Part shown: one piece after another, positions 1 to 64,000 of the stretch
Position numbering within the stretch: the first letter of the stretch is position 1
Layout of the letters: each line of letters begins with the position of its first letter
Origin: Gammaproteobacteria bacterium
Lineage (GTDB): Bacteria; Pseudomonadota; Gammaproteobacteria; Porifericomitales; Porifericomitaceae
Direction of reading: 5' to 3'
Assembly (NCBI GenBank): GCA_014238615.1
Contig: JABAAT010000065.1
Span: 1 to 64,000, forward strand
DNA: 64,000 bases
Notes under the pieces: model-generated
What the model saw: the letters and a program-made list of their open reading frames with translations, nothing else
The model's database searches: none
Told to the model about the DNA's origin: nothing
Program-made: the position numbers and the translations under genes

Positions 1-92
1 ACGGAATCCGGGCCGCGTTCAGGCCGGGCGGCCACGGGACAGGCGCCTCCGGGCGGGGTGCAAGGTGGCGGAGCGGCGGTCCCCGCGGCCCA

Positions 93-548
93 TCACTCCT
101 CCATCGGCTGTACTGAAACCTTGAGCATCACCTTTACTTTCGCATCCAGGCGCGCCTCCACCTGGTGCTCACCGAGCGTGGAGATGCGGCCCTGCGGCAG
201 GCGTAATTCGCTCTTCTCAAGCGGCTCCTCCAAGGCCGCCGCGGCCGCGGCGATCTCCACGGTACCCACCGACCCATGCAGGCGGTTGTCAACGCCGGCC
301 TTACCGTGGATCACCAACTCCAGGGTCTTCAGCCGTTCCGCGCGCGCCTGGGCGCGCTCCAGACCTTCCAACTGGGCGCGTTCCAGCTCGGCGCGGCGCG
401 CCTCTACCTCGGCCAGGTTTTTAGGTGTCGCCACCAGGGCCTTGCCCTGCGGCAGCAGATAGTTACGGCCATAGCCGGAGCGTACCTTGACCAGGTCGCC
501 GATGCGCCCCAGGCCCGGCGTACTTTCCAATAAGATCAATTGCATCAT
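93..548 (-). CDS. rplI: 50S ribosomal protein L9
   Basis: Translation MQLILLESTPGLGRIGDLVKVRSGYGRNYLLPQGKALVAT is the L9 N-terminal signature. Confidence 0.97.
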   Translation of the reverse strand: MMQLILLESTPGLGRIGDLVKVRSGYGRNYLLPQGKALVATPKNLAEVEARRAELERAQLEGLERAQARAERLKTLELVIHGKAGVDNRLHGSVGTVEIAAAAAALEEPLEKSELRLPQGRISTLGEHQVEARLDAKVKVMLKVSVQPMEE

Positions 549-784
549 TTTCGGGTAACCCTCCAGCGGGCATTATAACGCCAGGCCGGGCCGGCCGGGC
601 GGACCGCTCCCGGGCGCCGCCATGACCCGTCCCGCGCGGCGACGCTTCCGGCCGGGTGCTCGGCGCCGGGAGGATATCAGGTACAATCAACAGGCGTTCC
701 GGGTAAAAGTGCTTTTGCCCTCGGCGTCGCCGGTCGCCCTGGAAAAACCGGCTCGGGCAATTCAGCCCAGGGAGAATCCACGCC

Positions 785-2428
785 ATGAAAAACTCCGAAT
801 TGTTCATCAAGTGCCTGGAAAATGAAGGCATTCAGCGCATCTACGGGATCCCCGGAGAAGAAAACCTTGACGTGATGGACGCGATGATCGACAGCGATCT
901 GGAGTTCATCACCACCCGGCACGAGCAGGGCGCTGCTTTCATGGCCGACGTGTACGGGCGCCTCACCGGTCGTGCCGGGGTCTGCCTGGCGACCCTGGGG
1001 CCGGGCGCCACCAACCTGGTGACCGGAGCGGCCGATGCCAACATGGACCGCGCGCCGCTGGTGGCCATCGCCGGCCAGGGTGCCAGCACCCGCCTGCACA
1101 AGGAAAGCCACCAGATCCTGGACCTGGTGAACCTGTTCGCTCCCATCAGCAAGTATTCCACCCAGATACGCTCGGGACAAGTCATCCCCGAGGTCGTACG
1201 CAAGGCATTCAAAACGGCGGAAACCGAAAAACCCGGCTGTACCTTCATCGACTTCCCGGAAGACATCGCCGGCAGCCAGGCACCCGACGGATTGGAGCCC
1301 CTGACCGTACAGAAACCGCACGCCTCGATACCGCCCGAGGACAAGCTGATCCAGGCCGCCGAACTGATCGACAAGGCCCGCTTCCCGATCATCCTGGCCG
1401 GCAACGGTGTGCTCCGAGACAACTCCGAGAATGCGCTGCGCCAGTTCGCGGAGCGCCTCAACATACCGGTGGCCACCACCTTCATGGCCAAGGGCGCCAT
1501 CCCTTCCTCGCATCCGCTCTCCATGGGCGCCGTGGGACTGCAGGCGCACGACTATGTCTCTTTCGGCTTCGATCGGGCCGATGTGGTGCTCTGCGTGGGC
1601 TACGACCTGGTGGAATACCACCCCTATCTCTGGAACCACGACCGCAGCTGCCGCATCATCCATATCGACTCCATGCCGGCCGAGGTGGACACCCACTATA
1701 TCGTGAGCTCCGGCCTCATCGGCGACATCAGCAGCGCACTGCAGGCCATCACTGAACACACCCAGCCGCGCGAAGAATCCATCACTGACCTCAAAAAACT
1801 GCGCCATGCCATCCTCCAGGAACTGCACGCCAGCGCCGAGGACAAGGGCTTCCCGATGAAACCGCAGCGCATCCTGCATGACCTGCGCCAGGCGCTGCGC
1901 CCGCAGGACATCGTGATCAGCGATGTGGGCGCGCACAAGATGTGGCTGGCCCGGATGTACCCGGCCGAGCGCGGCAACACCTGCATCATCTCGAACGGCT
2001 TCGCCTCCATGGGCATCGCCGTCCCCGGTGCCCTGGCCGCGCGCTTCGCCTGTCCCGATTCAAAGGTGGTGGCCGTCACCGGAGACGCCGGCTTCATGAT
2101 GAACTCCCAGGAGTTGGAAACCGCGTTGCGCTACGGCCTGAATTTCGTCGTGCTGATCTGGACCGACTCCGAGTACGGACTCATCAAGTGGCACCAGCAG
2201 CGCCGCTTCGGCAGGTCGGCCTACATCTCCTTCCGCAACCCGGACTTCGTCAAGTACGCGGAAAGCATGGGGGCGCGCGGCTACCGCGTTGAGGCCGCCG
2301 ACGAACTGTTACCCGCCTTGAAGGAAGCCCTGGAGACGAACACGGTAACGATCATCGACTGCCCCGTGGACTACCGCGAAAACATGAAACTCACCGAGCA
2401 CCTGGGAGACTTGGTCTGCCCCATCTGA
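785..2428 (+). CDS. ThDP-dependent acetolactate synthase large subunit-like protein
   Basis: Starts MKNSELFIKCLENEGIQRIYGIPGEENLDVMDA; GDAGFMMNSQELETALRYGLN ThDP-binding motif; 547 aa. Confidence 0.9.
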   Translation: MKNSELFIKCLENEGIQRIYGIPGEENLDVMDAMIDSDLEFITTRHEQGAAFMADVYGRLTGRAGVCLATLGPGATNLVTGAADANMDRAPLVAIAGQGASTRLHKESHQILDLVNLFAPISKYSTQIRSGQVIPEVVRKAFKTAETEKPGCTFIDFPEDIAGSQAPDGLEPLTVQKPHASIPPEDKLIQAAELIDKARFPIILAGNGVLRDNSENALRQFAERLNIPVATTFMAKGAIPSSHPLSMGAVGLQAHDYVSFGFDRADVVLCVGYDLVEYHPYLWNHDRSCRIIHIDSMPAEVDTHYIVSSGLIGDISSALQAITEHTQPREESITDLKKLRHAILQELHASAEDKGFPMKPQRILHDLRQALRPQDIVISDVGAHKMWLARMYPAERGNTCIISNGFASMGIAVPGALAARFACPDSKVVAVTGDAGFMMNSQELETALRYGLNFVVLIWTDSEYGLIKWHQQRRFGRSAYISFRNPDFVKYAESMGARGYRVEAADELLPALKEALETNTVTIIDCPVDYRENMKLTEHLGDLVCPI

Positions 2429-2454
2429 GGCGCGCGGCGCGGCGCGCGGCGGTC

Positions 2455-4218
2455 ATGGCGGCGCTCTGCGCCGTCACCGCGGCCGCGGAACCCGATATGG
2501 ACTGGCCGCTGTACGGCAACGACCACGGCAACCAGCGCTACAGCCCCCTCCGGCAGATCGACCACACCAACGTAGGGCAACTGCGGCCGGCCTGGAGCTA
2601 CGCCACCGGCAAGCGCGCCACCTTCCAGAGCTCTCCCATCGTCAGCGACGGAGTGCTCTACCTCACCACCCCCTTCAACGACGTCATCGCCCTGGAGGCC
2701 GACACCGGCGCGGAGCGATGGCGCTACCACCACGAGCTGCGGCAGGACCGCTTCTGCTGCGGCCCGGCGAACCGCGGACCCGCCGTGGCGCACGGCAAGG
2801 TCTATACCACCACCATAGACGCCCGGCTGCTGGCCCTGGACCAGCAAAGCGGCGAGAAGCTGTGGGAACGCACCCTGGCCGAAACCGCGCATCCGGGGGA
2901 AAGCCTGGAGCCGGTAGCGGAGATCAGCGAGTTGCGCGGCGCCCGCCGCACCGGCTACACCGGTCCCGGAGCCAACATGGCTCCACAGGTAGTCGGCGAC
3001 CTGGTGCTGGCCGGCATCACCGGGGCCGGCTACGGATTGCACCTGGAATTGGACGAGGACGGCAAAAAAGTGCTTTCGGTCAGCGGCGCTGCCGGTGAAA
3101 AGCACGGACTCAGGGGCTTCATCGCCGCCTTCGATGCCCACGACGGAGAGGAACAATGGCGCTGGTTCAGCGTCCCTGAACAAAACTGGGAGGGAAACTT
3201 CAGCGCCGACACCCGCTACGGCATGCCCCTGCCCAGGAACATCCAGGCCGAACGCGCCGCGAGCGGGAAACACCGGGACAGCTGGAAACGCGGCGGCGGC
3301 TCCATCTGGACCACCCCCGCCTACGACGCGGAAAGAGGACTGCTGTTCCTGGGCACCGGCAACCCCGCCCCCCAGATGGACGACTCCACGCGCCCTGGCG
3401 ACAACCTCTACACGGTCAGCCTGGTCGCCCTGGAGATCGCCAGCGGGCGCCTGCGCTGGTACTACCAGCAGGTGCCACACGACCGCTGGGGCTACGACGT
3501 GGCGAGCCCCCCCGTACTCCTTGACATCGAGGTAGAGGGAGCACCGGTGGCGGCGGTGGCCCAGGCCAGCAAGTTAGGCTGGGTCTTCTTCCACGCCCGC
3601 GACGACGGCCGCCTGCTCAGGAGGTCCAAGCCCTTCGTGCCCCAGCGGATGCTGTTCGCCGCACCCACCGAGACGGGCACCCGCATCAGCCCCGGCACCC
3701 TGGGCGCCGTCTCCTGGTCTCCCGCGGCTCACCACCCGGGGCGACAACACATCTACGTGGCCGGCATCCACCAGACGGCCCTGTTCTACCAGCGCAAACT
3801 CCAACCGACCCCGGAGCAACCCTGGCCCAGCGTCAGCTTCTTCCGCGCCGACCCGGATGCCGAGCAATGGGGCAACGTCACCGCGATCCACACCCGGAAC
3901 GGCGACATCGCCTGGCGGAAGCGCACCGCGCAGCCCATGGTGGGCGGCCTCCTAGCCACGGCCGGCGACCTCGTCTTCACCGGAGAAGGCGACGGCAACT
4001 TCCTGGCCTTGGACGCAGGCAGCGGAGCCACCCTGTGGAGCCACCAGGCACCCTACGGAGTCAACGCCCCTCCCATCAGTTACCGCGTCCGGGGCTGCCA
4101 GTACATCGTCGTCGCCGCCGGCGGCAACCGGCTCTTCGGATACCCCACCGGAGACCTGCTGCTGGCCTTCGCCCTCCCCAACTGCCGCGGCCAGGACGCG
4201 CCGGACCCGTCAAAATAA
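2455..4218 (+). CDS. PQQ-dependent dehydrogenase-like quinoprotein (beta-propeller)
   Basis: W-motif repeats (ALEADTGAERWRY, ALDQQSGEKLWER, ALDAGSGATLWSH), vicinal Cys-Cys (FCCGPANRG), HDRWGYDVASPP segment; N-terminal start uncertain. Confidence 0.85.
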   Translation: MAALCAVTAAAEPDMDWPLYGNDHGNQRYSPLRQIDHTNVGQLRPAWSYATGKRATFQSSPIVSDGVLYLTTPFNDVIALEADTGAERWRYHHELRQDRFCCGPANRGPAVAHGKVYTTTIDARLLALDQQSGEKLWERTLAETAHPGESLEPVAEISELRGARRTGYTGPGANMAPQVVGDLVLAGITGAGYGLHLELDEDGKKVLSVSGAAGEKHGLRGFIAAFDAHDGEEQWRWFSVPEQNWEGNFSADTRYGMPLPRNIQAERAASGKHRDSWKRGGGSIWTTPAYDAERGLLFLGTGNPAPQMDDSTRPGDNLYTVSLVALEIASGRLRWYYQQVPHDRWGYDVASPPVLLDIEVEGAPVAAVAQASKLGWVFFHARDDGRLLRRSKPFVPQRMLFAAPTETGTRISPGTLGAVSWSPAAHHPGRQHIYVAGIHQTALFYQRKLQPTPEQPWPSVSFFRADPDAEQWGNVTAIHTRNGDIAWRKRTAQPMVGGLLATAGDLVFTGEGDGNFLALDAGSGATLWSHQAPYGVNAPPISYRVRGCQYIVVAAGGNRLFGYPTGDLLLAFALPNCRGQDAPDPSK

Positions 4219-4224
4219 GCCGAA

Positions 4225-4420
4225 TAAAGAAAGAAATAGCCACTAAAGTTTCTTTAGGACCGGCATGGCGTCGCTAAGGTAAAGTCTCCTTACCTTAAGC
4301 AAGGCTAAAGAAAGAAAAGACCTCTAAAGTTTCTTTAGGACTAGCATGGCGTCGCTAAGGTAAAGTCTCCTTACCTTGCTCAAAGATAAAGAAAGAAATC
4401 GCCCCTAAAGTTTCTTTAGG
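4225..4420. repeat. 81-bp tandem repeat, about 2.6 copies, each with CTAAAGTTTCTTTAG dyad
   Basis: taaagaaagaaa starts at 4225, 4306 and 4387 (exact 81-bp spacing); CTAAAGtttCTTTAG at 4243, 4324 and 4405; copies 1-2 also carry AAGGTAAagtctccTTACCTT. Confidence 0.95.
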
Positions 4421-4447
4421 GCTGGTTTCCTGGTAAAATCTTTGGTC

Positions 4448-5635
4448 ATGAGCCGGAAAGCCCCTTTCCACCCAGGCGAGTACGTGGAAACCACCATCAA
4501 TGGAAAACCGGCGCTTGCCTTCATTCCTCCCGTTTTAACGCCCGCTCCTCCCGTCATCAATCTGCAGGCCATTCAACGCATCCAGGAAGAAGCTACCCTG
4601 GCCCTTGGGGGCCTGGATTATTTAGCCGTGGGGCTCCCGAACCCTGTCCTGTTCACTTATATGTACGTGCGTAAGGAGGCGTTGCTGTCCTCGCAGATCG
4701 AAGGCACGCAATCATCCCTGTCCGAACTACTGTTGTTTGAGCATGGGGACGCTCCCGGAGGGGGGAGTGACGTACGGGAGGTTTCCAATTACGTAAAGGC
4801 CATGGAGCACGGCTGGGAGTGCCTGCAGGAGCAGGGGAGACTCCCCCTGTCACTGCGACTCATCAAGGAAATCCACGAAAAACTATTGGCCGACGGTCGA
4901 GGCGGCAAGATGCTGCCGGGGGAATTCCGCCGCAACCAGAACTGGATCGGTGACAGTCGCTCCGGAAACCCTGAATATGTGCCACCCCCACCTGGAAGAG
5001 TCATGGAACTCATGGCGGACCTGGAAAAATTTCTGCATGAAAAGGATTCGGGAATCCCGCGCCTGCTGAAGGCCGGGATAGTGCACCTGCAGTTCGAAAG
5101 CATCCATCCCTTCCTGGACGGCAACGGTCGGCTGGGGCGGCTGCTGATTCCCTTCCTGCTCTACTCATGGGGAATTCTTAAACAGCCCCTGCTGCTTTAC
5201 ATCAGCCTGTACTTCAAGGGACACCGGCAACGCTACTACGAGTTGTTGCAACAGGTGCGGAAGCAGGGTGACTGGGGACCTTGGCTGGAATTCTTTCTGC
5301 AAGGCATTGCCGAGGTCTCCAGGCAGGCCACGGAAACCGCGCGCAAGCTCCAGGAATTGTTTGAGACGGATCGGCAACGCATTGATAAGGAGCTGGGACA
5401 GGCTGCCGCTTCCGCCCTGGCACTGCATGAGATCGCAAAGCAACAGCTGATCTTCTCCGTCCCGGAAGCGGCAGCCAAGACCGGCCGATCCCTTCCCACG
5501 ATCCGAAACGCCGTGGAACGCCTGCAGAATATGGATATACTGCGCGAAACGACCGGCAAGCGCCGTTACCGGCGCTTCCTTTATTCTAAGTACATGAAAA
5601 TCATGGAAGAAGGCACGGAAGCACTGGACCACTGA
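4448..5635 (+). CDS. Fic family protein with N-terminal inhibitory-helix-like motif and C-terminal winged-helix-like region
   Basis: HPFLDGNGRLGR matches HxFx(D/E)GNGRxxR; SSQIEGTQ matches the (S/T)xxxE(G/N) inhibitory motif; C-term SVPEAAAKTGRSLPTIRNAVERLQNMDIL is HTH-like. Confidence 0.93.
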   Translation: MSRKAPFHPGEYVETTINGKPALAFIPPVLTPAPPVINLQAIQRIQEEATLALGGLDYLAVGLPNPVLFTYMYVRKEALLSSQIEGTQSSLSELLLFEHGDAPGGGSDVREVSNYVKAMEHGWECLQEQGRLPLSLRLIKEIHEKLLADGRGGKMLPGEFRRNQNWIGDSRSGNPEYVPPPPGRVMELMADLEKFLHEKDSGIPRLLKAGIVHLQFESIHPFLDGNGRLGRLLIPFLLYSWGILKQPLLLYISLYFKGHRQRYYELLQQVRKQGDWGPWLEFFLQGIAEVSRQATETARKLQELFETDRQRIDKELGQAAASALALHEIAKQQLIFSVPEAAAKTGRSLPTIRNAVERLQNMDILRETTGKRRYRRFLYSKYMKIMEEGTEALDH

Positions 5636-5655
5636 GCCCCTGGAAACGAAATGAA

Positions 5656-6666
5656 ATGACGCATGCCGACCACAATGCCGTACCACAGCCGCGGGAGGCG
5701 CAGCAGGGGCCCCTGGAGGAAGTCCGCGCCGCGGCCCGCGATGAGCCCAAGCTGGTTCCAGCCCACCTGGCGTTTCTCATCGTGGGCGTTGGAATCGCCT
5801 CCATGGTGGGCGTGGCCGTCTTCCGCGAAAGCATAAGATTCAGGAACTGCGATACGCTTTGCCAGGAAGGTTTCATGCGTTTTGCAACCCCGGAGCTGGT
5901 GGCCGAGAAAATCCAGCAGGGGGCAAGACCACGGGCGCTGCTGAAGGAGGATCAGACCACCGCGCTGCACTGGGCGGCAAAATTCAGTCCTGACCCGGCG
6001 GTGCCCGCGCTGCTCATCAACCTGGGTGCCGCCCTGGACGCGCGTGACCGGATCGGGGCCACACCTCTGCATTACGCGGCCAACGCCAACCCCGATCCAG
6101 AAGTGTCCGGATTGTTGCTGCAGCTCGGCGCCGCGGTGCACGCGCTGGATGTGACCAACGGAACGCCGCTGCACTACGCGGCGCAGAGCAATTCCAATCC
6201 GGACGTCGCGGAGCTGTTGATCCAACGGGGTGCGGATGTGGCGGCGCCTGGTGAGGTCGGCAGAACACCGCTGCACTACGCGGCGTGGACGAATGACAAC
6301 CCGGCACTGCTCGCCGCCTTGTTACGCCACGGCGCGGATCCCATGGCGCGGGACGAATTCGGGGTCACCCCGCTGCATTACGCGGCGCTCTCCAACCACG
6401 TTCCGGAGGTGACCGGCGTGCTCCTGGAGCATGGCGCTGACCCAAATGCGCAAACGCGGGTGGACGGGATGACCCCATTGCACGCGGCGGCGAGAGAAGG
6501 GCGCGCCCCGGAAGTGCTTGCCCTGTTGCTGGAAAACGGCGCCGACCCGGGACTCCTGGACAAGGACGATAAACTCGCCCTGGATTACGCGGAACAAAAC
6601 CCGACGCTACGCAAAACGGAAGTCTATGAGCGCCTGCGGCGAGCCAGTCCGCTGCACGCCGGCTGA
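5656..6666 (+). CDS. Ankyrin-repeat protein with one predicted N-terminal transmembrane segment
   Basis: Repeats of TPLHYAAxxNxxPxVxxLLLxxGAD; hydrophobic stretch LAFLIVGVGIASMVGVAVF. Confidence 0.92.
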   Translation: MTHADHNAVPQPREAQQGPLEEVRAAARDEPKLVPAHLAFLIVGVGIASMVGVAVFRESIRFRNCDTLCQEGFMRFATPELVAEKIQQGARPRALLKEDQTTALHWAAKFSPDPAVPALLINLGAALDARDRIGATPLHYAANANPDPEVSGLLLQLGAAVHALDVTNGTPLHYAAQSNSNPDVAELLIQRGADVAAPGEVGRTPLHYAAWTNDNPALLAALLRHGADPMARDEFGVTPLHYAALSNHVPEVTGVLLEHGADPNAQTRVDGMTPLHAAAREGRAPEVLALLLENGADPGLLDKDDKLALDYAEQNPTLRKTEVYERLRRASPLHAG

Positions 6667-6680
6667 AGGCACTCAACAAC

Positions 6681-6869
6681 ATGCACCTGCCTGGTCCCTC
6701 GCGCGCGGCGCACCTCCTGCTCTCCCTGCTGTTCCTGCTGTCGGCGGCGGCCTGCGGCCAGAGGGGGCCACTGTACCTGCCGCAGGAGCAAGCACCGCCG
6801 GAGCACCAGGAAGCCCCGGCCACGGAGCCGACAAACACGGACGACAGCGCGGAGCACGATCCCGCGTGA
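6681..6869 (+). CDS. lptM: LptM/YifL-like small lipoprotein
   Basis: Signal peptide, lipobox SAAAC, then GQRGPLYLP motif; upstream of lysA. Confidence 0.8.
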   Translation: MHLPGPSRAAHLLLSLLFLLSAAACGQRGPLYLPQEQAPPEHQEAPATEPTNTDDSAEHDPA

Positions 6870-8164
6870 GACCCGGTCTGCAAAGGGGAGAGGACGGCTC
6901 GCTGTACTGGGAGGAGGTTGCCTTAGAGGCAATCGCGGCGCGCTTCGGCACGCCTTGTTACGTTTATTCGCGGGCCGTTCTGGAAGCGAACTGGCGCGCT
7001 TTTGGGCAGGCACTGGAAGGCCGGCCACACCTGGTCTGCTTTGCCGTGAAGGCGAATTCCAACCTCGCCGTGCTGGAGCTGCTGGCGCGCCTGGGAGCCG
7101 GCTTTGACGTGGTCTCCGGCGGTGAGTTGGAACGGGTGTTACGCGTCGGCGGTGATCCCGCGCGGGTCGTATTCGCCGGCGTCGGCAAAAGCCGCGCCGA
7201 ATTGGAGCGCGCCCTGGAGGTTGGAATCCGCTGTTTCAACGTGGAATCAGGCGCTGAACTGGAACGCCTGGAGGAAATCGCCGCGGCCCATGGAGTCCAG
7301 GCGCCGATAGCACCGCGTCTCAATCCGGATATTGACGCCGCCACGCATCCCTATATCGCCACCGGCCTGCGCGACAGCAAATTCGGCCTGGAGCGGCGGC
7401 AGGCCTTGCATTGCTATCGGCACGCCGCCGCCGCGCCGCACCTGCGCCCGATCGGGCTGGCCTGCCACATCGGCTCCCAGGTGCTCGACCTGAAACCCTT
7501 CCGCGAGACCCTGAAATATTTGCTGCAGCTGGCTGATAAACTCCGCGCCGAGGGACTTGAGGTGGAGCACCTGGATTGCGGCGGCGGACTCGGCATCCGC
7601 TACCGCGATGAGCAGATTCCGGCGACGGCTGAACTGGGACGCGCCCTGGGCGCCGTTCTGGACGAGAGCAAGACGCCGCACCCGGAGTTGCTGCTGGAAC
7701 CCGGGCGTGCTGTTGCCGGGCCCGCTGGCCTGCTGCTGACCCGGGTGGAATACCTGAAGGAAACAACGGCGCAGCGCTTCGCGATCGTGGACGCGGCGAT
7801 GAACGACTTGCTGCGCCCAGCGCTCTACAACGCCTGGCACGAGATCGTCGAGGTGCGCGCCCCGGACCCGAACGTGCTCGCAAAGCCGGAGCAGACCTGG
7901 GAGGTGGTCGGCCCAATCTGTGAAACGGGCGACCTGCTGGGCAGCGGCCGCCGCCTGCGCCCGGCACCCGGCGCCCTGCTGGCGGTGCTCGACACCGGTG
8001 CCTACGGCGCTGTCATGGCCTCCAATTACAACAGCCGTCCGCGACCCTGTGAAGTGCTGGTGGACGGCACCGAGGCGCGGCTCGTGCGACGCCGGGAAAC
8101 AACGGAGGACCTCTGGCGCACGGAACCACACCCACCCAAAGCACCAGGGCGGAAGCACAACTGA
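6866..8164 (+). CDS. lysA: Diaminopimelate decarboxylase
   Basis: CFAVKANSNLAVLELLARLGAGFDVVSGGEL PLP-Lys motif; GTG start at 6866 overlaps the lptM stop. Confidence 0.95.
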   Translation: MRPGLQRGEDGSLYWEEVALEAIAARFGTPCYVYSRAVLEANWRAFGQALEGRPHLVCFAVKANSNLAVLELLARLGAGFDVVSGGELERVLRVGGDPARVVFAGVGKSRAELERALEVGIRCFNVESGAELERLEEIAAAHGVQAPIAPRLNPDIDAATHPYIATGLRDSKFGLERRQALHCYRHAAAAPHLRPIGLACHIGSQVLDLKPFRETLKYLLQLADKLRAEGLEVEHLDCGGGLGIRYRDEQIPATAELGRALGAVLDESKTPHPELLLEPGRAVAGPAGLLLTRVEYLKETTAQRFAIVDAAMNDLLRPALYNAWHEIVEVRAPDPNVLAKPEQTWEVVGPICETGDLLGSGRRLRPAPGALLAVLDTGAYGAVMASNYNSRPRPCEVLVDGTEARLVRRRETTEDLWRTEPHPPKAPGRKHN

Positions 8165-8342
8165 TTCCCCCGCTCCACTCCACCGCTTATTTGCTTTAGA
8201 ATGCCCCCCGGGGGGAGGTGCCCGCCCAGCGGCGCCTGTTCGGCGAGGCCATGCAGTTTGTCCAGCCGCGCCCTGTTGAAGTTTTTCTTGCCGCGTTGCC
8301 GCGCGGGCCAAGTGCAATACTTAATTTCGGAGGAGGCCTTTC

Positions 8343-9758
8343 ATGTCAAATATTGACAAAACCTTGGAGTTAATCAAGCAGGAAGAGGTACGCTTTGCCG
8401 ACCTGCGTTTCTGCGATACCCGGGGCAAAGAGCAGCACGTCACAATTCCGGCGGACAGTGTCGGCAAGGAGTTGTTTGAGAACGGCCGCATGTTCGACGG
8501 CTCTTCCATCGCCGGCTGGAAAGGCATCCAGGAATCAGACATGGTGCTACTTCCGGACCCTTCCTGGGCGGCCTTGGATCCTTTCTACGAGGAGCCTACC
8601 GTGATCCTGCGCTGCGACGTCCTGGAATCCTCCAGCATGCAGGGCTACGCGCTTGACCCACGTTCCCTGGCGAAGCGCGCCGAGACTTACCTGAGATCCA
8701 CCGGCATCGCGGAAAACATCTACCTGGGCCCGGAGCCGGAATTCTTCGTGTTTGACGATGTGCGCTGGCGCAACGAGATCAACGGCTGCTCCTACCAAGT
8801 CGACTCGGAGGAAGGCCGTTGGAACAGTTCCGAGGTCTTTGACGATGGCAATATCGGCCACCGGCCGGCGGTAAAGGGAGGCTATTTCCCGGTGCCGCCG
8901 GTAGATTCACTGCAAGACCTGCGCGCCGCCATGTGCCAGGCTTTACAACGCCTGGGCATGAAGGTGGAAGTGCATCACCACGAGGTGGCCACCGCCGGCC
9001 AATGCGAGATCGGGGTGCGTTACAACAGCCTGACGCTCAAGAGCGACGAGCTGCTGATGTTCAAGTACGTTGTGCAGAACGTCGCCCATACTTACGGGAA
9101 AACCGCCACCTTCATGCCGAAGCCCCTGATCGGAGATAACGGGAGCGGCATGCACACCCACCAATCGCTGGTGGACCGTGATGGCAATAACCTGTTCATG
9201 GGAGAAGGCTATGGCGGCCTGTCCGAACTTGCTTTGCATTACATCGGCGGCATTTTCCGGCACGCCCACGCCATCAACGCCTTCACCAACTCCAGCACCA
9301 ACAGCTATCGTCGCCTGGTGCCGGGCTTCGAGGCACCGGTGCTGCTGGCTTATTCGGCGCGCAACCGTTCCGCGGCCTGCCGTATTCCCTGGGTCACGGA
9401 CCCACGCCAACGCCGCCTTGAGATCCGCTTCCCGGATTCCTGCGGCAATCCTTACCTGAGCTTCTCCGCCATGCTCATGGCCGGCCTGGACGGCATCCAG
9501 AACAAGATCGATCCGGGCCCCCCCATGGACAAGGATCTTTATAACCTGCCTCCCGAGGAGGAAAAAGGCCTGTCGCGTATTTGCGCTTCCCTGGAAGAAG
9601 CACTGGACGCCTTGGATAAGGATCGCGATTTCCTCAAGTCCGGTGATGTTTTCAATGACGAAATGATCGACAGCTACCTTGAGCTCAAGCGTCAGGAAAC
9701 CCAGCAATTACAACGGGCCACTCATCCCATGGAACTGGATTTGTACTATAGCCTGTAA
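8343..9758 (+). CDS. glnA: Type I glutamine synthetase
   Basis: [22 protein letters not shown] and [13 protein letters not shown] motifs; NLPPEE adenylylation-site region; SD ggagg upstream. Confidence 0.98.
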
Positions 9759-9818
9759 TCCTGGCAGCCCCTGACCTTCTGGACGGCGAACGCCGCGCTC
9801 CACCATATCCCTGCCGTT

Positions 9819-10322
9819 GTGTCTCAGAAACACCAGGTTCAATCTTGGGCCAGGGCGACCTGGCGGTCGCTGTACCTGGTTCTAAGCGCAACGCTGCTGC
9901 TGTTCAGCAGCGGCGGCGCAACGGCCGCGGGAACAGCTTACCTGGAGCTGCACGGCACAGGAGGAACACGCCATTCCTTCCACGTGGAGATCGCGCGCAC
10001 CCCACGGGAACAGGCGCGCGGTCTGATGGAACGTCGCATCCTGGCACCGCGCGGCGGTATGCTGTTTCTGTATCCCAGGGCCAGGCGGGTGCACATGTGG
10101 ATGGCCAACACTCCGATCTCCCTGGACATGCTGTTCATCCGGGCCGATCACAGCATCGCGCGCATCGTGGAGCGTACCGTGCCGTATTCCAGGGAACTCA
10201 TTGACTCGGTGGAAGCGGTGAGCGCAGTGCTGGAAATCGAGGGCGGACTGGCGCGGGTCCTGGGCATCCGGGCGGGCGACAGTCTCTGCTATCCATGCGA
10301 GTCGCCGCCCGGGACCAACTAG
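9819..10322 (+). CDS. DUF192 family exported protein
   Basis: Signal peptide; TPREQARGLMERR...MLFLYPRARRVHMWMANTPISLDMLFI typical of DUF192. Confidence 0.9.
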   Translation: MSQKHQVQSWARATWRSLYLVLSATLLLFSSGGATAAGTAYLELHGTGGTRHSFHVEIARTPREQARGLMERRILAPRGGMLFLYPRARRVHMWMANTPISLDMLFIRADHSIARIVERTVPYSRELIDSVEAVSAVLEIEGGLARVLGIRAGDSLCYPCESPPGTN

Positions 10323-10336
10323 GCTGGAAGCATAGC

Positions 10337-11509
10337 TTGAAAATCATCATCTCGCCCGACTCTTTCAAGGGCAATCTCACTTCCATGCAGGTCGCGGAAG
10401 CACTGGAGAAGGGCGTACTGCGGGTGCTGCCGCGCGCGCGCTGCCTGAAGCTGCCGGTCGCGGACGGCGGCGAGGGCACGGTGCAGGCCATGCTGCACGC
10501 CCTGGGCGGGCGCCTCATCCAAAAACAGGTATGCGGCCCCGCGGGGCATCCAGTGCGCGCCCGCTACGGCCTACTGGTGGATCAGAGCGCGGTCATTGAG
10601 GCGGCCGAAGCTTCGGGGCTTCCCCTGGTGAGCGGCCGTGAGCGCAATCCCCTGCACACCACCAGTTACGGCACCGGGGAACTGCTCAGGGACGCCCTGG
10701 ACAAGGGAGCACAGCACATCATCATCGGCATCGGCGGCTCCGCTACCAGCGACGGCGGCGCCGGGATGGCCCAGGCCCTGGGCGCCAGGTTTTTCAAAGC
10801 CAATGGTCGGGAACTGCGGCGCAAAGCGACCGGCAGCATGCTGGAAACCATCACCCGCATAGATACAGGCGAATTGCATCCCAGGCTGGGCAAGTGCCGC
10901 CTGACAGTCGCCTGCGATGTCAAAAACCCGCTTTGCGGACCGCACGGGGCGGCGCGCGTCTATGCGCCACAGAAGGGTGCCACGGCAAAGGGAGTCGCCA
11001 TCCTGGAGCGCAACCTCACCCACTTCGGACGACTCCTGGAACGGGAGCTGCGGATCAAGGTGCTGCGAACGCCGGGCGCCGGTGCCGCGGGCGGCCTGGG
11101 CGCCGGCCTCCTGGCCTTCTGTGCGGCGCGCCTGCGCCCCGGGGTGGATATCGTCCTACAGGCCATACAATTCAAACACCACCTGCGAAACGCTGACCTG
11201 GTGCTCACCGGGGAAGGCCGCGTTGACTCCCAGACTCCTTTCGGCAAAACCCCGGCCGGCGTGGCGCGCGCGGCACGCACGTGCGGCGTACCGGTGATCG
11301 CTATAGGAGGAGCCCTGGCAGACGACGCAAACACCGTATTCCAGCACGGCATCGATGGATTGGAATCCGCGGCGGCACGCGACATGGATTTAGAGGAAGC
11401 CCTGAGGCACTCCCAGGAACACTTACAAAATGCAGCCGAGCGTGTCCTGCGTTTGCTGAAAACGGGCCGCCGCATGGAACAGCGCGCCAAGCGGCGCGCC
11501 AGGCGCTAA
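10337..11509 (+). CDS. Glycerate 2-kinase (GarK/GlxK family)
   Basis: KIIISPDSFKGNLTSMQVAEALEKG; VADGGEGT; GGSATSDGGAGMAQALGARF; likely TTG start. Confidence 0.92.
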   Translation: MKIIISPDSFKGNLTSMQVAEALEKGVLRVLPRARCLKLPVADGGEGTVQAMLHALGGRLIQKQVCGPAGHPVRARYGLLVDQSAVIEAAEASGLPLVSGRERNPLHTTSYGTGELLRDALDKGAQHIIIGIGGSATSDGGAGMAQALGARFFKANGRELRRKATGSMLETITRIDTGELHPRLGKCRLTVACDVKNPLCGPHGAARVYAPQKGATAKGVAILERNLTHFGRLLERELRIKVLRTPGAGAAGGLGAGLLAFCAARLRPGVDIVLQAIQFKHHLRNADLVLTGEGRVDSQTPFGKTPAGVARAARTCGVPVIAIGGALADDANTVFQHGIDGLESAAARDMDLEEALRHSQEHLQNAAERVLRLLKTGRRMEQRAKRRARR

Positions 11510-11589
11510 AGAAAGATTCGGTCGTTCCCCCTGGATTTCCGCGGCTGGATTTTCTCAGCCGGTCTTTCTCGGGCGGCCTGCTGGAGAGC

Positions 11590-12003
11590 TTATTTCGCGG
11601 CCTGTTTCGGAGTCTTGGCCCCGGCGGCGTCCTCCTGCTTCTGATCCTCCCGATCCACCCATTCCACCCAGGCCATGGGTGCACAGTCACCCACCCGGGA
11701 ACCGCATTTCAGCACACGCAGATACCCTCCGGGCCGACTTTTATAGAAGGGCCCAAAGTCATCAAACAAGCTGCGCACAGCGACCGGATCACGCAGCCGT
11801 GCAAAGACCAGGCGGCGCCGCGCCACCGAGTCTTCCCCGGCCATGGTGACCAATGGTTCGGCCGTGCGGCGCAATTCCCTGGCCTTAGGCAAGGTGGTGC
11901 GGATCCTGCCTTCCCGTAGCAGGGAAACAGTCAGGTTGCGCAGCATGGCTCGACGGTGTGCTCCGTCGCGCTGTAGTTTGCGACCTGCGTGGGAGTGACG
12001 CAT
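11590..12003 (-). CDS. rplQ: 50S ribosomal protein L17
   Basis: [24 protein letters not shown]. Confidence 0.97.
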
Positions 12004-12049
12004 GATTTTTCAGATTCCTCCAACTACGCGGACGCACGCCCGCACAGCT

Positions 12050-13123
12050 TCAAAAGTCCGGTGTTTCCTCCAGGCTCTGGTTCTTTGCGACATCAAGCTC
12101 TTTCTTTTCCTCAACCGTTCCCGTCGGTGCCGCGGCCTGCAGATCGGGGGGCGGCCAATCCTCAATCTGCTGTCCCAGTTCCAGGCCGTGCCTGGCCAGG
12201 CTCTCCTTGATCTCGATCAGCGATTTCTTGCCGAAATTCGGAGTGCGCAGGAGTTCACTCTCGGTGCGCTGCACCAAGTCACCGACATAGTAAATATTCT
12301 CCTGCTTCAGACAGTTGGTGGAACGCACCGTCAGCTGGAGCTGCTCCACGGACTCGATAAGGATCGGCGCCAGCGCGGCGCTGTCCGCCGAGGAGACAGC
12401 CTCGCGCCCGGCCACCGAATCCATGTTCACAAAGGTCGAGAACTGATCGATGAGCAGGCGCGCCGCCTCGCCGAGGGCATCGCCGGGCTGTATGGTGCCG
12501 TTGGTTTCAATATCCAGGATCAGCTTATCCAGGTCCGTACGCTGCTCCACCCGGGTGCTCTGGACATCATAGGTCACACGCCGGATCGGACTGAACCAGG
12601 CATCCAGGCGCAACTGGCCGATCTGTTGCCCGGCTTCTTCTTCTTCCTCCACCTCGTTCTGGACGGGGCGATAGCCGCGCCCGCTCTCCACCTTGAGTTC
12701 GGCGGCGAACTCGACATCCTGGGTAAGGTGCGCGATCACATGTCCCGGGTTAATAATCTCCACGTCATGCCGTATCTCAATATCGCCGGCAGTGACCGCG
12801 CCGGGGCCTTTCTTCCGCAGCGGCAATAAGATCTCATCTCCGGAAAACACGCGCACCGCCACCCCACGCAGGTTCAGCAGCAGGTCCGGCACGTCCTCCA
12901 GAACGCCCCGTACGGTGGTGTACTCGTGCAGGACATTCTCAACGCGCGCTTCCACCACCGCCGCTCCCGGCATTGAAGACAGCAGGACGCGGCGCAACGC
13001 ATTGCCAAGGGTATGGCCGAACCCTCGATCCAATGGCTCAATCACGATCTTAGCCCGAAAATCGCCAAGCGCCTCAATATTGATATGCTTGGGCTTCAGT
13101 AGTTCTTGAACAACGCTTTCCAT
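12050..13123 (-). CDS. rpoA: RNA polymerase alpha subunit
   Basis: [22 protein letters not shown] and alpha-[28 protein letters not shown]. Confidence 0.98.
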
Positions 13124-13140
13124 CTAATTCTCCAAAGGCA

Positions 13141-13764
13141 TCAGCGGGAATAAAGTTCGATCACCAGGCTCTCATTCAGATCGTCGGGCAACTCGGAACG
13201 TTCCGGATTGCGCTGAAAAACACCCTTCAAATGCTCCGCATCAACCTGAAGCCACTCGGGCTGACCGATCTGTCCCGCCACTTCCAAGGCCTCCTTGATG
13301 CGCAGCTGTTTACCCGCCTTTTCGGTCAGCACAACGCGATCACCCGGGCGCAATTCGTAAGACGGAATATTCACGCGCCGATCGTTCACCAGCACCGCTT
13401 TATGACTGACCAGTTGGCGCGCCTCGCTGCGGGTGCAGGCAAAACCCATTCGATACACCACGTTGTCCAGGCGGCTCTCCAGAAGCTTAAGCAGGTTCTC
13501 CCCGGTCGAACCCACGCGCCGCGCCGCTTCCCGGTAATAGCGTCGAAACTGGCGTTCCAGCACGCCGTAGGTGCGGCGCAACTTCTGTTTCTCACGCAGC
13601 TGCAGAGCGTAATCGGTGGCACGGCGCCGGGCGGGCAGGGAATGTTGCCCGGGTAGCTTGTCCAAGTGGCATTTGCCATCCAGGGGCCGCCCGCGGCTCT
13701 TCAGCATCAGGTCGGTGCCTTCGCGGCGGCTCAACCTGCAGGTGGGTCCAGTATATCTTGCCAT
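13141..13764 (-). CDS. rpsD: 30S ribosomal protein S4
   Basis: [19 protein letters not shown]...[36 protein letters not shown]. Confidence 0.98.
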
Positions 13765-13776
13765 AGCGACGACGCC

Positions 13777-14163
13777 TCAGACACGCCGCCGCTTCGGCGG
13801 CCGACAACCATTGTGGGGAATCGGGGTAACGTCCGTGATATTGCCGACCCGCAGGCCGGCGGCGTTCAAGCCCCGCACCGCGGATTCGCGCCCCGGACCC
13901 GGCCCCTTCACATAGACTTCAATATTTTTCATGCCGAACTCCAGGGCCACCTTGCCGGCCCGCTGCGAAGCCACCTGCGCGGCAAACGGCGTACTCTTCC
14001 TGGAACCGCGAAAGTTGCTGCCACCGGCGGTAGCCCAGGTCAGGGTGTTGCCCTCCAGGTCGGTGATGGTAATGATGGTGTTATTGAAGGAAGCCTGGAC
14101 ATAACCCAGGCCATCCACCACCGTGCGCCGTTGCTTCTTGCGTACCTTGGTATCTTTAGCCAT
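13777..14163 (-). CDS. rpsK: 30S ribosomal protein S11
   Basis: [25 protein letters not shown]...[21 protein letters not shown]. Confidence 0.98.
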
Positions 14164-14172
14164 GGAACCGCC

Positions 14173-14532
14173 TCACTTCCTGGAAATCTTATGGCGCGGA
14201 CCCTTACGGGTACGAGCGTTGGTGCGGGTGCGCTGCCCGCGCACCGGCAGGCGGCGGCGATGCCGAATGCCACGATAGCAGCCCAGGTCCATGAGCCGCT
14301 TGATCGCCATGCCGACCTCGCGCTTCGCATCCCCCTCAACACGAAAGCGGCTGACCGCGGTGCGGACCTGGCCCAGCTGTTCCTCTTTGAGATCGCCGAG
14401 CCGCTGCCCTGGATCCAGGGAGGCAGCGGCGCAGATCTGCAGGGCGCGCGGTTGACCGATGCCGTAGATATGCCGCAACGCGATGCGCAGTTGCTTGTGG
14501 TCCGGAATGTTGATCCCCGCGATACGAGCCAT
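14173..14532 (-). CDS. rpsM: 30S ribosomal protein S13
   Basis: [26 protein letters not shown]...[14 protein letters not shown]. Confidence 0.98.
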
Positions 14533-14553
14533 ACTGTTTCTCCCGCGCCGTAC

Positions 14554-14667
14554 TCAGCCTTGGCGCTGTTTGTGGCGCGGCACCTTGCAGATGACGCGCA
14601 GGATACCGCGACGCCGCACGATCCTGCAGCTGCGGCAGCGTTTCTTCACGGACGCCGAGACTTTCAT
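14554..14667 (-). CDS. rpmJ: 50S ribosomal protein L36, absent from the supplied ORF track
   Basis: Manual translation [37 protein letters not shown], a 37-aa L36 between secY and rpsM. Confidence 0.97.
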
Positions 14668-14687
14668 ATGAGTTCCTCCGCGGGACT

Positions 14688-16040
14688 TCAGCGCCGCCGT
14701 GCGTAGCGCTTAAAGTTGGCTTTCTTGAGCATGCCTTCGTACTGGTGCGACATCAAGTGGGCCTGAACCTGGGCCATGAAATCCATGATGACCACTACGA
14801 TGATGAGCAGCGAAGTTCCACCGAAATAAAAGGGAATGCCGCTGAAGCGTCCGCGCAGGAATTCCGGCAGCAGACAAACCAGGGTGATGTAGATAGCGCC
14901 GCCCACGGTCAGGCGTGACAGCACCGAATCCAGGTAGCGCGCAGTCTGTTCGCCGGGGCGCATGCCGGGTACAAAGGCACCGCTGTTCTTGAGGTTATCG
15001 GCGGTTTCCCTGGAATCAAAAACCAGGGCCGTGTACACAAAACAGAAAAACACGATGAGCGCGGCGAAGAGTAGCACGAACAGCGGCTCACCGGGGGCCA
15101 GCAACGAAGCGATATCCCGGATCAGGCCGGGCTGACCATCGGGCGCTCCCAAACCCACCAGGGTGGCCGGCAGCAGGATGATGCTGGTGGCGAAGATCGG
15201 CGGAATCACGCCCGCCATGTTGAGCTTGAACGGCAGGTGCACGTTTTGACTGGAATAGGTGCCGCGGCCCGCCTGGCGCTTGGCGTAATGCACCGGGATG
15301 CGGCGCTGCCCCATCTCCACGAACACCACCAGGCCGGTTACCACCAGGACGACCACCAGGAGAAACAGGAAGGTAAGGGGACCCATGACCCCGGTGCGCA
15401 CCAATTCGGTGGTGCGCGCGGCGGCGGACGGCAAACCGGACACGATGCCCGCGAAGATCAACATGGAGATACCGTTCCCCACGCCGCGCTCGGTAATCTG
15501 CTCGCCCAGCCACACCAGGAACATGGTCCCGGTCACCAGGCCGATAAGCGTTGTGATGCGAAAACCCCAGCCCGGATCGATGACCAACCCCTGGTTAGCG
15601 CCCACGACATGTCCCTCCAGGGCGATGGAAACGAAGAAGGCCTGGGCCGCGGCCAGCGCCACGGTCAGGTAGCGCGTATAGCGGTTGATCTTCATGCGCC
15701 CCGATTCGCCTTCCTTGCGCAGCTGCTTCAGCTTCGGGTCAACCATGGAATAAACCTGCATGAAGATGGAAGCCGAGATATAAGGCAACAGACCCAGGGT
15801 GCCCACGGAAAGACGTTGCAGGGCGCCGCCGGTAAACACGTTAAATACTTCCAGGATGGTGCCCTGCTGCTCCTCGAACATCTGCACCAGGGATTCGGGA
15901 TTCAGCCCGGGCAAAGGGACATGCGCCACGATGCGGAACACCACCAGGGCACCCAGCAGGTAGAACAGGCGCCGACGCAGTTCGGTGAGCTTGCCGAAGC
16001 GATCCGCCAGGGAAGGCGTTGCGGTAGTGGAAGCGGCCAT
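14688..16040 (-). CDS. secY: Preprotein translocase subunit SecY
   Basis: Multi-pass; [42 protein letters not shown]. Confidence 0.98.
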
Positions 16041-16047
16041 GTGCAGT

Positions 16048-16488
16048 TTACTCGGCGGGCGCCTCAAGACGGCCGCCGGCGGCCTCCAAACGCACGCGCG
16101 CCGCGGCGCTCACGGCCAAACCCCGCACCACCCTGGGCAATTGCAGGTCACCGCCGTCGATGATCTTGACACGCCGCGCCCGGCGCGCCACCAGGCCGGC
16201 GGCGCGCAAGGTCTCCAAGGTCACGAGCTCGCCCTCCAGGCGCGCCAGGTCCGCGAGCCGGAGCTCGTGGTTAAAACGAGAGCGGCGCGAATGAAAGCCG
16301 GACTTCGGCACCCGTCGCTGCAAAGGCATCTGCCCCCCTTCAAAACCCAGTTTGTGGAAACCACCGGAACGCGATTTTTGCCCCTTATGGCCACGTCCGC
16401 AAGTTTTCCCCGCACCGCTGCCGATGCCGCGTCCCACGCGCAGGCGGCGGCGCGCGCCGGAGGCTGCCCGCAAATCATTCGGTCGCAT
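16048..16488 (-). CDS. rplO: 50S ribosomal protein L15
   Basis: GRGIGSGAGKTCGRGHKGQKSRSGGFHKLGFEGGQMPLQRRVPKSGF. Confidence 0.96.
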   Translation of the reverse strand: MRPNDLRAASGARRRLRVGRGIGSGAGKTCGRGHKGQKSRSGGFHKLGFEGGQMPLQRRVPKSGFHSRRSRFNHELRLADLARLEGELVTLETLRAAGLVARRARRVKIIDGGDLQLPRVVRGLAVSAAARVRLEAAGGRLEAPAE

Positions 16489-16669
16489 CTTTTTCCACCG
16501 CCAATAAATGTCGGGCCTTGCCGACCATACCAAGATTTTCGGGAGTTTCCCGGAGGCGCACACGCTGGCCGATACGGCGCAGCCCCAGGCCGCGCACACA
16601 GGCGCGCGTGCGCGGCCGCTCGCCTGCCAGGCCGCGGCGCAGGGTCACGCCCAGAAAACGATCGCTCAA
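16475..16669 (-). CDS. rpmD: 50S ribosomal protein L30 (TTG start overlapping the rpsE stop)
   Basis: [53 protein letters not shown] overlap at 16666-16669. Confidence 0.93.
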
Positions 16670-17622
16670 GACGCGTCCTCCTTGACCGGGTCATCCGCTT
16701 TCTCCTTATCTGGCGCTGTCTCCAGGGGTACCTCCGCCTTGACCGCCTCCGGAGACTTTTCCTCCAGGGGTACCTCCGCCTTGACCGCCTCCGAAGACTT
16801 TTCCTCCAGAGGTACCTCCGCCTTGACCGCCTCCGAAGACTTTTCCTCCAGGGGTACCTCCGCCTTGACCGCCTCCGGAGACTCTTCCTTCAAGGAGACC
16901 TCCGCCTTGGCCGTCTCCGGAGACTTTTCCTCCAGGGAGACTTCCGCCTTGACCGCCTCCGGAGACTCTTCCTTCAAGGAGACCTCCGCCTTGACCGCCT
17001 CCGGAGGCTTTTCCTTCAAGGAGACCTCCACCTTGGCCGTCTCCGAAAACTTTTCCTTCCTGGGAGGCTTGCTGCCGGGAGGGGCGCTCCTGGGAGTGCC
17101 ACCTGGTGCGGCAACGTGCTGAAATTCAGAAATCGGTTTGCCGCGGCGCACCGCCACTTCCTCGGGTGAAACAATGGAGCGCAAGCCCTTGCAAGTGGCG
17201 CGCACCACGTTGATGGGATTGCGCGAACCGAAAGATTTAGCCAATACGTCCCGCACTCCGAGCACCTCGAACATCGCGCGCATCGCGCCGCCAGCGATGA
17301 TGCCGGTTCCTGGTGAAGCCGCCTGCATATAGACTTTGGCGGCACCGTGGTTCGCGGTCACAGCGTAATACAGGGTGCCATCGTTCAGGGGCACCCTGAA
17401 CATATCGGCGCGCGCCCGCTCCAGGGCTTTCTGGATCGCGGCCGGCACCTCCCGCGCCTTCCCACGACCCATACCGATGCGACCGTCGCCGTCGCCGATC
17501 ACGGCGAGCACCGAAAAGCCGAAGATGCGACCTCCCTTCACGACCTTGGTGACCCGGTTGATATCCACCAGCTTTTCCAACAGACCATCCCCGGAACTCA
17601 TTGCGTTGGATATGGAACTCAA
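16666..17622 (-). CDS. rpsE: 30S ribosomal protein S5 with ~145-aa repetitive C-terminal extension
   Basis: S5 core ([38 protein letters not shown]...[19 protein letters not shown]), then repeats of EAVKAEVxLxEKSP; 318 aa in total. Confidence 0.96.
16719..17060. repeat. 42-bp tandem repeat, about 8 copies, inside rpsE
   Basis: CCTCCGCCTTG-type core recurs at exact 42-bp spacing (16730 + 42n to 17024), encoding a 14-aa unit E(K/E)SPEAVKAEV(P/S)L(E/K). Confidence 0.96.
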
Positions 17623-17643
17623 GATTTTTCCTCCTGCGCCCGC

Positions 17644-18000
17644 CTAGAAACTCAGGCCGGCCTCGCGGGCCGATTCCGCGAGAGCCCTGACCCGACCGTG
17701 ATACTTGTAGCCGGCCCGGTCAAAGGCCACCCGGCGAATCCCCAGATGCTCGGCCCGGCCCGCGATGGCCGTGCCGAGGAGGCGCGCCGCCGCAACGTTC
17801 CCGCCGCGTTCAAGCTGCCCGCGAAATTCCTTTTGCACGGTGGAGACGACCGCCAGGGTACGGGAACCATCCGCCAGGGAAAGTTGCGCGTAGAAATGCC
17901 GGGAAGTACGGTGCACTGAAAGCCGATGTTCAGCCGTCAGGCGAATGCGGGCACGGCTCTTGCGGGCACGGCGCAACCGGCTCTGTTGGTGGTGCAGCAT
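17644..18000 (-). CDS. rplR: 50S ribosomal protein L18
   Basis: RLRRARKSRARIRLTAEHRLSVHRTSRHFYAQL...AFDRAGYKYHGRVRALAESAREAGLSF. Confidence 0.97.
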   Translation of the reverse strand: MLHHQQSRLRRARKSRARIRLTAEHRLSVHRTSRHFYAQLSLADGSRTLAVVSTVQKEFRGQLERGGNVAAARLLGTAIAGRAEHLGIRRVAFDRAGYKYHGRVRALAESAREAGLSF

Positions 18001-18005
18001 GACGG

Positions 18006-18581
18006 TTAGTCCTTTTGCTTCTTCTTGGATTTCTTGGTCAACACGATTTCGTCGACGTAGTTGACACCCTTGCTTTTGGTCGGATCGGCGGGCCGGGATG
18101 CATACATGAAAGGTGAGGGTGGCCGCAATGCGCGCAGGCGGGCGGCAAACTGTCCGACCTGCTGCTTGTCCGCTCCGTACACGTTGATCTCGGTGTTAGA
18201 CGGGAGTTCAAGCCGCAGGCCCTCCGGCACCGGCAATTCCATCGGGTGCGAATAACCCAGGTTCAAGGTGAGCTTAGCGCCTTCCAGCCGGGCCCGGTAA
18301 CCCACCCCGTAGATACACAGCTTCTTGACAAAGCCGGTGCTGACTCCATGCACCATGTTGCGCAGCAATGCCCACGCGGTGCCCAGCATGGCGGAAGTAC
18401 GCCGGTGTTCCCGCACCGCCTCCACCCGCAGGGCCCCGTCCTCGCGCCGCACCCGCACGAGTTCAGGCAGGTGCAAACTCAAGGTTCCGAGCTTGCCGCG
18501 CAACTGCACGACGCGCGGCCGCGGCTCCTGGAATTCCACCCCGGTCGGCAAGGCAATAGGGACACGCGCCAGTCTGGACAT
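18006..18581 (-). CDS. rplF: 50S ribosomal protein L6
   Basis: MSRLARVPIALPTGVEF...NMVHGVSTGFVKKLCIYGVGYRA. Confidence 0.97.
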   Translation of the reverse strand: MSRLARVPIALPTGVEFQEPRPRVVQLRGKLGTLSLHLPELVRVRREDGALRVEAVREHRRTSAMLGTAWALLRNMVHGVSTGFVKKLCIYGVGYRARLEGAKLTLNLGYSHPMELPVPEGLRLELPSNTEINVYGADKQQVGQFAARLRALRPPSPFMYASRPADPTKSKGVNYVDEIVLTKKSKKKQKD

Positions 18582-18618
18582 TTTAAACACTTCTCCTTAC
18601 AGGATTCCGCCGCCGACC

Positions 18619-19017
18619 TCAGGCCACCAGGCAGATCACTTCGCCGCCGACCCCCCGGGTCCGCGCTTCACGATCGGTCAGCAGGCCGAGGGAAGTAGAA
18701 ATGACAGCAACGCCCAAACCCCTGCGCACCCGGGGCAGCTCGCCGCGCCCACGGTAGATGCGGCGCGAGGGTTTGCTGACCCGCCGCAGGCTCTGGATCA
18801 CCGGGCGCCCCTCGTGGTATTTAAGGAAGAGCAACAATTCGGGATGACCTTTCGGCCCGGTCTCACTGCGGAAATCCGTGATATAACCTTCCTGCTTCAG
18901 GATCGCGGCGATGCCGCTCTTGCCGCGCGAGGCAGGCATACGCACCTCCGCCTTGCCCACGGCCAAGGCGTTTCGAATCCTGCATAACATGTCGGAAATC
19001 GGGTCTTGTATGTTCAT
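18619..19017 (-). CDS. rpsH: 30S ribosomal protein S8
   Basis: MNIQDPISDMLCRIRNALAVGKAEVRMPASRGK...RRGLGVAVISTSLGLLTDREARTRGVGGEVICLVA. Confidence 0.97.
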   Translation of the reverse strand: MNIQDPISDMLCRIRNALAVGKAEVRMPASRGKSGIAAILKQEGYITDFRSETGPKGHPELLLFLKYHEGRPVIQSLRRVSKPSRRIYRGRGELPRVRRGLGVAVISTSLGLLTDREARTRGVGGEVICLVA

Positions 19018-19051
19018 GGTGTCTTCGTGGTGAACGACGGGTCCCCGTACC

Positions 19052-19357
19052 TCACCAACTCGCTTTGACCAGGCCCGGGATCTCTCCGCGCATGGCAATC
19101 TCACGCAGCTTATTGCGGGATAAACCGAATTTACGGTAGTAGCCGTGCGGGCGGCCGGTAATGAAGCAACGATTACGCAAACGCACGGGGCTGGAATCGC
19201 GCGGCAGCTTGTTCAAGCGCAGGCGGGCCTCGGCCCGTTGCGGCTCCTCCAGAGACGAATCCCTGCTGATGCGGAGCAACTCCCGGCGCCGCTCCTGGTA
19301 TTTGCGCACCAGGTTGCGGCGTTTCATATCCCTATTGATAACGGACTTCTTTGCCAT
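19052..19357 (-). CDS. rpsN: 30S ribosomal protein S14 (zinc-free type)
   Basis: [24 protein letters not shown]...[28 protein letters not shown]. Confidence 0.97.
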
Positions 19358-19360
19358 ATC

Positions 19361-19912
19361 CTACTCCCCCCGCGCGCCGCGCAGGGGAAAATTCAGCGCC
19401 ACCAACAAGGCCCTGGCCTCTTCATCGCCGGAAGTACTGGTCGTGATACAGATATCCAGACCGAACAGGGTGCTGGCGCTATCATAGTCGATCTCCGAAA
19501 AAACGATGTGCTCCTGGATACCCAGGTTGTAGTTGCCGCGTCCGTCAAAGGCGTTTTCGCTCAAGCCGCGGAAATCACGAATGCGCGGCAGGGTGATGCT
19601 GACCAGGCGATCCAGGAATTCATACATGCGGCGGCCGCGTAACGTCACCTTGCAGCCTACCGGCCAGCCGGCGCGCACTTTGAAGTTTGACACCGATTTG
19701 CGCGCCCGGGTCAGCACCGGGCGCTGGCCGGCGATCAAGCCCAGATCGTGCATGGCGCCATCCAGCAGCTTCCTGTCGGACACCGCCCGGCCCAGGCCGA
19801 CGTTCAGGGTCACCTTCAATACACGCGGCGCCTGCATCACGGAGTGATAACCGAAGCGCCGCACCAGGGCCGGCAAGACTTTCCCGCGATAACGTTCCAG
19901 CATACGTGGCAT
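19361..19912 (-). CDS. rplE: 50S ribosomal protein L5
   Basis: [33 protein letters not shown]...[18 protein letters not shown]. Confidence 0.97.
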
Positions 19913-19915
19913 GCC

Positions 19916-20260
19916 TTATCCCCCCACGAGATCCAGGGCTTCGCCGTTGGACTTGAAACAGCGGACTTTAGAACCGTCCTCCAGGTGGCGCAGGCCCACC
20001 CGATCGGGCTTTCCCGTGACCGGGTTGTAGATCGCCACGTTGGAAACATGCAGGGAGGCTTCACGCTCAATGATACCTCCCGGCTCGTTCTGGTTTGGAT
20101 TCGGCTTGGTATGGCGTTTCACCAGGTTCACACCTTCCACCACTACCCGATCCTGATCCCGGACGCGCCCCGGGTGGAACCGCAGCACGCGGCCGCGCTG
20201 ACCCTTGTGGCGGCCGACCTGCACAACCACTTCGTCGCCCTTGCGAATCTTACGCATCAT
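19916..20260 (-). CDS. rplX: 50S ribosomal protein L24
   Basis: [31 protein letters not shown]. Confidence 0.96.
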
Positions 20261-20266
20261 CCTGTC

Positions 20267-20635
20267 CTAGAGCACTTCCGGCGCCAGGGAAATAATGCGC
20301 ATGAAACGCTCGGTGCGCAGTTCGCGCGTCACGGGGCCGAAGATGCGTGTCCCCACGGGCTGCAACTGGCTGTTTAACAACACCGCGGCATTGTGATCAA
20401 AGCGGATCAAAGAGCCGTCCGGACGCCGGACACCACTACGGGTGCGCACCACCAGGGCGCTGTAAACTTCACCTTTCTTCACCCGGCCGCGCGGAATCGC
20501 CTCCTTGACGCTGATTTTGATCAGATCACCGATGCCGGCGTAGCGGCGCTTGGAGCCGCGCAGCACCTTGATGCACATCAGGCGCCGGGCGCCGCTGTTG
20601 TCCGCGGCCTGCAGCATGGTTTGCATCTGGATCAT
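20267..20635 (-). CDS. rplN: 50S ribosomal protein L14
   Basis: [39 protein letters not shown]. Confidence 0.98.
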
Positions 20636-20955
20636 ACGGATTCCTTTTTTCGCGGGAGTTCCTCGGTCACGCGCTCGGCGCGGGTGACCACTTGCCGCAG
20701 GCGCCAGGCCTTGTGCCTGGACAACGGCCGCGAGGGCTCCATCTCGACCACATCGCCAACCCGACAGGTGTTCTCCTCGTCATGCACCAGCAGGCAAGTG
20801 GAGCGGGTCAGGTACTTGCCGTACAGGGGATGGCGCACCTGTCGATCCACCTTGACACGGATCGTCTTATTCATGCGGTCGCCGATCACGGTTCCGAGGA
20901 GGGCCTTCTTTTTGGCCTGCTTCGGGGTCTGCTCCTGGGTTTTCTGTTCAGGCAT
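20632..20955 (-). CDS. rpsQ: 30S ribosomal protein S17
   Basis: [33 protein letters not shown]. Confidence 0.96.
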
Positions 20956-21169
20956 GGGTTTCGCGGACCTCCACCGATGCGCCGCGCTGCTCACGCAGCA
21001 CGGTCTTGACCCGGGAGATGGTGCGACGCACACGCCGCAGTTCGCTGGTCTTGGTCAACTGCTCCATGCAGCGCTGCATGCGCAGGTTGAACTGCTCGCG
21101 GCGCAATTCCAGCAGCAGCTTGACCAGTTCCTCCCGGGACTGGGCGCGCAATTCAACCGCGGTCTTCAC
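20948..21169 (-). CDS. rpmC: 50S ribosomal protein L29
   Basis: [27 protein letters not shown]. Confidence 0.95.
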
Positions 21170-21579
21170 ATCAACACCCGCTTAATGAAATCGGTGCGCA
21201 CCGAGAGTTTCACGGCGCCGCGCCGGAAGGCTTCACGCGCCAGTTCCAGGGGCACACCCTCGATCTCATACAACACGCGGCCCGGCTTCACGATCGCCGC
21301 CCAGTGATCCACATCGCTCTTGCCTTTGCCCATGCGTATTTCAATCGGCCGCCGGGGCACCGGGTAGTCGGGGAAAACCCGCACCCAGATTTTACCGGTG
21401 CGCCGTACATGACGCGTGATGGCGCGCCGCGCGGCCTCGATCTGGCGGGCGCTGACACGGCCGCGGGAGCAGGCGCGCAGACCGTATTCGCCAAAACTGA
21501 CCCGGTTGCCCACGTGCGCGAGCCCCCGGTTGCGGCCCTTCTGCCGGTGGCGGTACTTGGTGCGTTTGGGTTGCAGCAT
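21166..21579 (-). CDS. rplP: 50S ribosomal protein L16
   Basis: [36 protein letters not shown]. Confidence 0.98.
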
Positions 21580-21597
21580 GGATGTCTTTCCCGACGC

Positions 21598-22317
21598 CTA
21601 TTTCTCAGGCGAAGCAGGCGCTGGGGACACGGTCGCCGGGGACGCCTCCGGAGCTTCAGCAGAGACCGCTGCGGGCTTCTGCGGGGGATCCTGCTTGACT
21701 TCGCCCTTGAAGATCCAGACTTTGACCCCGATGACTCCATAGGTGGTATGGGCCTCGGCCAGGCCGTAGTCAATATCGGCGCGCAGGGTATGCAGGGGCA
21801 CGCGCCCCTCCCGCGTGCATTCGGAGCGCGCAATCTCCATGCCGTTGAGACGGCCGCTGACATTAATTTTCACACCCTCGGCGCCGAAGCGCATGATATT
21901 CGTCACCGCCCGCTTCATGGCCCGGCGGAACATGATGCGACGCTCGATCTGCTGGGCCACGTTCTCGGCCATCAGCTGCGCGTCTAACTCCGGCTTGCGA
22001 ATCTCCTCCACGTTGATGGTGACCTCGGCGCCCATGATGGCGGCGACTTCACGGCGCAGACGTTCAATGTCCTCACCTTTTTTACCGATCACAATACCGG
22101 GCCGCGAGCTGTAGATCACAATGCGCGCGTTGTTCGTGGGACGCTCAATCAGCACGCGGCTGACGGAGGCGTTGCGCAGGCGTTTGCGCAGGTGCTCGCG
22201 CACCTTGAGATCAGTGTGCAGGTATTCAGCATAGCGGGGCGTCGAAACGTACCACTTGGAAGACCAAGTCTTAATGATGCCCAGACGCATCCCGATGGGA
22301 TGTACTTTTTGACCCAC
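21598..22317 (-). CDS. rpsC: 30S ribosomal protein S3
   Basis: [23 protein letters not shown]...[20 protein letters not shown]. Confidence 0.98.
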
Positions 22318-22329
22318 GCTGTCCGCTCC

Positions 22330-22671
22330 TCAATGTTCCTCGACCACTTCCACGATGATGTGGCTGGTCGGCTTGCGTATCTGATCGGCCCGCCCCCGGG
22401 CGCGCGGCAGCATGCGTTTCATAACCGGGCCCTGATCCACCCGCACCGCGGCGATGCGCAGCAGGTCGACGTCGGCACCGTGATTCTGCTCAGCATTGGC
22501 CACCGCGGAGTCCAACACCTTGCCCAGCACGCCAGCCGCCTTCAAGTCGCTGAAGCGCAGTTGCTCGGAAGCGCGCGCCACGCTCAAACCGCGGATAGAA
22601 TCGGCTACAAGCCGAGCCTTGCGCGGCGAAATGCGAGCATAACGCAACCTGGCAACGATGTTCGCCATCAT
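22330..22671 (-). CDS. rplV: 50S ribosomal protein L22
   Basis: [32 protein letters not shown]...[18 protein letters not shown]. Confidence 0.97.
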
Positions 22672-22683
22672 CCGGTCCCGCTC

Positions 22684-22956
22684 TCAGGAAGTCTTCCGGT
22701 CGCCGGCATGGCTTTTGAAGACGCGGGTGGGCGCAAACTCACCGAGCTTGTGGCCTACCATGTTTTCAGAGATATAAATCGGCACATGCTGGCGGCCGTT
22801 ATGCACGGCCATGGTCAGACCCACCATGTCCGGCACCACCATGGAACGCCTGGACCAGGTCTTGATCGGCTTCCGATCCCCTTGGCGACGCGCCTTCTCC
22901 ACTTTCTGCAGAAGGTGGTGATCGATAAAGGGGCCTTTCTTCAGGGAACGAGGCAT
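22684..22956 (-). CDS. rpsS: 30S ribosomal protein S19
   Basis: [22 protein letters not shown]...[30 protein letters not shown]. Confidence 0.98.
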
Positions 22957-23000
22957 GATCCGGTGATTCCTGTCAATTGCTGGCGCGCCCGGCGGGCAAT

Positions 23001-23828
23001 TCAGCTCTTGCGCCGGCGCACGATGAGACGGTCGGTACGCGATTTGCGGCGGGTCCGGTATCCCTTGGTCGGTACTCCCCAGGGACTCACCGGATGCCGC
23101 CCGCCGGAGGTTCGGCCTTCGCCGCCGCCATGCGGATGATCCACCGGGTTCATGACGACACCGCGCACGGTGGGCCGCACCCCGCGCCAACGCCGGGCGC
23201 CCGCCTTGCCCAGGGAACGCAGGTTGTGTTCCGCATTGGATACGGAGCCTATCACGGCCCGGCACTCCACCGGGAAACGACGGATCTCACTGGAACGCAT
23301 GCGCAGTAAAGCATAGCGGTTTTCGCGAGCGATGAGTTGTACCCCGGTGCCCGCACTGCGGGCGAACTGCGCTCCCTTGCCGGGCCGGCCTTCCACGCAG
23401 TGGACCACGGTGCCCAGGGGGATATTCTGCAGGGGCAGGCAATTGCCGGGTTGCTGCACCGGGGCGTCCACACCGGACAGCAGTTGATCTCCGGGACGCA
23501 CTCCTTCGGGGCTGATGATATAACTCCGTGCACCGTCCAGGTAAACCAGCAAAGCAATGTGGGCCGAGCGGTTCGGATCATATTCAATACGCTCCACACG
23601 CGCCGGGATCCCGTCCTTGCCACGCTTGAAATCAAGCTCCCGGTAACGCCGCCTGGCACCTCCACCCCGATGCCGCACGGTAATGCGGCCGCGGTTGTTC
23701 CGCCCGGAAATGCGCTTCTTCGGACGCAGCAAGGGCGCGTACGGATCGCCCTTGTGCAGCGTCGGATGCTTGACGCGCACCACACCACGCATGCCCGGCG
23801 AGGTCGGTTTGGGTTTGTGCAGCGTCAC
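23001..23828 (-). CDS. rplB: 50S ribosomal protein L2
   Basis: [28 protein letters not shown]...[22 protein letters not shown]. Confidence 0.98.
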
Positions 23829-23858
23829 GTTAGCTGGCTCCTTACGTCTTGCCTGGTT

Positions 23859-23892
23859 ATGCGATGTGTCATGCGATGTGTCATGCGATGTT
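23859..23892. repeat. 12-bp tandem repeat x3 in the rplW-rplB spacer
   Basis: atgcgatgtgtc at 23859 and 23871, then atgcgatgtttg at 23883. Confidence 0.95.
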
Positions 23893-23911
23893 TGAGGAAA
23901 AGCGCGCAGCG

Positions 23912-24220
23912 CTAGTGGGCACCCACCAGGTCGATCTTGAAACCGGGCTGCAGCTGCACGTAGGCTTTCTTCCAGTCCGGGGTGCGGCCGGCGCGCCCTT
24001 TGAAAACACGTCGCTTGCCATGCATGCTGCAGACCCGCACGTGTTCCACCCGCACCTCGAAAAAATATTCCACGGCGCGCCGGATATCAGGCTTGGTGGC
24101 GCTCTTCCGCACCCGGAACGCATACTGCCGCCGCGACTGTTCCGCCTGGCGCGTCGTCTTCTCCGTGACGATGGGTGCGAGCAGCAACCCGGCCAGGGCT
24201 TCGTTGCTCAGGCGAGCCAT
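23912..24220 (-). CDS. rplW: 50S ribosomal protein L23
   Basis: [51 protein letters not shown]. Confidence 0.97.
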
Positions 24221-24828
24221 GTCTGCACCCTCTCCAACGCCCCCAGCTCCAGAACCGCGCGCTCGTGGGCCACCAGTTCATAAGGGTTCAACGCGTCGCA
24301 GTCCATAAGATCCACGTTCGGCAAATTGCGTACGGCAAGGCGGAAGTTCTGATCCACCTCCGCCTGCACAAAGATCGAGCCGGCCCCCCAGCCGGAGGCT
24401 TCCAACAAACGCCGGGCATCGCGGGTCCGATGCGTCTCCATGCGCAGATGCGCCACCAGTTCCAGGCGCTCCTGGCGCAACAACTCCGAGAAGATACCGC
24501 GCAGGGCGCCTCGATACATCTTGCGATTGATTTTCTGCGCGTAGTCGCGCGGCTTCGCGGCGAAAGTCACGCCACCGCCCCGCCACAGGGGGCTGCGGAT
24601 GCTGCCGGCGCGCGCGCGCCCCGTACGCTTCTGGCGCCATGGCTTGGCACCGCCGCCGCGCGCCTCGCCGCGGCTGCGTTGCGCACTGGTGCCGCGTCGT
24701 CGCCGCGACAGGCAGGCGACCACCACCTGGTGCACCAGGGTTTCGTTATAAGCAACACCAAAAATCTCCTCCCGCAACTCCGCCTGCCCGTTCGTGCCGC
24801 CTCCCCAAACCTTGATTGGAACCTGCAT
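24208..24828 (-). CDS. rplD: 50S ribosomal protein L4
   Basis: GARGGGAKPWRQKRTGRARAGSIRSPLWRGGGVTFAAKPRDYAQKINRKM. Confidence 0.96.
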   Translation of the reverse strand: MQVPIKVWGGGTNGQAELREEIFGVAYNETLVHQVVVACLSRRRRGTSAQRSRGEARGGGAKPWRQKRTGRARAGSIRSPLWRGGGVTFAAKPRDYAQKINRKMYRGALRGIFSELLRQERLELVAHLRMETHRTRDARRLLEASGWGAGSIFVQAEVDQNFRLAVRNLPNVDLMDCDALNPYELVAHERAVLELGALERVQTWLA

Positions 24829-24839
24829 GTCCAGCCCCC

Positions 24840-25511
24840 TTAAGTACCCGTGGGCGCCGACGGGCGCGGCGCTTTCACCGCCGGCCGAATCACCAGGCGG
24901 CTGTTGTGGCAACCCGGCACCGAACCCCGGATGAGCAGCAAATTACGCTCGACATCCACGCGCACAACACGCAGGTTCTGCTGTGTGCGCCGGGCGCCGC
25001 CCAGGCGTCCTGCCATGCGCTTGCCCTTGAAGACCCGTCCCGGATCCTGGCAATGCCCGATAGAGCCGGCGGAGCGGTGTGACAGGGAAGCACCGTGGCT
25101 GGCATTGCCGCTACTGAAATGATGGCGCTTGATCACACCGGCGAAACCCTTGCCAATAGAGATACCGGTGACATCCACCATCTGGTCCTTGCTGAACAGG
25201 CTCACGTTCAACTCCCGGCCCGGGGCCAGCTTAGCGGCAGCGACCTCCCCCTCGCTCAGGCGAAATTCCAACAACCCATCGCCGGGGCCGACCTCAGCCT
25301 TGGCGTAGATGCCGGCCCGGGGGCGCCTGATGCGATCGGCGCGCCGACTGCCCCAGGTCACCTGCGCGGCGTGGTAACCGTCTCCCGCCACACGCTTCAC
25401 CTGGGTCACGCGGTTCGGTAACACCTCCACCACGGTGACCGGCAGCGATTCACCCTCCGCGGTGAAAACCCGGCTCATGCCGCGCTTGTAACCAACCAGT
25501 CCCAGGCTCAT
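24840..25511 (-). CDS. rplC: 50S ribosomal protein L3
   Basis: [30 protein letters not shown]...[25 protein letters not shown]. Confidence 0.97.
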
Positions 25512-25554
25512 GGGGAACCTCTCATGGCGCTAATGTCTCTCATGGAAAGGGCTC

Positions 25555-25890
25555 TTATTCCGCCGCATTGGAGTCATGACCCAGGACGATCTTGACATCC
25601 ACACCGGCCGCCAACTCCAAACGCTTCAGGGCGTCCACCGTCTTGCCGGTAGGATTCACGATGTCCAGAAGCCGCTTGTGTGTACGGATTTCGTACTGGT
25701 CGCGCGCGTCCTTGTTGACATGCGGTGAGATGAGCACGGTAAACCGCTCCTTCTTGGTCGGCAGGGGGATCGGCCCGCGCACATGGGCCCCGGAGCGCTT
25801 GGCGGTCGCCACGATCTCGCGCATGGACTGATCGATGAGCCTGTAGTCAAAAGACTTCAGACGAATGCGAATGACGGATTGAGCAACCAC
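25555..25890 (-). CDS. rpsJ: 30S ribosomal protein S10
   Basis: [67 protein letters not shown]. Confidence 0.98.
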
Positions 25891-25923
25891 ACGCTGACCC
25901 CTGGCCCGGTAACCCCGCGGCCC

Positions 25924-27114
25924 CTACGCCACGACCTTGGAAACCACCCCGGCTCCCACGGTGCGCCCACCCTCGCGAATCGCAAAGCGCAGGCCTTCCT
26001 CCATGGCCACCGGGGCGATCAACTCCACGGTCATTTCCACGTCATCCCCGGGCATCACCATTTCCGTGCCTTCCGGCAGCTGCACTTCCCCCGTCACATC
26101 CGTGGTGCGGAAGTAAAACTGCGGGCGGTAGCCCTTGAAAAAAGGCTTGTGGCGGCCGCCTTCATCCTTACTCAGGATATAGACCTTGGCTTCGAACCTG
26201 GTGTGCGGAGTCACTGAGCCGGGGTCGCACACGATCTGGCCGCGCTCCACGTCATCGCGCTTCGTGCCCCGCAGCAAAAGCCCCACGTTGTCACCCGCAA
26301 GACCCTCGTCCAGCAGCTTGCGGAACATCTCGACCCCCGTGCAGATGGTCTTCTGGGTCTCCCGCAGACCGACGATTTCAACCTCACCGCCGACCTTCAC
26401 CTTGCCCCGCTCCACCCGGCCCGTGACCACCGTGCCGCGGCCCGATATCGTGAACACGTCCTCAACCGGCATCAGGAAAGGCTGATCTATCGGGCGGTCC
26501 GGCACCGGAAAATAGCGATCCATCTCGGCGACCAGTTTCTCAATGGAAGGCACCCCCTGTTCCCCGGTGTCTCCCTCCATGGCCTTGAGCGCCGAACCGA
26601 TGACCACCGGGGTGTCATCCCCCGGGAATTCATACTTGGTCAACATTTCCCGTACATCCATTTCCACCAGTTCCAACAGCTCCTCATCATCCACGCGATC
26701 CGCCTTGTTCAGATACACGACGATATGCGGCACCCCCACCTGCCGGGCCAACAGGATGTGCTCGTGCGTCTGCGGCATCGGCCCCTCGGCCGCACTCACC
26801 ACCAGCACCGCGCCGTCCATCTGCGCTGCGCCCGTGATCATGTTTTTCACGTAGTCGGCGTGTCCCGGACAATCCACATGCGCATAATGGCGGTTCTCCG
26901 ATTCGTACTCGACATGGGCCGTGGCGATGGTAATGCCGCGTTCCCGCTCCTCCGGAGCCTTGTCGATCTGGTCGTAGGCGCAAAACTCCCCGCCGTAGCG
27001 TTCGGCCAGTATTTTTGTCAACGCCGCGGTCAACGTCGTCTTGCCATGGTCCACGTGACCAATCGTGCCCACATTGATGTGGGGCTTGTTACGCTCAAAC
27101 TTCGCCTTGGACAT
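25924..27114 (-). CDS. tuf: Elongation factor Tu
   Basis: [28 protein letters not shown]...[26 protein letters not shown]. Confidence 0.99.
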
Positions 27115-27166
27115 GGTCGAAAATCCTCCTTAGCATTCCGTCGGGGCTGCCGACGGAGCGGATCTA

Positions 27167-29272
27167 TCAGTTCTTTCGGTTAATGATGGTCTCTGCCAGG
27201 TTACCGGGAACCACCTCGTACTTTGCAAATTCCATGGTGAATGTGGCCCGTCCCTGGGTGGCTGAGCGCAGGCCCTTGGCATACCCAAACATCTCGCCGA
27301 GGGGCACCTCGGCGCGGATGGCCTTGCCATTCGCGGGCGTATCTTCGGTACCGAGCAACATGCCGCGGCGGCGGCTCAAATCGCCGCTTACCGCGCCGAA
27401 GAAATCATCCGGGGTCACCACCTCAACCTTCATAATCGGTTCCAGGATCACCGGGTCAGCGCGCAGGGCGCCTTCCCTGAAGGCTTTTCCGGCCGCGATT
27501 GAAAAAGCCATTTCGCTGGAATCCACTTCATGGTATGAGCCGTCGTCAAGAGTCACCTTGATATCCACCACCGGGTAACCGGCCTGGATCCCCTGGCTCA
27601 TCTGCCCGCGCACGCCCTTCTCCACGGCCGGGATGTACTCGCGCGGCACCACGCCGCCGCTGATCTTGTTCTCAAACTGGTAGCCGCCCCCCGCCTGCAG
27701 CGGCTCCAGGCTCAGGCGCACGTGACCATACTGACCACGCCCACCGCTCTGCTTGATGTACTTACCCTCAAAGCGAGCGACGCTCCCACGGATGGTCTCG
27801 CGATAGGCCACCTGGGGCATTCCCACGCGCGCTTCCACCTTGAATTCACGCTTCATCCGATCCACGATGATTTCCAGATGCAGCTCGCCCATGCCGGAGA
27901 TGATGGTCTGCCCGGAATCGTCATCCACACGCACCCGGAAGGAGGGATCCTCCTGGGCCAGGCGCCCCAGGGCCATGCCCATCTTCTCTTGGTCACCCTT
28001 GGTCTTCGGCTCCACCGCCACCGACATGACCGGCTCCGGGAAATCCATGCGCTCCATGGTCACGATGCGCCCCGGGGAACACAGCGTATCCCCCGTGGCA
28101 ACGCTCTTAAAGCCGAGGGCGGCGGCGATATCACCAGCCCGCACCTCCTTGATCTCTTCGCGGCTCTTGGCGTGCATCTGCAGGATACGCCCAATGCGCT
28201 CACGCTTGCCCTTAGTCGAATTATAGAGCACGTCTCCGGAGTTCAGGCAGCCGGAATAGGCCCGAAAAAAAGTCAGCGTCCCGACGAACGGATCGGTGGC
28301 GATCTTAAAGGCCAGGGCCGCAAAAGGCTCGTCGTCCCTGGCCTTGACCTGTACCGGCTCGGCGCCCTCCTTTTCCGGCAACACCTCCATGGGCGGCACG
28401 TCCACCGGGGACGGCAGGTAGTCAACGACGGCGTCCAGTAATGCCTGAACGCCTTTGTTTTTGAAGGCCGAGCCGCACAGCACCGGCACCAGTTCGTTGG
28501 CCAGGGTACGGTGCCGCAGGCCCTCGAAAATCTGTACGGGCTCCAGGGTGCCGTGTTCCAGGTAATGCTCCATCAACGGCTCACTGGCCTCAGCCGCGGC
28601 TTCCACCATCAGCTCATGCAGGTGCTGGGATTCCTCGCGCAACTCCTCGGGAATCTCTTCCTCCTGGAACTCCGTGCCGAGGCTCTCCGAGTCCCAGCGC
28701 ACGGCGCGCAGATTCACCAGGTCAACGATGCCCTCGAAAGATTCCTCTTTACCGACCGGCAGCTGCACGGGAACCGCCAGGCTCCCCAGGCGCTCACCGA
28801 TCTGCTTTACCACGTTCATGAAGTCGGCGCCCGCCCGGTCCATCTTGTTGACGAAAGCGACACGCGGCACCCGGTAGCGGTTAGCCTGGCGCCAGACGGT
28901 TTCGGACTGCGGCTCCACGCCGCCGACGGCGCAGAACACCCCGATGGCCCCGTCCAGCACGCGCAGCGAGCGCTCCACTTCGATGGTGAAGTCAATGTGC
29001 CCGGGGGTATCGATGATGTTGATGCGGTGCTGGGGATACTGGCCGCGCATACCGTCCCAAAAGCAGGTGGTGGCGGCGGAAGTGATGGTGATACCCCGCT
29101 CCTGCTCCTGCTCCATCCAATCCATGACGGCGGCCCCGTCATGCACTTCCCCAATCTTGTGGGAAATGCCGGTGTAGTAGAGGACGCGTTCCGTTGTGGT
29201 CGTTTTTCCGGCGTCAATGTGCGCCATGATACCGATGTTTCGGTAGTGCTGAATGGGTGTGTGACGCGGCAT
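27167..29272 (-). CDS. fusA: Elongation factor G
   Basis: [25 protein letters not shown]...[25 protein letters not shown]. Confidence 0.99.
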
Positions 29273-29311
29273 GACAGATCGATTCCCTGGGAGACGGCGG
29301 CTGAATGACGC

Positions 29312-29779
29312 CTACCAGCGGTAGTGAGAGAAGGCCCGGTTGGCCTCGGCCATGCTGTGGGTGCTTTCGCGCCGCTTGATGGCCTCGCCGGTTCCCCGCG
29401 CCGCATCCCGCAGTTCATCGGCCAGGCGCACCAGCATGCCCTTACCGGGCCGGCGCCGCGCCGCCTCCACCAGCCAGCGCATGGCCAGCGCGGAACTCCG
29501 GGAGCGACGCACGTCAATGGGGATTTGGTAGGTGGCGCCGCCGACCCGGCGCGACTTGACCTCCACCACCGGGCGCACGTTCTCCAGCGCCTTGCGGAAG
29601 GATTCCAGGGGATCCTCGCCGTCCGCGGCCATCCGATCCATGGCACCGTAGACAATGCCTTCGGCCACGGATTTCTTGCCGCCCCGCATGATGATATTGA
29701 TGAACTTGGATAACACGCGATCTCCATAGCGCGGCTCCGGGATCACCACGCGTTTTACAGTGACACGACGACGGGACAT
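29312..29779 (-). CDS. rpsG: 30S ribosomal protein S7
   Basis: [48 protein letters not shown]. Confidence 0.98.
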
Positions 29780-29800
29780 CAGGCTGTGACCGTGACCGCG

Positions 29801-30172
29801 TCAGGAAGGGCGCTTGGCGCCGTACTTGGAACGGCCCTGGCGGCGTCCCTCAACGCCGACCGTATCCAGCGTGCCGCGCACCGTGTGATAACGCACGCCT
29901 GGCAGATCCTTGACCCGACCGCCGCGGATCAACACCACGGAGTGCTCCTGCAGATTATGGCCCTCACCACCGATGTAGGTGGTGACCTCGTAACCGCTGG
30001 TGAGCCGCACCCGGGCCACTTTACGCAGGGCGGAGTTCGGCTTCTTGGGGCTTACCGTGGAGACACGGGTACACACACCGCGCCGCTGGGGACACCCCTG
30101 CAGGGCCGGTACATTGCTTTTCCGCTGCCGCCGGCGGCGCGGCTTCCGAACCAATTGATTGATCGTGACCAT
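29801..30172 (-). CDS. rpsL: 30S ribosomal protein S12
   Basis: [57 protein letters not shown]. Confidence 0.98.
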
Positions 30173-30383
30173 ATTTTCCGTACTATTTTCCGTACATTGA
30201 GGGCAGCCCCCTTCGCCCCGGCACGCGTTTTCCGCAAAGCCCGTGGGCGGCTGACGCTGCCAACACCAGGTACCAGGCCGAGGAAACGGCAACCCACACC
30301 ACACTGCACGCGGCATGCGCCATCCCGGCCTGGAACCACGTTCCAGTGATCCTTAAAAATGCCTCTTACCCGGCGCTAAAACG

Positions 30384-30433
30384 CCAAGCACCCGCGCCCC
30401 GCCGCGCAAAAGCGCGGCAGGTGGGATGCTTGG
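30384..30433. other. Long inverted repeat / strong hairpin in the rpsL upstream region
   Basis: CCAAGCAcccgcgccccGCCGCGCaaaaGCGCGGCaggtgggaTGCTTGG: two 7-bp arm pairs with partial pairing between them. Confidence 0.8.
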
Positions 30434-30869
30434 ACATCATATCCGATCCGGCTCGGCCCCTTACCAAGGGCCTTAAAACCCTGCCCGGACCCCGCGACCC
30501 CGGGCCAAATCCCTACTCCGGAACAGGCACCCGAAAAGACGCCCCTGAAGAGCGAACCCCACGGGCCTTCCAAGGCAAGGAGCGTTAATCCTAGCATAGC
30601 GTTCCGGCAAAGAGCAAGCGGGCCCGTAACCCGGGTCCAGCCGTCATCAGAAGTGTTGATGCTTTTTTACCACAAACCTGCCCCTGGTCCCGCCAGGGTA
30701 CAGGAGTGCCGCCGCGCCTCAACCTCGAGCGAACCCGCGGCCAGGGCGGCCGCGCGGGGCATCATGGGCGTCCTGCCGTCCGCGCCGGGCCGGCCATGGC
30801 GGAAAATCAACAACATTATTGATAACGGGCGCGCGCGCAGACCCACGCGTACCTGGGCGCCTCCGAGAA

Positions 30870-30898
30870 ATTATATTGGGATCCGGGCGAGATTTGAA
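30870..30898 (-). promoter_or_regulatory. Candidate sigma70-type promoter reading toward rpsL
   Basis: Minus strand TTCAAA (30898-30893), 17-bp spacer, TATAAT (30875-30870). Confidence 0.5.
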
Positions 30899-31095
30899 GA
30901 AACCCTGCAGGCGGCCGCAAGGCCCGGCGACGACGCCCCCCAGGGCCGGAGACGACCGCGAGACAGCGACGGAACAGACCGGGCAGGAAGACCGCGAAAG
31001 AAAACCGAAAAAGACCGGGGAAGACTCATCCGAAAGCGGTCGGCGGGACACGGTCGCCCGCGCCCACAAACCAAGCGGAAAACCAGCTAAAACCA

Positions 31096-31125
31096 GGGGG
31101 GGCCGTAACCCCCCCCTTTCGAGGA
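31096..31125 (-). terminator. Candidate intrinsic terminator downstream of comEA
   Basis: Minus strand ggggggg-ttacgg-ccccccc followed by an imperfect U-rich tract (tggttttagctggtttt). Confidence 0.5.
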
Positions 31126-31145
31126 AACGCAAGCCGCGCGGCGGG

Positions 31146-31406
31146 TTACTCCACGGTGACCTGGTCACGCAGCTTTTCAAGCATGACGGGGCCGATGCCC
31201 TTGATCTCCAGAAGTTCGTCCACCGACTTGAATTCGCCATTTTCGGTACGGTAGGCAATAATGGCCTCGGCCTTCTTGCTCCCGACGCCATGCAGTTCGC
31301 GCACCAGGGTTTCCTGATCCGCGGTGTTGATGTTGACAGGCTCGGCAGCCGTACAAAACAGCGGTGCCAGCGCCAGGTACAGTGTGAGAAGAAGCTTTTT
31401 GCCCAT
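31146..31406 (-). CDS. ComEA-like helix-hairpin-helix exported protein
   Basis: Signal peptide then VNINTADQETLVRELHGVGSKKAEAIIAYRTENGEFKSVDELLEIKGIGPVMLEKLRDQV. Confidence 0.93.
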   Translation of the reverse strand: MGKKLLLTLYLALAPLFCTAAEPVNINTADQETLVRELHGVGSKKAEAIIAYRTENGEFKSVDELLEIKGIGPVMLEKLRDQVTVE

Positions 31407-31480
31407 TGTGAAGAGCCTCCTTGCTGATAAAGACAAAATGAAAGGCCGGTCCCGGGGAACCCGAAACCGGTTCTCCTGAA

Positions 31481-31526
31481 GATCCTCCGCGGCTCGGGCC
31501 GCAGATCCTCCGCGGCTCGGGCCGCG
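31481..31526. repeat. 23-bp tandem duplication upstream of comEA
   Basis: gatcctccgcggctcgggccgca followed directly by gatcctccgcggctcgggccgcg. Confidence 0.97.
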
Positions 31527-31711
31527 CCGCCTGGAACACACGACACGCCCGAAAAAAAAGAACCCGGGAGGCCGGAAAGCAGCGCAACCCGGGTCTGAAC
31601 AGGAAGGAAGAACAGAAGTCCCGCCAGTTTCCCGGAACGAGGCGCGGCTGTAAAGCATGTAAAAGGCGCGAAGAAAAGCGGGCGCGGTGCGTTTTCCCCT
31701 GGCCGCGTGCA

Positions 31712-32650
31712 CTACATACCGGGGGCGGGCGTCTCCGGTTCAGACTGGGGCTCGACCCTCGGCGCCATCAACACGGCGGGTTGCGCGGCCAGGCGCCCGG
31801 TACGCAGCGCTTGAATGACCGGCCCGCCCGCGGGACGCGCTCCGCCGTGCCAGATGCAGAAAGCTTCAGCTGCCTGCTCCACCAACATGCCCAGGCCGTC
31901 ACTCAGTAAAGCAGCGCCCCGCGCCGCCCCCCAGTCAAGAAAAGCGGTGGGCCGGGCGGCGTAAGCCAGATCGTAGCAAGCACCGGACGCGGCCAGCACT
32001 CCCTCCGGCAGCGGCGGACACCGCCCCTGCAGGCTCAGCGAGGTGGCATTGAGGATCAGGTCAAAAGTCTGCCCGGGGAGTTCCGCGTAAGCCTGCACGC
32101 GCGGGCGGAGGCCGGGCGGCTCCGCGCCGCTGTATGACTCCGCCAGGGCCTGGGCGCGCCCCAGGCTACGGTTGACCAGCACCAATTCCCGTGGCCGCCG
32201 CTCCAACAAGCTCCCCAGCACGCCGCGCGCGCCGCCGCCGGCGCCGAGCAGCAGCACCCGCCGCCCCCGCAAGGCATAGTTCAGGTTGCCCTCCAGGTCG
32301 GCCACCAGGCCACGGCCATCGGTGTTATCGGCCCGCCAACTCCCATCCGCACCCAGGCTCAGCGTGTTCGCGGCCCCGGCCCGCAGGGCGAGCGGTGTGT
32401 GCGCGGCAGCCACCCGGCAGGCCTCCTCCTTAAAAGGCAAGGTAACGCTTAAACCACACCCGCCCAGTTCCTCGCGAAACCAGTCCAGCGCCGCCGGAAA
32501 GCCCTCGCGCGGCGCCAGAATGCGGTCGTAGCGCAGTCTCAAACCGCGTTGCGCCGCGAAAGCCTGGTGAATAGCCGGAGATTTGCTGTGCGCGATGGGA
32601 TGACCGATGACCGCGTAGCGGACCGGGGCGCTGTTTGGCACCGGTGGCAC
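31712..32650 (-). CDS. aroE: Shikimate dehydrogenase
   Basis: YAVIGHPIAHSKSPAIHQAFAAQ...VTLPFKEEA...LLLGAGGGARGVLGSLL. Confidence 0.95.
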   Translation of the reverse strand: MPPVPNSAPVRYAVIGHPIAHSKSPAIHQAFAAQRGLRLRYDRILAPREGFPAALDWFREELGGCGLSVTLPFKEEACRVAAAHTPLALRAGAANTLSLGADGSWRADNTDGRGLVADLEGNLNYALRGRRVLLLGAGGGARGVLGSLLERRPRELVLVNRSLGRAQALAESYSGAEPPGLRPRVQAYAELPGQTFDLILNATSLSLQGRCPPLPEGVLAASGACYDLAYAARPTAFLDWGAARGAALLSDGLGMLVEQAAEAFCIWHGGARPAGGPVIQALRTGRLAAQPAVLMAPRVEPQSEPETPAPGM

Positions 32651-32654
32651 CGCC

Positions 32655-33725
32655 TCAGGACATTCTCTGCAGGCTCTTCAGGCCACCGTGCAGGCAATAA
32701 GCCTGCACCCCACGCTCATTCAACAGGAAGGTGCCCACCGCACTCAACCGCCCGGAATCACAATAGACAATGTATTTGCTCTTGCGATCCAGAAGGTCGG
32801 CCCTCAGGCGCAGCATGAACAGCGGGATATTGATGCTGCCGTCAACAGCGTTGTCCTTGTGCTCTTTCTCCTGCCGCACATCCACCCAAAACGCGTCACC
32901 CCGGTGCACCATCTTCCTGGCCCGGGCTTTGGGGATCCACCGCAGCAACGGCGGCTTGAGCATCTCGCCGAAGAACTTCTTGTGCAGGGACATCAGCACA
33001 CTGTTCGTGACGACACGCACGCTGGCGTTGCGTTTGTAGTTGGAAATCAGCGCCTCCTCGCCGAAAGAATCGCCCGTCTTGAGCTCCGCGATCTTAAATT
33101 GCGTCCTATCGCCGTCACGGTTACCGCGCAGCACCTCGCAGCGGCCCCGCTTGATCAAATAATAATAATCTCCCCTTTCGCCCTGCCGAATGATGTATTT
33201 GCCCGCCTTGACATGGAGCTCATTCATGTTTCCGAAAAGCACTTGCAGGGTGGTGGGAGGCAGCCGCCTGAAGGCCTTGGCTTGCAGCAAGCCGGCCAGC
33301 CAATCCCCGTGCTTCTCCCCCATGGAAACTCCCGCAGCCTGCTGGAGGCCGATATCAGTGACTTCCATGCCGGTACTCTGATCCAGGGTCAGTGCCACGT
33401 CCAAAAGGCCTTTGTCCAACTTGACCAGCCGGCATGTCGTATGGGCGACACAAGAGAAGCCTTCCGGATAACGAGCGGTGAGTTCCCACTCCGCCTCCTT
33501 GTCGTCGGCCTTAATTTGTTTTCTCGTCTTTCTTCCGTCCCATAACACCACTTCGCCGCTGAGCAGAAAGAAAACGGCCCCACTCTTAGCACCGGTCTCA
33601 AAGATAACCTTACCGGCCGAGGCATTCACCAGTTCAGCCTGGCGGACAAGATCGGAGAGGTGACTTCGACCCAGCTGCCGCAGCGGCATAAACTTCTGCA
33701 GCGTTGATTTACCAACCTTATCCAT
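32655..33725 (-). CDS. Two cNMP-binding domains fused to a C-terminal rhodanese domain
   Basis: GYDYYLIKRGRCEVL-type cNMP-binding region (GERGDYYYLIKRGRCEVLRG, GDSFGEEALISNYKRNASVR); rhodanese FWVDVRQEKEHKDNAVDGSINIP and YCDSGRLS with candidate catalytic Cys. Confidence 0.88.
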   Translation of the reverse strand: MDKVGKSTLQKFMPLRQLGRSHLSDLVRQAELVNASAGKVIFETGAKSGAVFFLLSGEVVLWDGRKTRKQIKADDKEAEWELTARYPEGFSCVAHTTCRLVKLDKGLLDVALTLDQSTGMEVTDIGLQQAAGVSMGEKHGDWLAGLLQAKAFRRLPPTTLQVLFGNMNELHVKAGKYIIRQGERGDYYYLIKRGRCEVLRGNRDGDRTQFKIAELKTGDSFGEEALISNYKRNASVRVVTNSVLMSLHKKFFGEMLKPPLLRWIPKARARKMVHRGDAFWVDVRQEKEHKDNAVDGSINIPLFMLRLRADLLDRKSKYIVYCDSGRLSAVGTFLLNERGVQAYCLHGGLKSLQRMS

Positions 33726-33956
33726 TCCAATGCTGTAGCGGCGGTGCGCCACAGAGCCGCTCTAACCAACGCCTCTCAACTGCCCCGCTTTAGAGTACTA
33801 AGCCAACCCTCCCCCCGGGAAAAAAGTCAATGAATCATAATCATGATGTATGAGGAAGAGCTATTCTCTACAAACCAACCCCTGATGTCTATGACCGAGG
33901 CACACGGGGGAAATCCAGGCCACCGGACAAAACCGGCTCCGCGCCCCCGGAAGATA

Positions 33957-35577
<1,621 letters not shown>

Positions 35578-35874
35578 TCAAATCCTCCAAGGCTCAAGGG
35601 GAAAACGGGAAAACAGCAAAGCCCCACCCCCACGCGGCTAAAGCGGCGCGGGCGCGAGCGCGGCGCGGGCGCGGACAAGTGCATCGGGATCCAGGGCAGC
35701 GGGGAGATTCCCCCACAAGATGTCTTTTAGATTCAGGTACCGTGCGCGGGCAAAAACCCTTCATCGACCCTCCCTCAAGAGTCCGGCGCACAGGAGATCG
35801 CCAGTGTAAAGCAAAAATCGGAAAGGTCAATGACCGCCTATAATACCCGCCTGGGTCCGTGAGGCCCCCAGCGA

Positions 35875-36171
35875 ATGAGATCGAACATGCGTCCGGAAGC
35901 CAACATTCCAAAATTCGTCCAGGAATTTCTGGACACGCTCCCCAAAGACCTGGGCTACCTGCGCGCCGACCTGGAAAAGAACTGCCGCACCGCCCTATCC
36001 GCCCTCCTGGAACGCATGGACCTGGTCACCCGGGAGGAATTCGACATCCAACTGCGTCTCCAGCAACGCCTCCAGGAAACCGTGGGGGAACTGCGGCAGC
36101 GTATCTCCGCCCTGGAGGGTGAAAGGCCGGAAATTCCCGCCCCGGAAACCAAGCGGGAACCATCAAGCTAA
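35875..36171 (+). CDS. ubiK: UbiK/YqiC-family ubiquinone biosynthesis accessory factor
   Basis: C-terminal coiled coil and ALLERMDLVTREEFDIQLRLQQRLQETVGELRQRISALE. Confidence 0.85.
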   Translation: MRSNMRPEANIPKFVQEFLDTLPKDLGYLRADLEKNCRTALSALLERMDLVTREEFDIQLRLQQRLQETVGELRQRISALEGERPEIPAPETKREPSS

Positions 36172-36206
36172 ACTCCGGGCCCAGCTTCAGGCTCGAAGGC
36201 CTACCC

Positions 36207-37430
36207 CTAACCCGGGCTGAGTTCGTCATCGGTCGACTCGAGATCGGAAGACTCGGTCGACTCGGGATCGAAAGACCGGGCCGGCCTCTCCTCCACCTGC
36301 GCTTCCGACCACCGCCGGACGGCTTCGGTGACAACCTGCCGCCGGAGCTGCTCCAGTTCCCTGCCCAGGGCCGCTCCTTCCAACCCTTTACCCGCCAAGG
36401 CTTGCACCCCCACCTCCCGGTCCGCCGCCGCCGCCACGCGCCACCCTGCCAGGGCGCGCCGCACGGCGCTTTCCCGCTCCGCATCCACCAGGACGGCGCA
36501 GACCTCCAGCAAGTCTTCGAAACGCTCCGGCCGGCGCCTGGCGTCAACGGCCTGCAACAGGGTCAGGACCTCCTCCCCTCCGGGCAGAGCAGGCGCGAGA
36601 AATTTCCGGGCGTGGCGACAACCCAGAAGCGCCAGGTTCTGGACGTCGCGCGGCAGGGGATAATGCCGGGCAAGGGGTTCCAGCAGGTTGTGCTCCGTGT
36701 CTCCCAACGGAACCTCCGCGCCGGCGCACAGGGCGGTGAAGCGCTGTTCCAGGTTCAGCTCCCGCTCCGCCGCACGACGCAGGCAGCGCAGCCCGGACGG
36801 AGAGTTGATGGTCCTGGGAAACAGGTAGCCCAAGGCGCCACAGCTCTCCAACACTTCAAAGTAGCGCTCCGGATATTTTTCGCACAGGGCAAGGGCCGTC
36901 TCACGCCACACGCGCTCCCGCGCCAGGTCGTTCAACTCTCCGAGGCTGCTCAGCTGCTTCATCAAGGTCAAGGTCTCAGGGGCCACCTGGAAACCCAGGC
37001 GCGCGGCGAAACGCGCCACTCTTAACACCCGCAACGGGTCTTCCTTGAAGGCCGGGGACACATGCCGCAGCACCCCGGCGCGTAGATCCGAGACACCTCC
37101 GTATGGGTCGATCAATTCCCCGGTCTCACTCTCCGCCATGGCGTTGATGGTCAGGTCACGGCGGCGCAGATCTTCTTCCAGGGTCACGGAAGGCGCCGCC
37201 TGCACCCGGAAGCCCCGGTAACCATGGCCGCTCTTGCGTTCAGTGCGTGCCAGGGCGTATTCCTCGTGTGTGCGCGGATGCAGGAAGACCGGAAAGCCCC
37301 TGCCCACCGGGCGAAACCCCAGGCTTTCCATTTCCTCCGGAGAAGACCCGACTACCACCCAGTCACAATCGATCACCTTCAACCCGAGCAGGCGGTCGCG
37401 CACCACGCCCCCAACTTTGAAGCATTTCAT
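36207..37430 (-). CDS. cca: CCA tRNA nucleotidyltransferase
   Basis: MKCFKVGGVVRDRLLGLKVIDCDWVVVGSSPEEM...GFPVFLHPRTHEEYALARTERKSGHGYRGF...RRRDLTINAMA. Confidence 0.95.
   Translation of the reverse strand: MKCFKVGGVVRDRLLGLKVIDCDWVVVGSSPEEMESLGFRPVGRGFPVFLHPRTHEEYALARTERKSGHGYRGFRVQAAPSVTLEEDLRRRDLTINAMAESETGELIDPYGGVSDLRAGVLRHVSPAFKEDPLRVLRVARFAARLGFQVAPETLTLMKQLSSLGELNDLARERVWRETALALCEKYPERYFEVLESCGALGYLFPRTINSPSGLRCLRRAAERELNLEQRFTALCAGAEVPLGDTEHNLLEPLARHYPLPRDVQNLALLGCRHARKFLAPALPGGEEVLTLLQAVDARRRPERFEDLLEVCAVLVDAERESAVRRALAGWRVAAAADREVGVQALAGKGLEGAALGRELEQLRRQVVTEAVRRWSEAQVEERPARSFDPESTESSDLESTDDELSPG
36231..36278. repeat. 24-bp imperfect tandem duplication in the 3' end of cca
   Basis: ggtcgactcgagatcggaagactc / ggtcgactcgggatcgaaagaccg, encoding the acidic Ser-rich tail. 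Confidence 0.9.
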
Positions 37431-37488
37431 GGGCGCCGCGGCGCACCGCGCGGAACACCACGCGGCGCACAATGCCCTGGACCCCCAC

Positions 37489-38415
37489 TCAAGGAGGAAA
37501 CTCTCCCAGGTAGGCAGGCGCCACCGCTTCCAGGGAGGTCGGCGTGATCTTCAGCTTCGGAAGCTGGTTGTTCTCCGTCACGCTGTCCAGCCGCGCGGAG
37601 TAATAATTGTCGGTGGAGAAAGGTTTGCCGGGCACAAAATCGAAGACGGCGGCCTGCAGGCGTGACAAGGGCGCACCCAGCGGCAGGATCCAGCGGGACA
37701 GACCGGACTGGGCCGCGACATAGCGTACCAGTTCCTGCAAGGTGTAAACCCTCGGTCCGCACAGTTCATAGATGCGGCCCGCGCCGTCCGCGGACCGCAA
37801 AGTGCGGGCCATGGCCTCGGCAACGTCTTCCACCCACACCGGGGCAAAACGCGCCGCCGCGCAGGCCAGCGGGAAAGGCAGGCCCGGCGGGGTCAAACTC
37901 AAAAGCTTTCGGAAGCGATTCAGGAAGCGATCCTCACGTCCAAAGATGACAGAGGGCCGGTAAACACTGACCTGCAAGCGGGGCTCCCCCAGCAACAGCC
38001 TCTCCGCCGCACCCTTGCTACGCAGGTAATGGCTGCGAGCCGCGGCGGCGCCGGCATTCAGGGCGCTCACGTATAACAGCCGAGACACCCCCGCGGCCAG
38101 GCAGGCCACCGCCAGCTTGCGGTTCAGCTCCACGTGCACGCGTTGAAACCCGGCACCGTCGCGACCCCGCTCGTTGAGGATGCCAACGAGGTTGATCGAC
38201 ACCTGGCAACCCTCCAGTCCTCGCCGCAAAGCGGCTTTATCATGCACATCGCATTGCACCAGGTCGACGCCGGGCAAGAGGATGAGTTTGTGGCGGTTTT
38301 TTTCCCGGTTGCGGGTAAGGATACGCAGGCGCAGATTTTCCCGCACCAAGCGGTTGCACAAGGTGCGACCCAGGAATCCGGTACCGCCCAGAACACAGAT
38401 GCGCTCAATCTTCAT
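37489..38415 (-). CDS. NAD(P)-binding complex I NDUFA9-like / epimerase family protein
   Basis: ERICVLGGTGFLGRTLCNRLV Rossmann motif; YVSALNAGAAAARSHYLRSKGAAERLLL. Confidence 0.88.
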   Translation of the reverse strand: MKIERICVLGGTGFLGRTLCNRLVRENLRLRILTRNREKNRHKLILLPGVDLVQCDVHDKAALRRGLEGCQVSINLVGILNERGRDGAGFQRVHVELNRKLAVACLAAGVSRLLYVSALNAGAAAARSHYLRSKGAAERLLLGEPRLQVSVYRPSVIFGREDRFLNRFRKLLSLTPPGLPFPLACAAARFAPVWVEDVAEAMARTLRSADGAGRIYELCGPRVYTLQELVRYVAAQSGLSRWILPLGAPLSRLQAAVFDFVPGKPFSTDNYYSARLDSVTENNQLPKLKITPTSLEAVAPAYLGEFPP

Positions 38416-38703
38416 GCCGCGCCACACTCACTAATCCACGGAAAACGTCGAATGCACTTGCCTGCTCAAACACCCGCATCACACCCGCACCAGGAACCAT
38501 CGGGCGCCAATCGCTGTACACATCACGACCGTTAACGCTATTTTAGTCACCACGCCGGGAGGATTCCGGGGATGGTGAAAACCCGGGGAGATGGGTGCTT
38601 CGCTCCGTGGCGCCGGGAGGGGGATAAAAGGACACCCCGAACCTCGGCCCGGCGCCGCGGCCGGACCCCGGGGCAGGGAATGCCGGAAATGCGGCCGCGA
38701 CGA

Positions 38704-38796
38704 TCACAGCGTGGCAACGCGGAGGTCGCGTTCCCCGCCCCCGCTGTAGAACTCCGGGAACACCAGGCTGCCGTAAACGAACAGGCCCTCAGGCAT
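38704..38796 (-). pseudogene. Truncated gamma-glutamylcyclotransferase (AIG2/GGCT-like) remnant
   Basis: Manual translation MPEGLFVYGSLVFPEFYSGGGGERDLRVATL*; LFVYGSLxFPE is the GGCT N-terminal signature; start overlaps the thrB stop. Confidence 0.5.
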
Positions 38797-39772
38797 CATG
38801 GTACGCACCCGCCTCTTCCACCGGGGGTACCGGGGGCGCCGCGGCTCCCTCGGCGCGGCGCCGTTCGAGCAGCTTCCTGAAAATTTCAGGATCTTTGGTC
38901 TGGGTGAGAGCGCCGGGGCGCGGGAAATGCCGGTCGTACAGGCGGGAGAGCCAGAAACGCAGGGCCGAAGCGCGCAGGGCGACCGGCCAGGCGTCCCGCT
39001 CGGCCGCCTCCTGCGGGCGTTCAGCGCGGTAGGCCTGGAGCAGTGCCCGGGTGTGCCGGGGATCGTGCGGACACCAATCGTTCACGGTGACAGCCAGGTC
39101 ATAGACGTAACACCAGTGACAGGCATAGTAGAAATCGATGACGCCGCTCAACCGGGGGCGTTGCATATCGGGGCCTTCCAGGAAAAGCACGTTGTCGCGA
39201 AACAGATCGGAGTGGATGACGCCGCCGGGCAGGGCGCCGAGTTCATGGTGATCCTGGAAACGCAACTCATTCCACAGCAATTCGGTTTCGTCCGGGTCCA
39301 ATCTTGAAGCGAGGCGGCGCGCGGTGCGCCGCCACCAGGCGGGACCGCGGCTGGGCGGCCGGCGCCTGGGGAAATCGGTGCCCGCCAGGTGCAACAGTGC
39401 CAGGATGCGGCCCACGGCGCGGCAATGTTCGATGCCGGGTGTTGCGATACTGTGTCCGCCCAAGCGCTCTACCAGCGCCGCGGGACGACCGCACAACTCG
39501 TGCAGATGGCGGCCCCTGTGGTCCGGCACGGGCCGTGCGCAGGGCAGGCGCTTGTCGGCCAGGTGCGCGGTTAACTCCAGGAAGTAAGGCAATTCCTCCC
39601 GGTGCACGGTCTCAAACAGGGTCAGTACATACTTGCCACGGTCGGTACTGACAAAATAGTTGGTGTTCTCCACCCCCTCCTTGATGCCCTCGTGGGAAAG
39701 CAACTTCCCCACCCTGAAATCACGCAGGAAGGACTCCAGGTGGTCGCGCCTGACCTGGGTGTATACGGCCAC
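38789..39772 (-). CDS. thrB: Homoserine kinase (APH-type ThrB)
   Basis: MAVYTQVRRDHLESFLRDFRVGKLLSHEGIKEGVENTNYFVSTDRGKYVLTLFE; GVIHSDLFRDNVLF. Confidence 0.95.
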   Translation of the reverse strand: MAVYTQVRRDHLESFLRDFRVGKLLSHEGIKEGVENTNYFVSTDRGKYVLTLFETVHREELPYFLELTAHLADKRLPCARPVPDHRGRHLHELCGRPAALVERLGGHSIATPGIEHCRAVGRILALLHLAGTDFPRRRPPSRGPAWWRRTARRLASRLDPDETELLWNELRFQDHHELGALPGGVIHSDLFRDNVLFLEGPDMQRPRLSGVIDFYYACHWCYVYDLAVTVNDWCPHDPRHTRALLQAYRAERPQEAAERDAWPVALRASALRFWLSRLYDRHFPRPGALTQTKDPEIFRKLLERRRAEGAAAPPVPPVEEAGAYHDA

Positions 39773-39822
39773 GGATCTCAGGCGGCAACGCGGAGCGGCG
39801 TGGATCCCTGCTCACCCACCTC

Positions 39823-39846
39823 CGCCGACAATCCCGCCGACAATCC
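39823..39846. repeat. 12-bp tandem duplication upstream of thrB
   Basis: cgccgacaatcc x2. Confidence 0.95.
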
Positions 39847-39875
39847 CGCCGGGCACCGTCCTTCCGTGGGAAAGA

Positions 39876-40217
39876 TCACCAACTGAACAGGATCCACTGG
39901 GGAACAATGGTGCCACCGAGAGAGTCATCCAGGCGAGATACCAGGTTGCCGTCTCCGTTCTCATCAACCAGGTAATAAGCCGGGCCGACGGCCGGCTTGA
40001 TTCTTACCATGAGGAGGCGACCACCGTACCGGTATTCCTCGATGCGCGCGCCGTCCCGCTGCCGGATCGTGACTTCCGGCTCCATGGGATCTCCGCTGAC
40101 CAGGGCCGGGGGGATCTCGGGCGGCGCCTCCTCCAGCTCCGCCCCCCGCGTCCAGGCCGCCGTGACGGCCCCCAGGAAACAGACGGGCGGCAACAAAGCG
40201 AGTTTAAAGAATCTCAA
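39876..40217 (-). CDS. DUF2782 family exported protein
   Basis: Signal peptide; PEVTIRQRDGARIEEYRYGGRLLMVRIKPAVGPAYYLVDENGDG; divergent from polA; likely TTG start after GGAGGTG. Confidence 0.85.
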   Translation of the reverse strand: MRFFKLALLPPVCFLGAVTAAWTRGAELEEAPPEIPPALVSGDPMEPEVTIRQRDGARIEEYRYGGRLLMVRIKPAVGPAYYLVDENGDGNLVSRLDDSLGGTIVPQWILFSW

Positions 40218-40302
40218 GCTCACCTCCGGGTGTGCGCACCATGCAATGCATCGGGTTAAAGTAACAGCTTTCCAGCATGACTTCCCTGGCCACATTATAA
40301 GC

Positions 40303-43023
40303 GTGACACAAGAACTGCTCGTCCTGGTTGACGGTTCCTACACCCTGTTCCGGGCTTACCACGCGATGCCCGGGCTGAGCACCGGCGACGGACAACCCAC
40401 CGGCGCCATCCTGGGCTCCCTGAACATCCTGCGCAAGGCGCAGGCTGACTACCAACCGCACTACCTGGCGGTGGTTTTCGACAGTCCCGAGCCCGGCGCG
40501 CGCGCCGAACTCTACCCCGGGTACAAGGCGAACCGCCCACCCATTCCCGGGGAACTGGCGGCGCAAATCGAACCGCTGCAGGCCATCATCAAGGCCCAGG
40601 GAACGACGCTGCTGCACTCCGGCCGGGCGGAAGCCGACGACGTCATCGCCACCCTGGCACAACGCGCCGACAAGCAGGGGCTGCGGGTCTATATATTGTC
40701 CGGCGACAAGGACCTGGCGCAGTTGGTGAACGAGCGCATCACGCTCATCCCGCCGCTTGCCGCCAACCTCCTGGATGCGGCCGGGGTGGAGAAAAAATAC
40801 GGGGTACCCCCGGCCTTGATAGGCGACTGGCTGGCCCTGGTGGGTGACAGCAGCGACAACATCCCGGGAGTCCCCCTGGTGGGTCCCAAGACCGCCTCCA
40901 GGTGGTTAAACCACTACGGCGGCCTGCAACAGCTGCTGGAACAGGCTGACGAACTGAAAGGCAAGGCCGGCGAAAATCTGCGGGCCGGTCGTGAACAGCT
41001 GGCGCTGGCGCGGCGCCTGGTGACCCTGGATTGTGACCTGGCGCTGGATTGCAAACTGCCCGACCTGAAGTCACAGCCGCCCGATTGGGAGCGCCTGCGT
41101 GAGTATTTCCGCAAGTGGGAGTTCAGGTCGTTCCTGGCGGAGTTGGAAAGGCAGGCATCCTCTTGCCCGGAACCCGACGCGCCGCCATCCGGGCCGACCG
41201 AGGCCGAGGCGCACCGGGCCGGCTATGAAGTGCTGCTGTCGGACGAGACATGGCGCCGCTGGCTGGAAAAGTTGCGCGCGGCGGAGTTGTTGAGCCTGAA
41301 ACTGGAGACCACCGGCCCGGACTACATGTGCGCCGAGTTGGCAGGCATCTCCTTCGCGATCGCTCCCGGTGAAGCGGCTTACCTGCCGCTGGCGCACGCT
41401 TATCCGGACGCACCGCCCCAGCTGGATCGGAAGCAGGTGCTGGCGGAACTGCGCCCCCTCCTGGAAGACGAACGGATTCCCAAGCTGGGACACAACCTGA
41501 AATACGATCGGCACGTGTTGTCCCGTTACGGCATTGAACTGCGCGGTATCCGTCATGATTCCATGCTGGAATCCTACGTACTGAACAGCACTGCGGCGCA
41601 CCACGACCTGGATTCGATGGCGCTCCTGTACCTGGGTCGGAAGACCCTGCGTTACGAGGATGTGGCCGGCAAGGGGGCAAAGCAGATGCGTTTTGAGCAG
41701 GTGGCCCTGGAACAGGCGGCGCCGTATGCGGCGGAGCACGCGGACTGCAGTCTATGCCTGCATCGGACGCTGTTTCCACGCCTCCGGGCGACACCTCACC
41801 TGGAGCGGCTCTACCAGGAACTGGAGATGCCGTTGCTCCCCGTGTTGGGATGCATGGAACGCATCGGGGTGCTGGTTGACCGGGAGCGGCTCGACGCGGA
41901 GAGCCGCAAGCTGGAGGAAAATATGGGCGCCCTGGAACGCCGGGCACGGGAACTGGCCGGACGCGACTTCAACCCGGGGTCCACGAAGCAGCTACGGGAA
42001 ATCCTCTACGAACATCTGCTGCTGCCGATCCAGATGCGCACGCCCAAGGGAGAACCTTCCACCGCCGAAGACGCGTTGCGCGACCTGGCCCAACTACACG
42101 AACTGCCGGCGGTGCTGTTGGAGCACCGCGCCCTGAGCAAGCTCAAGAACACCTACACGGACCGGCTGCCGGAACAAATTCACACCGCCACCGGCCGTCT
42201 CCACACTTCTTACCACCAGGCGGTGACGGCCACCGGACGGCTCTCCTCGGCCGAGCCGAACCTGCAGAACATACCGGCGCGCACGGAGGCCGGACGCCGC
42301 ATCCGGGCCGCTTTCGTGGCACCGCCGGGAAGCCGCATCGTGACCGCCGACTATTCCCAGGTGGAGTTGCGCATCATGGCGCACCTGTCCGGTGACACGG
42401 CGCTGAGGCGGGCTTTCGCGGCCGGGGAGGACGTGCATCGCGCCACCGCGGCGGAGATTTTCCAGGTGGCGCCGGAGCAGGTCAGGACGGATCAGCGCCG
42501 CGGCGCCAAGGCCATTAATTTCGGACTCATCTACGGGATGTCTCCCTTCGGGCTGGCGCGCCAGCTGGGCATCCCGCGCGCCGATGCGCAAAGCTACGTG
42601 GAGCGCTATTTCGAGCGCTACTCCAGGGTCCGGGAATTCATGGAGCGCACCCGACAGGAGGCGCGCGTACTGGGCTACGTGGAGACAGTCTTCAAACGCC
42701 GCCTGTACCTGCCTGAATTGCAGTCGAAAAACGCGGCGCGGCGGCGGGGCGCCGAGCGCCGCGCCGTGAATGCCCCCATGCAGGGCAGCGCGGCCGACCT
42801 GATCAAGCGCGCCATGCTGAATGTGGATCGCTGGCTGCGCGAACACTGCCCGGAGGCACGCATGATCATGCAGGTGCACGACGAATTGGTGTTCGAGGCG
42901 CCGGAAGAGCAGGCGGAATGGCTGGGAGAGCAGGTCGGCAGGCTCATGAGCGATGCGGCGGAACTGACGGTTCCCCTGCGCGTGGACACGGGCGTGGGCG
43001 ACAACTGGGAAGAAGCGCACTAG
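40303..43023 (+). CDS. polA: DNA polymerase I (GTG start)
   Basis: 5' exo domain LLVLVDGSYTLFRAYHAMP; polymerase motifs DYSQVELRIMAHLSGD, RRGAKAINFGLIYGMS and MIMQVHDELVFE. Confidence 0.97.
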   Translation: MTQELLVLVDGSYTLFRAYHAMPGLSTGDGQPTGAILGSLNILRKAQADYQPHYLAVVFDSPEPGARAELYPGYKANRPPIPGELAAQIEPLQAIIKAQGTTLLHSGRAEADDVIATLAQRADKQGLRVYILSGDKDLAQLVNERITLIPPLAANLLDAAGVEKKYGVPPALIGDWLALVGDSSDNIPGVPLVGPKTASRWLNHYGGLQQLLEQADELKGKAGENLRAGREQLALARRLVTLDCDLALDCKLPDLKSQPPDWERLREYFRKWEFRSFLAELERQASSCPEPDAPPSGPTEAEAHRAGYEVLLSDETWRRWLEKLRAAELLSLKLETTGPDYMCAELAGISFAIAPGEAAYLPLAHAYPDAPPQLDRKQVLAELRPLLEDERIPKLGHNLKYDRHVLSRYGIELRGIRHDSMLESYVLNSTAAHHDLDSMALLYLGRKTLRYEDVAGKGAKQMRFEQVALEQAAPYAAEHADCSLCLHRTLFPRLRATPHLERLYQELEMPLLPVLGCMERIGVLVDRERLDAESRKLEENMGALERRARELAGRDFNPGSTKQLREILYEHLLLPIQMRTPKGEPSTAEDALRDLAQLHELPAVLLEHRALSKLKNTYTDRLPEQIHTATGRLHTSYHQAVTATGRLSSAEPNLQNIPARTEAGRRIRAAFVAPPGSRIVTADYSQVELRIMAHLSGDTALRRAFAAGEDVHRATAAEIFQVAPEQVRTDQRRGAKAINFGLIYGMSPFGLARQLGIPRADAQSYVERYFERYSRVREFMERTRQEARVLGYVETVFKRRLYLPELQSKNAARRRGAERRAVNAPMQGSAADLIKRAMLNVDRWLREHCPEARMIMQVHDELVFEAPEEQAEWLGEQVGRLMSDAAELTVPLRVDTGVGDNWEEAH

Positions 43024-43202
43024 GTATGCGCCGACCGTACCAGGGGAGATCACCCGGCCCTCTTTCCTGCTAACATTCCTTTTGCGTTCCATCCCGCGTC
43101 AGCCCGAAACAACCCCCATGCCGCCGTGACCAGTTCCCCAGGCTCTTCCGCCCCTCCCACCGTACGCTCCGCGGCGGCACCGTATGGGCGGTTCCGCCGC
43201 CC

Positions 43203-43958
43203 ATGTTGATTATCCCCGCTATCGATCTCCGCAAAGGCCGCTGTGTGCGCCTGAGCCAGGGGGATATGCAAAGCGAAACAGTGTATTCCAAGGACCCGGT
43301 GCGGATGGCGCGCCACTGGGCGGCGGCCGGCGCACGGCGCCTGCATGTCATCGATCTGGACGGCGCCGTGCACGGGACGCCGAAAAACGCCGAGGTGATC
43401 CACGCCATCGTTGAGAGCCTGCCCGAACTCCCGGTGCAAGTGGGAGGCGGGGTGCGCTCCGCTGAAATCATCCAGGCTTACCTGGAGGCCGGCGCGCACT
43501 ACGTGATCATCGGTACGCGCGCCGTCACCACACCGCATTTCATCACCGACGCCTGCGTTGAATTCCCGGGCCGCATCATCGTATCCCTGGATTCCCGCGA
43601 TGGGCGCCTGGCCACCGAAGGCTGGTCCAAGCTGTCCCGTCACACGGTATTGGACGTGGCCGTGCAGCTGGCAAAAGAGGGTGTGGAGGCCATCATCTTC
43701 ACCGATATCAACCGCGACGGCATGCTGAAGCGCATCAACGTGGAAGCCACCCTGGAACTCTGCCGGTCCGTGCATGTCCCCGTCGTCGCCGCCGGCGGAC
43801 TCACCGACCTGAAGGACGTGAAAGAGCTCTCCGCACTGGTCAAGGAAGGGCTGCTGGGAGCCGTTGCGGGCCGCTCAATTTATGAGAAGACGCTGGATTT
43901 CGCCGCGGCCCAGCGGCTCGCCGATTCCCTGGATCCACCCGGGGAGGCAAGCGCATGA
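43203..43958 (+). CDS. hisA: ProFAR isomerase
   Basis: [22 protein letters not shown]...LHVIDLDGA. Confidence 0.97.
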
Positions 43959-44734
43959 GCCTGGCACGGCGCGTCATTCCCTGCCTGGATGTTGACCAGG
44001 GGCGGGTCGTCAAGGGGGTGCGCTTCGTGGAAATCAGGGACGCCGGCGACCCGGTAGCCAGCGCCGCCGCCTACGACACCCAGGGCGCCGACGAATTATT
44101 GTTCCTGGATATCACCGCCAGCTCCGATGAACGTGCCACCATGGTGCGGGTCGTGGAACAGGTCTCCGAGCAGATCTTCATCCCGCTCACCGTGGGCGGC
44201 GGCATCCGCGGGCTCGCGGACGCACGGCGCCTGCTGAGGGCCGGCGCCGATAAGATCAGCGTGAATACCGCGGCGGTGCAAAACCCATCCCTGGTGCGTG
44301 AATTAAGTGACTGCTTCGGGGCGCAGTGCGTGGTGGCGGCCATCGACGCGCGGCGCGTCCCGGGCGGCAATGCCGCCTGGGAGGTGTACACGCACGGCGG
44401 TCGCCGCCCCACCGGCCTGGACTGCCTGCAGTGGGCGGCGCGGCTGGAAGAGCTGGGCGCCGGCGAGATTCTGCTCACCAGCATGGACCGGGACGGGACG
44501 GGAGAGGGCTTTGACCTGGAATTAACCCGGGCGGTCAGCCGCGCGTTGTCCATCCCGGTGATCGCCTCCGGCGGAGTCGGTACGCTGGAACACTTGGTGC
44601 AGGGCGTCCTGGAGGGCGAGGCCGACGCCGTGCTGGCGGCCAGCATCTTTCACTTCGGGCGCCACAGCATCGCCGAGGCCAAGCGGGAACTGGCACGGCA
44701 CGGCATTCCGGTGTGCCCGGTGCCGACGGCATGA
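43955..44734 (+). CDS. hisF: Imidazole glycerol phosphate synthase subunit HisF
   Basis: [53 protein letters not shown]. Confidence 0.98.
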
Positions 44735-45465
44735 GCGCGGACAAGACATCCAACACCGGCGCCGGGAGCATGGGCGCAGGGGCGGCCGGCGACGCCTGGT
44801 TGGATAGTGTGCGTTGGAACGACGACGGCCTGGTTTCGGTGATCACCCGGGAGGCGCGGAGCGGCGTCGTACTGATGTCCGCCTGGATGAACCGCGAGGC
44901 GTTGCGCCGCAGCCTGCGGGAGGGACGGGCCTGCTACTGGTCGCGCTCCCGGCGCTGCCTGTGGCGCAAAGGCGACACTTCCGGCAATTTCCAGGAAGTG
45001 TGCGGCGTCCGCCTGGACTGCGACGCCGACACCCTGTTGCTGGATGTCATACAGCACGGCGCCGGGGCCTGCCACACCGGACGGATGCACTGCTTCTTCC
45101 GCCGCCTGCGGGACGGCGCCTGGAAGGAAGAAAAGGATCATGACGAGGCTCCCAGGCCGCCGGACGCGGAAAGCCGACTGGAGCACCTGGCCTTGTTGCT
45201 GGAGCAACGCAGGCAGGCCGACCCGGCGCATTCCTACGTGGCCGCCCTGCACCGGGACGGCCTCGATCGGATTCTGAAAAAAGTCGGCGAGGAAGCCGCC
45301 GAAACCATCATCGCCGCCAAGGGAGGGGAGCCCGCCGAGCTCATCCATGAAACCGCCGATCTCTGGTTCCACACTCTCGTGCTGCTGGCCCATATGGGCC
45401 TTGGCCCAAGGGAAGTGCTGGCTGAACTGGAAAGACGCCGCCCGCCGCGCGATTCTGACATATAA
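44731..45465 (+). CDS. hisI: Bifunctional phosphoribosyl-AMP cyclohydrolase / phosphoribosyl-ATP pyrophosphatase
   Basis: HisI motif [26 protein letters not shown]...[10 protein letters not shown]; HisE motif [15 protein letters not shown]. Confidence 0.95.
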
Positions 45466-45527
45466 TAGGGGCTTGGCCGAGCTTGCTTCGTCCCTCCCCC
45501 ACCCACACACAAAGGAGCTAACGTCCC

Positions 45528-45752
45528 TTGAGCTTTGGTACAGGTGAACTGGTTCTCCTGCTGGCCCTCGGCGCCCTGATCTTCGGCACCAGGAAGCTGC
45601 GCAACGTGGGCGGTGACCTGGGCTCCGCCGTCAAGGGGTTTCGCAAGGCGCTGAGCGAAGAGCCCGAGGAGGAAAAACAGGACGTCCCGGCGGGTGACGC
45701 CAAGGCATCGCAGGCGGCGCCGCGGGATGACGGGAAGGACAAAGCACCCTAG
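45528..45752 (+). CDS. tatA: Sec-independent translocase TatA-like protein (TTG start)
   Basis: [41 protein letters not shown]. Confidence 0.9.
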
Positions 45753-45798
45753 CCGTTCCGAAGGGAGTGTCGAGACGGGAGGCCGGGGGCAACCGTCC

Positions 45799-46545
45799 AT
45801 GGGGTTCCTGGACCATCTTGATGAATTGCGGCGGCGCCTGCTGCGCTCCCTGGCCTGCCTGCTGCTGGTCTTCCTGGGGCTATCCTGGTTCGCGCGCGAC
45901 CTGTTCGCACTGTTCGCCGGGCCCATGATAGAGCGCATGCCGGGCCAGGCCACCATGCTGGCCATCGACGTGACAGCGCCCTTCCTGGTTCCCCTGAAGC
46001 TTTGCCTGCTCCTGGCCGTGTTTCTTTGCATGCCCTACCTGCTCCACCAGCTTTGGGCTTTCGTGGCTCCCGGTCTTTACCGGGGTGAACGCCGCCTGGC
46101 GCTGCCGCTGCTGTTCTCCAGCCTGCTGCTGTTTTACCTGGGCAGCGCCTTTGCCTACTGGGTGGTGTTGCCGTTGTTGTTCCTGTTCATCGCATCCATG
46201 ACGCCCGAGGGCGTCCAGATGATGACTGACATCAACCGCTATTTCGGCTTCTCCATCAAGATGTTCCTGGCCTTCGGCATCGCCTTCGAGACCCCGGTGC
46301 TGATTGTCCTGCTGGTGCGCACCGGCGCGGTGGAAGTGGAACAGCTGGCGGCCAAACGCGCCTACGTGTTCGTGGGCTGCTTCATCGTCGGCATGCTGCT
46401 GACTCCTCCGGACGTCATCTCGCAGTGCCTGCTGGCGATCCCCGTCTGGCTTCTCTATGAGCTGGGCCTGTGCATCAGTCGCCGGATGCGGAAACCGCCC
46501 CGGACCTCCGACGACGACCTCGGGCTTGAGTCCGGGCCTCCCTAG
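45799..46545 (+). CDS. tatC: Sec-independent translocase TatC
   Basis: MGFLDHLDELRRRLLRSL...FGIAFETPVLIVLLVRTGAV...LTPPDVISQCLLAIPVWLLYELG. Confidence 0.96.
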   Translation: MGFLDHLDELRRRLLRSLACLLLVFLGLSWFARDLFALFAGPMIERMPGQATMLAIDVTAPFLVPLKLCLLLAVFLCMPYLLHQLWAFVAPGLYRGERRLALPLLFSSLLLFYLGSAFAYWVVLPLLFLFIASMTPEGVQMMTDINRYFGFSIKMFLAFGIAFETPVLIVLLVRTGAVEVEQLAAKRAYVFVGCFIVGMLLTPPDVISQCLLAIPVWLLYELGLCISRRMRKPPRTSDDDLGLESGPP

Positions 46546-46579
46546 GTACGGCGTCGTATCAACAAGACGACGGCAGCCC

Positions 46580-47797
46580 ATGCATAGACGTTCCTTTCTC
46601 AAGGCGGCTGCCACGACCTGCCTGGGCGGCCTGCTGCCCGGCTGCGGCGTTTTCAACCCCTGTGAGCCGCCGCGGGATTTCGATGAGGAGGAACAAGAAC
46701 TGTTCGGGGAGGCCCTGGACGGCATCCATCCCAGCCGCCTGTGGGATACGCACGTGCATCTCATCGGCAGGGGCGACAGCCACAGCGGCATTTGGGTCAA
46801 TCCACGCTTTCGGAAGTTCCGGCACCTGGGCTGGAACACCCGTTACAAGTTCTACCTGGACGCCGCCTGCCTGGATGAAGACGAGGACGAGATCGACACG
46901 GGCTACGTCAGGCAACTGCTGAATCTGCATCTCCAGATGCCGAAACGCGGCAAGCTCATGCTGCTGGCTTTTGACTACTACCATGGGGAAGAAGGAAAAC
47001 GCGACCTGGAACGCAGCACCCTGCATGTCCCCAACGCGTACGCCGCGCGGCTCGCCGCCCGTTATCCACGGGAATTTGAGTGGGCCGCCTCGATCCACCC
47101 TTACCGGGAAGACTGCCTGGAGGCCCTGGAACAAGCGGCGGCGCACGACGCCCGCGCCGTCAAGTGGCTGCCGCAGGCCATGGGCATGGATCCGGCATCA
47201 CCCCTGTGTGACCGCTTCTACGAGCGCGTCGCGGCGCTGGGCCTGCCGCTGCTGGTGCACGTCGGCCGGGAACATGCGATGCCGGTGCCCGACCAATCGC
47301 TGGGCAACCCCCTGCGCCTGCGGCGCGCCCTGGAACACGGCGTGCGGGTCATTGCCGCGCACTGCGGACGGGAAGCAGACGGCGTGGACTTGGATCGCGG
47401 CCCGCACGGCCCGCGCCGCGACAATTTTGAACTGTTCAGCCGCCTCATGGAAAACCCCGATTACGAACGACTCCTGCTGGGCGACGTTTCCGCCGTCTTT
47501 CTTACCATCCACGACAACGCGCCCGCACGGGCGATTCTTGAGCGCACCGAATGGCACCCGCGCCTGCTGTACGGTTCCGACTACCCTTTGCCCGCCATCC
47601 GGCCCCTCATCGACACTGACCGTTTCGTTGGACTCGGCATGCTCAAAAAAACAGGGGCAAAGGCCCTGGAACGGGTGCGCCGCTACAACCCGATGCTGTA
47701 CCACCTGCTGCTGCTCCGCCTGCTGCGCTACAACGGCAAGAGCCTCCGCCCCGAGGTGTTCCATACCCGCGACCACCTGCTCCCCCAGGCAGCCTGA
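46580..47797 (+). CDS. Amidohydrolase-family predicted Tat-exported lipoprotein
   Basis: MHRRSFLKAAATTCLGGLLPGC (twin-Arg plus lipobox); WDTHVHLIG; VIAAHCG; YGSDYPLP. Confidence 0.88.
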   Translation: MHRRSFLKAAATTCLGGLLPGCGVFNPCEPPRDFDEEEQELFGEALDGIHPSRLWDTHVHLIGRGDSHSGIWVNPRFRKFRHLGWNTRYKFYLDAACLDEDEDEIDTGYVRQLLNLHLQMPKRGKLMLLAFDYYHGEEGKRDLERSTLHVPNAYAARLAARYPREFEWAASIHPYREDCLEALEQAAAHDARAVKWLPQAMGMDPASPLCDRFYERVAALGLPLLVHVGREHAMPVPDQSLGNPLRLRRALEHGVRVIAAHCGREADGVDLDRGPHGPRRDNFELFSRLMENPDYERLLLGDVSAVFLTIHDNAPARAILERTEWHPRLLYGSDYPLPAIRPLIDTDRFVGLGMLKKTGAKALERVRRYNPMLYHLLLLRLLRYNGKSLRPEVFHTRDHLLPQAA

Positions 47798-47902
47798 GGA
47801 GGAAGCTCCGGGGGGTCATCCAGGCGGGCGGCGCACCGGCCTCACCTCCTGAAGCGGCTTCCGGAAAAGACGACAGCGCCGCGGGCGGCCGAGCCGGCGA
47901 CC

Positions 47903-48328
47903 CTAGGATTGTTCCCAGGGCAGATTGTGGAAACGCCAGCCGTTCAAAGTATTACGATGCCGCCGTTCATCCAACTGCCCTTCAAACCCCTCGCTGATAT
48001 TGCTGACATCCTGAAACCCGGCACGGAGCAACGCCAGGCCCGCATTGCGGGAACGCGTCCCGCTGCGGCACAGCATCAGCACCGGGCGCTGTTCCAGGGG
48101 CACCGCGCCGTCACGCCCTTCCAGGGCCGCGCGCACCCTGGCCGGGAACTCCAGGTCCTCCCGCCATTCGGGAAACTCCTGCCACGGTACATGTACCGCT
48201 TCCACCGGATGCCCCACGTAGTGATATTCCATGGCGGTGCGCACATCCACGAGAACCGCCTCCAGCTGCTTTTGCAACGACTCCCAGGCCTCCACCGGAT
48301 GAATTTCTTTCACTCCTTTCACACTCAT
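47903..48328 (-). CDS. Single-domain rhodanese
   Basis: AVLVDVRTAMEYHYVGHPVEAVHVPW...VLMLCRSGTRSRNAGLALLRAGF. Confidence 0.93.
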   Translation of the reverse strand: MSVKGVKEIHPVEAWESLQKQLEAVLVDVRTAMEYHYVGHPVEAVHVPWQEFPEWREDLEFPARVRAALEGRDGAVPLEQRPVLMLCRSGTRSRNAGLALLRAGFQDVSNISEGFEGQLDERRHRNTLNGWRFHNLPWEQS

Positions 48329-48485
48329 GTTGTATACTCCTGCGACGGATGCCTGAAAACCAGCAAAACAACCGGCCACACACCCGGATTATAGAGCAAT
48401 TGCACGAACCTACGGTGGATCAACAGCGCACCCGCCAGGAGCGTGCAGCCCCGGGGCCCCTCGTACGGCGCGGCGGCCTGTTCTA

Positions 48486-48875
48486 ATGAACGACTTCCCC
48501 AGGGACCTGTTCTATGACCCCGGCCATACCTGGGTCAACACCCTGGACGACGGCACCGTGCGCATCGGCCTCACAGACCACGCCCAGGAGGAACTGGGAG
48601 ACATCGTCTTCGTTGAACTCCCCACCCCCCACAGCCGTTTTGCGCGGGACCAGGAATGCGGCGTGATCGAATCGGTCAAGTCCACCTCCGATCTGCGCTG
48701 CCCGCTGAGCGGCGAGGTCGTGACCGTGAACCAGGACCTGGAAGAAAACCCCGCATGGGTCAACAGTGCACCTTACGACAACGGCTGGTTATTCCAGCTA
48801 CGCCCGGACGACACGGCGGAACTGGAACAACTACTGGACGAATCCAGTTACAGGCGCCTGATCCAGGGCGACTGA
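48486..48875 (+). CDS. gcvH: Glycine cleavage system H protein
   Basis: HTWVNTLDDGTVRIGLTDHAQEELGDIVFVELP...GVIESVKSTSDLRCPLSGEVV (lipoyl Lys). Confidence 0.96.
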   Translation: MNDFPRDLFYDPGHTWVNTLDDGTVRIGLTDHAQEELGDIVFVELPTPHSRFARDQECGVIESVKSTSDLRCPLSGEVVTVNQDLEENPAWVNSAPYDNGWLFQLRPDDTAELEQLLDESSYRRLIQGD

Positions 48876-48886
48876 TTCAGGGCGAC
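48859..48886. repeat. 14-bp tandem duplication across the gcvH stop codon
   Basis: tgatccagggcgac / tgattcagggcgac. Confidence 0.93.
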
Positions 48887-48914
48887 TGAACACACTTTTA
48901 AGGAGGAACTTCTT

Positions 48915-49412
48915 ATGGCCAGGATCACCCTGCACGACACTCCCTGCCGCACCTGCGGCGAACTCCCACCGGTGGGCGCCAAGGCCCCCGACTTTCTCCT
49001 GACCGACGCGGAACTCAAGGATCTGGGCCTGGCCGACTTCCAGGGTAAACGCAAGCTTATCAGCTGCATACCCAGCGTGGACACCCCGGTCTGCGCGCTG
49101 TCCACGCGCAAGTTCAACGAGAAAGCCGAACAGGAAAACGATGTGGTGTTCCTGACCGTCTCCGCCGATCTGCCCTTCGCCCTGAAGCGCTTCTGCGCGT
49201 CCGAGCAAACACAGAAGGTCAAGGCGCTTTCCATGATGCGCAACCGCCGCTTCGCCGAGGACTATGGGCTGCTGATCGAAGACGGCCCCCTGGCCGGACT
49301 CTGCGCCCGCGCGGTGCTCGTGCTGGACGAGGAGGACCGCGTCGTCTATCGTCAACTGGTCACCGAGGTCACGGACGAACCCGACTACGAAGCGGCTCTC
49401 CGTGCCCTATGA
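48915..49412 (+). CDS. tpx: Thiol peroxidase
   Basis: SVDTPVCALSTRKFNEKA...SADLPFALKRFCASE...DGPLAGLCARAVLVLDEEDRVVY. Confidence 0.93.
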   Translation: MARITLHDTPCRTCGELPPVGAKAPDFLLTDAELKDLGLADFQGKRKLISCIPSVDTPVCALSTRKFNEKAEQENDVVFLTVSADLPFALKRFCASEQTQKVKALSMMRNRRFAEDYGLLIEDGPLAGLCARAVLVLDEEDRVVYRQLVTEVTDEPDYEAALRAL

Positions 49413-49514
49413 AGGTTGACACCAGTTGGATGAGGCCGGAACGCCCGCCGGCCGCGTTTTAAGGAGCCGGTCGTCACCTCCACGCATGGTTCGGCGGCTT
49501 CGGATGAAAGCGTT

Positions 49515-50126
49515 ATGAGCATCCCCGATATCAGTGGCGTGGTCTTGGCCGGGGGACGGGGGCGGCGCCTGGGCGGTATGGACAAGGGATTGCGGCTCCT
49601 GGCGAACCGACCGCTGGTGGAATACGTATTGGAGGCCCTGGGGGGGCAGGTACGGGAACTTCTTATCAACGCGAACCGCAACGTGGAACGCTACGGGCGC
49701 TATGGTTACCAGGTGATTCCGGATCACCCGCCGGGCTTCGAGGGACCACTGGCGGGCATGGCCGCGGCCCTGGAGGCGGCCGCCCACCCGTGGGTGCTGT
49801 GCGCGCCCTGCGACTGTCCGAGGCCGCCCCCCGACCTGGCCATTCGCATGCAGCGGAGGCTGCACGCGGAGCAGGCCCGTATCTGCACCGCCTGGGACGG
49901 GACCCGCGTGCACCCGGTGTTCGCCCTGCTGGACCGGGAGCTGTTGCCTTCGCTGCAGGCCTACCTGGCCGCCGGGGGCCGCAAGATCGACACCTGGTTT
50001 GCCGAACACCCCCTGGCGCGGGAGGATTTTTCGGATCATCCGGGGGCTTTTCGCAATCTCAACACACCGGGGGAACTCCTCATCATGGAGCGGGAGTTGT
50101 GTGCCGGAACGGCGGCCGTCTCGTGA
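49515..50126 (+). CDS. mobA: Molybdenum cofactor guanylyltransferase
   Basis: GVVLAGGRGRRLGGMDKGLRLLANRPLVEYVLEAL. Confidence 0.94.
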   Translation: MSIPDISGVVLAGGRGRRLGGMDKGLRLLANRPLVEYVLEALGGQVRELLINANRNVERYGRYGYQVIPDHPPGFEGPLAGMAAALEAAAHPWVLCAPCDCPRPPPDLAIRMQRRLHAEQARICTAWDGTRVHPVFALLDRELLPSLQAYLAAGGRKIDTWFAEHPLAREDFSDHPGAFRNLNTPGELLIMERELCAGTAAVS

Positions 50127-51394
50127 CGAAACCACCCAATCCTTCCACGGACTGCAGCACTGACTTTGAGCCGGACTCCCTGTCCGTGACGGAGGCGCGG
50201 CGGTGCATCCTGGGCGACGTCAGGGCGCTGACAGAGACGGAGCGCGTAGCGTTACCGACCGCCCTGGGCCGGGTGACAGCGGTGGATGTGCGCGCCGGTC
50301 TGGATGTGCCCTCCGCCACGAACGCGGCGGTGGACGGCTATGCATTGCGCGGCACCGAGCTGCCACAAGCGGGCTTCCACGAACTGCGCGTGGCCGGGAC
50401 CGCCCGCGCCGGGCATCCCTGGCGGGGAAGCCTGGGCGCCGGTGCCTGCGTGCGCATCATGACCGGTGCGGCGCTGCCGGAGGGCGCCGATACGGTGGTG
50501 ATGCAGGAACACGTGGAAGGCACGGCGGACCAGGTGCGCCTGGCGGCGGGGGTGGCAACGCCCGGGGCGAATGTACGCCAGGCCGGGGAAGACATCCGCG
50601 CGGGCGGCATCGCGCTGAAGCGCGGGCGGCGTCTGCGGGCGGCGGACCTGGGCATCGCGGCCTCCGTGGGCGCGGCCGAATTGCTGGTGACACGCAAGCT
50701 GAAGGTCGCCTTCTTTTCCACCGGCGATGAGCTCTGCCCGGTGGATGGGGGAAAACCACCGGCCCCGGGCATGATCTACGACAGCAACCGCTACAGTCTG
50801 CACGGGCTGCTTGGACGCGCCGATCTCGAGGTGCACGATTACGGCATCGTGTCCGACGATCGGGTGGCGCTGGAGAAGCTGTTAAGCAAGGCCGCCGCCA
50901 CGGCGGACGTGGTGTTGGCCAGCGGCGGCGTTTCGGTGGGGGAGGCGGACCTGGTGCGCGAGACGCTCGCCAGCCTGGGAAACGTGCGTTTCTGGAAAGT
51001 GGCCATGAAGCCCGGACGGCCCCTGGCCTTCGGCGCCGTGGGACGGGCCTGCTTTTTCGGGCTGCCGGGAAACCCGGTGTCGGTGCTGGTGACCTTTCAC
51101 CAGTTTGTGCTGCCTGCGTTGCGGCGCATGGCCGGAGAGCGGGAAACCGAGCCCCTGCTGCTGCGGGTGCCCTGTGCGACACCCCTGCGGAAACGGCCGG
51201 GCCGGGTCGAGTACCAGCGCGGCGTCCTGTGCCGCACCCCGGAGGGCGTCCTGACGGTGACCGGAACCGGCGCGCAGGGCTCCGGGATACTGCGCTCCAT
51301 GGGACTGGCCGACTGCTACATCGTGCTCCCCATGGAGCAGGGCGAAGTGCGTGCCGGCGAACTGGTGGAAGTCCAGTTGCTGGCGGAATTTTAG
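50123..51394 (+). CDS. moeA: Molybdopterin molybdenumtransferase (GTG start)
   Basis: VPSATNAAVDGYALRG; MTGAALPEGADTVVMQE; GLPGNPVSVLVTF. Confidence 0.96.
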   Translation: MTKPPNPSTDCSTDFEPDSLSVTEARRCILGDVRALTETERVALPTALGRVTAVDVRAGLDVPSATNAAVDGYALRGTELPQAGFHELRVAGTARAGHPWRGSLGAGACVRIMTGAALPEGADTVVMQEHVEGTADQVRLAAGVATPGANVRQAGEDIRAGGIALKRGRRLRAADLGIAASVGAAELLVTRKLKVAFFSTGDELCPVDGGKPPAPGMIYDSNRYSLHGLLGRADLEVHDYGIVSDDRVALEKLLSKAAATADVVLASGGVSVGEADLVRETLASLGNVRFWKVAMKPGRPLAFGAVGRACFFGLPGNPVSVLVTFHQFVLPALRRMAGERETEPLLLRVPCATPLRKRPGRVEYQRGVLCRTPEGVLTVTGTGAQGSGILRSMGLADCYIVLPMEQGEVRAGELVEVQLLAEF

Positions 51395-51981
51395 GGGGTG
51401 CCCGGGAAAGGCGCGCCGGTACGGATGGCGCGCTCCTCGGTGACAATCCAGTGCACCGGCAGGTCGTGTTCCCGGGCGGGCAGCTCCTTGCACAACTGCA
51501 CCTCGAAGGCAAGCGCCACGCGCGGGTGTTCCGGGTGGTGCGCGAACCAGCGGTCGTAATAACCGCGGCCGTACCCGAGGCGCGTGCCGGCCGCGCTGAA
51601 ACCCAGTCCCGGTGTGATGCTGAGCTCAATCGTCTCATCGAATTCCGGTCCCGAAGCGGGCTCCTGGATGCCGTACCGGTTGGGTTGCAGCTGCGCCAGG
51701 GAGTCGATCTTCCGGGCCAACATACCGTGCTCCCGGATCAGCGGCACACAAACGCTTCTGCCTTCCCGCAGCCAGTCTTCCAGGAGCTCGTGGGTGCAGA
51801 CCTCGGACCGGCAGGAAACGTAACAGAAAATACGGCGCGCGGCGACGACCTGGGGCAGCAGCCGCAGCCTGTTCTGGATGGCCGCCGCGTGGCGCGCACG
51901 GAGCGACTCCGGCAGGTTCCGCCGAACGCGCAACTGGCGCCGACGCCATGCGCTCTTGTCATGTGCCGTCATATCGGTCAT
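51391..51981 (-). CDS. 5-formyltetrahydrofolate cyclo-ligase
   Basis: ITPGLGFSAAGTRLGYGRGYYDRWFA signature. Confidence 0.94.
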   Translation of the reverse strand: MTDMTAHDKSAWRRRQLRVRRNLPESLRARHAAAIQNRLRLLPQVVAARRIFCYVSCRSEVCTHELLEDWLREGRSVCVPLIREHGMLARKIDSLAQLQPNRYGIQEPASGPEFDETIELSITPGLGFSAAGTRLGYGRGYYDRWFAHHPEHPRVALAFEVQLCKELPAREHDLPVHWIVTEERAIRTGAPFPGTP

Positions 51982-51989
51982 CCTATACT

Positions 51990-52178
51990 ACCGTGTGGCG
52001 TGCGCCGCCAGGGTGGTGGGACGCGGCCCACTGAGCTTCCCCCGGTTGGATAACTGGGCTTCCCGGTTGATAAACGCCACGGCAGTGGAATGTGCGCCGC
52101 GCACTCCGCACAGGGCTTTCCATGGCCGGACCATTAACCCACGGGCCAAACCACAGGCAGGGCCGCAGGCCCTGGCAG
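51990..52178 (-). ncRNA. ssrS: Candidate 6S RNA
   Basis: Directly upstream of 5-FTHF cyclo-ligase (classical ssrS-ygfA synteny); minus-strand ends pair GCCAGGG / CCCTGGC and GGCCC / GGGCC with an unpaired middle. Confidence 0.4.
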
Positions 52179-52192
52179 ATTCGGAGTGATGC

Positions 52193-52510
52193 ATGGTTAA
52201 AATTCGTCTGAGCCGGGGCGGCGTCAGGAAACGCCCCTTTTACCACATCGTGGCCGCCGACCACCGGAACAAGCGCGACGGCAGGTTCCTGGAGCAGCTT
52301 GGGTTTTTCAATCCACTCGCCACCGGGGGCGAGCAGTCCCTGCGCATTAACCTGGAACGGACGCGCTACTGGACCGGGCACGGCGCCCAGGTGTCAGACC
52401 GCGTGACCAGGCTGATCCGGCAATACGAGAAGCAAATCGTTCCTGCCGCGGAAACCGCCTCGACCGGGACGGTGCCGAACGAAACCGCCGCGGAGACCGC
52501 TGCGAGCTGA
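52193..52510 (+). CDS. rpsP: 30S ribosomal protein S16
   Basis: [41 protein letters not shown]. Confidence 0.98.
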
Positions 52511-52532
52511 GGCGCTGTCATATCCTGCGTGA

Positions 52533-53123
52533 ATGGCCTCCATGAATGACATGCGGGACTTCCTGGCAGTGGAGCGGGAAACCGCCCTGGACGCGGGCGG
52601 GCGCCTGAGCGCCGGGTGCTTTCTAGGCGCTTACGGGGTACGTGGCTGGGTACGGCTGCGCTCCTACACGCATCCGCCGGAGAACCTGTTGAGCTATCGG
52701 CCCTGGTGGCGGCGCACCCCGGCCGACGCACCGCCGCTGGAGGTGCTGGAAGGGCGGCGTCACGGTATGCACCTGGTGGCGCGGGTCGCCGGGGTCGCCA
52801 CGCGGGAAGCGGCCTCGGCCATGCGCGGCGTGGAACTGGTGGTGGAGCGCTCGTGCCTGCCGCCCCCGGAACCGGGCCGCTATTATTGGTGTGATCTGCT
52901 GGGGCTCGTGGTGTTGGACGACACCGGCCGCAACCTGGGCCACGTCACCGGCATCATGGGAACCGGTGCGCACGACGTGCTGCGCGTGCGGGGCGAGGAA
53001 GAGCACCTGGTGCCCATGGTGCCCGGGGTGTTCGTGACCAGCGTGGACCTGGCGGGCGGCCGCATGCACGTGCGCACGGACGGACTGAACAGCTTACCGA
53101 ACAACCTGGGGACGCCGGATTGA
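52533..53123 (+). CDS. rimM: Ribosome maturation factor RimM
   Basis: [32 protein letters not shown]. Confidence 0.93.
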
Positions 53124-53953
53124 CCACGGCGTCCGGCGCAGCGGTGCTGCGCATCGGGGTCGTGACGATTTTCCCCGACCTGTTCTCTGGACTCGCCCAT
53201 TGGGGTATCATCGGCAGGGCGGTACGACATGGTCTGCTGGAGCTGAGCACCTGGGATCCACGCAACTATACTCAGGACCGGTACCGCAGCGTGGACGATC
53301 GCCCCTACGGAGGCGGCCCGGGCATGGTGCTGCGGGCGCCGCCCCTGGAACAGGCCTTACGGGCCGCGCGCCGCGCCCTTGGTGACACGCACGACAGCGC
53401 GGGCGAAAGCCCGCGCGCCCTGGGCATCTACCTGAGCCCGCAGGGCCGCCTGCTAAGCCAGGCAGGCGTGCGGGAGTTGTTGTCCCGGGCGCCCTTATTG
53501 CTGCTTTGCGGCCGCTACGAGGGTGTGGACGAGCGTTTTTTAACGCGGGAGATAGACGAAGAATGGTCCATCGGCGATTATGTTCTGAGCGGCGGGGAAC
53601 CGGCCGCCATGGTGTTGATCGACGCCCTGGCCAGGCTCTGGCCCGGGGTGCTGGGGAATGCGGCTTCCCACCAGGAGGATTCCTTCGAAACCGGCCTGTT
53701 GGACTACCCGCACTACACCCGGCCCGGAGAGTACCAGGGTCTGGGCGTGCCTCCCGTGCTGTTAAGCGGGGATCACGAACGCATCGAAACCTGGCGGTTG
53801 CGCCAGGCCCTGGGACGCACCTGGCTGCGACGACCCGAGTTACTGAACGGATGGCGGCCGGACGCGCGGCGGCGCTTGCTGTTGCGTGAATTTATCGAAG
53901 AAACGCGGCAGGCGGACCCCACGTCCGTCCGCCGCGAGCATGGAGAAAACTAA
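53120..53953 (+). CDS. trmD: tRNA (guanine-N1)-methyltransferase
   Basis: [38 protein letters not shown]...[13 protein letters not shown]. Confidence 0.97.
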
Positions 53954-53959
53954 CGACTC

Positions 53960-54376
53960 ATGAGTAAACTGATACAAGAACTGGAGCGGGAACAACTGCG
54001 CGCCGAGGCGTTGCCGCAGTTTCGCGCCGGCGATACGGTGGAAGTGATGGTCCGGGTCAAGGAGGGACAGCGGGAACGTCTGCAACTCTTCCGGGGGGTG
54101 GTCATCGCGAAACGCAACCGCGGCCTCAACTCGGCCTTCACGGTGCGTAAGGTTTCCTACGGGGTAGGGGTGGAACGCGTGTTCCAGAGCCACAGTCCGA
54201 CCCTGGCCTCCCTGAAGGTACTGCGCCGGGGGCGGGTGCGACGCGGCAAACTCTATTACCTGCGGGAGCTCAGCGGCCGAGCCAGCCGCATCCGGGAACG
54301 CATTATGCACGCTCCCACCCAGGCTTCCGACAAAACGGCGGCGGCGCATGCGGCGCCGGACAACAAGCAGACGTAA
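53960..54376 (+). CDS. rplS: 50S ribosomal protein L19
   Basis: [55 protein letters not shown]. Confidence 0.97.
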
Positions 54377-54878
54377 GGAAAATCAGGAAGCGCGCGCCGA
54401 CTCCAGCACCCGGTGCAGAGTAGCGACGCCGCTCGGTGTGTTTGAACTGCATGCCGGCGAAGGCTACCTGAACGCTTTACGTTTCCTACCCGGCGTGGCG
54501 GCCGCTAAAACGCTCGGCTGCCCCGCCTGCGCCCCCGTCCGCGCCGCGCTCCGTGCTTATTTTCTCGATGCGCGCTCCTGGCCCGGGACCGCCCTGCCCC
54601 TGCGGCCGCGGGGCACTCCTTTTCAGCGGAGGGTCTGGAAGCAGTTGCTGCGTATTCCCCCCGGTTGCGTACTCAGTTACGGCGACCTGGCCAGGCTTTT
54701 ACGCAGCGCGCCGCGCGCCATGGGACAGGCCTGCAGGCGCAATCCGCTGAGCATCCTGGTACCCTGTCACCGCATCGTGGCAAGTCGCGGCCTGGGAGGA
54801 TATCACGGCGGGAGCCGGGCGCCGGACCTGGAACGCAAACGCTGGCTGCTGCGCCACGAAGGAGTGTCTTCATTGTGA
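54348..54878 (+). CDS. Methylated-DNA-[protein]-cysteine S-methyltransferase (start uncertain)
   Basis: [17 protein letters not shown]...[24 protein letters not shown] (PCHRV/I active site). Confidence 0.9.
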
Positions 54879-55828
54879 CCACTGGCCCGGCTTCAGGCGG
54901 GACACGCCCAGGGCTTCCGGACGTGCCTCCAGGCACACTCATGGATGGGGAGGAAGCCGCTCGCCTGGAGCGTTTCCTTGAGCAACTATGGCTTGAACAA
55001 GGCCTGAGCGACAACACCCTGCAGGCCTACCGGCGTGACATCGCGGCTTTCGAGCATTGGCTGCGCGGGCGGCGGCGCGGCCTGAAGGCCGCCACCGAGG
55101 CCGACATCTACGATTACCTGGCGGTGCGGCTGGCGACGCGGGCGCCGCGCAGCACTGCCCGCGCACTTTCGGCGCTGCGGCGTTTCTACGCTTACCTGCT
55201 GCGCATGGGAGAACTCCGCGCCGACCCCACGGACCGGATCACCCCGCCGCGGCCGGGGCGCGCCCTGCCCCACACCCTGAGCGAGGCGGAGGTGGAACGC
55301 CTGCTGGAACTTCCGGACGGCACCCCGGCCGGGCTGCGAGACCGCGCCATGCTGGAACTGCTCTATGCTACCGGCCTCAGGGTTTCGGAACTGCTTGGCC
55401 TGACGGTGGAGCGCTTCAATTCACGGCAGGGGCTGGTGCGGGTCACCGGTAAAGGGTCAAAGGAACGCCTGGTACCGCTCGGCGAAATCGCCAGCGACTG
55501 GCTTCTGCGCTACCTGCGTGAAGCCCGCCCGGAGTTGGCGCCACCGCTCTGCCCACTGTTGTTTCCGGGGCGCGGCGGCCGTCTCATGCCGCGTCAATCC
55601 TTTTGGCGCCGCCTGAAGCGCTATGCCATGGCGGCGGGTATCGACAAGAATCTGAGTCCGCACGTGCTGCGCCACGCCTTCGCCACCCATTTGCTCAACC
55701 ATGGCGCCGACCTGCGTGTCGTGCAGTTGTTGCTCGGGCACAGCGACATCTCCACCACCCAGATCTATACGCACGTGGCCGATGAGCGCCTGCGCCGGGT
55801 GCATGCACGCCATCATCCGCGCGGCTGA
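54875..55828 (+). CDS. xerD: Tyrosine recombinase XerD (GTG start)
   Basis: YATGLRVSELLGL; LSPHVLRHAFATHLLNHGADLRVVQLLLGHSDISTTQIYTHV; follows rplS/ogt-like, precedes dsbC. Confidence 0.95.
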   Translation: MTTGPASGGTRPGLPDVPPGTLMDGEEAARLERFLEQLWLEQGLSDNTLQAYRRDIAAFEHWLRGRRRGLKAATEADIYDYLAVRLATRAPRSTARALSALRRFYAYLLRMGELRADPTDRITPPRPGRALPHTLSEAEVERLLELPDGTPAGLRDRAMLELLYATGLRVSELLGLTVERFNSRQGLVRVTGKGSKERLVPLGEIASDWLLRYLREARPELAPPLCPLLFPGRGGRLMPRQSFWRRLKRYAMAAGIDKNLSPHVLRHAFATHLLNHGADLRVVQLLLGHSDISTTQIYTHVADERLRRVHARHHPRG

Positions 55829-56024
55829 ATTCCGGGAATCCCCGCCTACCACGCCGGGGGCCCGTTATGTTATGGTGATAGTGGAAGGCCCGTGTGGTGT
55901 ATGGGGTGTTGCGAGCGCTGAAGCTGCGCGGCGCTCCAGAAACGGTGTGTGATTTCATATGACCGCTGCCTGCCCAGGGGCCGGGTCGGTCCAAGGACGG
56001 TAAAAAGTCGACGGAGGTTCATTC

Positions 56025-56810
56025 ATGTTCTATCTAAAACATCAAGACACCGCCCCGGGCGGGCGCCCCGGCGCGTTGTGCCGCCGGGCGTACCTGGGCC
56101 TGGCACTCGTGTTCATGGGAGCTGCTCCAGTCTTTGCGGGCGAGACGGAGGATCGTATCCGCGCGCGCATTGAAAATTTCCTGCCGAACATGAAGGTCTT
56201 GGAAATTCAGCCCAGCCGCTATCCAGAGCTCTACAAGGTGCTCTTCGCCAACGAGACCCTCTACGTCACCAGGGACGGGCGTTATGCCTTCAGCGGTGAC
56301 ATGTGGGACCTGGAAAAGCGCAGCAACCTGAGTGAGCTGGATCGCCAAGGCAGTCGCGTGGATGCCCTCAGCCGGCTCATTCCAGAAGAATACATTGAGT
56401 TCGCCCCCGAGTCAGGCTATCAAAACGTGGTGCATGTCTTTACCGACGTGGACTGCGGTTATTGCCGCAAGCTGCATCAGCACGTACAGGAGTTCAACAA
56501 CGAGGGGATCGCGGTGCGCTACCTGGCCTATCCCCGCAACGGCCCCGACTCGGTGACCGCCAAAACCATGGAATCGATCTGGTGCGCGGCGGATCGACGG
56601 AACGCCATGACCCAAGCCAAGCAGGGTCTATCGGTGGACGAAACCGCCGCCTGCGAAAACCCGGTCCGCGAGCAATTCACCCTGGGCCAGGCCATAGGGG
56701 TGCGGGGCACTCCGGCCGTGATCCTGGAGGACGGCCGATCCTTCGGTTACCTGACCCCCGAGCAACTGCTGAACCAGCTGGGACGGCCAAGGCAGCAGGC
56801 CGCACAATAA
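56025..56810 (+). CDS. dsbC: Thiol:disulfide interchange protein DsbC
   Basis: Signal peptide; VFTDVDCGYCRKLHQHVQEF (CGYC); GVRGTPAVILEDG. Confidence 0.95.
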   Translation: MFYLKHQDTAPGGRPGALCRRAYLGLALVFMGAAPVFAGETEDRIRARIENFLPNMKVLEIQPSRYPELYKVLFANETLYVTRDGRYAFSGDMWDLEKRSNLSELDRQGSRVDALSRLIPEEYIEFAPESGYQNVVHVFTDVDCGYCRKLHQHVQEFNNEGIAVRYLAYPRNGPDSVTAKTMESIWCAADRRNAMTQAKQGLSVDETAACENPVREQFTLGQAIGVRGTPAVILEDGRSFGYLTPEQLLNQLGRPRQQAAQ

Positions 56811-56959
56811 GCGGCCCCCATCTCTCCGGCGGCGACCCTCCGGCAGCTCTCCGGCGTCTCTCCGGTGGCGCACAGACGACCGTACCCTCCCGCTTCCCCT
56901 CCAGCGGCGGCGGTGGCCGGCAGCTTCCCGGGCGAAGCCAGGCGGGAGTGGGGGCTGCT

Positions 56960-56985
56960 CCAGCCGGTTAATCCAGCCAGTTAAT
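56960..56985. repeat. 13-bp tandem duplication across the DUF3108 stop codon
   Basis: ccagccggttaat / ccagccagttaat. Confidence 0.92.
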
Positions 56986-57889
56986 CCAGATACCGATGCT
57001 CCCGCAAGATCGCCCAGGCGCGCAATTCTCCCCGTTTCAGGAACTCGGCGCGCACCGGCACAAAATCCAGGTCAGGCGCACACCAGACGCGTAGCCGCCG
57101 CTCTTTCGGCTGCTCGTCCGGGGAAACGGTCTCAAGGCTCAGCCTGACAGTGCGCATGGAGCCTAGTGCGGTTTCAATGTCCTCCTCGGCTTCCCTCCTG
57201 AACACGTGGCGCCTCCATTCGCCCTTGCGGGTAACGCTCGAGTAGTCGAACATGGCGTCCGACCCGCGCAGATCCATCATCAGCCGTATCCAGTAAACCA
57301 GTTCGTCCGCCAGATCGCCAGGTGCCAGGTGCAGGGCATGCTGCACGGCGCCGGACTCCCGCGCTTCCCGCCCCGGCCCAATCCCACCTGGTCCGGCAAG
57401 AAGATTCTGGTTGCGCCGGGCCGCGCCGGACTGCCTGGCCGCGCCGGATTTCCACACTTCCAGAACACCCGGTTCCCAATCAAACTTCAGGCGCCACTCA
57501 TCCTGCTTATAGCCGAGACGCAGGTAGTGATAGGTTAAGGGTTGTAATCCCCCGGAGCCCAACAGTCCCTGGCTCTTCATGCGCAGCTCCGTGGAGAACA
57601 GCATTTCGCTCAGACCGACGGTGCCGGCGGAAACCTGGAACAGGTAGCGCGCGCCCGGGGCGGCGCGCCTGAAGTTGGCTTGCACCCGGCCCTTCAGTGA
57701 CAGGCCGAACTTCCGGCCGACCACATCGTAGCCAGCTTCAAAGGAGCGCGGCACGGCCTGGTCCGGAGCGGCCGCCGGCGTTTGCGCCGCCAGGCAGGCT
57801 GCACAAGCCCAAATCCAGCGCCAACCTCCAGGAACGGCGCGTGGCGCAGCGGCGCGCGGCGCGCGTCGGAGCGGGATTCCCAAATGCAT
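56981..57889 (-). CDS. DUF3108-type exported protein
   Basis: Signal peptide; FEAGYDVVGRKFGLSLKGRVQANF...ELVYWIRLMMDLRGSDAMFDYSSV. Confidence 0.75.
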   Translation of the reverse strand: MHLGIPLRRAPRAAAPRAVPGGWRWIWACAACLAAQTPAAAPDQAVPRSFEAGYDVVGRKFGLSLKGRVQANFRRAAPGARYLFQVSAGTVGLSEMLFSTELRMKSQGLLGSGGLQPLTYHYLRLGYKQDEWRLKFDWEPGVLEVWKSGAARQSGAARRNQNLLAGPGGIGPGREARESGAVQHALHLAPGDLADELVYWIRLMMDLRGSDAMFDYSSVTRKGEWRRHVFRREAEEDIETALGSMRTVRLSLETVSPDEQPKERRLRVWCAPDLDFVPVRAEFLKRGELRAWAILREHRYLD

Positions 57890-58078
57890 TCTCACGTCAC
57901 CTCTACAAAAGGACCAGGCTCCGGGCCCGGTCTGACCTCTGCATCCGCCTTTGCCCCGGCGGGGGCCGCGCCGTCCTGGACAATACCCAGGGAATAGAGC
58001 ATTCGATGATAGTAGAATGGATAATAACCGCAGACCGAATACCGGGCAGGCGCTCGCACGACGCGGCGCGCCCGAAAA

Positions 58079-59386
58079 TTGATGCAGCGCCTCACTTATA
58101 ACTGCCTGTCCTACCTGGCGATTCCCTACATCGTCGGCCGTCTGCTCTGGAACGGCCTGGGGGATCGCCGTTACTGGCAACGCTGGCCCGAACGCTTCGG
58201 CTGGCCGAAAGCGTCTTGGGCCGAGCACCAGGCGGTGCTGTGGGCGCACACGGTTTCGGTGGGGGAATTGCATACCGCCGCACCCCTGTTGCGGCGATTA
58301 AGCGAAACTTTCCCGGCTTACCGCATGTTGGTCACCACCGTGACCCCCACCGGAGCGGAGCGGGTACCGGCCGCGCTTGGGGAACGCGCCAGGCACCTTT
58401 ACCTGCCCTATGATCTGCGTCCCGCGGTACGCCGTTTTCTGGCGCGTACGCAACCACGCCTCGGATTGGTGCTGGAGACCGAACTTTGGCCGGAGCTGTT
58501 CTTCAGCTGCCAGCGGCGCGGGATTCCCCTATGCCTGTTGAACGCCCGCATGTCACAACGCTCCGCCGACCGTTATCGCAGGGTTGCCGGCCTGATGCGC
58601 CGTACCCTAAGCACCCTGCAACTGATTGCCGCCCGGGAGGCCGCCGATGCCAGGCGCTTTATCGCCATGGGCGCCGATCCCGCCATCGTGCAAGTCACCG
58701 GCAATCTGAAATACGACCTGGAAATTCCGGCTTCCGTGGAGCCGCGCGGCCGCGAATTGCGCGCCCGGCTGTTCGGAAACGGACCGATCTGGATCGCGGC
58801 CAGTACCCACCGGGGCGAAGAAGAACAGGTACTCCAGGCTCACGCCCAGGTGGTGCGCGACCTGCCGCGGGCGCGCCTGGTGCTCGTCCCCCGCCATCCA
58901 CGGCGCGCTCCGGAAGTGCGCAGGCTCTGCCACCGCTTAAGCAAAGCGCCGATGGTAAGCCGCACCTCCGGCTCGGCCTGCCCGGAAGGCGGAGTCCTGC
59001 TGCTGGATACCCTGGGGGAACTGCCGCCCTTCTACGCCGCCGCCGATGTGGCCTTCGTGGGCGGCAGCCTGGTCCCCCACGGCGGCCACAACCTGTTGGA
59101 ACCCGCGGCGCTGGGCCGACCGGTTCTGACCGGACCGCATCTCTGGAATTTCCAGGAGGCGGCGGCCATGTTATGCTCCGCGCAAGGTGCAGAGCTGGTT
59201 CCGAATGCCGACGCACTGGGCGCGGCGGTGCTTGGGTTGCTGTACCATGAGGACGAGGCCCGTGCCCGCGGGCGCCGAGCCGCGCGGGTGGTGGCTAAGA
59301 ATCGCGGCGCCGTGGCCCGCACCGCGGAATTATTGCAGCCGCGACTGCAGGCCGGCCTGGATATAGCGCATCGGGCGCGTCATTAA
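58079..59386 (+). CDS. waaA: 3-deoxy-D-manno-octulosonic acid transferase
   Basis: LWAHTVSVGELHTAAPLLRRL; LETELWPELFFSCQRRGIPLCLLNARMS; AFVGGSLVPHGGHNLLEPAALGRPVLTGPHLWNF. Confidence 0.96.
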   Translation: MMQRLTYNCLSYLAIPYIVGRLLWNGLGDRRYWQRWPERFGWPKASWAEHQAVLWAHTVSVGELHTAAPLLRRLSETFPAYRMLVTTVTPTGAERVPAALGERARHLYLPYDLRPAVRRFLARTQPRLGLVLETELWPELFFSCQRRGIPLCLLNARMSQRSADRYRRVAGLMRRTLSTLQLIAAREAADARRFIAMGADPAIVQVTGNLKYDLEIPASVEPRGRELRARLFGNGPIWIAASTHRGEEEQVLQAHAQVVRDLPRARLVLVPRHPRRAPEVRRLCHRLSKAPMVSRTSGSACPEGGVLLLDTLGELPPFYAAADVAFVGGSLVPHGGHNLLEPAALGRPVLTGPHLWNFQEAAAMLCSAQGAELVPNADALGAAVLGLLYHEDEARARGRRAARVVAKNRGAVARTAELLQPRLQAGLDIAHRARH

Positions 59387-59403
59387 CGCTGGAGGAAATC
59401 ACC

Positions 59404-59796
59404 TTGCATGGAATTTTACGAACTCCGGGCCTGGCACCGGCGCTGTTCATTGTTTTTTCAGGCTGGGTCAGCCTGTGCTGGAGTACGGCCGCCTCGGCCC
59501 ATGAGCAGAACTTTCCGGTCATTGAGCAGATCAGTTTCGCGCTGGACTGCATGGAGAAAAACGGCGGGCAAAACATAGAAACCCTCTATACCTGCTCCTG
59601 CCGTATAGAAAGTTTGAATCAGTCCATGGACTTCGGAGATTACGAGGAGGCGAAGATCTACAAACGCTTCGCGCAAATGCCTGGGGAGCGCGGCGGCCTG
59701 TTCCGAGAAAGCAAGGGGGGGGACGTGAAACGGAAGGCGCTGGATGAGGTGTTGGCAAACGTAGAGCGCGCCTGCCCCTTGGTCAAACGCAGGTAG
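59404..59796 (+). CDS. Small Cys-containing exported protein of unknown function
   Basis: Signal-peptide-like N-terminus ending AASAHEQ; then ALDCMEKNGGQNIETLYTCSCRIESLN; 130 aa, follows waaA. Confidence 0.7.
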   Translation: MHGILRTPGLAPALFIVFSGWVSLCWSTAASAHEQNFPVIEQISFALDCMEKNGGQNIETLYTCSCRIESLNQSMDFGDYEEAKIYKRFAQMPGERGGLFRESKGGDVKRKALDEVLANVERACPLVKRR

Positions 59797-59817
59797 TCAG
59801 GCCCCAGTAGTCAGGCC

Positions 59818-59843
59818 AGGTAACCAGGCCAGGTAACCAGGCT
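59818..59843. repeat. 13-bp tandem duplication, preceded by a 14-bp-period one
   Basis: aggtaaccaggcc / aggtaaccaggct; gtagtcaggcc also at 59793 and 59807. Confidence 0.92.
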
Positions 59844-60056
59844 ATAGGCGCGACAGGGGGGACGCCCCCTCCGCAACCAGGGGAGCGACACCGACGCAGC
59901 CGTGCAAGTCAGGGCACGGACCGGTTCACGAACTTGAAACCTGCACCAACGCTCCGCACCGGCAAAGCCCCGCACCGGCTTTCTTCAAAACCAGGGGCCG
60001 GTTCGAGGCCGGGACGGCGTTGCCAGAACGACGGGACAGGACGGCGGGGCGCTACT

Positions 60057-60084
60057 CAAAATCAGGGCGGCAAAATCAGGGCGG
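60057..60084. repeat. Perfect 14-bp tandem duplication downstream of the SoxYZ-like gene
   Basis: caaaatcagggcgg x2. Confidence 0.96.
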
Positions 60085-60089
60085 GCGGG

Positions 60090-60971
60090 CTACTCCTGCA
60101 AACCCAGTTCCTGGGAAAAGCTGAATTCCTTGTTCTTGGTGTCGGTGGCCTTCACCTTCAGAAGACCCCCGGAACGTTGCGGAACCATGAAGAAGCGAAA
60201 GCTTGGATCTTCGCTAATGGAAAAAGTCAGGGTGCCGCTCAACACCGGTGCGTCATCATAGGAAACTTCAACGCGGTTAAGAAAATAAGGGATAGGCTTC
60301 CGGTTGGTGCGGGGATCAATGGACATGCCGGTGACATTCGGATGGCTGATCTGCAGCTGCACCAGTCCGGGTTCTTCCAGCTGCCATACGCCACGCTGCT
60401 TGACGCGCGTGTTGCCTAACAGCGCCAGGGCTTCCGTCAGGCTTTTGCCGGGCGGCGCGGAACACCCCCCGGCAGAGCGTATATAAGACTTGTCCATGTG
60501 CAGCGTCCCATCGTTTAATTCGGCGATGACACGTATGTAGGTGAAGAAATCAATGCGCACGCGCATCGCCAGGTCAGCCCGACCGTTCATCGGGGACAGT
60601 TCAAACTGTCCTACCAGGGGCACCGGGTTGCGGTCCGCGAAAACATACATGCTCTTGATATACCTTTCCTCGGCCTGCGGGATTTTGCTATGGATGGAGA
60701 TCGGTACGATGGCAGCGTCCTCAGCCCGGAAAGGCACCTTGATTTCAACGATGTCCTGGCCCGCTCCTTCAAGGATCGTGCGCTCGGCAAACACCTGCGG
60801 GCGGATCTCTTCCATCCAAACCCGCTCGGACTCCCGTTCGCGCGCTTCGGGTTCCGCCTGGGCGCTACGGGCACTCCCCAAGGTGAGCAGGACCAGAAGA
60901 GCCGAAACAGGAAAACCGAGGGCAACGCCGCCCAGGAACGGAACCCCCCGGGGAAAAATCTTGCTGCACAT
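60090..60971 (-). CDS. Quinoprotein dehydrogenase-associated SoxYZ-like carrier
   Basis: SoxY-like N-half (VWMEEIRPQVFAERTILEGAGQDIVEIKVPFRAEDAAIVPISI), GGCSAPPGKS Cys segment, SoxZ-like C-half; next to xoxF. Confidence 0.85.
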   Translation of the reverse strand: MCSKIFPRGVPFLGGVALGFPVSALLVLLTLGSARSAQAEPEARERESERVWMEEIRPQVFAERTILEGAGQDIVEIKVPFRAEDAAIVPISIHSKIPQAEERYIKSMYVFADRNPVPLVGQFELSPMNGRADLAMRVRIDFFTYIRVIAELNDGTLHMDKSYIRSAGGCSAPPGKSLTEALALLGNTRVKQRGVWQLEEPGLVQLQISHPNVTGMSIDPRTNRKPIPYFLNRVEVSYDDAPVLSGTLTFSISEDPSFRFFMVPQRSGGLLKVKATDTKNKEFSFSQELGLQE

Positions 60972-61023
60972 GATTGTGAATCTCCGCTTTTGACACTTGG
61001 CCCGCGCCGGAAGATAAGGAAGC

Positions 61024-61044
61024 CTACCAGTATAATGCTACCAG
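61024..61044. promoter_or_regulatory. Heptamer direct repeats flanking TATAATG
   Basis: CTACCAG-TATAATG-CTACCAG, upstream of the SoxYZ-like gene. Confidence 0.4.
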
Positions 61045-61150
61045 AAAATCCACCCCCTTAGCTGGAAAAAACGCGTTTCCCCAGACCGTCCAACGCCCCG
61101 TGATCGCTTTCCTGGAATGCGAGGAATGTCAAGATTCCAAGGAGATAGAT

Positions 61151-61195
61151 GATTTTAAGCGATTTTATCTGAATTTAACAGATTTTATCCGTTTA
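61151..61195. repeat. 10-bp phased AT-rich repeat upstream of xoxF
   Basis: gattttaagc gattttatct gaatttaaca gattttatcc gttta: unit restarts at 61151, 61161, 61171, 61181, 61191. Confidence 0.85.
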
Positions 61196-61491
61196 GCGGG
61201 CTGAATGCGTGTCATCTTATGAGGAACCATGGGACGGGGGACGAGTGCATTGCGACCGGATTGACGGTACACTTGGCGAGTTTTGGAGGTGCCTGCCCGC
61301 CTCGGGTTCAGGGGCTTAGGAATCGAGAGGTGGGCGGTGGTTTGACAATCTCTGCTAGGATAAGTAAACTTTTCAGGAAGTGTGGCTGTGGGAGGTCGGG
61401 GCCGGATTTTTCAGCTGAACCGTCCGGTGAGTCCACTCAGCCCGCTGCAATCTGGGCGATCGTTTGATAAATCACGTGTCTTTTTCCACAG

Positions 61492-61520
61492 TTGAAATTA
61501 AACCGCCTCTACTCCAAAAT
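61492..61520 (+). promoter_or_regulatory. Candidate sigma70-type promoter for xoxF
   Basis: TTGAAA (61492-61497), 17-bp spacer, CAAAAT (61515-61520). Confidence 0.4.
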
Positions 61521-61581
61521 GCATACATCTAAGATGGGGCCAGTGTTTCCCGGGCCCACGCACCTTTTCGAACCGCTGTTC

Positions 61582-61630
61582 TGGAGCCAGGCAACGGTGC
61601 GATAGTATCTAAGAGATACAAGCGGCTCCA
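61582..61630 (+). promoter_or_regulatory. Nested inverted repeats in the xoxF leader (candidate RNA element or operator)
   Basis: TGGAGCC (61582-61588) pairs with GGCTCCA (61624-61630) and encloses GTATCT-AAG-AGATAC (61605-61619). Confidence 0.6.
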
Positions 61631-61669
61631 CAATGTACATATGACTCTTTTTTAAGGAGGATACTAAGC

Positions 61670-63508
61670 ATGAAACATTTCGTACGAGTTATGTTGCTCG
61701 TCGGGGCTGTTTTTCTTGCTCCGCATTCGGCGTTTGCAAACGCTGAGGTCGCGAAGCTGAATGACAACCCGAGCTACTGGGCTTTCCCCGGCGGCAACTA
61801 CTGGAACTGGCGCTACACGGAGTTGGATCAGATCAACTCTCGGAACGCGAGCAAACTGCAGGCCGCATGGACCTTCTCTACCGGCGTACTGCGTGGTCAC
61901 GAGGGTGGCCCCCTGGTACTTCCTGAAAGCGCCACGGGCCTGGGACACGACACCCTGTATATCCACAGCGCGTTCCCCAACAACGTGTTCGCCATCAATC
62001 TTGAGACCCTTGAGATTGTCTGGGAATATTCGCCGCAGCAGGACTGGGACGGCGTTGTTCCGGTGATGTGCTGTGACACCGTTAACCGTGGCCTCGGCTA
62101 CGGGGAAGGCAAGATCTTCTTGCAGCAGGCTGACACCACCCTGGTGGCGCTTGAAGCCGATACCGGCGATAAAGTCTGGTCTATCAAGAACGGCGATCCC
62201 AGCAAAGGCGAGACCAACACCAATGCCCCGCACATCATCAAGGACAAGGTGATTACCGGCATGTCCGGCGCCGAGTTCGGTGTGCGTTGCTGGCTTGCCG
62301 CCTACGATATCGATGACGGCAGCCTGGTCTGGAAAGCTTACAGTATGGGCCCGGACGACGATATGCTGTTTGACTCGAACACCACCTCGCTGGGCCAAAA
62401 GGTCGGAAAAAACTCCAGCCTGAAAACCTGGCAGGGTGATCAGTGGAAGCAGGGCGGTGGTTCAACCTGGGGCTGGTGGCCTTATGACAAGCAAGAGAAT
62501 CTTGTCTATTACGGCTCCGGAAACCCTGGCACCTGGAACCCCGTGGTGCGTCCCGGTGACAACAAGTGGAGCATGACTATCTTCGCCCGTGACGTTGACA
62601 CCGGTGTCGCGCGTTGGGTTTACCAGATGACCCCGCACGATGAGTGGGACTACGACGGCGTCAACGAGATGATCCTGGTGGACATGAAGGTCAAGGGTAA
62701 AAACCGCAAGGCCCTCGTGCATTTCGACCGGAATGGCTTCGCTTACACTATGGACCGTATCAATGGTGAATTGCTGGTCGCCGAAAAGTACGACCCCGCC
62801 GTGAACTGGGCGACCCATGTTGACATGAAGACGGGCCGTCCGCAGGTAGTGGCCAAGTACGCCCCCGGCCACGGTGGTGAGGATGTCAACTCGACGAATA
62901 TCTGCCCCGCCGCGCTCGGTACGAAAGACCAGCAGCCTGCTGCCTATTCTCCGCGTACCGGCCTGTTCTACGTGCCCACTAACCATGTGTGCATGAACTA
63001 CGAGCCTGTCAGCTACGCCGCGGGCGGCAACCAGTACGTCGCCGGGCAGCCCTGGGTGAACGCTATTCTGTCCATGTTCCCCGCTGGAGCCGTGACCAAA
63101 GACGGCACCAACAACCTGGGCAACTTCATCGCCTGGGACGCTGACAAGGGTGAGATCGTGTGGTCTCTTCCCGAGCGTTTCTCGGTTTGGAGCGGTGTCT
63201 TGGCGACGGCCGGCGATGTCGTGTTCTATGGCACCCTGGAAGGCTATCTGAAGGCCGTGGACGCGAAGAGCGGCAAACTGCTTTGGAAGTTTAAGACTCC
63301 TTCCGGCATTATCGGCAACACCAACGCCTGGTCCCACAAGGGCAAGCAGTACGTTGGCGTGTTGTCCGGTCTGGGTGGTTGGGCCGGCATCGGCTTCGCC
63401 GCCGGCCTGGAAAAAGACACTGACGGCCTCGGTGCTGTTGGCGCCTACAGGGGTCTGGGTGACTTCACCCGCCTCGGTGGCGTGTTGAGCGTCTTTAGCC
63501 TGCCCTAA
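61670..63508 (+). CDS. xoxF: XoxF-type PQQ-dependent methanol dehydrogenase, predicted lanthanide-dependent
   Basis: Signal peptide; [24 protein letters not shown]; vicinal Cys [24 protein letters not shown] carrying the extra Asp typical of XoxF; SD aaggagg. Confidence 0.95.
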
Positions 63509-63574
63509 GCTGACTTCAGAGCTTGTTTTTGACCGCGAGGCCTTGTGCCCTGCCGGTCGATTCTGAAATCTCCA

Positions 63575-63607
63575 GCCCCCGGTGCGCAAGTACCGGGGGC
63601 TTTTTTT
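63575..63607 (+). terminator. Intrinsic terminator of xoxF
   Basis: GCCCCCGGT-gcgcaagt-ACCGGGGGC followed by TTTTTTT. Confidence 0.95.
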
Positions 63608-63628
63608 AGTCGGGAGCAACCTTCACTC

Positions 63629-64000
63629 ATGGCGACCGGGAAGCGTTACCAGGCTTCAGACATCGAAATCCTGAGTGGGTTGGAACCGGTGCGCAAGCGC
63701 CCAGGCATGTTCACCGACACCAGCAATCCAAACCATCTGCTGGCGGAGGTCGTGGATAACAGCGTGGATGAAGTACTGGCCGGCCACGCCAGGCGTATCG
63801 AGGTGGTGCTGCACGAGGACGGCTCCGCGACGGTCACGGACGACGGCCGGGGGATGCCGGTGGATCTGCATCCGGAACACGAGGTGTCCGGTGTCGAATT
63901 GATCTTCAGCCGTCTCCACACCGGGGCTAAGTTCTCCGGCAAAAACTACCGTTTCGCCGGGGGCCTGCATGGGGTAGGGGTAGCAGTGGTCAACGCCCTG
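63629..64000 (+). CDS. parE: DNA topoisomerase IV subunit B, N-terminal part (runs off window)
   Basis: YQASDIEILSGLEPVRKRPGMFTDTSNPNHLLAEVVDNSVDEVLAGHA; DDGRGMPVD. Confidence 0.92.
   Translation, partial: MATGKRYQASDIEILSGLEPVRKRPGMFTDTSNPNHLLAEVVDNSVDEVLAGHARRIEVVLHEDGSATVTDDGRGMPVDLHPEHEVSGVELIFSRLHTGAKFSGKNYRFAGGLHGVGVAVVNAL

Follow-up and report, generated by a model that had tools for sequence, protein, structure and literature searches.

A putative H-type pseudoknot in the xoxF leaders of one gammaproteobacterial clade, with a candidate sequence-diverged member

The xoxF locus

In the window (the whole 64,000-nucleotide stretch of DNA that was analysed), the product of the open reading frame at 61670–63508 scores 690 bits as a PQQ methanol/ethanol dehydrogenase (TIGR03075, cut-off 480) and groups among XoxF proteins in a tree. 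The 5′ leader of this gene carries nested inverted repeats singled out in an earlier note, and their letters and positions were verified: TGGAGCC (61582–61588), GGCTCCA (61624–61630) and GTATCT-AAG-AGATAC (61605–61619). The Shine-Dalgarno sequence (SD) named there was likewise found in place before xoxF, a gene call that the TIGR03075 match backs. The features of the leader, with helices labelled as we read them, are:

61492–61520, + strand: weak sigma-70-like promoter, TTGAAA-17-CAAAAT, 9/12 consensus
61568–61580, + strand: putative P1 5′ strand, UCGAACCGCUGUU, from a constrained pseudoknot scan; covariance model R2 with filters off picks the same strand
61582–61588, + strand: putative P2 5′ strand, UGGAGCC, inside the P1 loop; the left arm of the closing stem in the earlier note
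61590–61602, + strand: putative P1 3′ strand, GGCAACGGUGCGA; 11 of 13 positions pair with 61568–61580, with 2 mismatches
61605–61619, + strand: P3 hairpin, GUAUCU-AAG-AGAUAC, inserted in loop 3 and missing from the family consensus
61624–61630, + strand: putative P2 3′ strand, GGCUCCA, which pairs with the P1 loop and so closes the pseudoknot
61654–61660, + strand: xoxF SD, aaggagg (core AGGAGG, 61655–61660), 9 nt 5′ of the ATG at 61670
61659–61666, + strand: GGAUACUA, overlapping the SD end and the spacer
61670–63508, + strand: xoxF, PQQ (lanthanide-type) methanol dehydrogenase, 612 aa (TIGR03075, tree)

The promoter-like site, if used, would put the entire element into the transcript; this is a weak indication, and a promoter scan of 44 leaders found no consistent sigma-70 site upstream of P1. 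No intrinsic terminator was found in the window's xoxF leader, so that control is probably translational.

Two further features lie 5′ of the gene. The intergenic segment 61150–61189 holds a 20-bp direct repeat, TGAATTTAACAGATTTTATC (two copies, 85% matches), which could be a pair of activator sites. The divergent neighbour of xoxF (60090–60971, − strand) encodes a quinoprotein dehydrogenase-associated SoxYZ-like carrier (TIGR04557, 222 bits).

A conserved element in related leaders

XoxF homologues were taken from GTDB genomes and from the window's family, and their 5′ leaders were compared side by side. An element common to 17 related leaders is absent from more distant xoxF genes. In its canonical form a hairpin, P1, presents the loop [UC]G[AG]UCUC, which pairs with a downstream GAGAUCA (P2; the downstream strand is P2′), and an almost invariant GGAGGUC-AUG follows; GAGGAGGUCAUG is invariant among the 17. 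Since the loop UGAUCUC is complementary to the downstream GAGAUCA, the architecture is that of an H-type pseudoknot.

Covariation was measured in two alignments. The 17 leaders were aligned with MAFFT without regard to structure, which keeps this alignment free of any bias from fitting to P1. It gave 56 double-change cells over P1 and P2, against 17.7 in shuffled alignments (0/500 as high), with double changes in 11 of 14 P1 pairs and 2 of 7 P2 pairs. Structures slid along the same alignment reached at most 23 such cells, and sliding the partners by 1–3 columns brought the covariation score down to a third or less. The final alignment holds 44 leaders, 40 of them distinct, and was fitted to P1 by a model, so that it is biased towards P1. 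Over the 40 distinct leaders the entire structure gave 169 double-change cells against 60.5 shuffled (0/500) and a covariation score of 0.555 against 0.226, with double changes in 14/14 P1 pairs and with P2 paired in 97% of cases. P2 alone, in 36 leaders, had 11 double-change cells against 3.2 shuffled (0/500), among them U-A to C-G and A-U to G-C changes.

The same alignments bear on whether the repeats could act as DNA. The earlier note had allowed for an operator, and inverted repeats formed by the P2 and P3 arms near a promoter-like site are what a transcription factor might bind. This reading is very improbable. P1 covaries pair by pair while the distance between the P2 arms differs from leader to leader, and the arm sequences are completely different between close relatives. 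Moreover P1 contains 83 G.U and 10 A.C cells (shuffle expectation 105 and 47); one strand, the transcribed one, favours G.U over A.C, which indicates that it is the strand under selection and that it carries the structure.

By comparison among leaders, then, P1, the loop-to-P2 pairing, the position directly before the xoxF SD and the restriction to one clade are demonstrated at the level of sequence. Many canonical leaders also have a small palindrome between P2′ and the SD (alignment A3, e.g. L006 1837–1943), which reads CUGUUAACAG, UUGGUUAACCAA or CACUGUUGACAGUG in some leaders and AUGAUCAAC in others; it may be a mini-hairpin or a protein site.

Distribution

Of 369 genomes in the class, 18 had a match to covariance model R1, which was built on P1 and sequence; two matches at unrelated places (L114 and L115, E about 0.008) were dropped as chance, which leaves 16. 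All 20 genome matches with E < 0.002 lie directly 5′ of xoxF, and in four genomes both xoxF paralogues have one. Model R2 found matches in 11 of 36 genomes of one order. A phylum-wide draw of 399 genomes searched with R2 yielded nothing convincing; its two matches had E values of 0.004–0.01, as expected by chance over that many genomes, and were dismissed. In none of the genomes searched did the element precede pqq or metal-uptake genes; only xoxF genes were matched. Similarity searches with the leader DNA in 56 genomes of the family and class returned just chance matches of about 27 bp.

In the protein tree the element marks a single XoxF clade, supported at 100% SH-aLRT; the window's family falls within it, at 99%. 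Three members of this clade, L007, L009 and L016, are without the canonical element. Among the carriers is the cultured methylotroph Methylohalomonas lacus. A metagenome-assembled genome labelled Klebsiella pneumoniae (L008, CAMATU010000020.1) has an xoxF of this kind with its leader, is probably mislabelled, and has a leader identical to that of a different genome (L126). High pseudoknot-like scores were also seen in the 125 bases before two distant xoxF genes, in Rhodospirillaceae (L081, 0/200 shuffles) and Thiolinea (L048, 3/200).

The window copy

The earlier note had drawn a three-way junction closed by the outer 7-bp stem. Folded in isolation, 61582–61630 does take that shape (−17.6 kcal/mol, z −3.13, equalled by 1 of 200 shuffles). 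In its 121-nt context the folding z-score is just −0.69, and single-sequence folding is therefore weak evidence here; comparison has to decide. It has the first helix, P1, begin 14 nt 5′ of that interval, and makes the outer stem most plausibly P2, the second helix of an H-type pseudoknot. The idea of a structured cis-regulatory RNA gains from the covariation in related leaders, whereas the junction shape finds no support and is probably wrong. A GCA-ACGG-TGC mini-helix proposed as part of the junction exists in the letters and competes with P1, which the homologues and R2 support; it is probably not native structure.

Family-like pseudoknots were sought with a scan for P1 and P2 with short L1 and L2 and an L3 of 8–35 nt, limits that were chosen after these leaders had been seen. 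The window's P1, UCGAACCGCUGUU/GGCAACGGUGCGA, around UGGAGCC paired with GGCUCCA, gave a score reached by 10 of 16000 dinucleotide shuffles; P1 alone is unexceptional (z −1.6). The two further distinct leaders from the window's family have matching architecture (L089, 0/4000 shuffles; L087, 75/4000), with P2 sequences entirely different among the three. As in the canonical leaders, the window's element lies directly upstream of the xoxF SD. When R2 was run unfiltered on both strands of the 64 kb, the xoxF leader (61564–61668) ranked first, in a register that fits P1 and the SD. Its score was 10.2 bits (E 1.4, not significant), barely above the 9.8 of the next match. The canonical loop [UC]G[AG]UCUC and the SD spacer GGUC are replaced in the window by UGGAGCC and AUACUAAGC, and we accordingly class its leader as a diverged relative and not a canonical member.

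That the window copy is not homologous at all, its repeats being chance features of a leader that has lost the element, is improbable. The E value of 1.4 and the three other clade members lacking the canonical element speak for such a loss. Against it stand the shuffle frequency of about 6e-4 for P1 and P2 in the register of the canonical element, the matching architecture of L089 and L087, and the nesting of the window's family in the motif clade. Most simply, the window leader descends from the canonical element, keeping the fold and losing the letters; the fold of this pseudoknot seems to outlast its own sequence.

Coupling between the loop and the Shine-Dalgarno sequence

The canonical loop has a second potential partner, the SD and its spacer (GAGGUCA), with which it can pair in 95% of cells. 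This pairing has no covariation, because its SD side is fixed. GGAGGUC stands before the start in 39 of 44 motif leaders, among them L106, where it is retained despite a shifted start codon; among 63 other xoxF leaders, one has GAGGUC near its start. Clade lineages without the canonical loop (the window's family, L007, L009 and L016) are likewise without this spacer; in L118 and L130 the loop is retained and the spacer changed. The tendency of loop and spacer to be kept or lost together favours a two-state leader. P2 is stronger than the loop–SD pairing by about 2 kcal/mol on average and is the more stable in 28 of 36 leaders, so that an open SD is the expected default in the absence of any intervening factor, and masking of the SD by the loop may never win.

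A masking partner was also sought in the window itself. There UAGUAUCU (61603–61610) can form 8 contiguous pairs with GGAUACUA (61659–61666), an alternative to P3 that would mask the SD; 124 of 2000 shuffles did equally well, within chance, and the pairing is suggestive only.

Proposed mechanism and alternatives

The explanation we prefer, and consider probable though well short of certain, is that the xoxF leader is a cis-acting H-type pseudoknot controlling translation initiation, of which the window has a sequence-diverged member. Such a pseudoknot would probably set the amount of XoxF made. In canonical leaders, the loop UGAUCUC held on P2′ (GAGAUCA) would leave the SD free and translation on; the same loop on the SD spacer (GAGGUCA) would mask the SD and turn translation off. 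The pseudoknot would then be the on-state, holding the ribosome-binding site open. The loop of the window's leader has lost its match to the SD; the pseudoknot appears to be retained, and any masking there may have shifted to the inserted P3. A metal, PQQ, a C1 metabolite, a protein or co-transcriptional folding alone might act as trigger.

Naming the trigger gives a special case of this explanation, a ligand-sensing riboswitch, in which direct binding of a lanthanide ion, PQQ or a C1 metabolite to the pseudoknot would free the xoxF SD. We think this doubtful. The general architecture and SD-proximal site do resemble small pseudoknot riboswitches (preQ1-I, PMC11625349), canonical members hardly vary in P2, where pairing alone would permit the drift seen in the window's family, and how lanthanides reciprocally regulate methanol dehydrogenases still counts among the open questions (PMC12848317). 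The exclusive tie to xoxF is mild evidence against a general PQQ or metal riboswitch, since one of that kind might be expected at pqq or uptake genes too; several pathway genes per genome are a frequent, if not strict, riboswitch trait, and xoxF genes alone were matched. P2 and the SD complementarity explain the letters that are most strongly conserved, a separate binding pocket is not evident, and the window's family has replaced all of those letters with the fold retained. The fuller proposal of a new gammaproteobacterial riboswitch class, whose pseudoknot would sense lanthanide (or PQQ) and set methanol dehydrogenase translation, with a diverged subtype in the window's family that retained the fold under entirely new letters, is correspondingly speculative and in our judgement improbable.

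Another reading involves no switching: in a highly expressed mRNA, the leader might simply be a static structure that stabilises the 5′ end or serves as a ribosome standby site. This has something to recommend it, and we regard it as possible, if on the unlikely side: the stability of P2 relative to the loop–SD pairing, the association with a single gene and the freedom of P2 to vary in the window's family all suit a structure that merely stands. What a mere stabiliser leaves unexpected is the near-invariant loop and SD spacer, and their joint loss. A covarying RNA tied exclusively to xoxF, and present in the cultured Methylohalomonas lacus, offers a concrete and testable candidate for a post-transcriptional control point of XoxF levels.

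Relation to known RNAs

The earlier note had recognized no known riboswitch class in the leader, and Rfam bears this out: in Rfam 15, known riboswitches included, the window leader has no match at the gathering threshold, 13 loci with canonical or window-type leaders have none either, and a relaxed threshold brought only chance matches for the window and related leaders. A literature search, outside which lies Weinberg et al. 2017 (doi 10.1093/nar/gkx699) with a prior listing there possible, returned no paper joining xoxF and a pseudoknot; those joining xoxF and riboswitches deal with other riboswitches, none with one of xoxF's own, and two large structured-RNA surveys do not mention methanol, xox or PQQ. 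A pseudoknot leader at the SD is a known kind of regulator; the family and its gene context appear to be new.

The class I preQ1 riboswitch is a small H-type pseudoknot (PMC11625349). The xoxF element is similarly a small H-type pseudoknot of the 5′ leader adjoining the SD of the gene it would control, with loop/SD competition as a possible expression platform. It differs in its longer P1 (12–14 bp), in an SD outside P2, and in its conserved letters and gene context (xoxF), and its ligand is only hypothetical. In SAM-II and other pseudoknot translational riboswitches a leader pseudoknot governs SD access, as is proposed for xoxF; unlike them the xoxF element has no Rfam match, an SD some 20–35 nt 3′ of P2′ and a single-gene regulon. 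The association of a pseudoknot at the ribosome-binding site with a single gene recalls the autoregulatory leaders of Escherichia coli rpsO and the alpha operon, which bind their cytoplasmic ribosomal protein products. XoxF is a periplasmic enzyme, unlike those products, and direct autoregulation by XoxF is therefore unlikely.

Other repeats in the window

Two tandem repeats lie elsewhere in the window. One, at 16720–17066, has a 42-bp unit in 8.2 copies (89% matches) and is possibly coding, since its period is a multiple of three. The other, at 4224–4420, has an 81-bp unit in 2.4 copies with palindromic stretches inside, and lies just 3′ of a distant PQQ dehydrogenase homologue (2497–4125).
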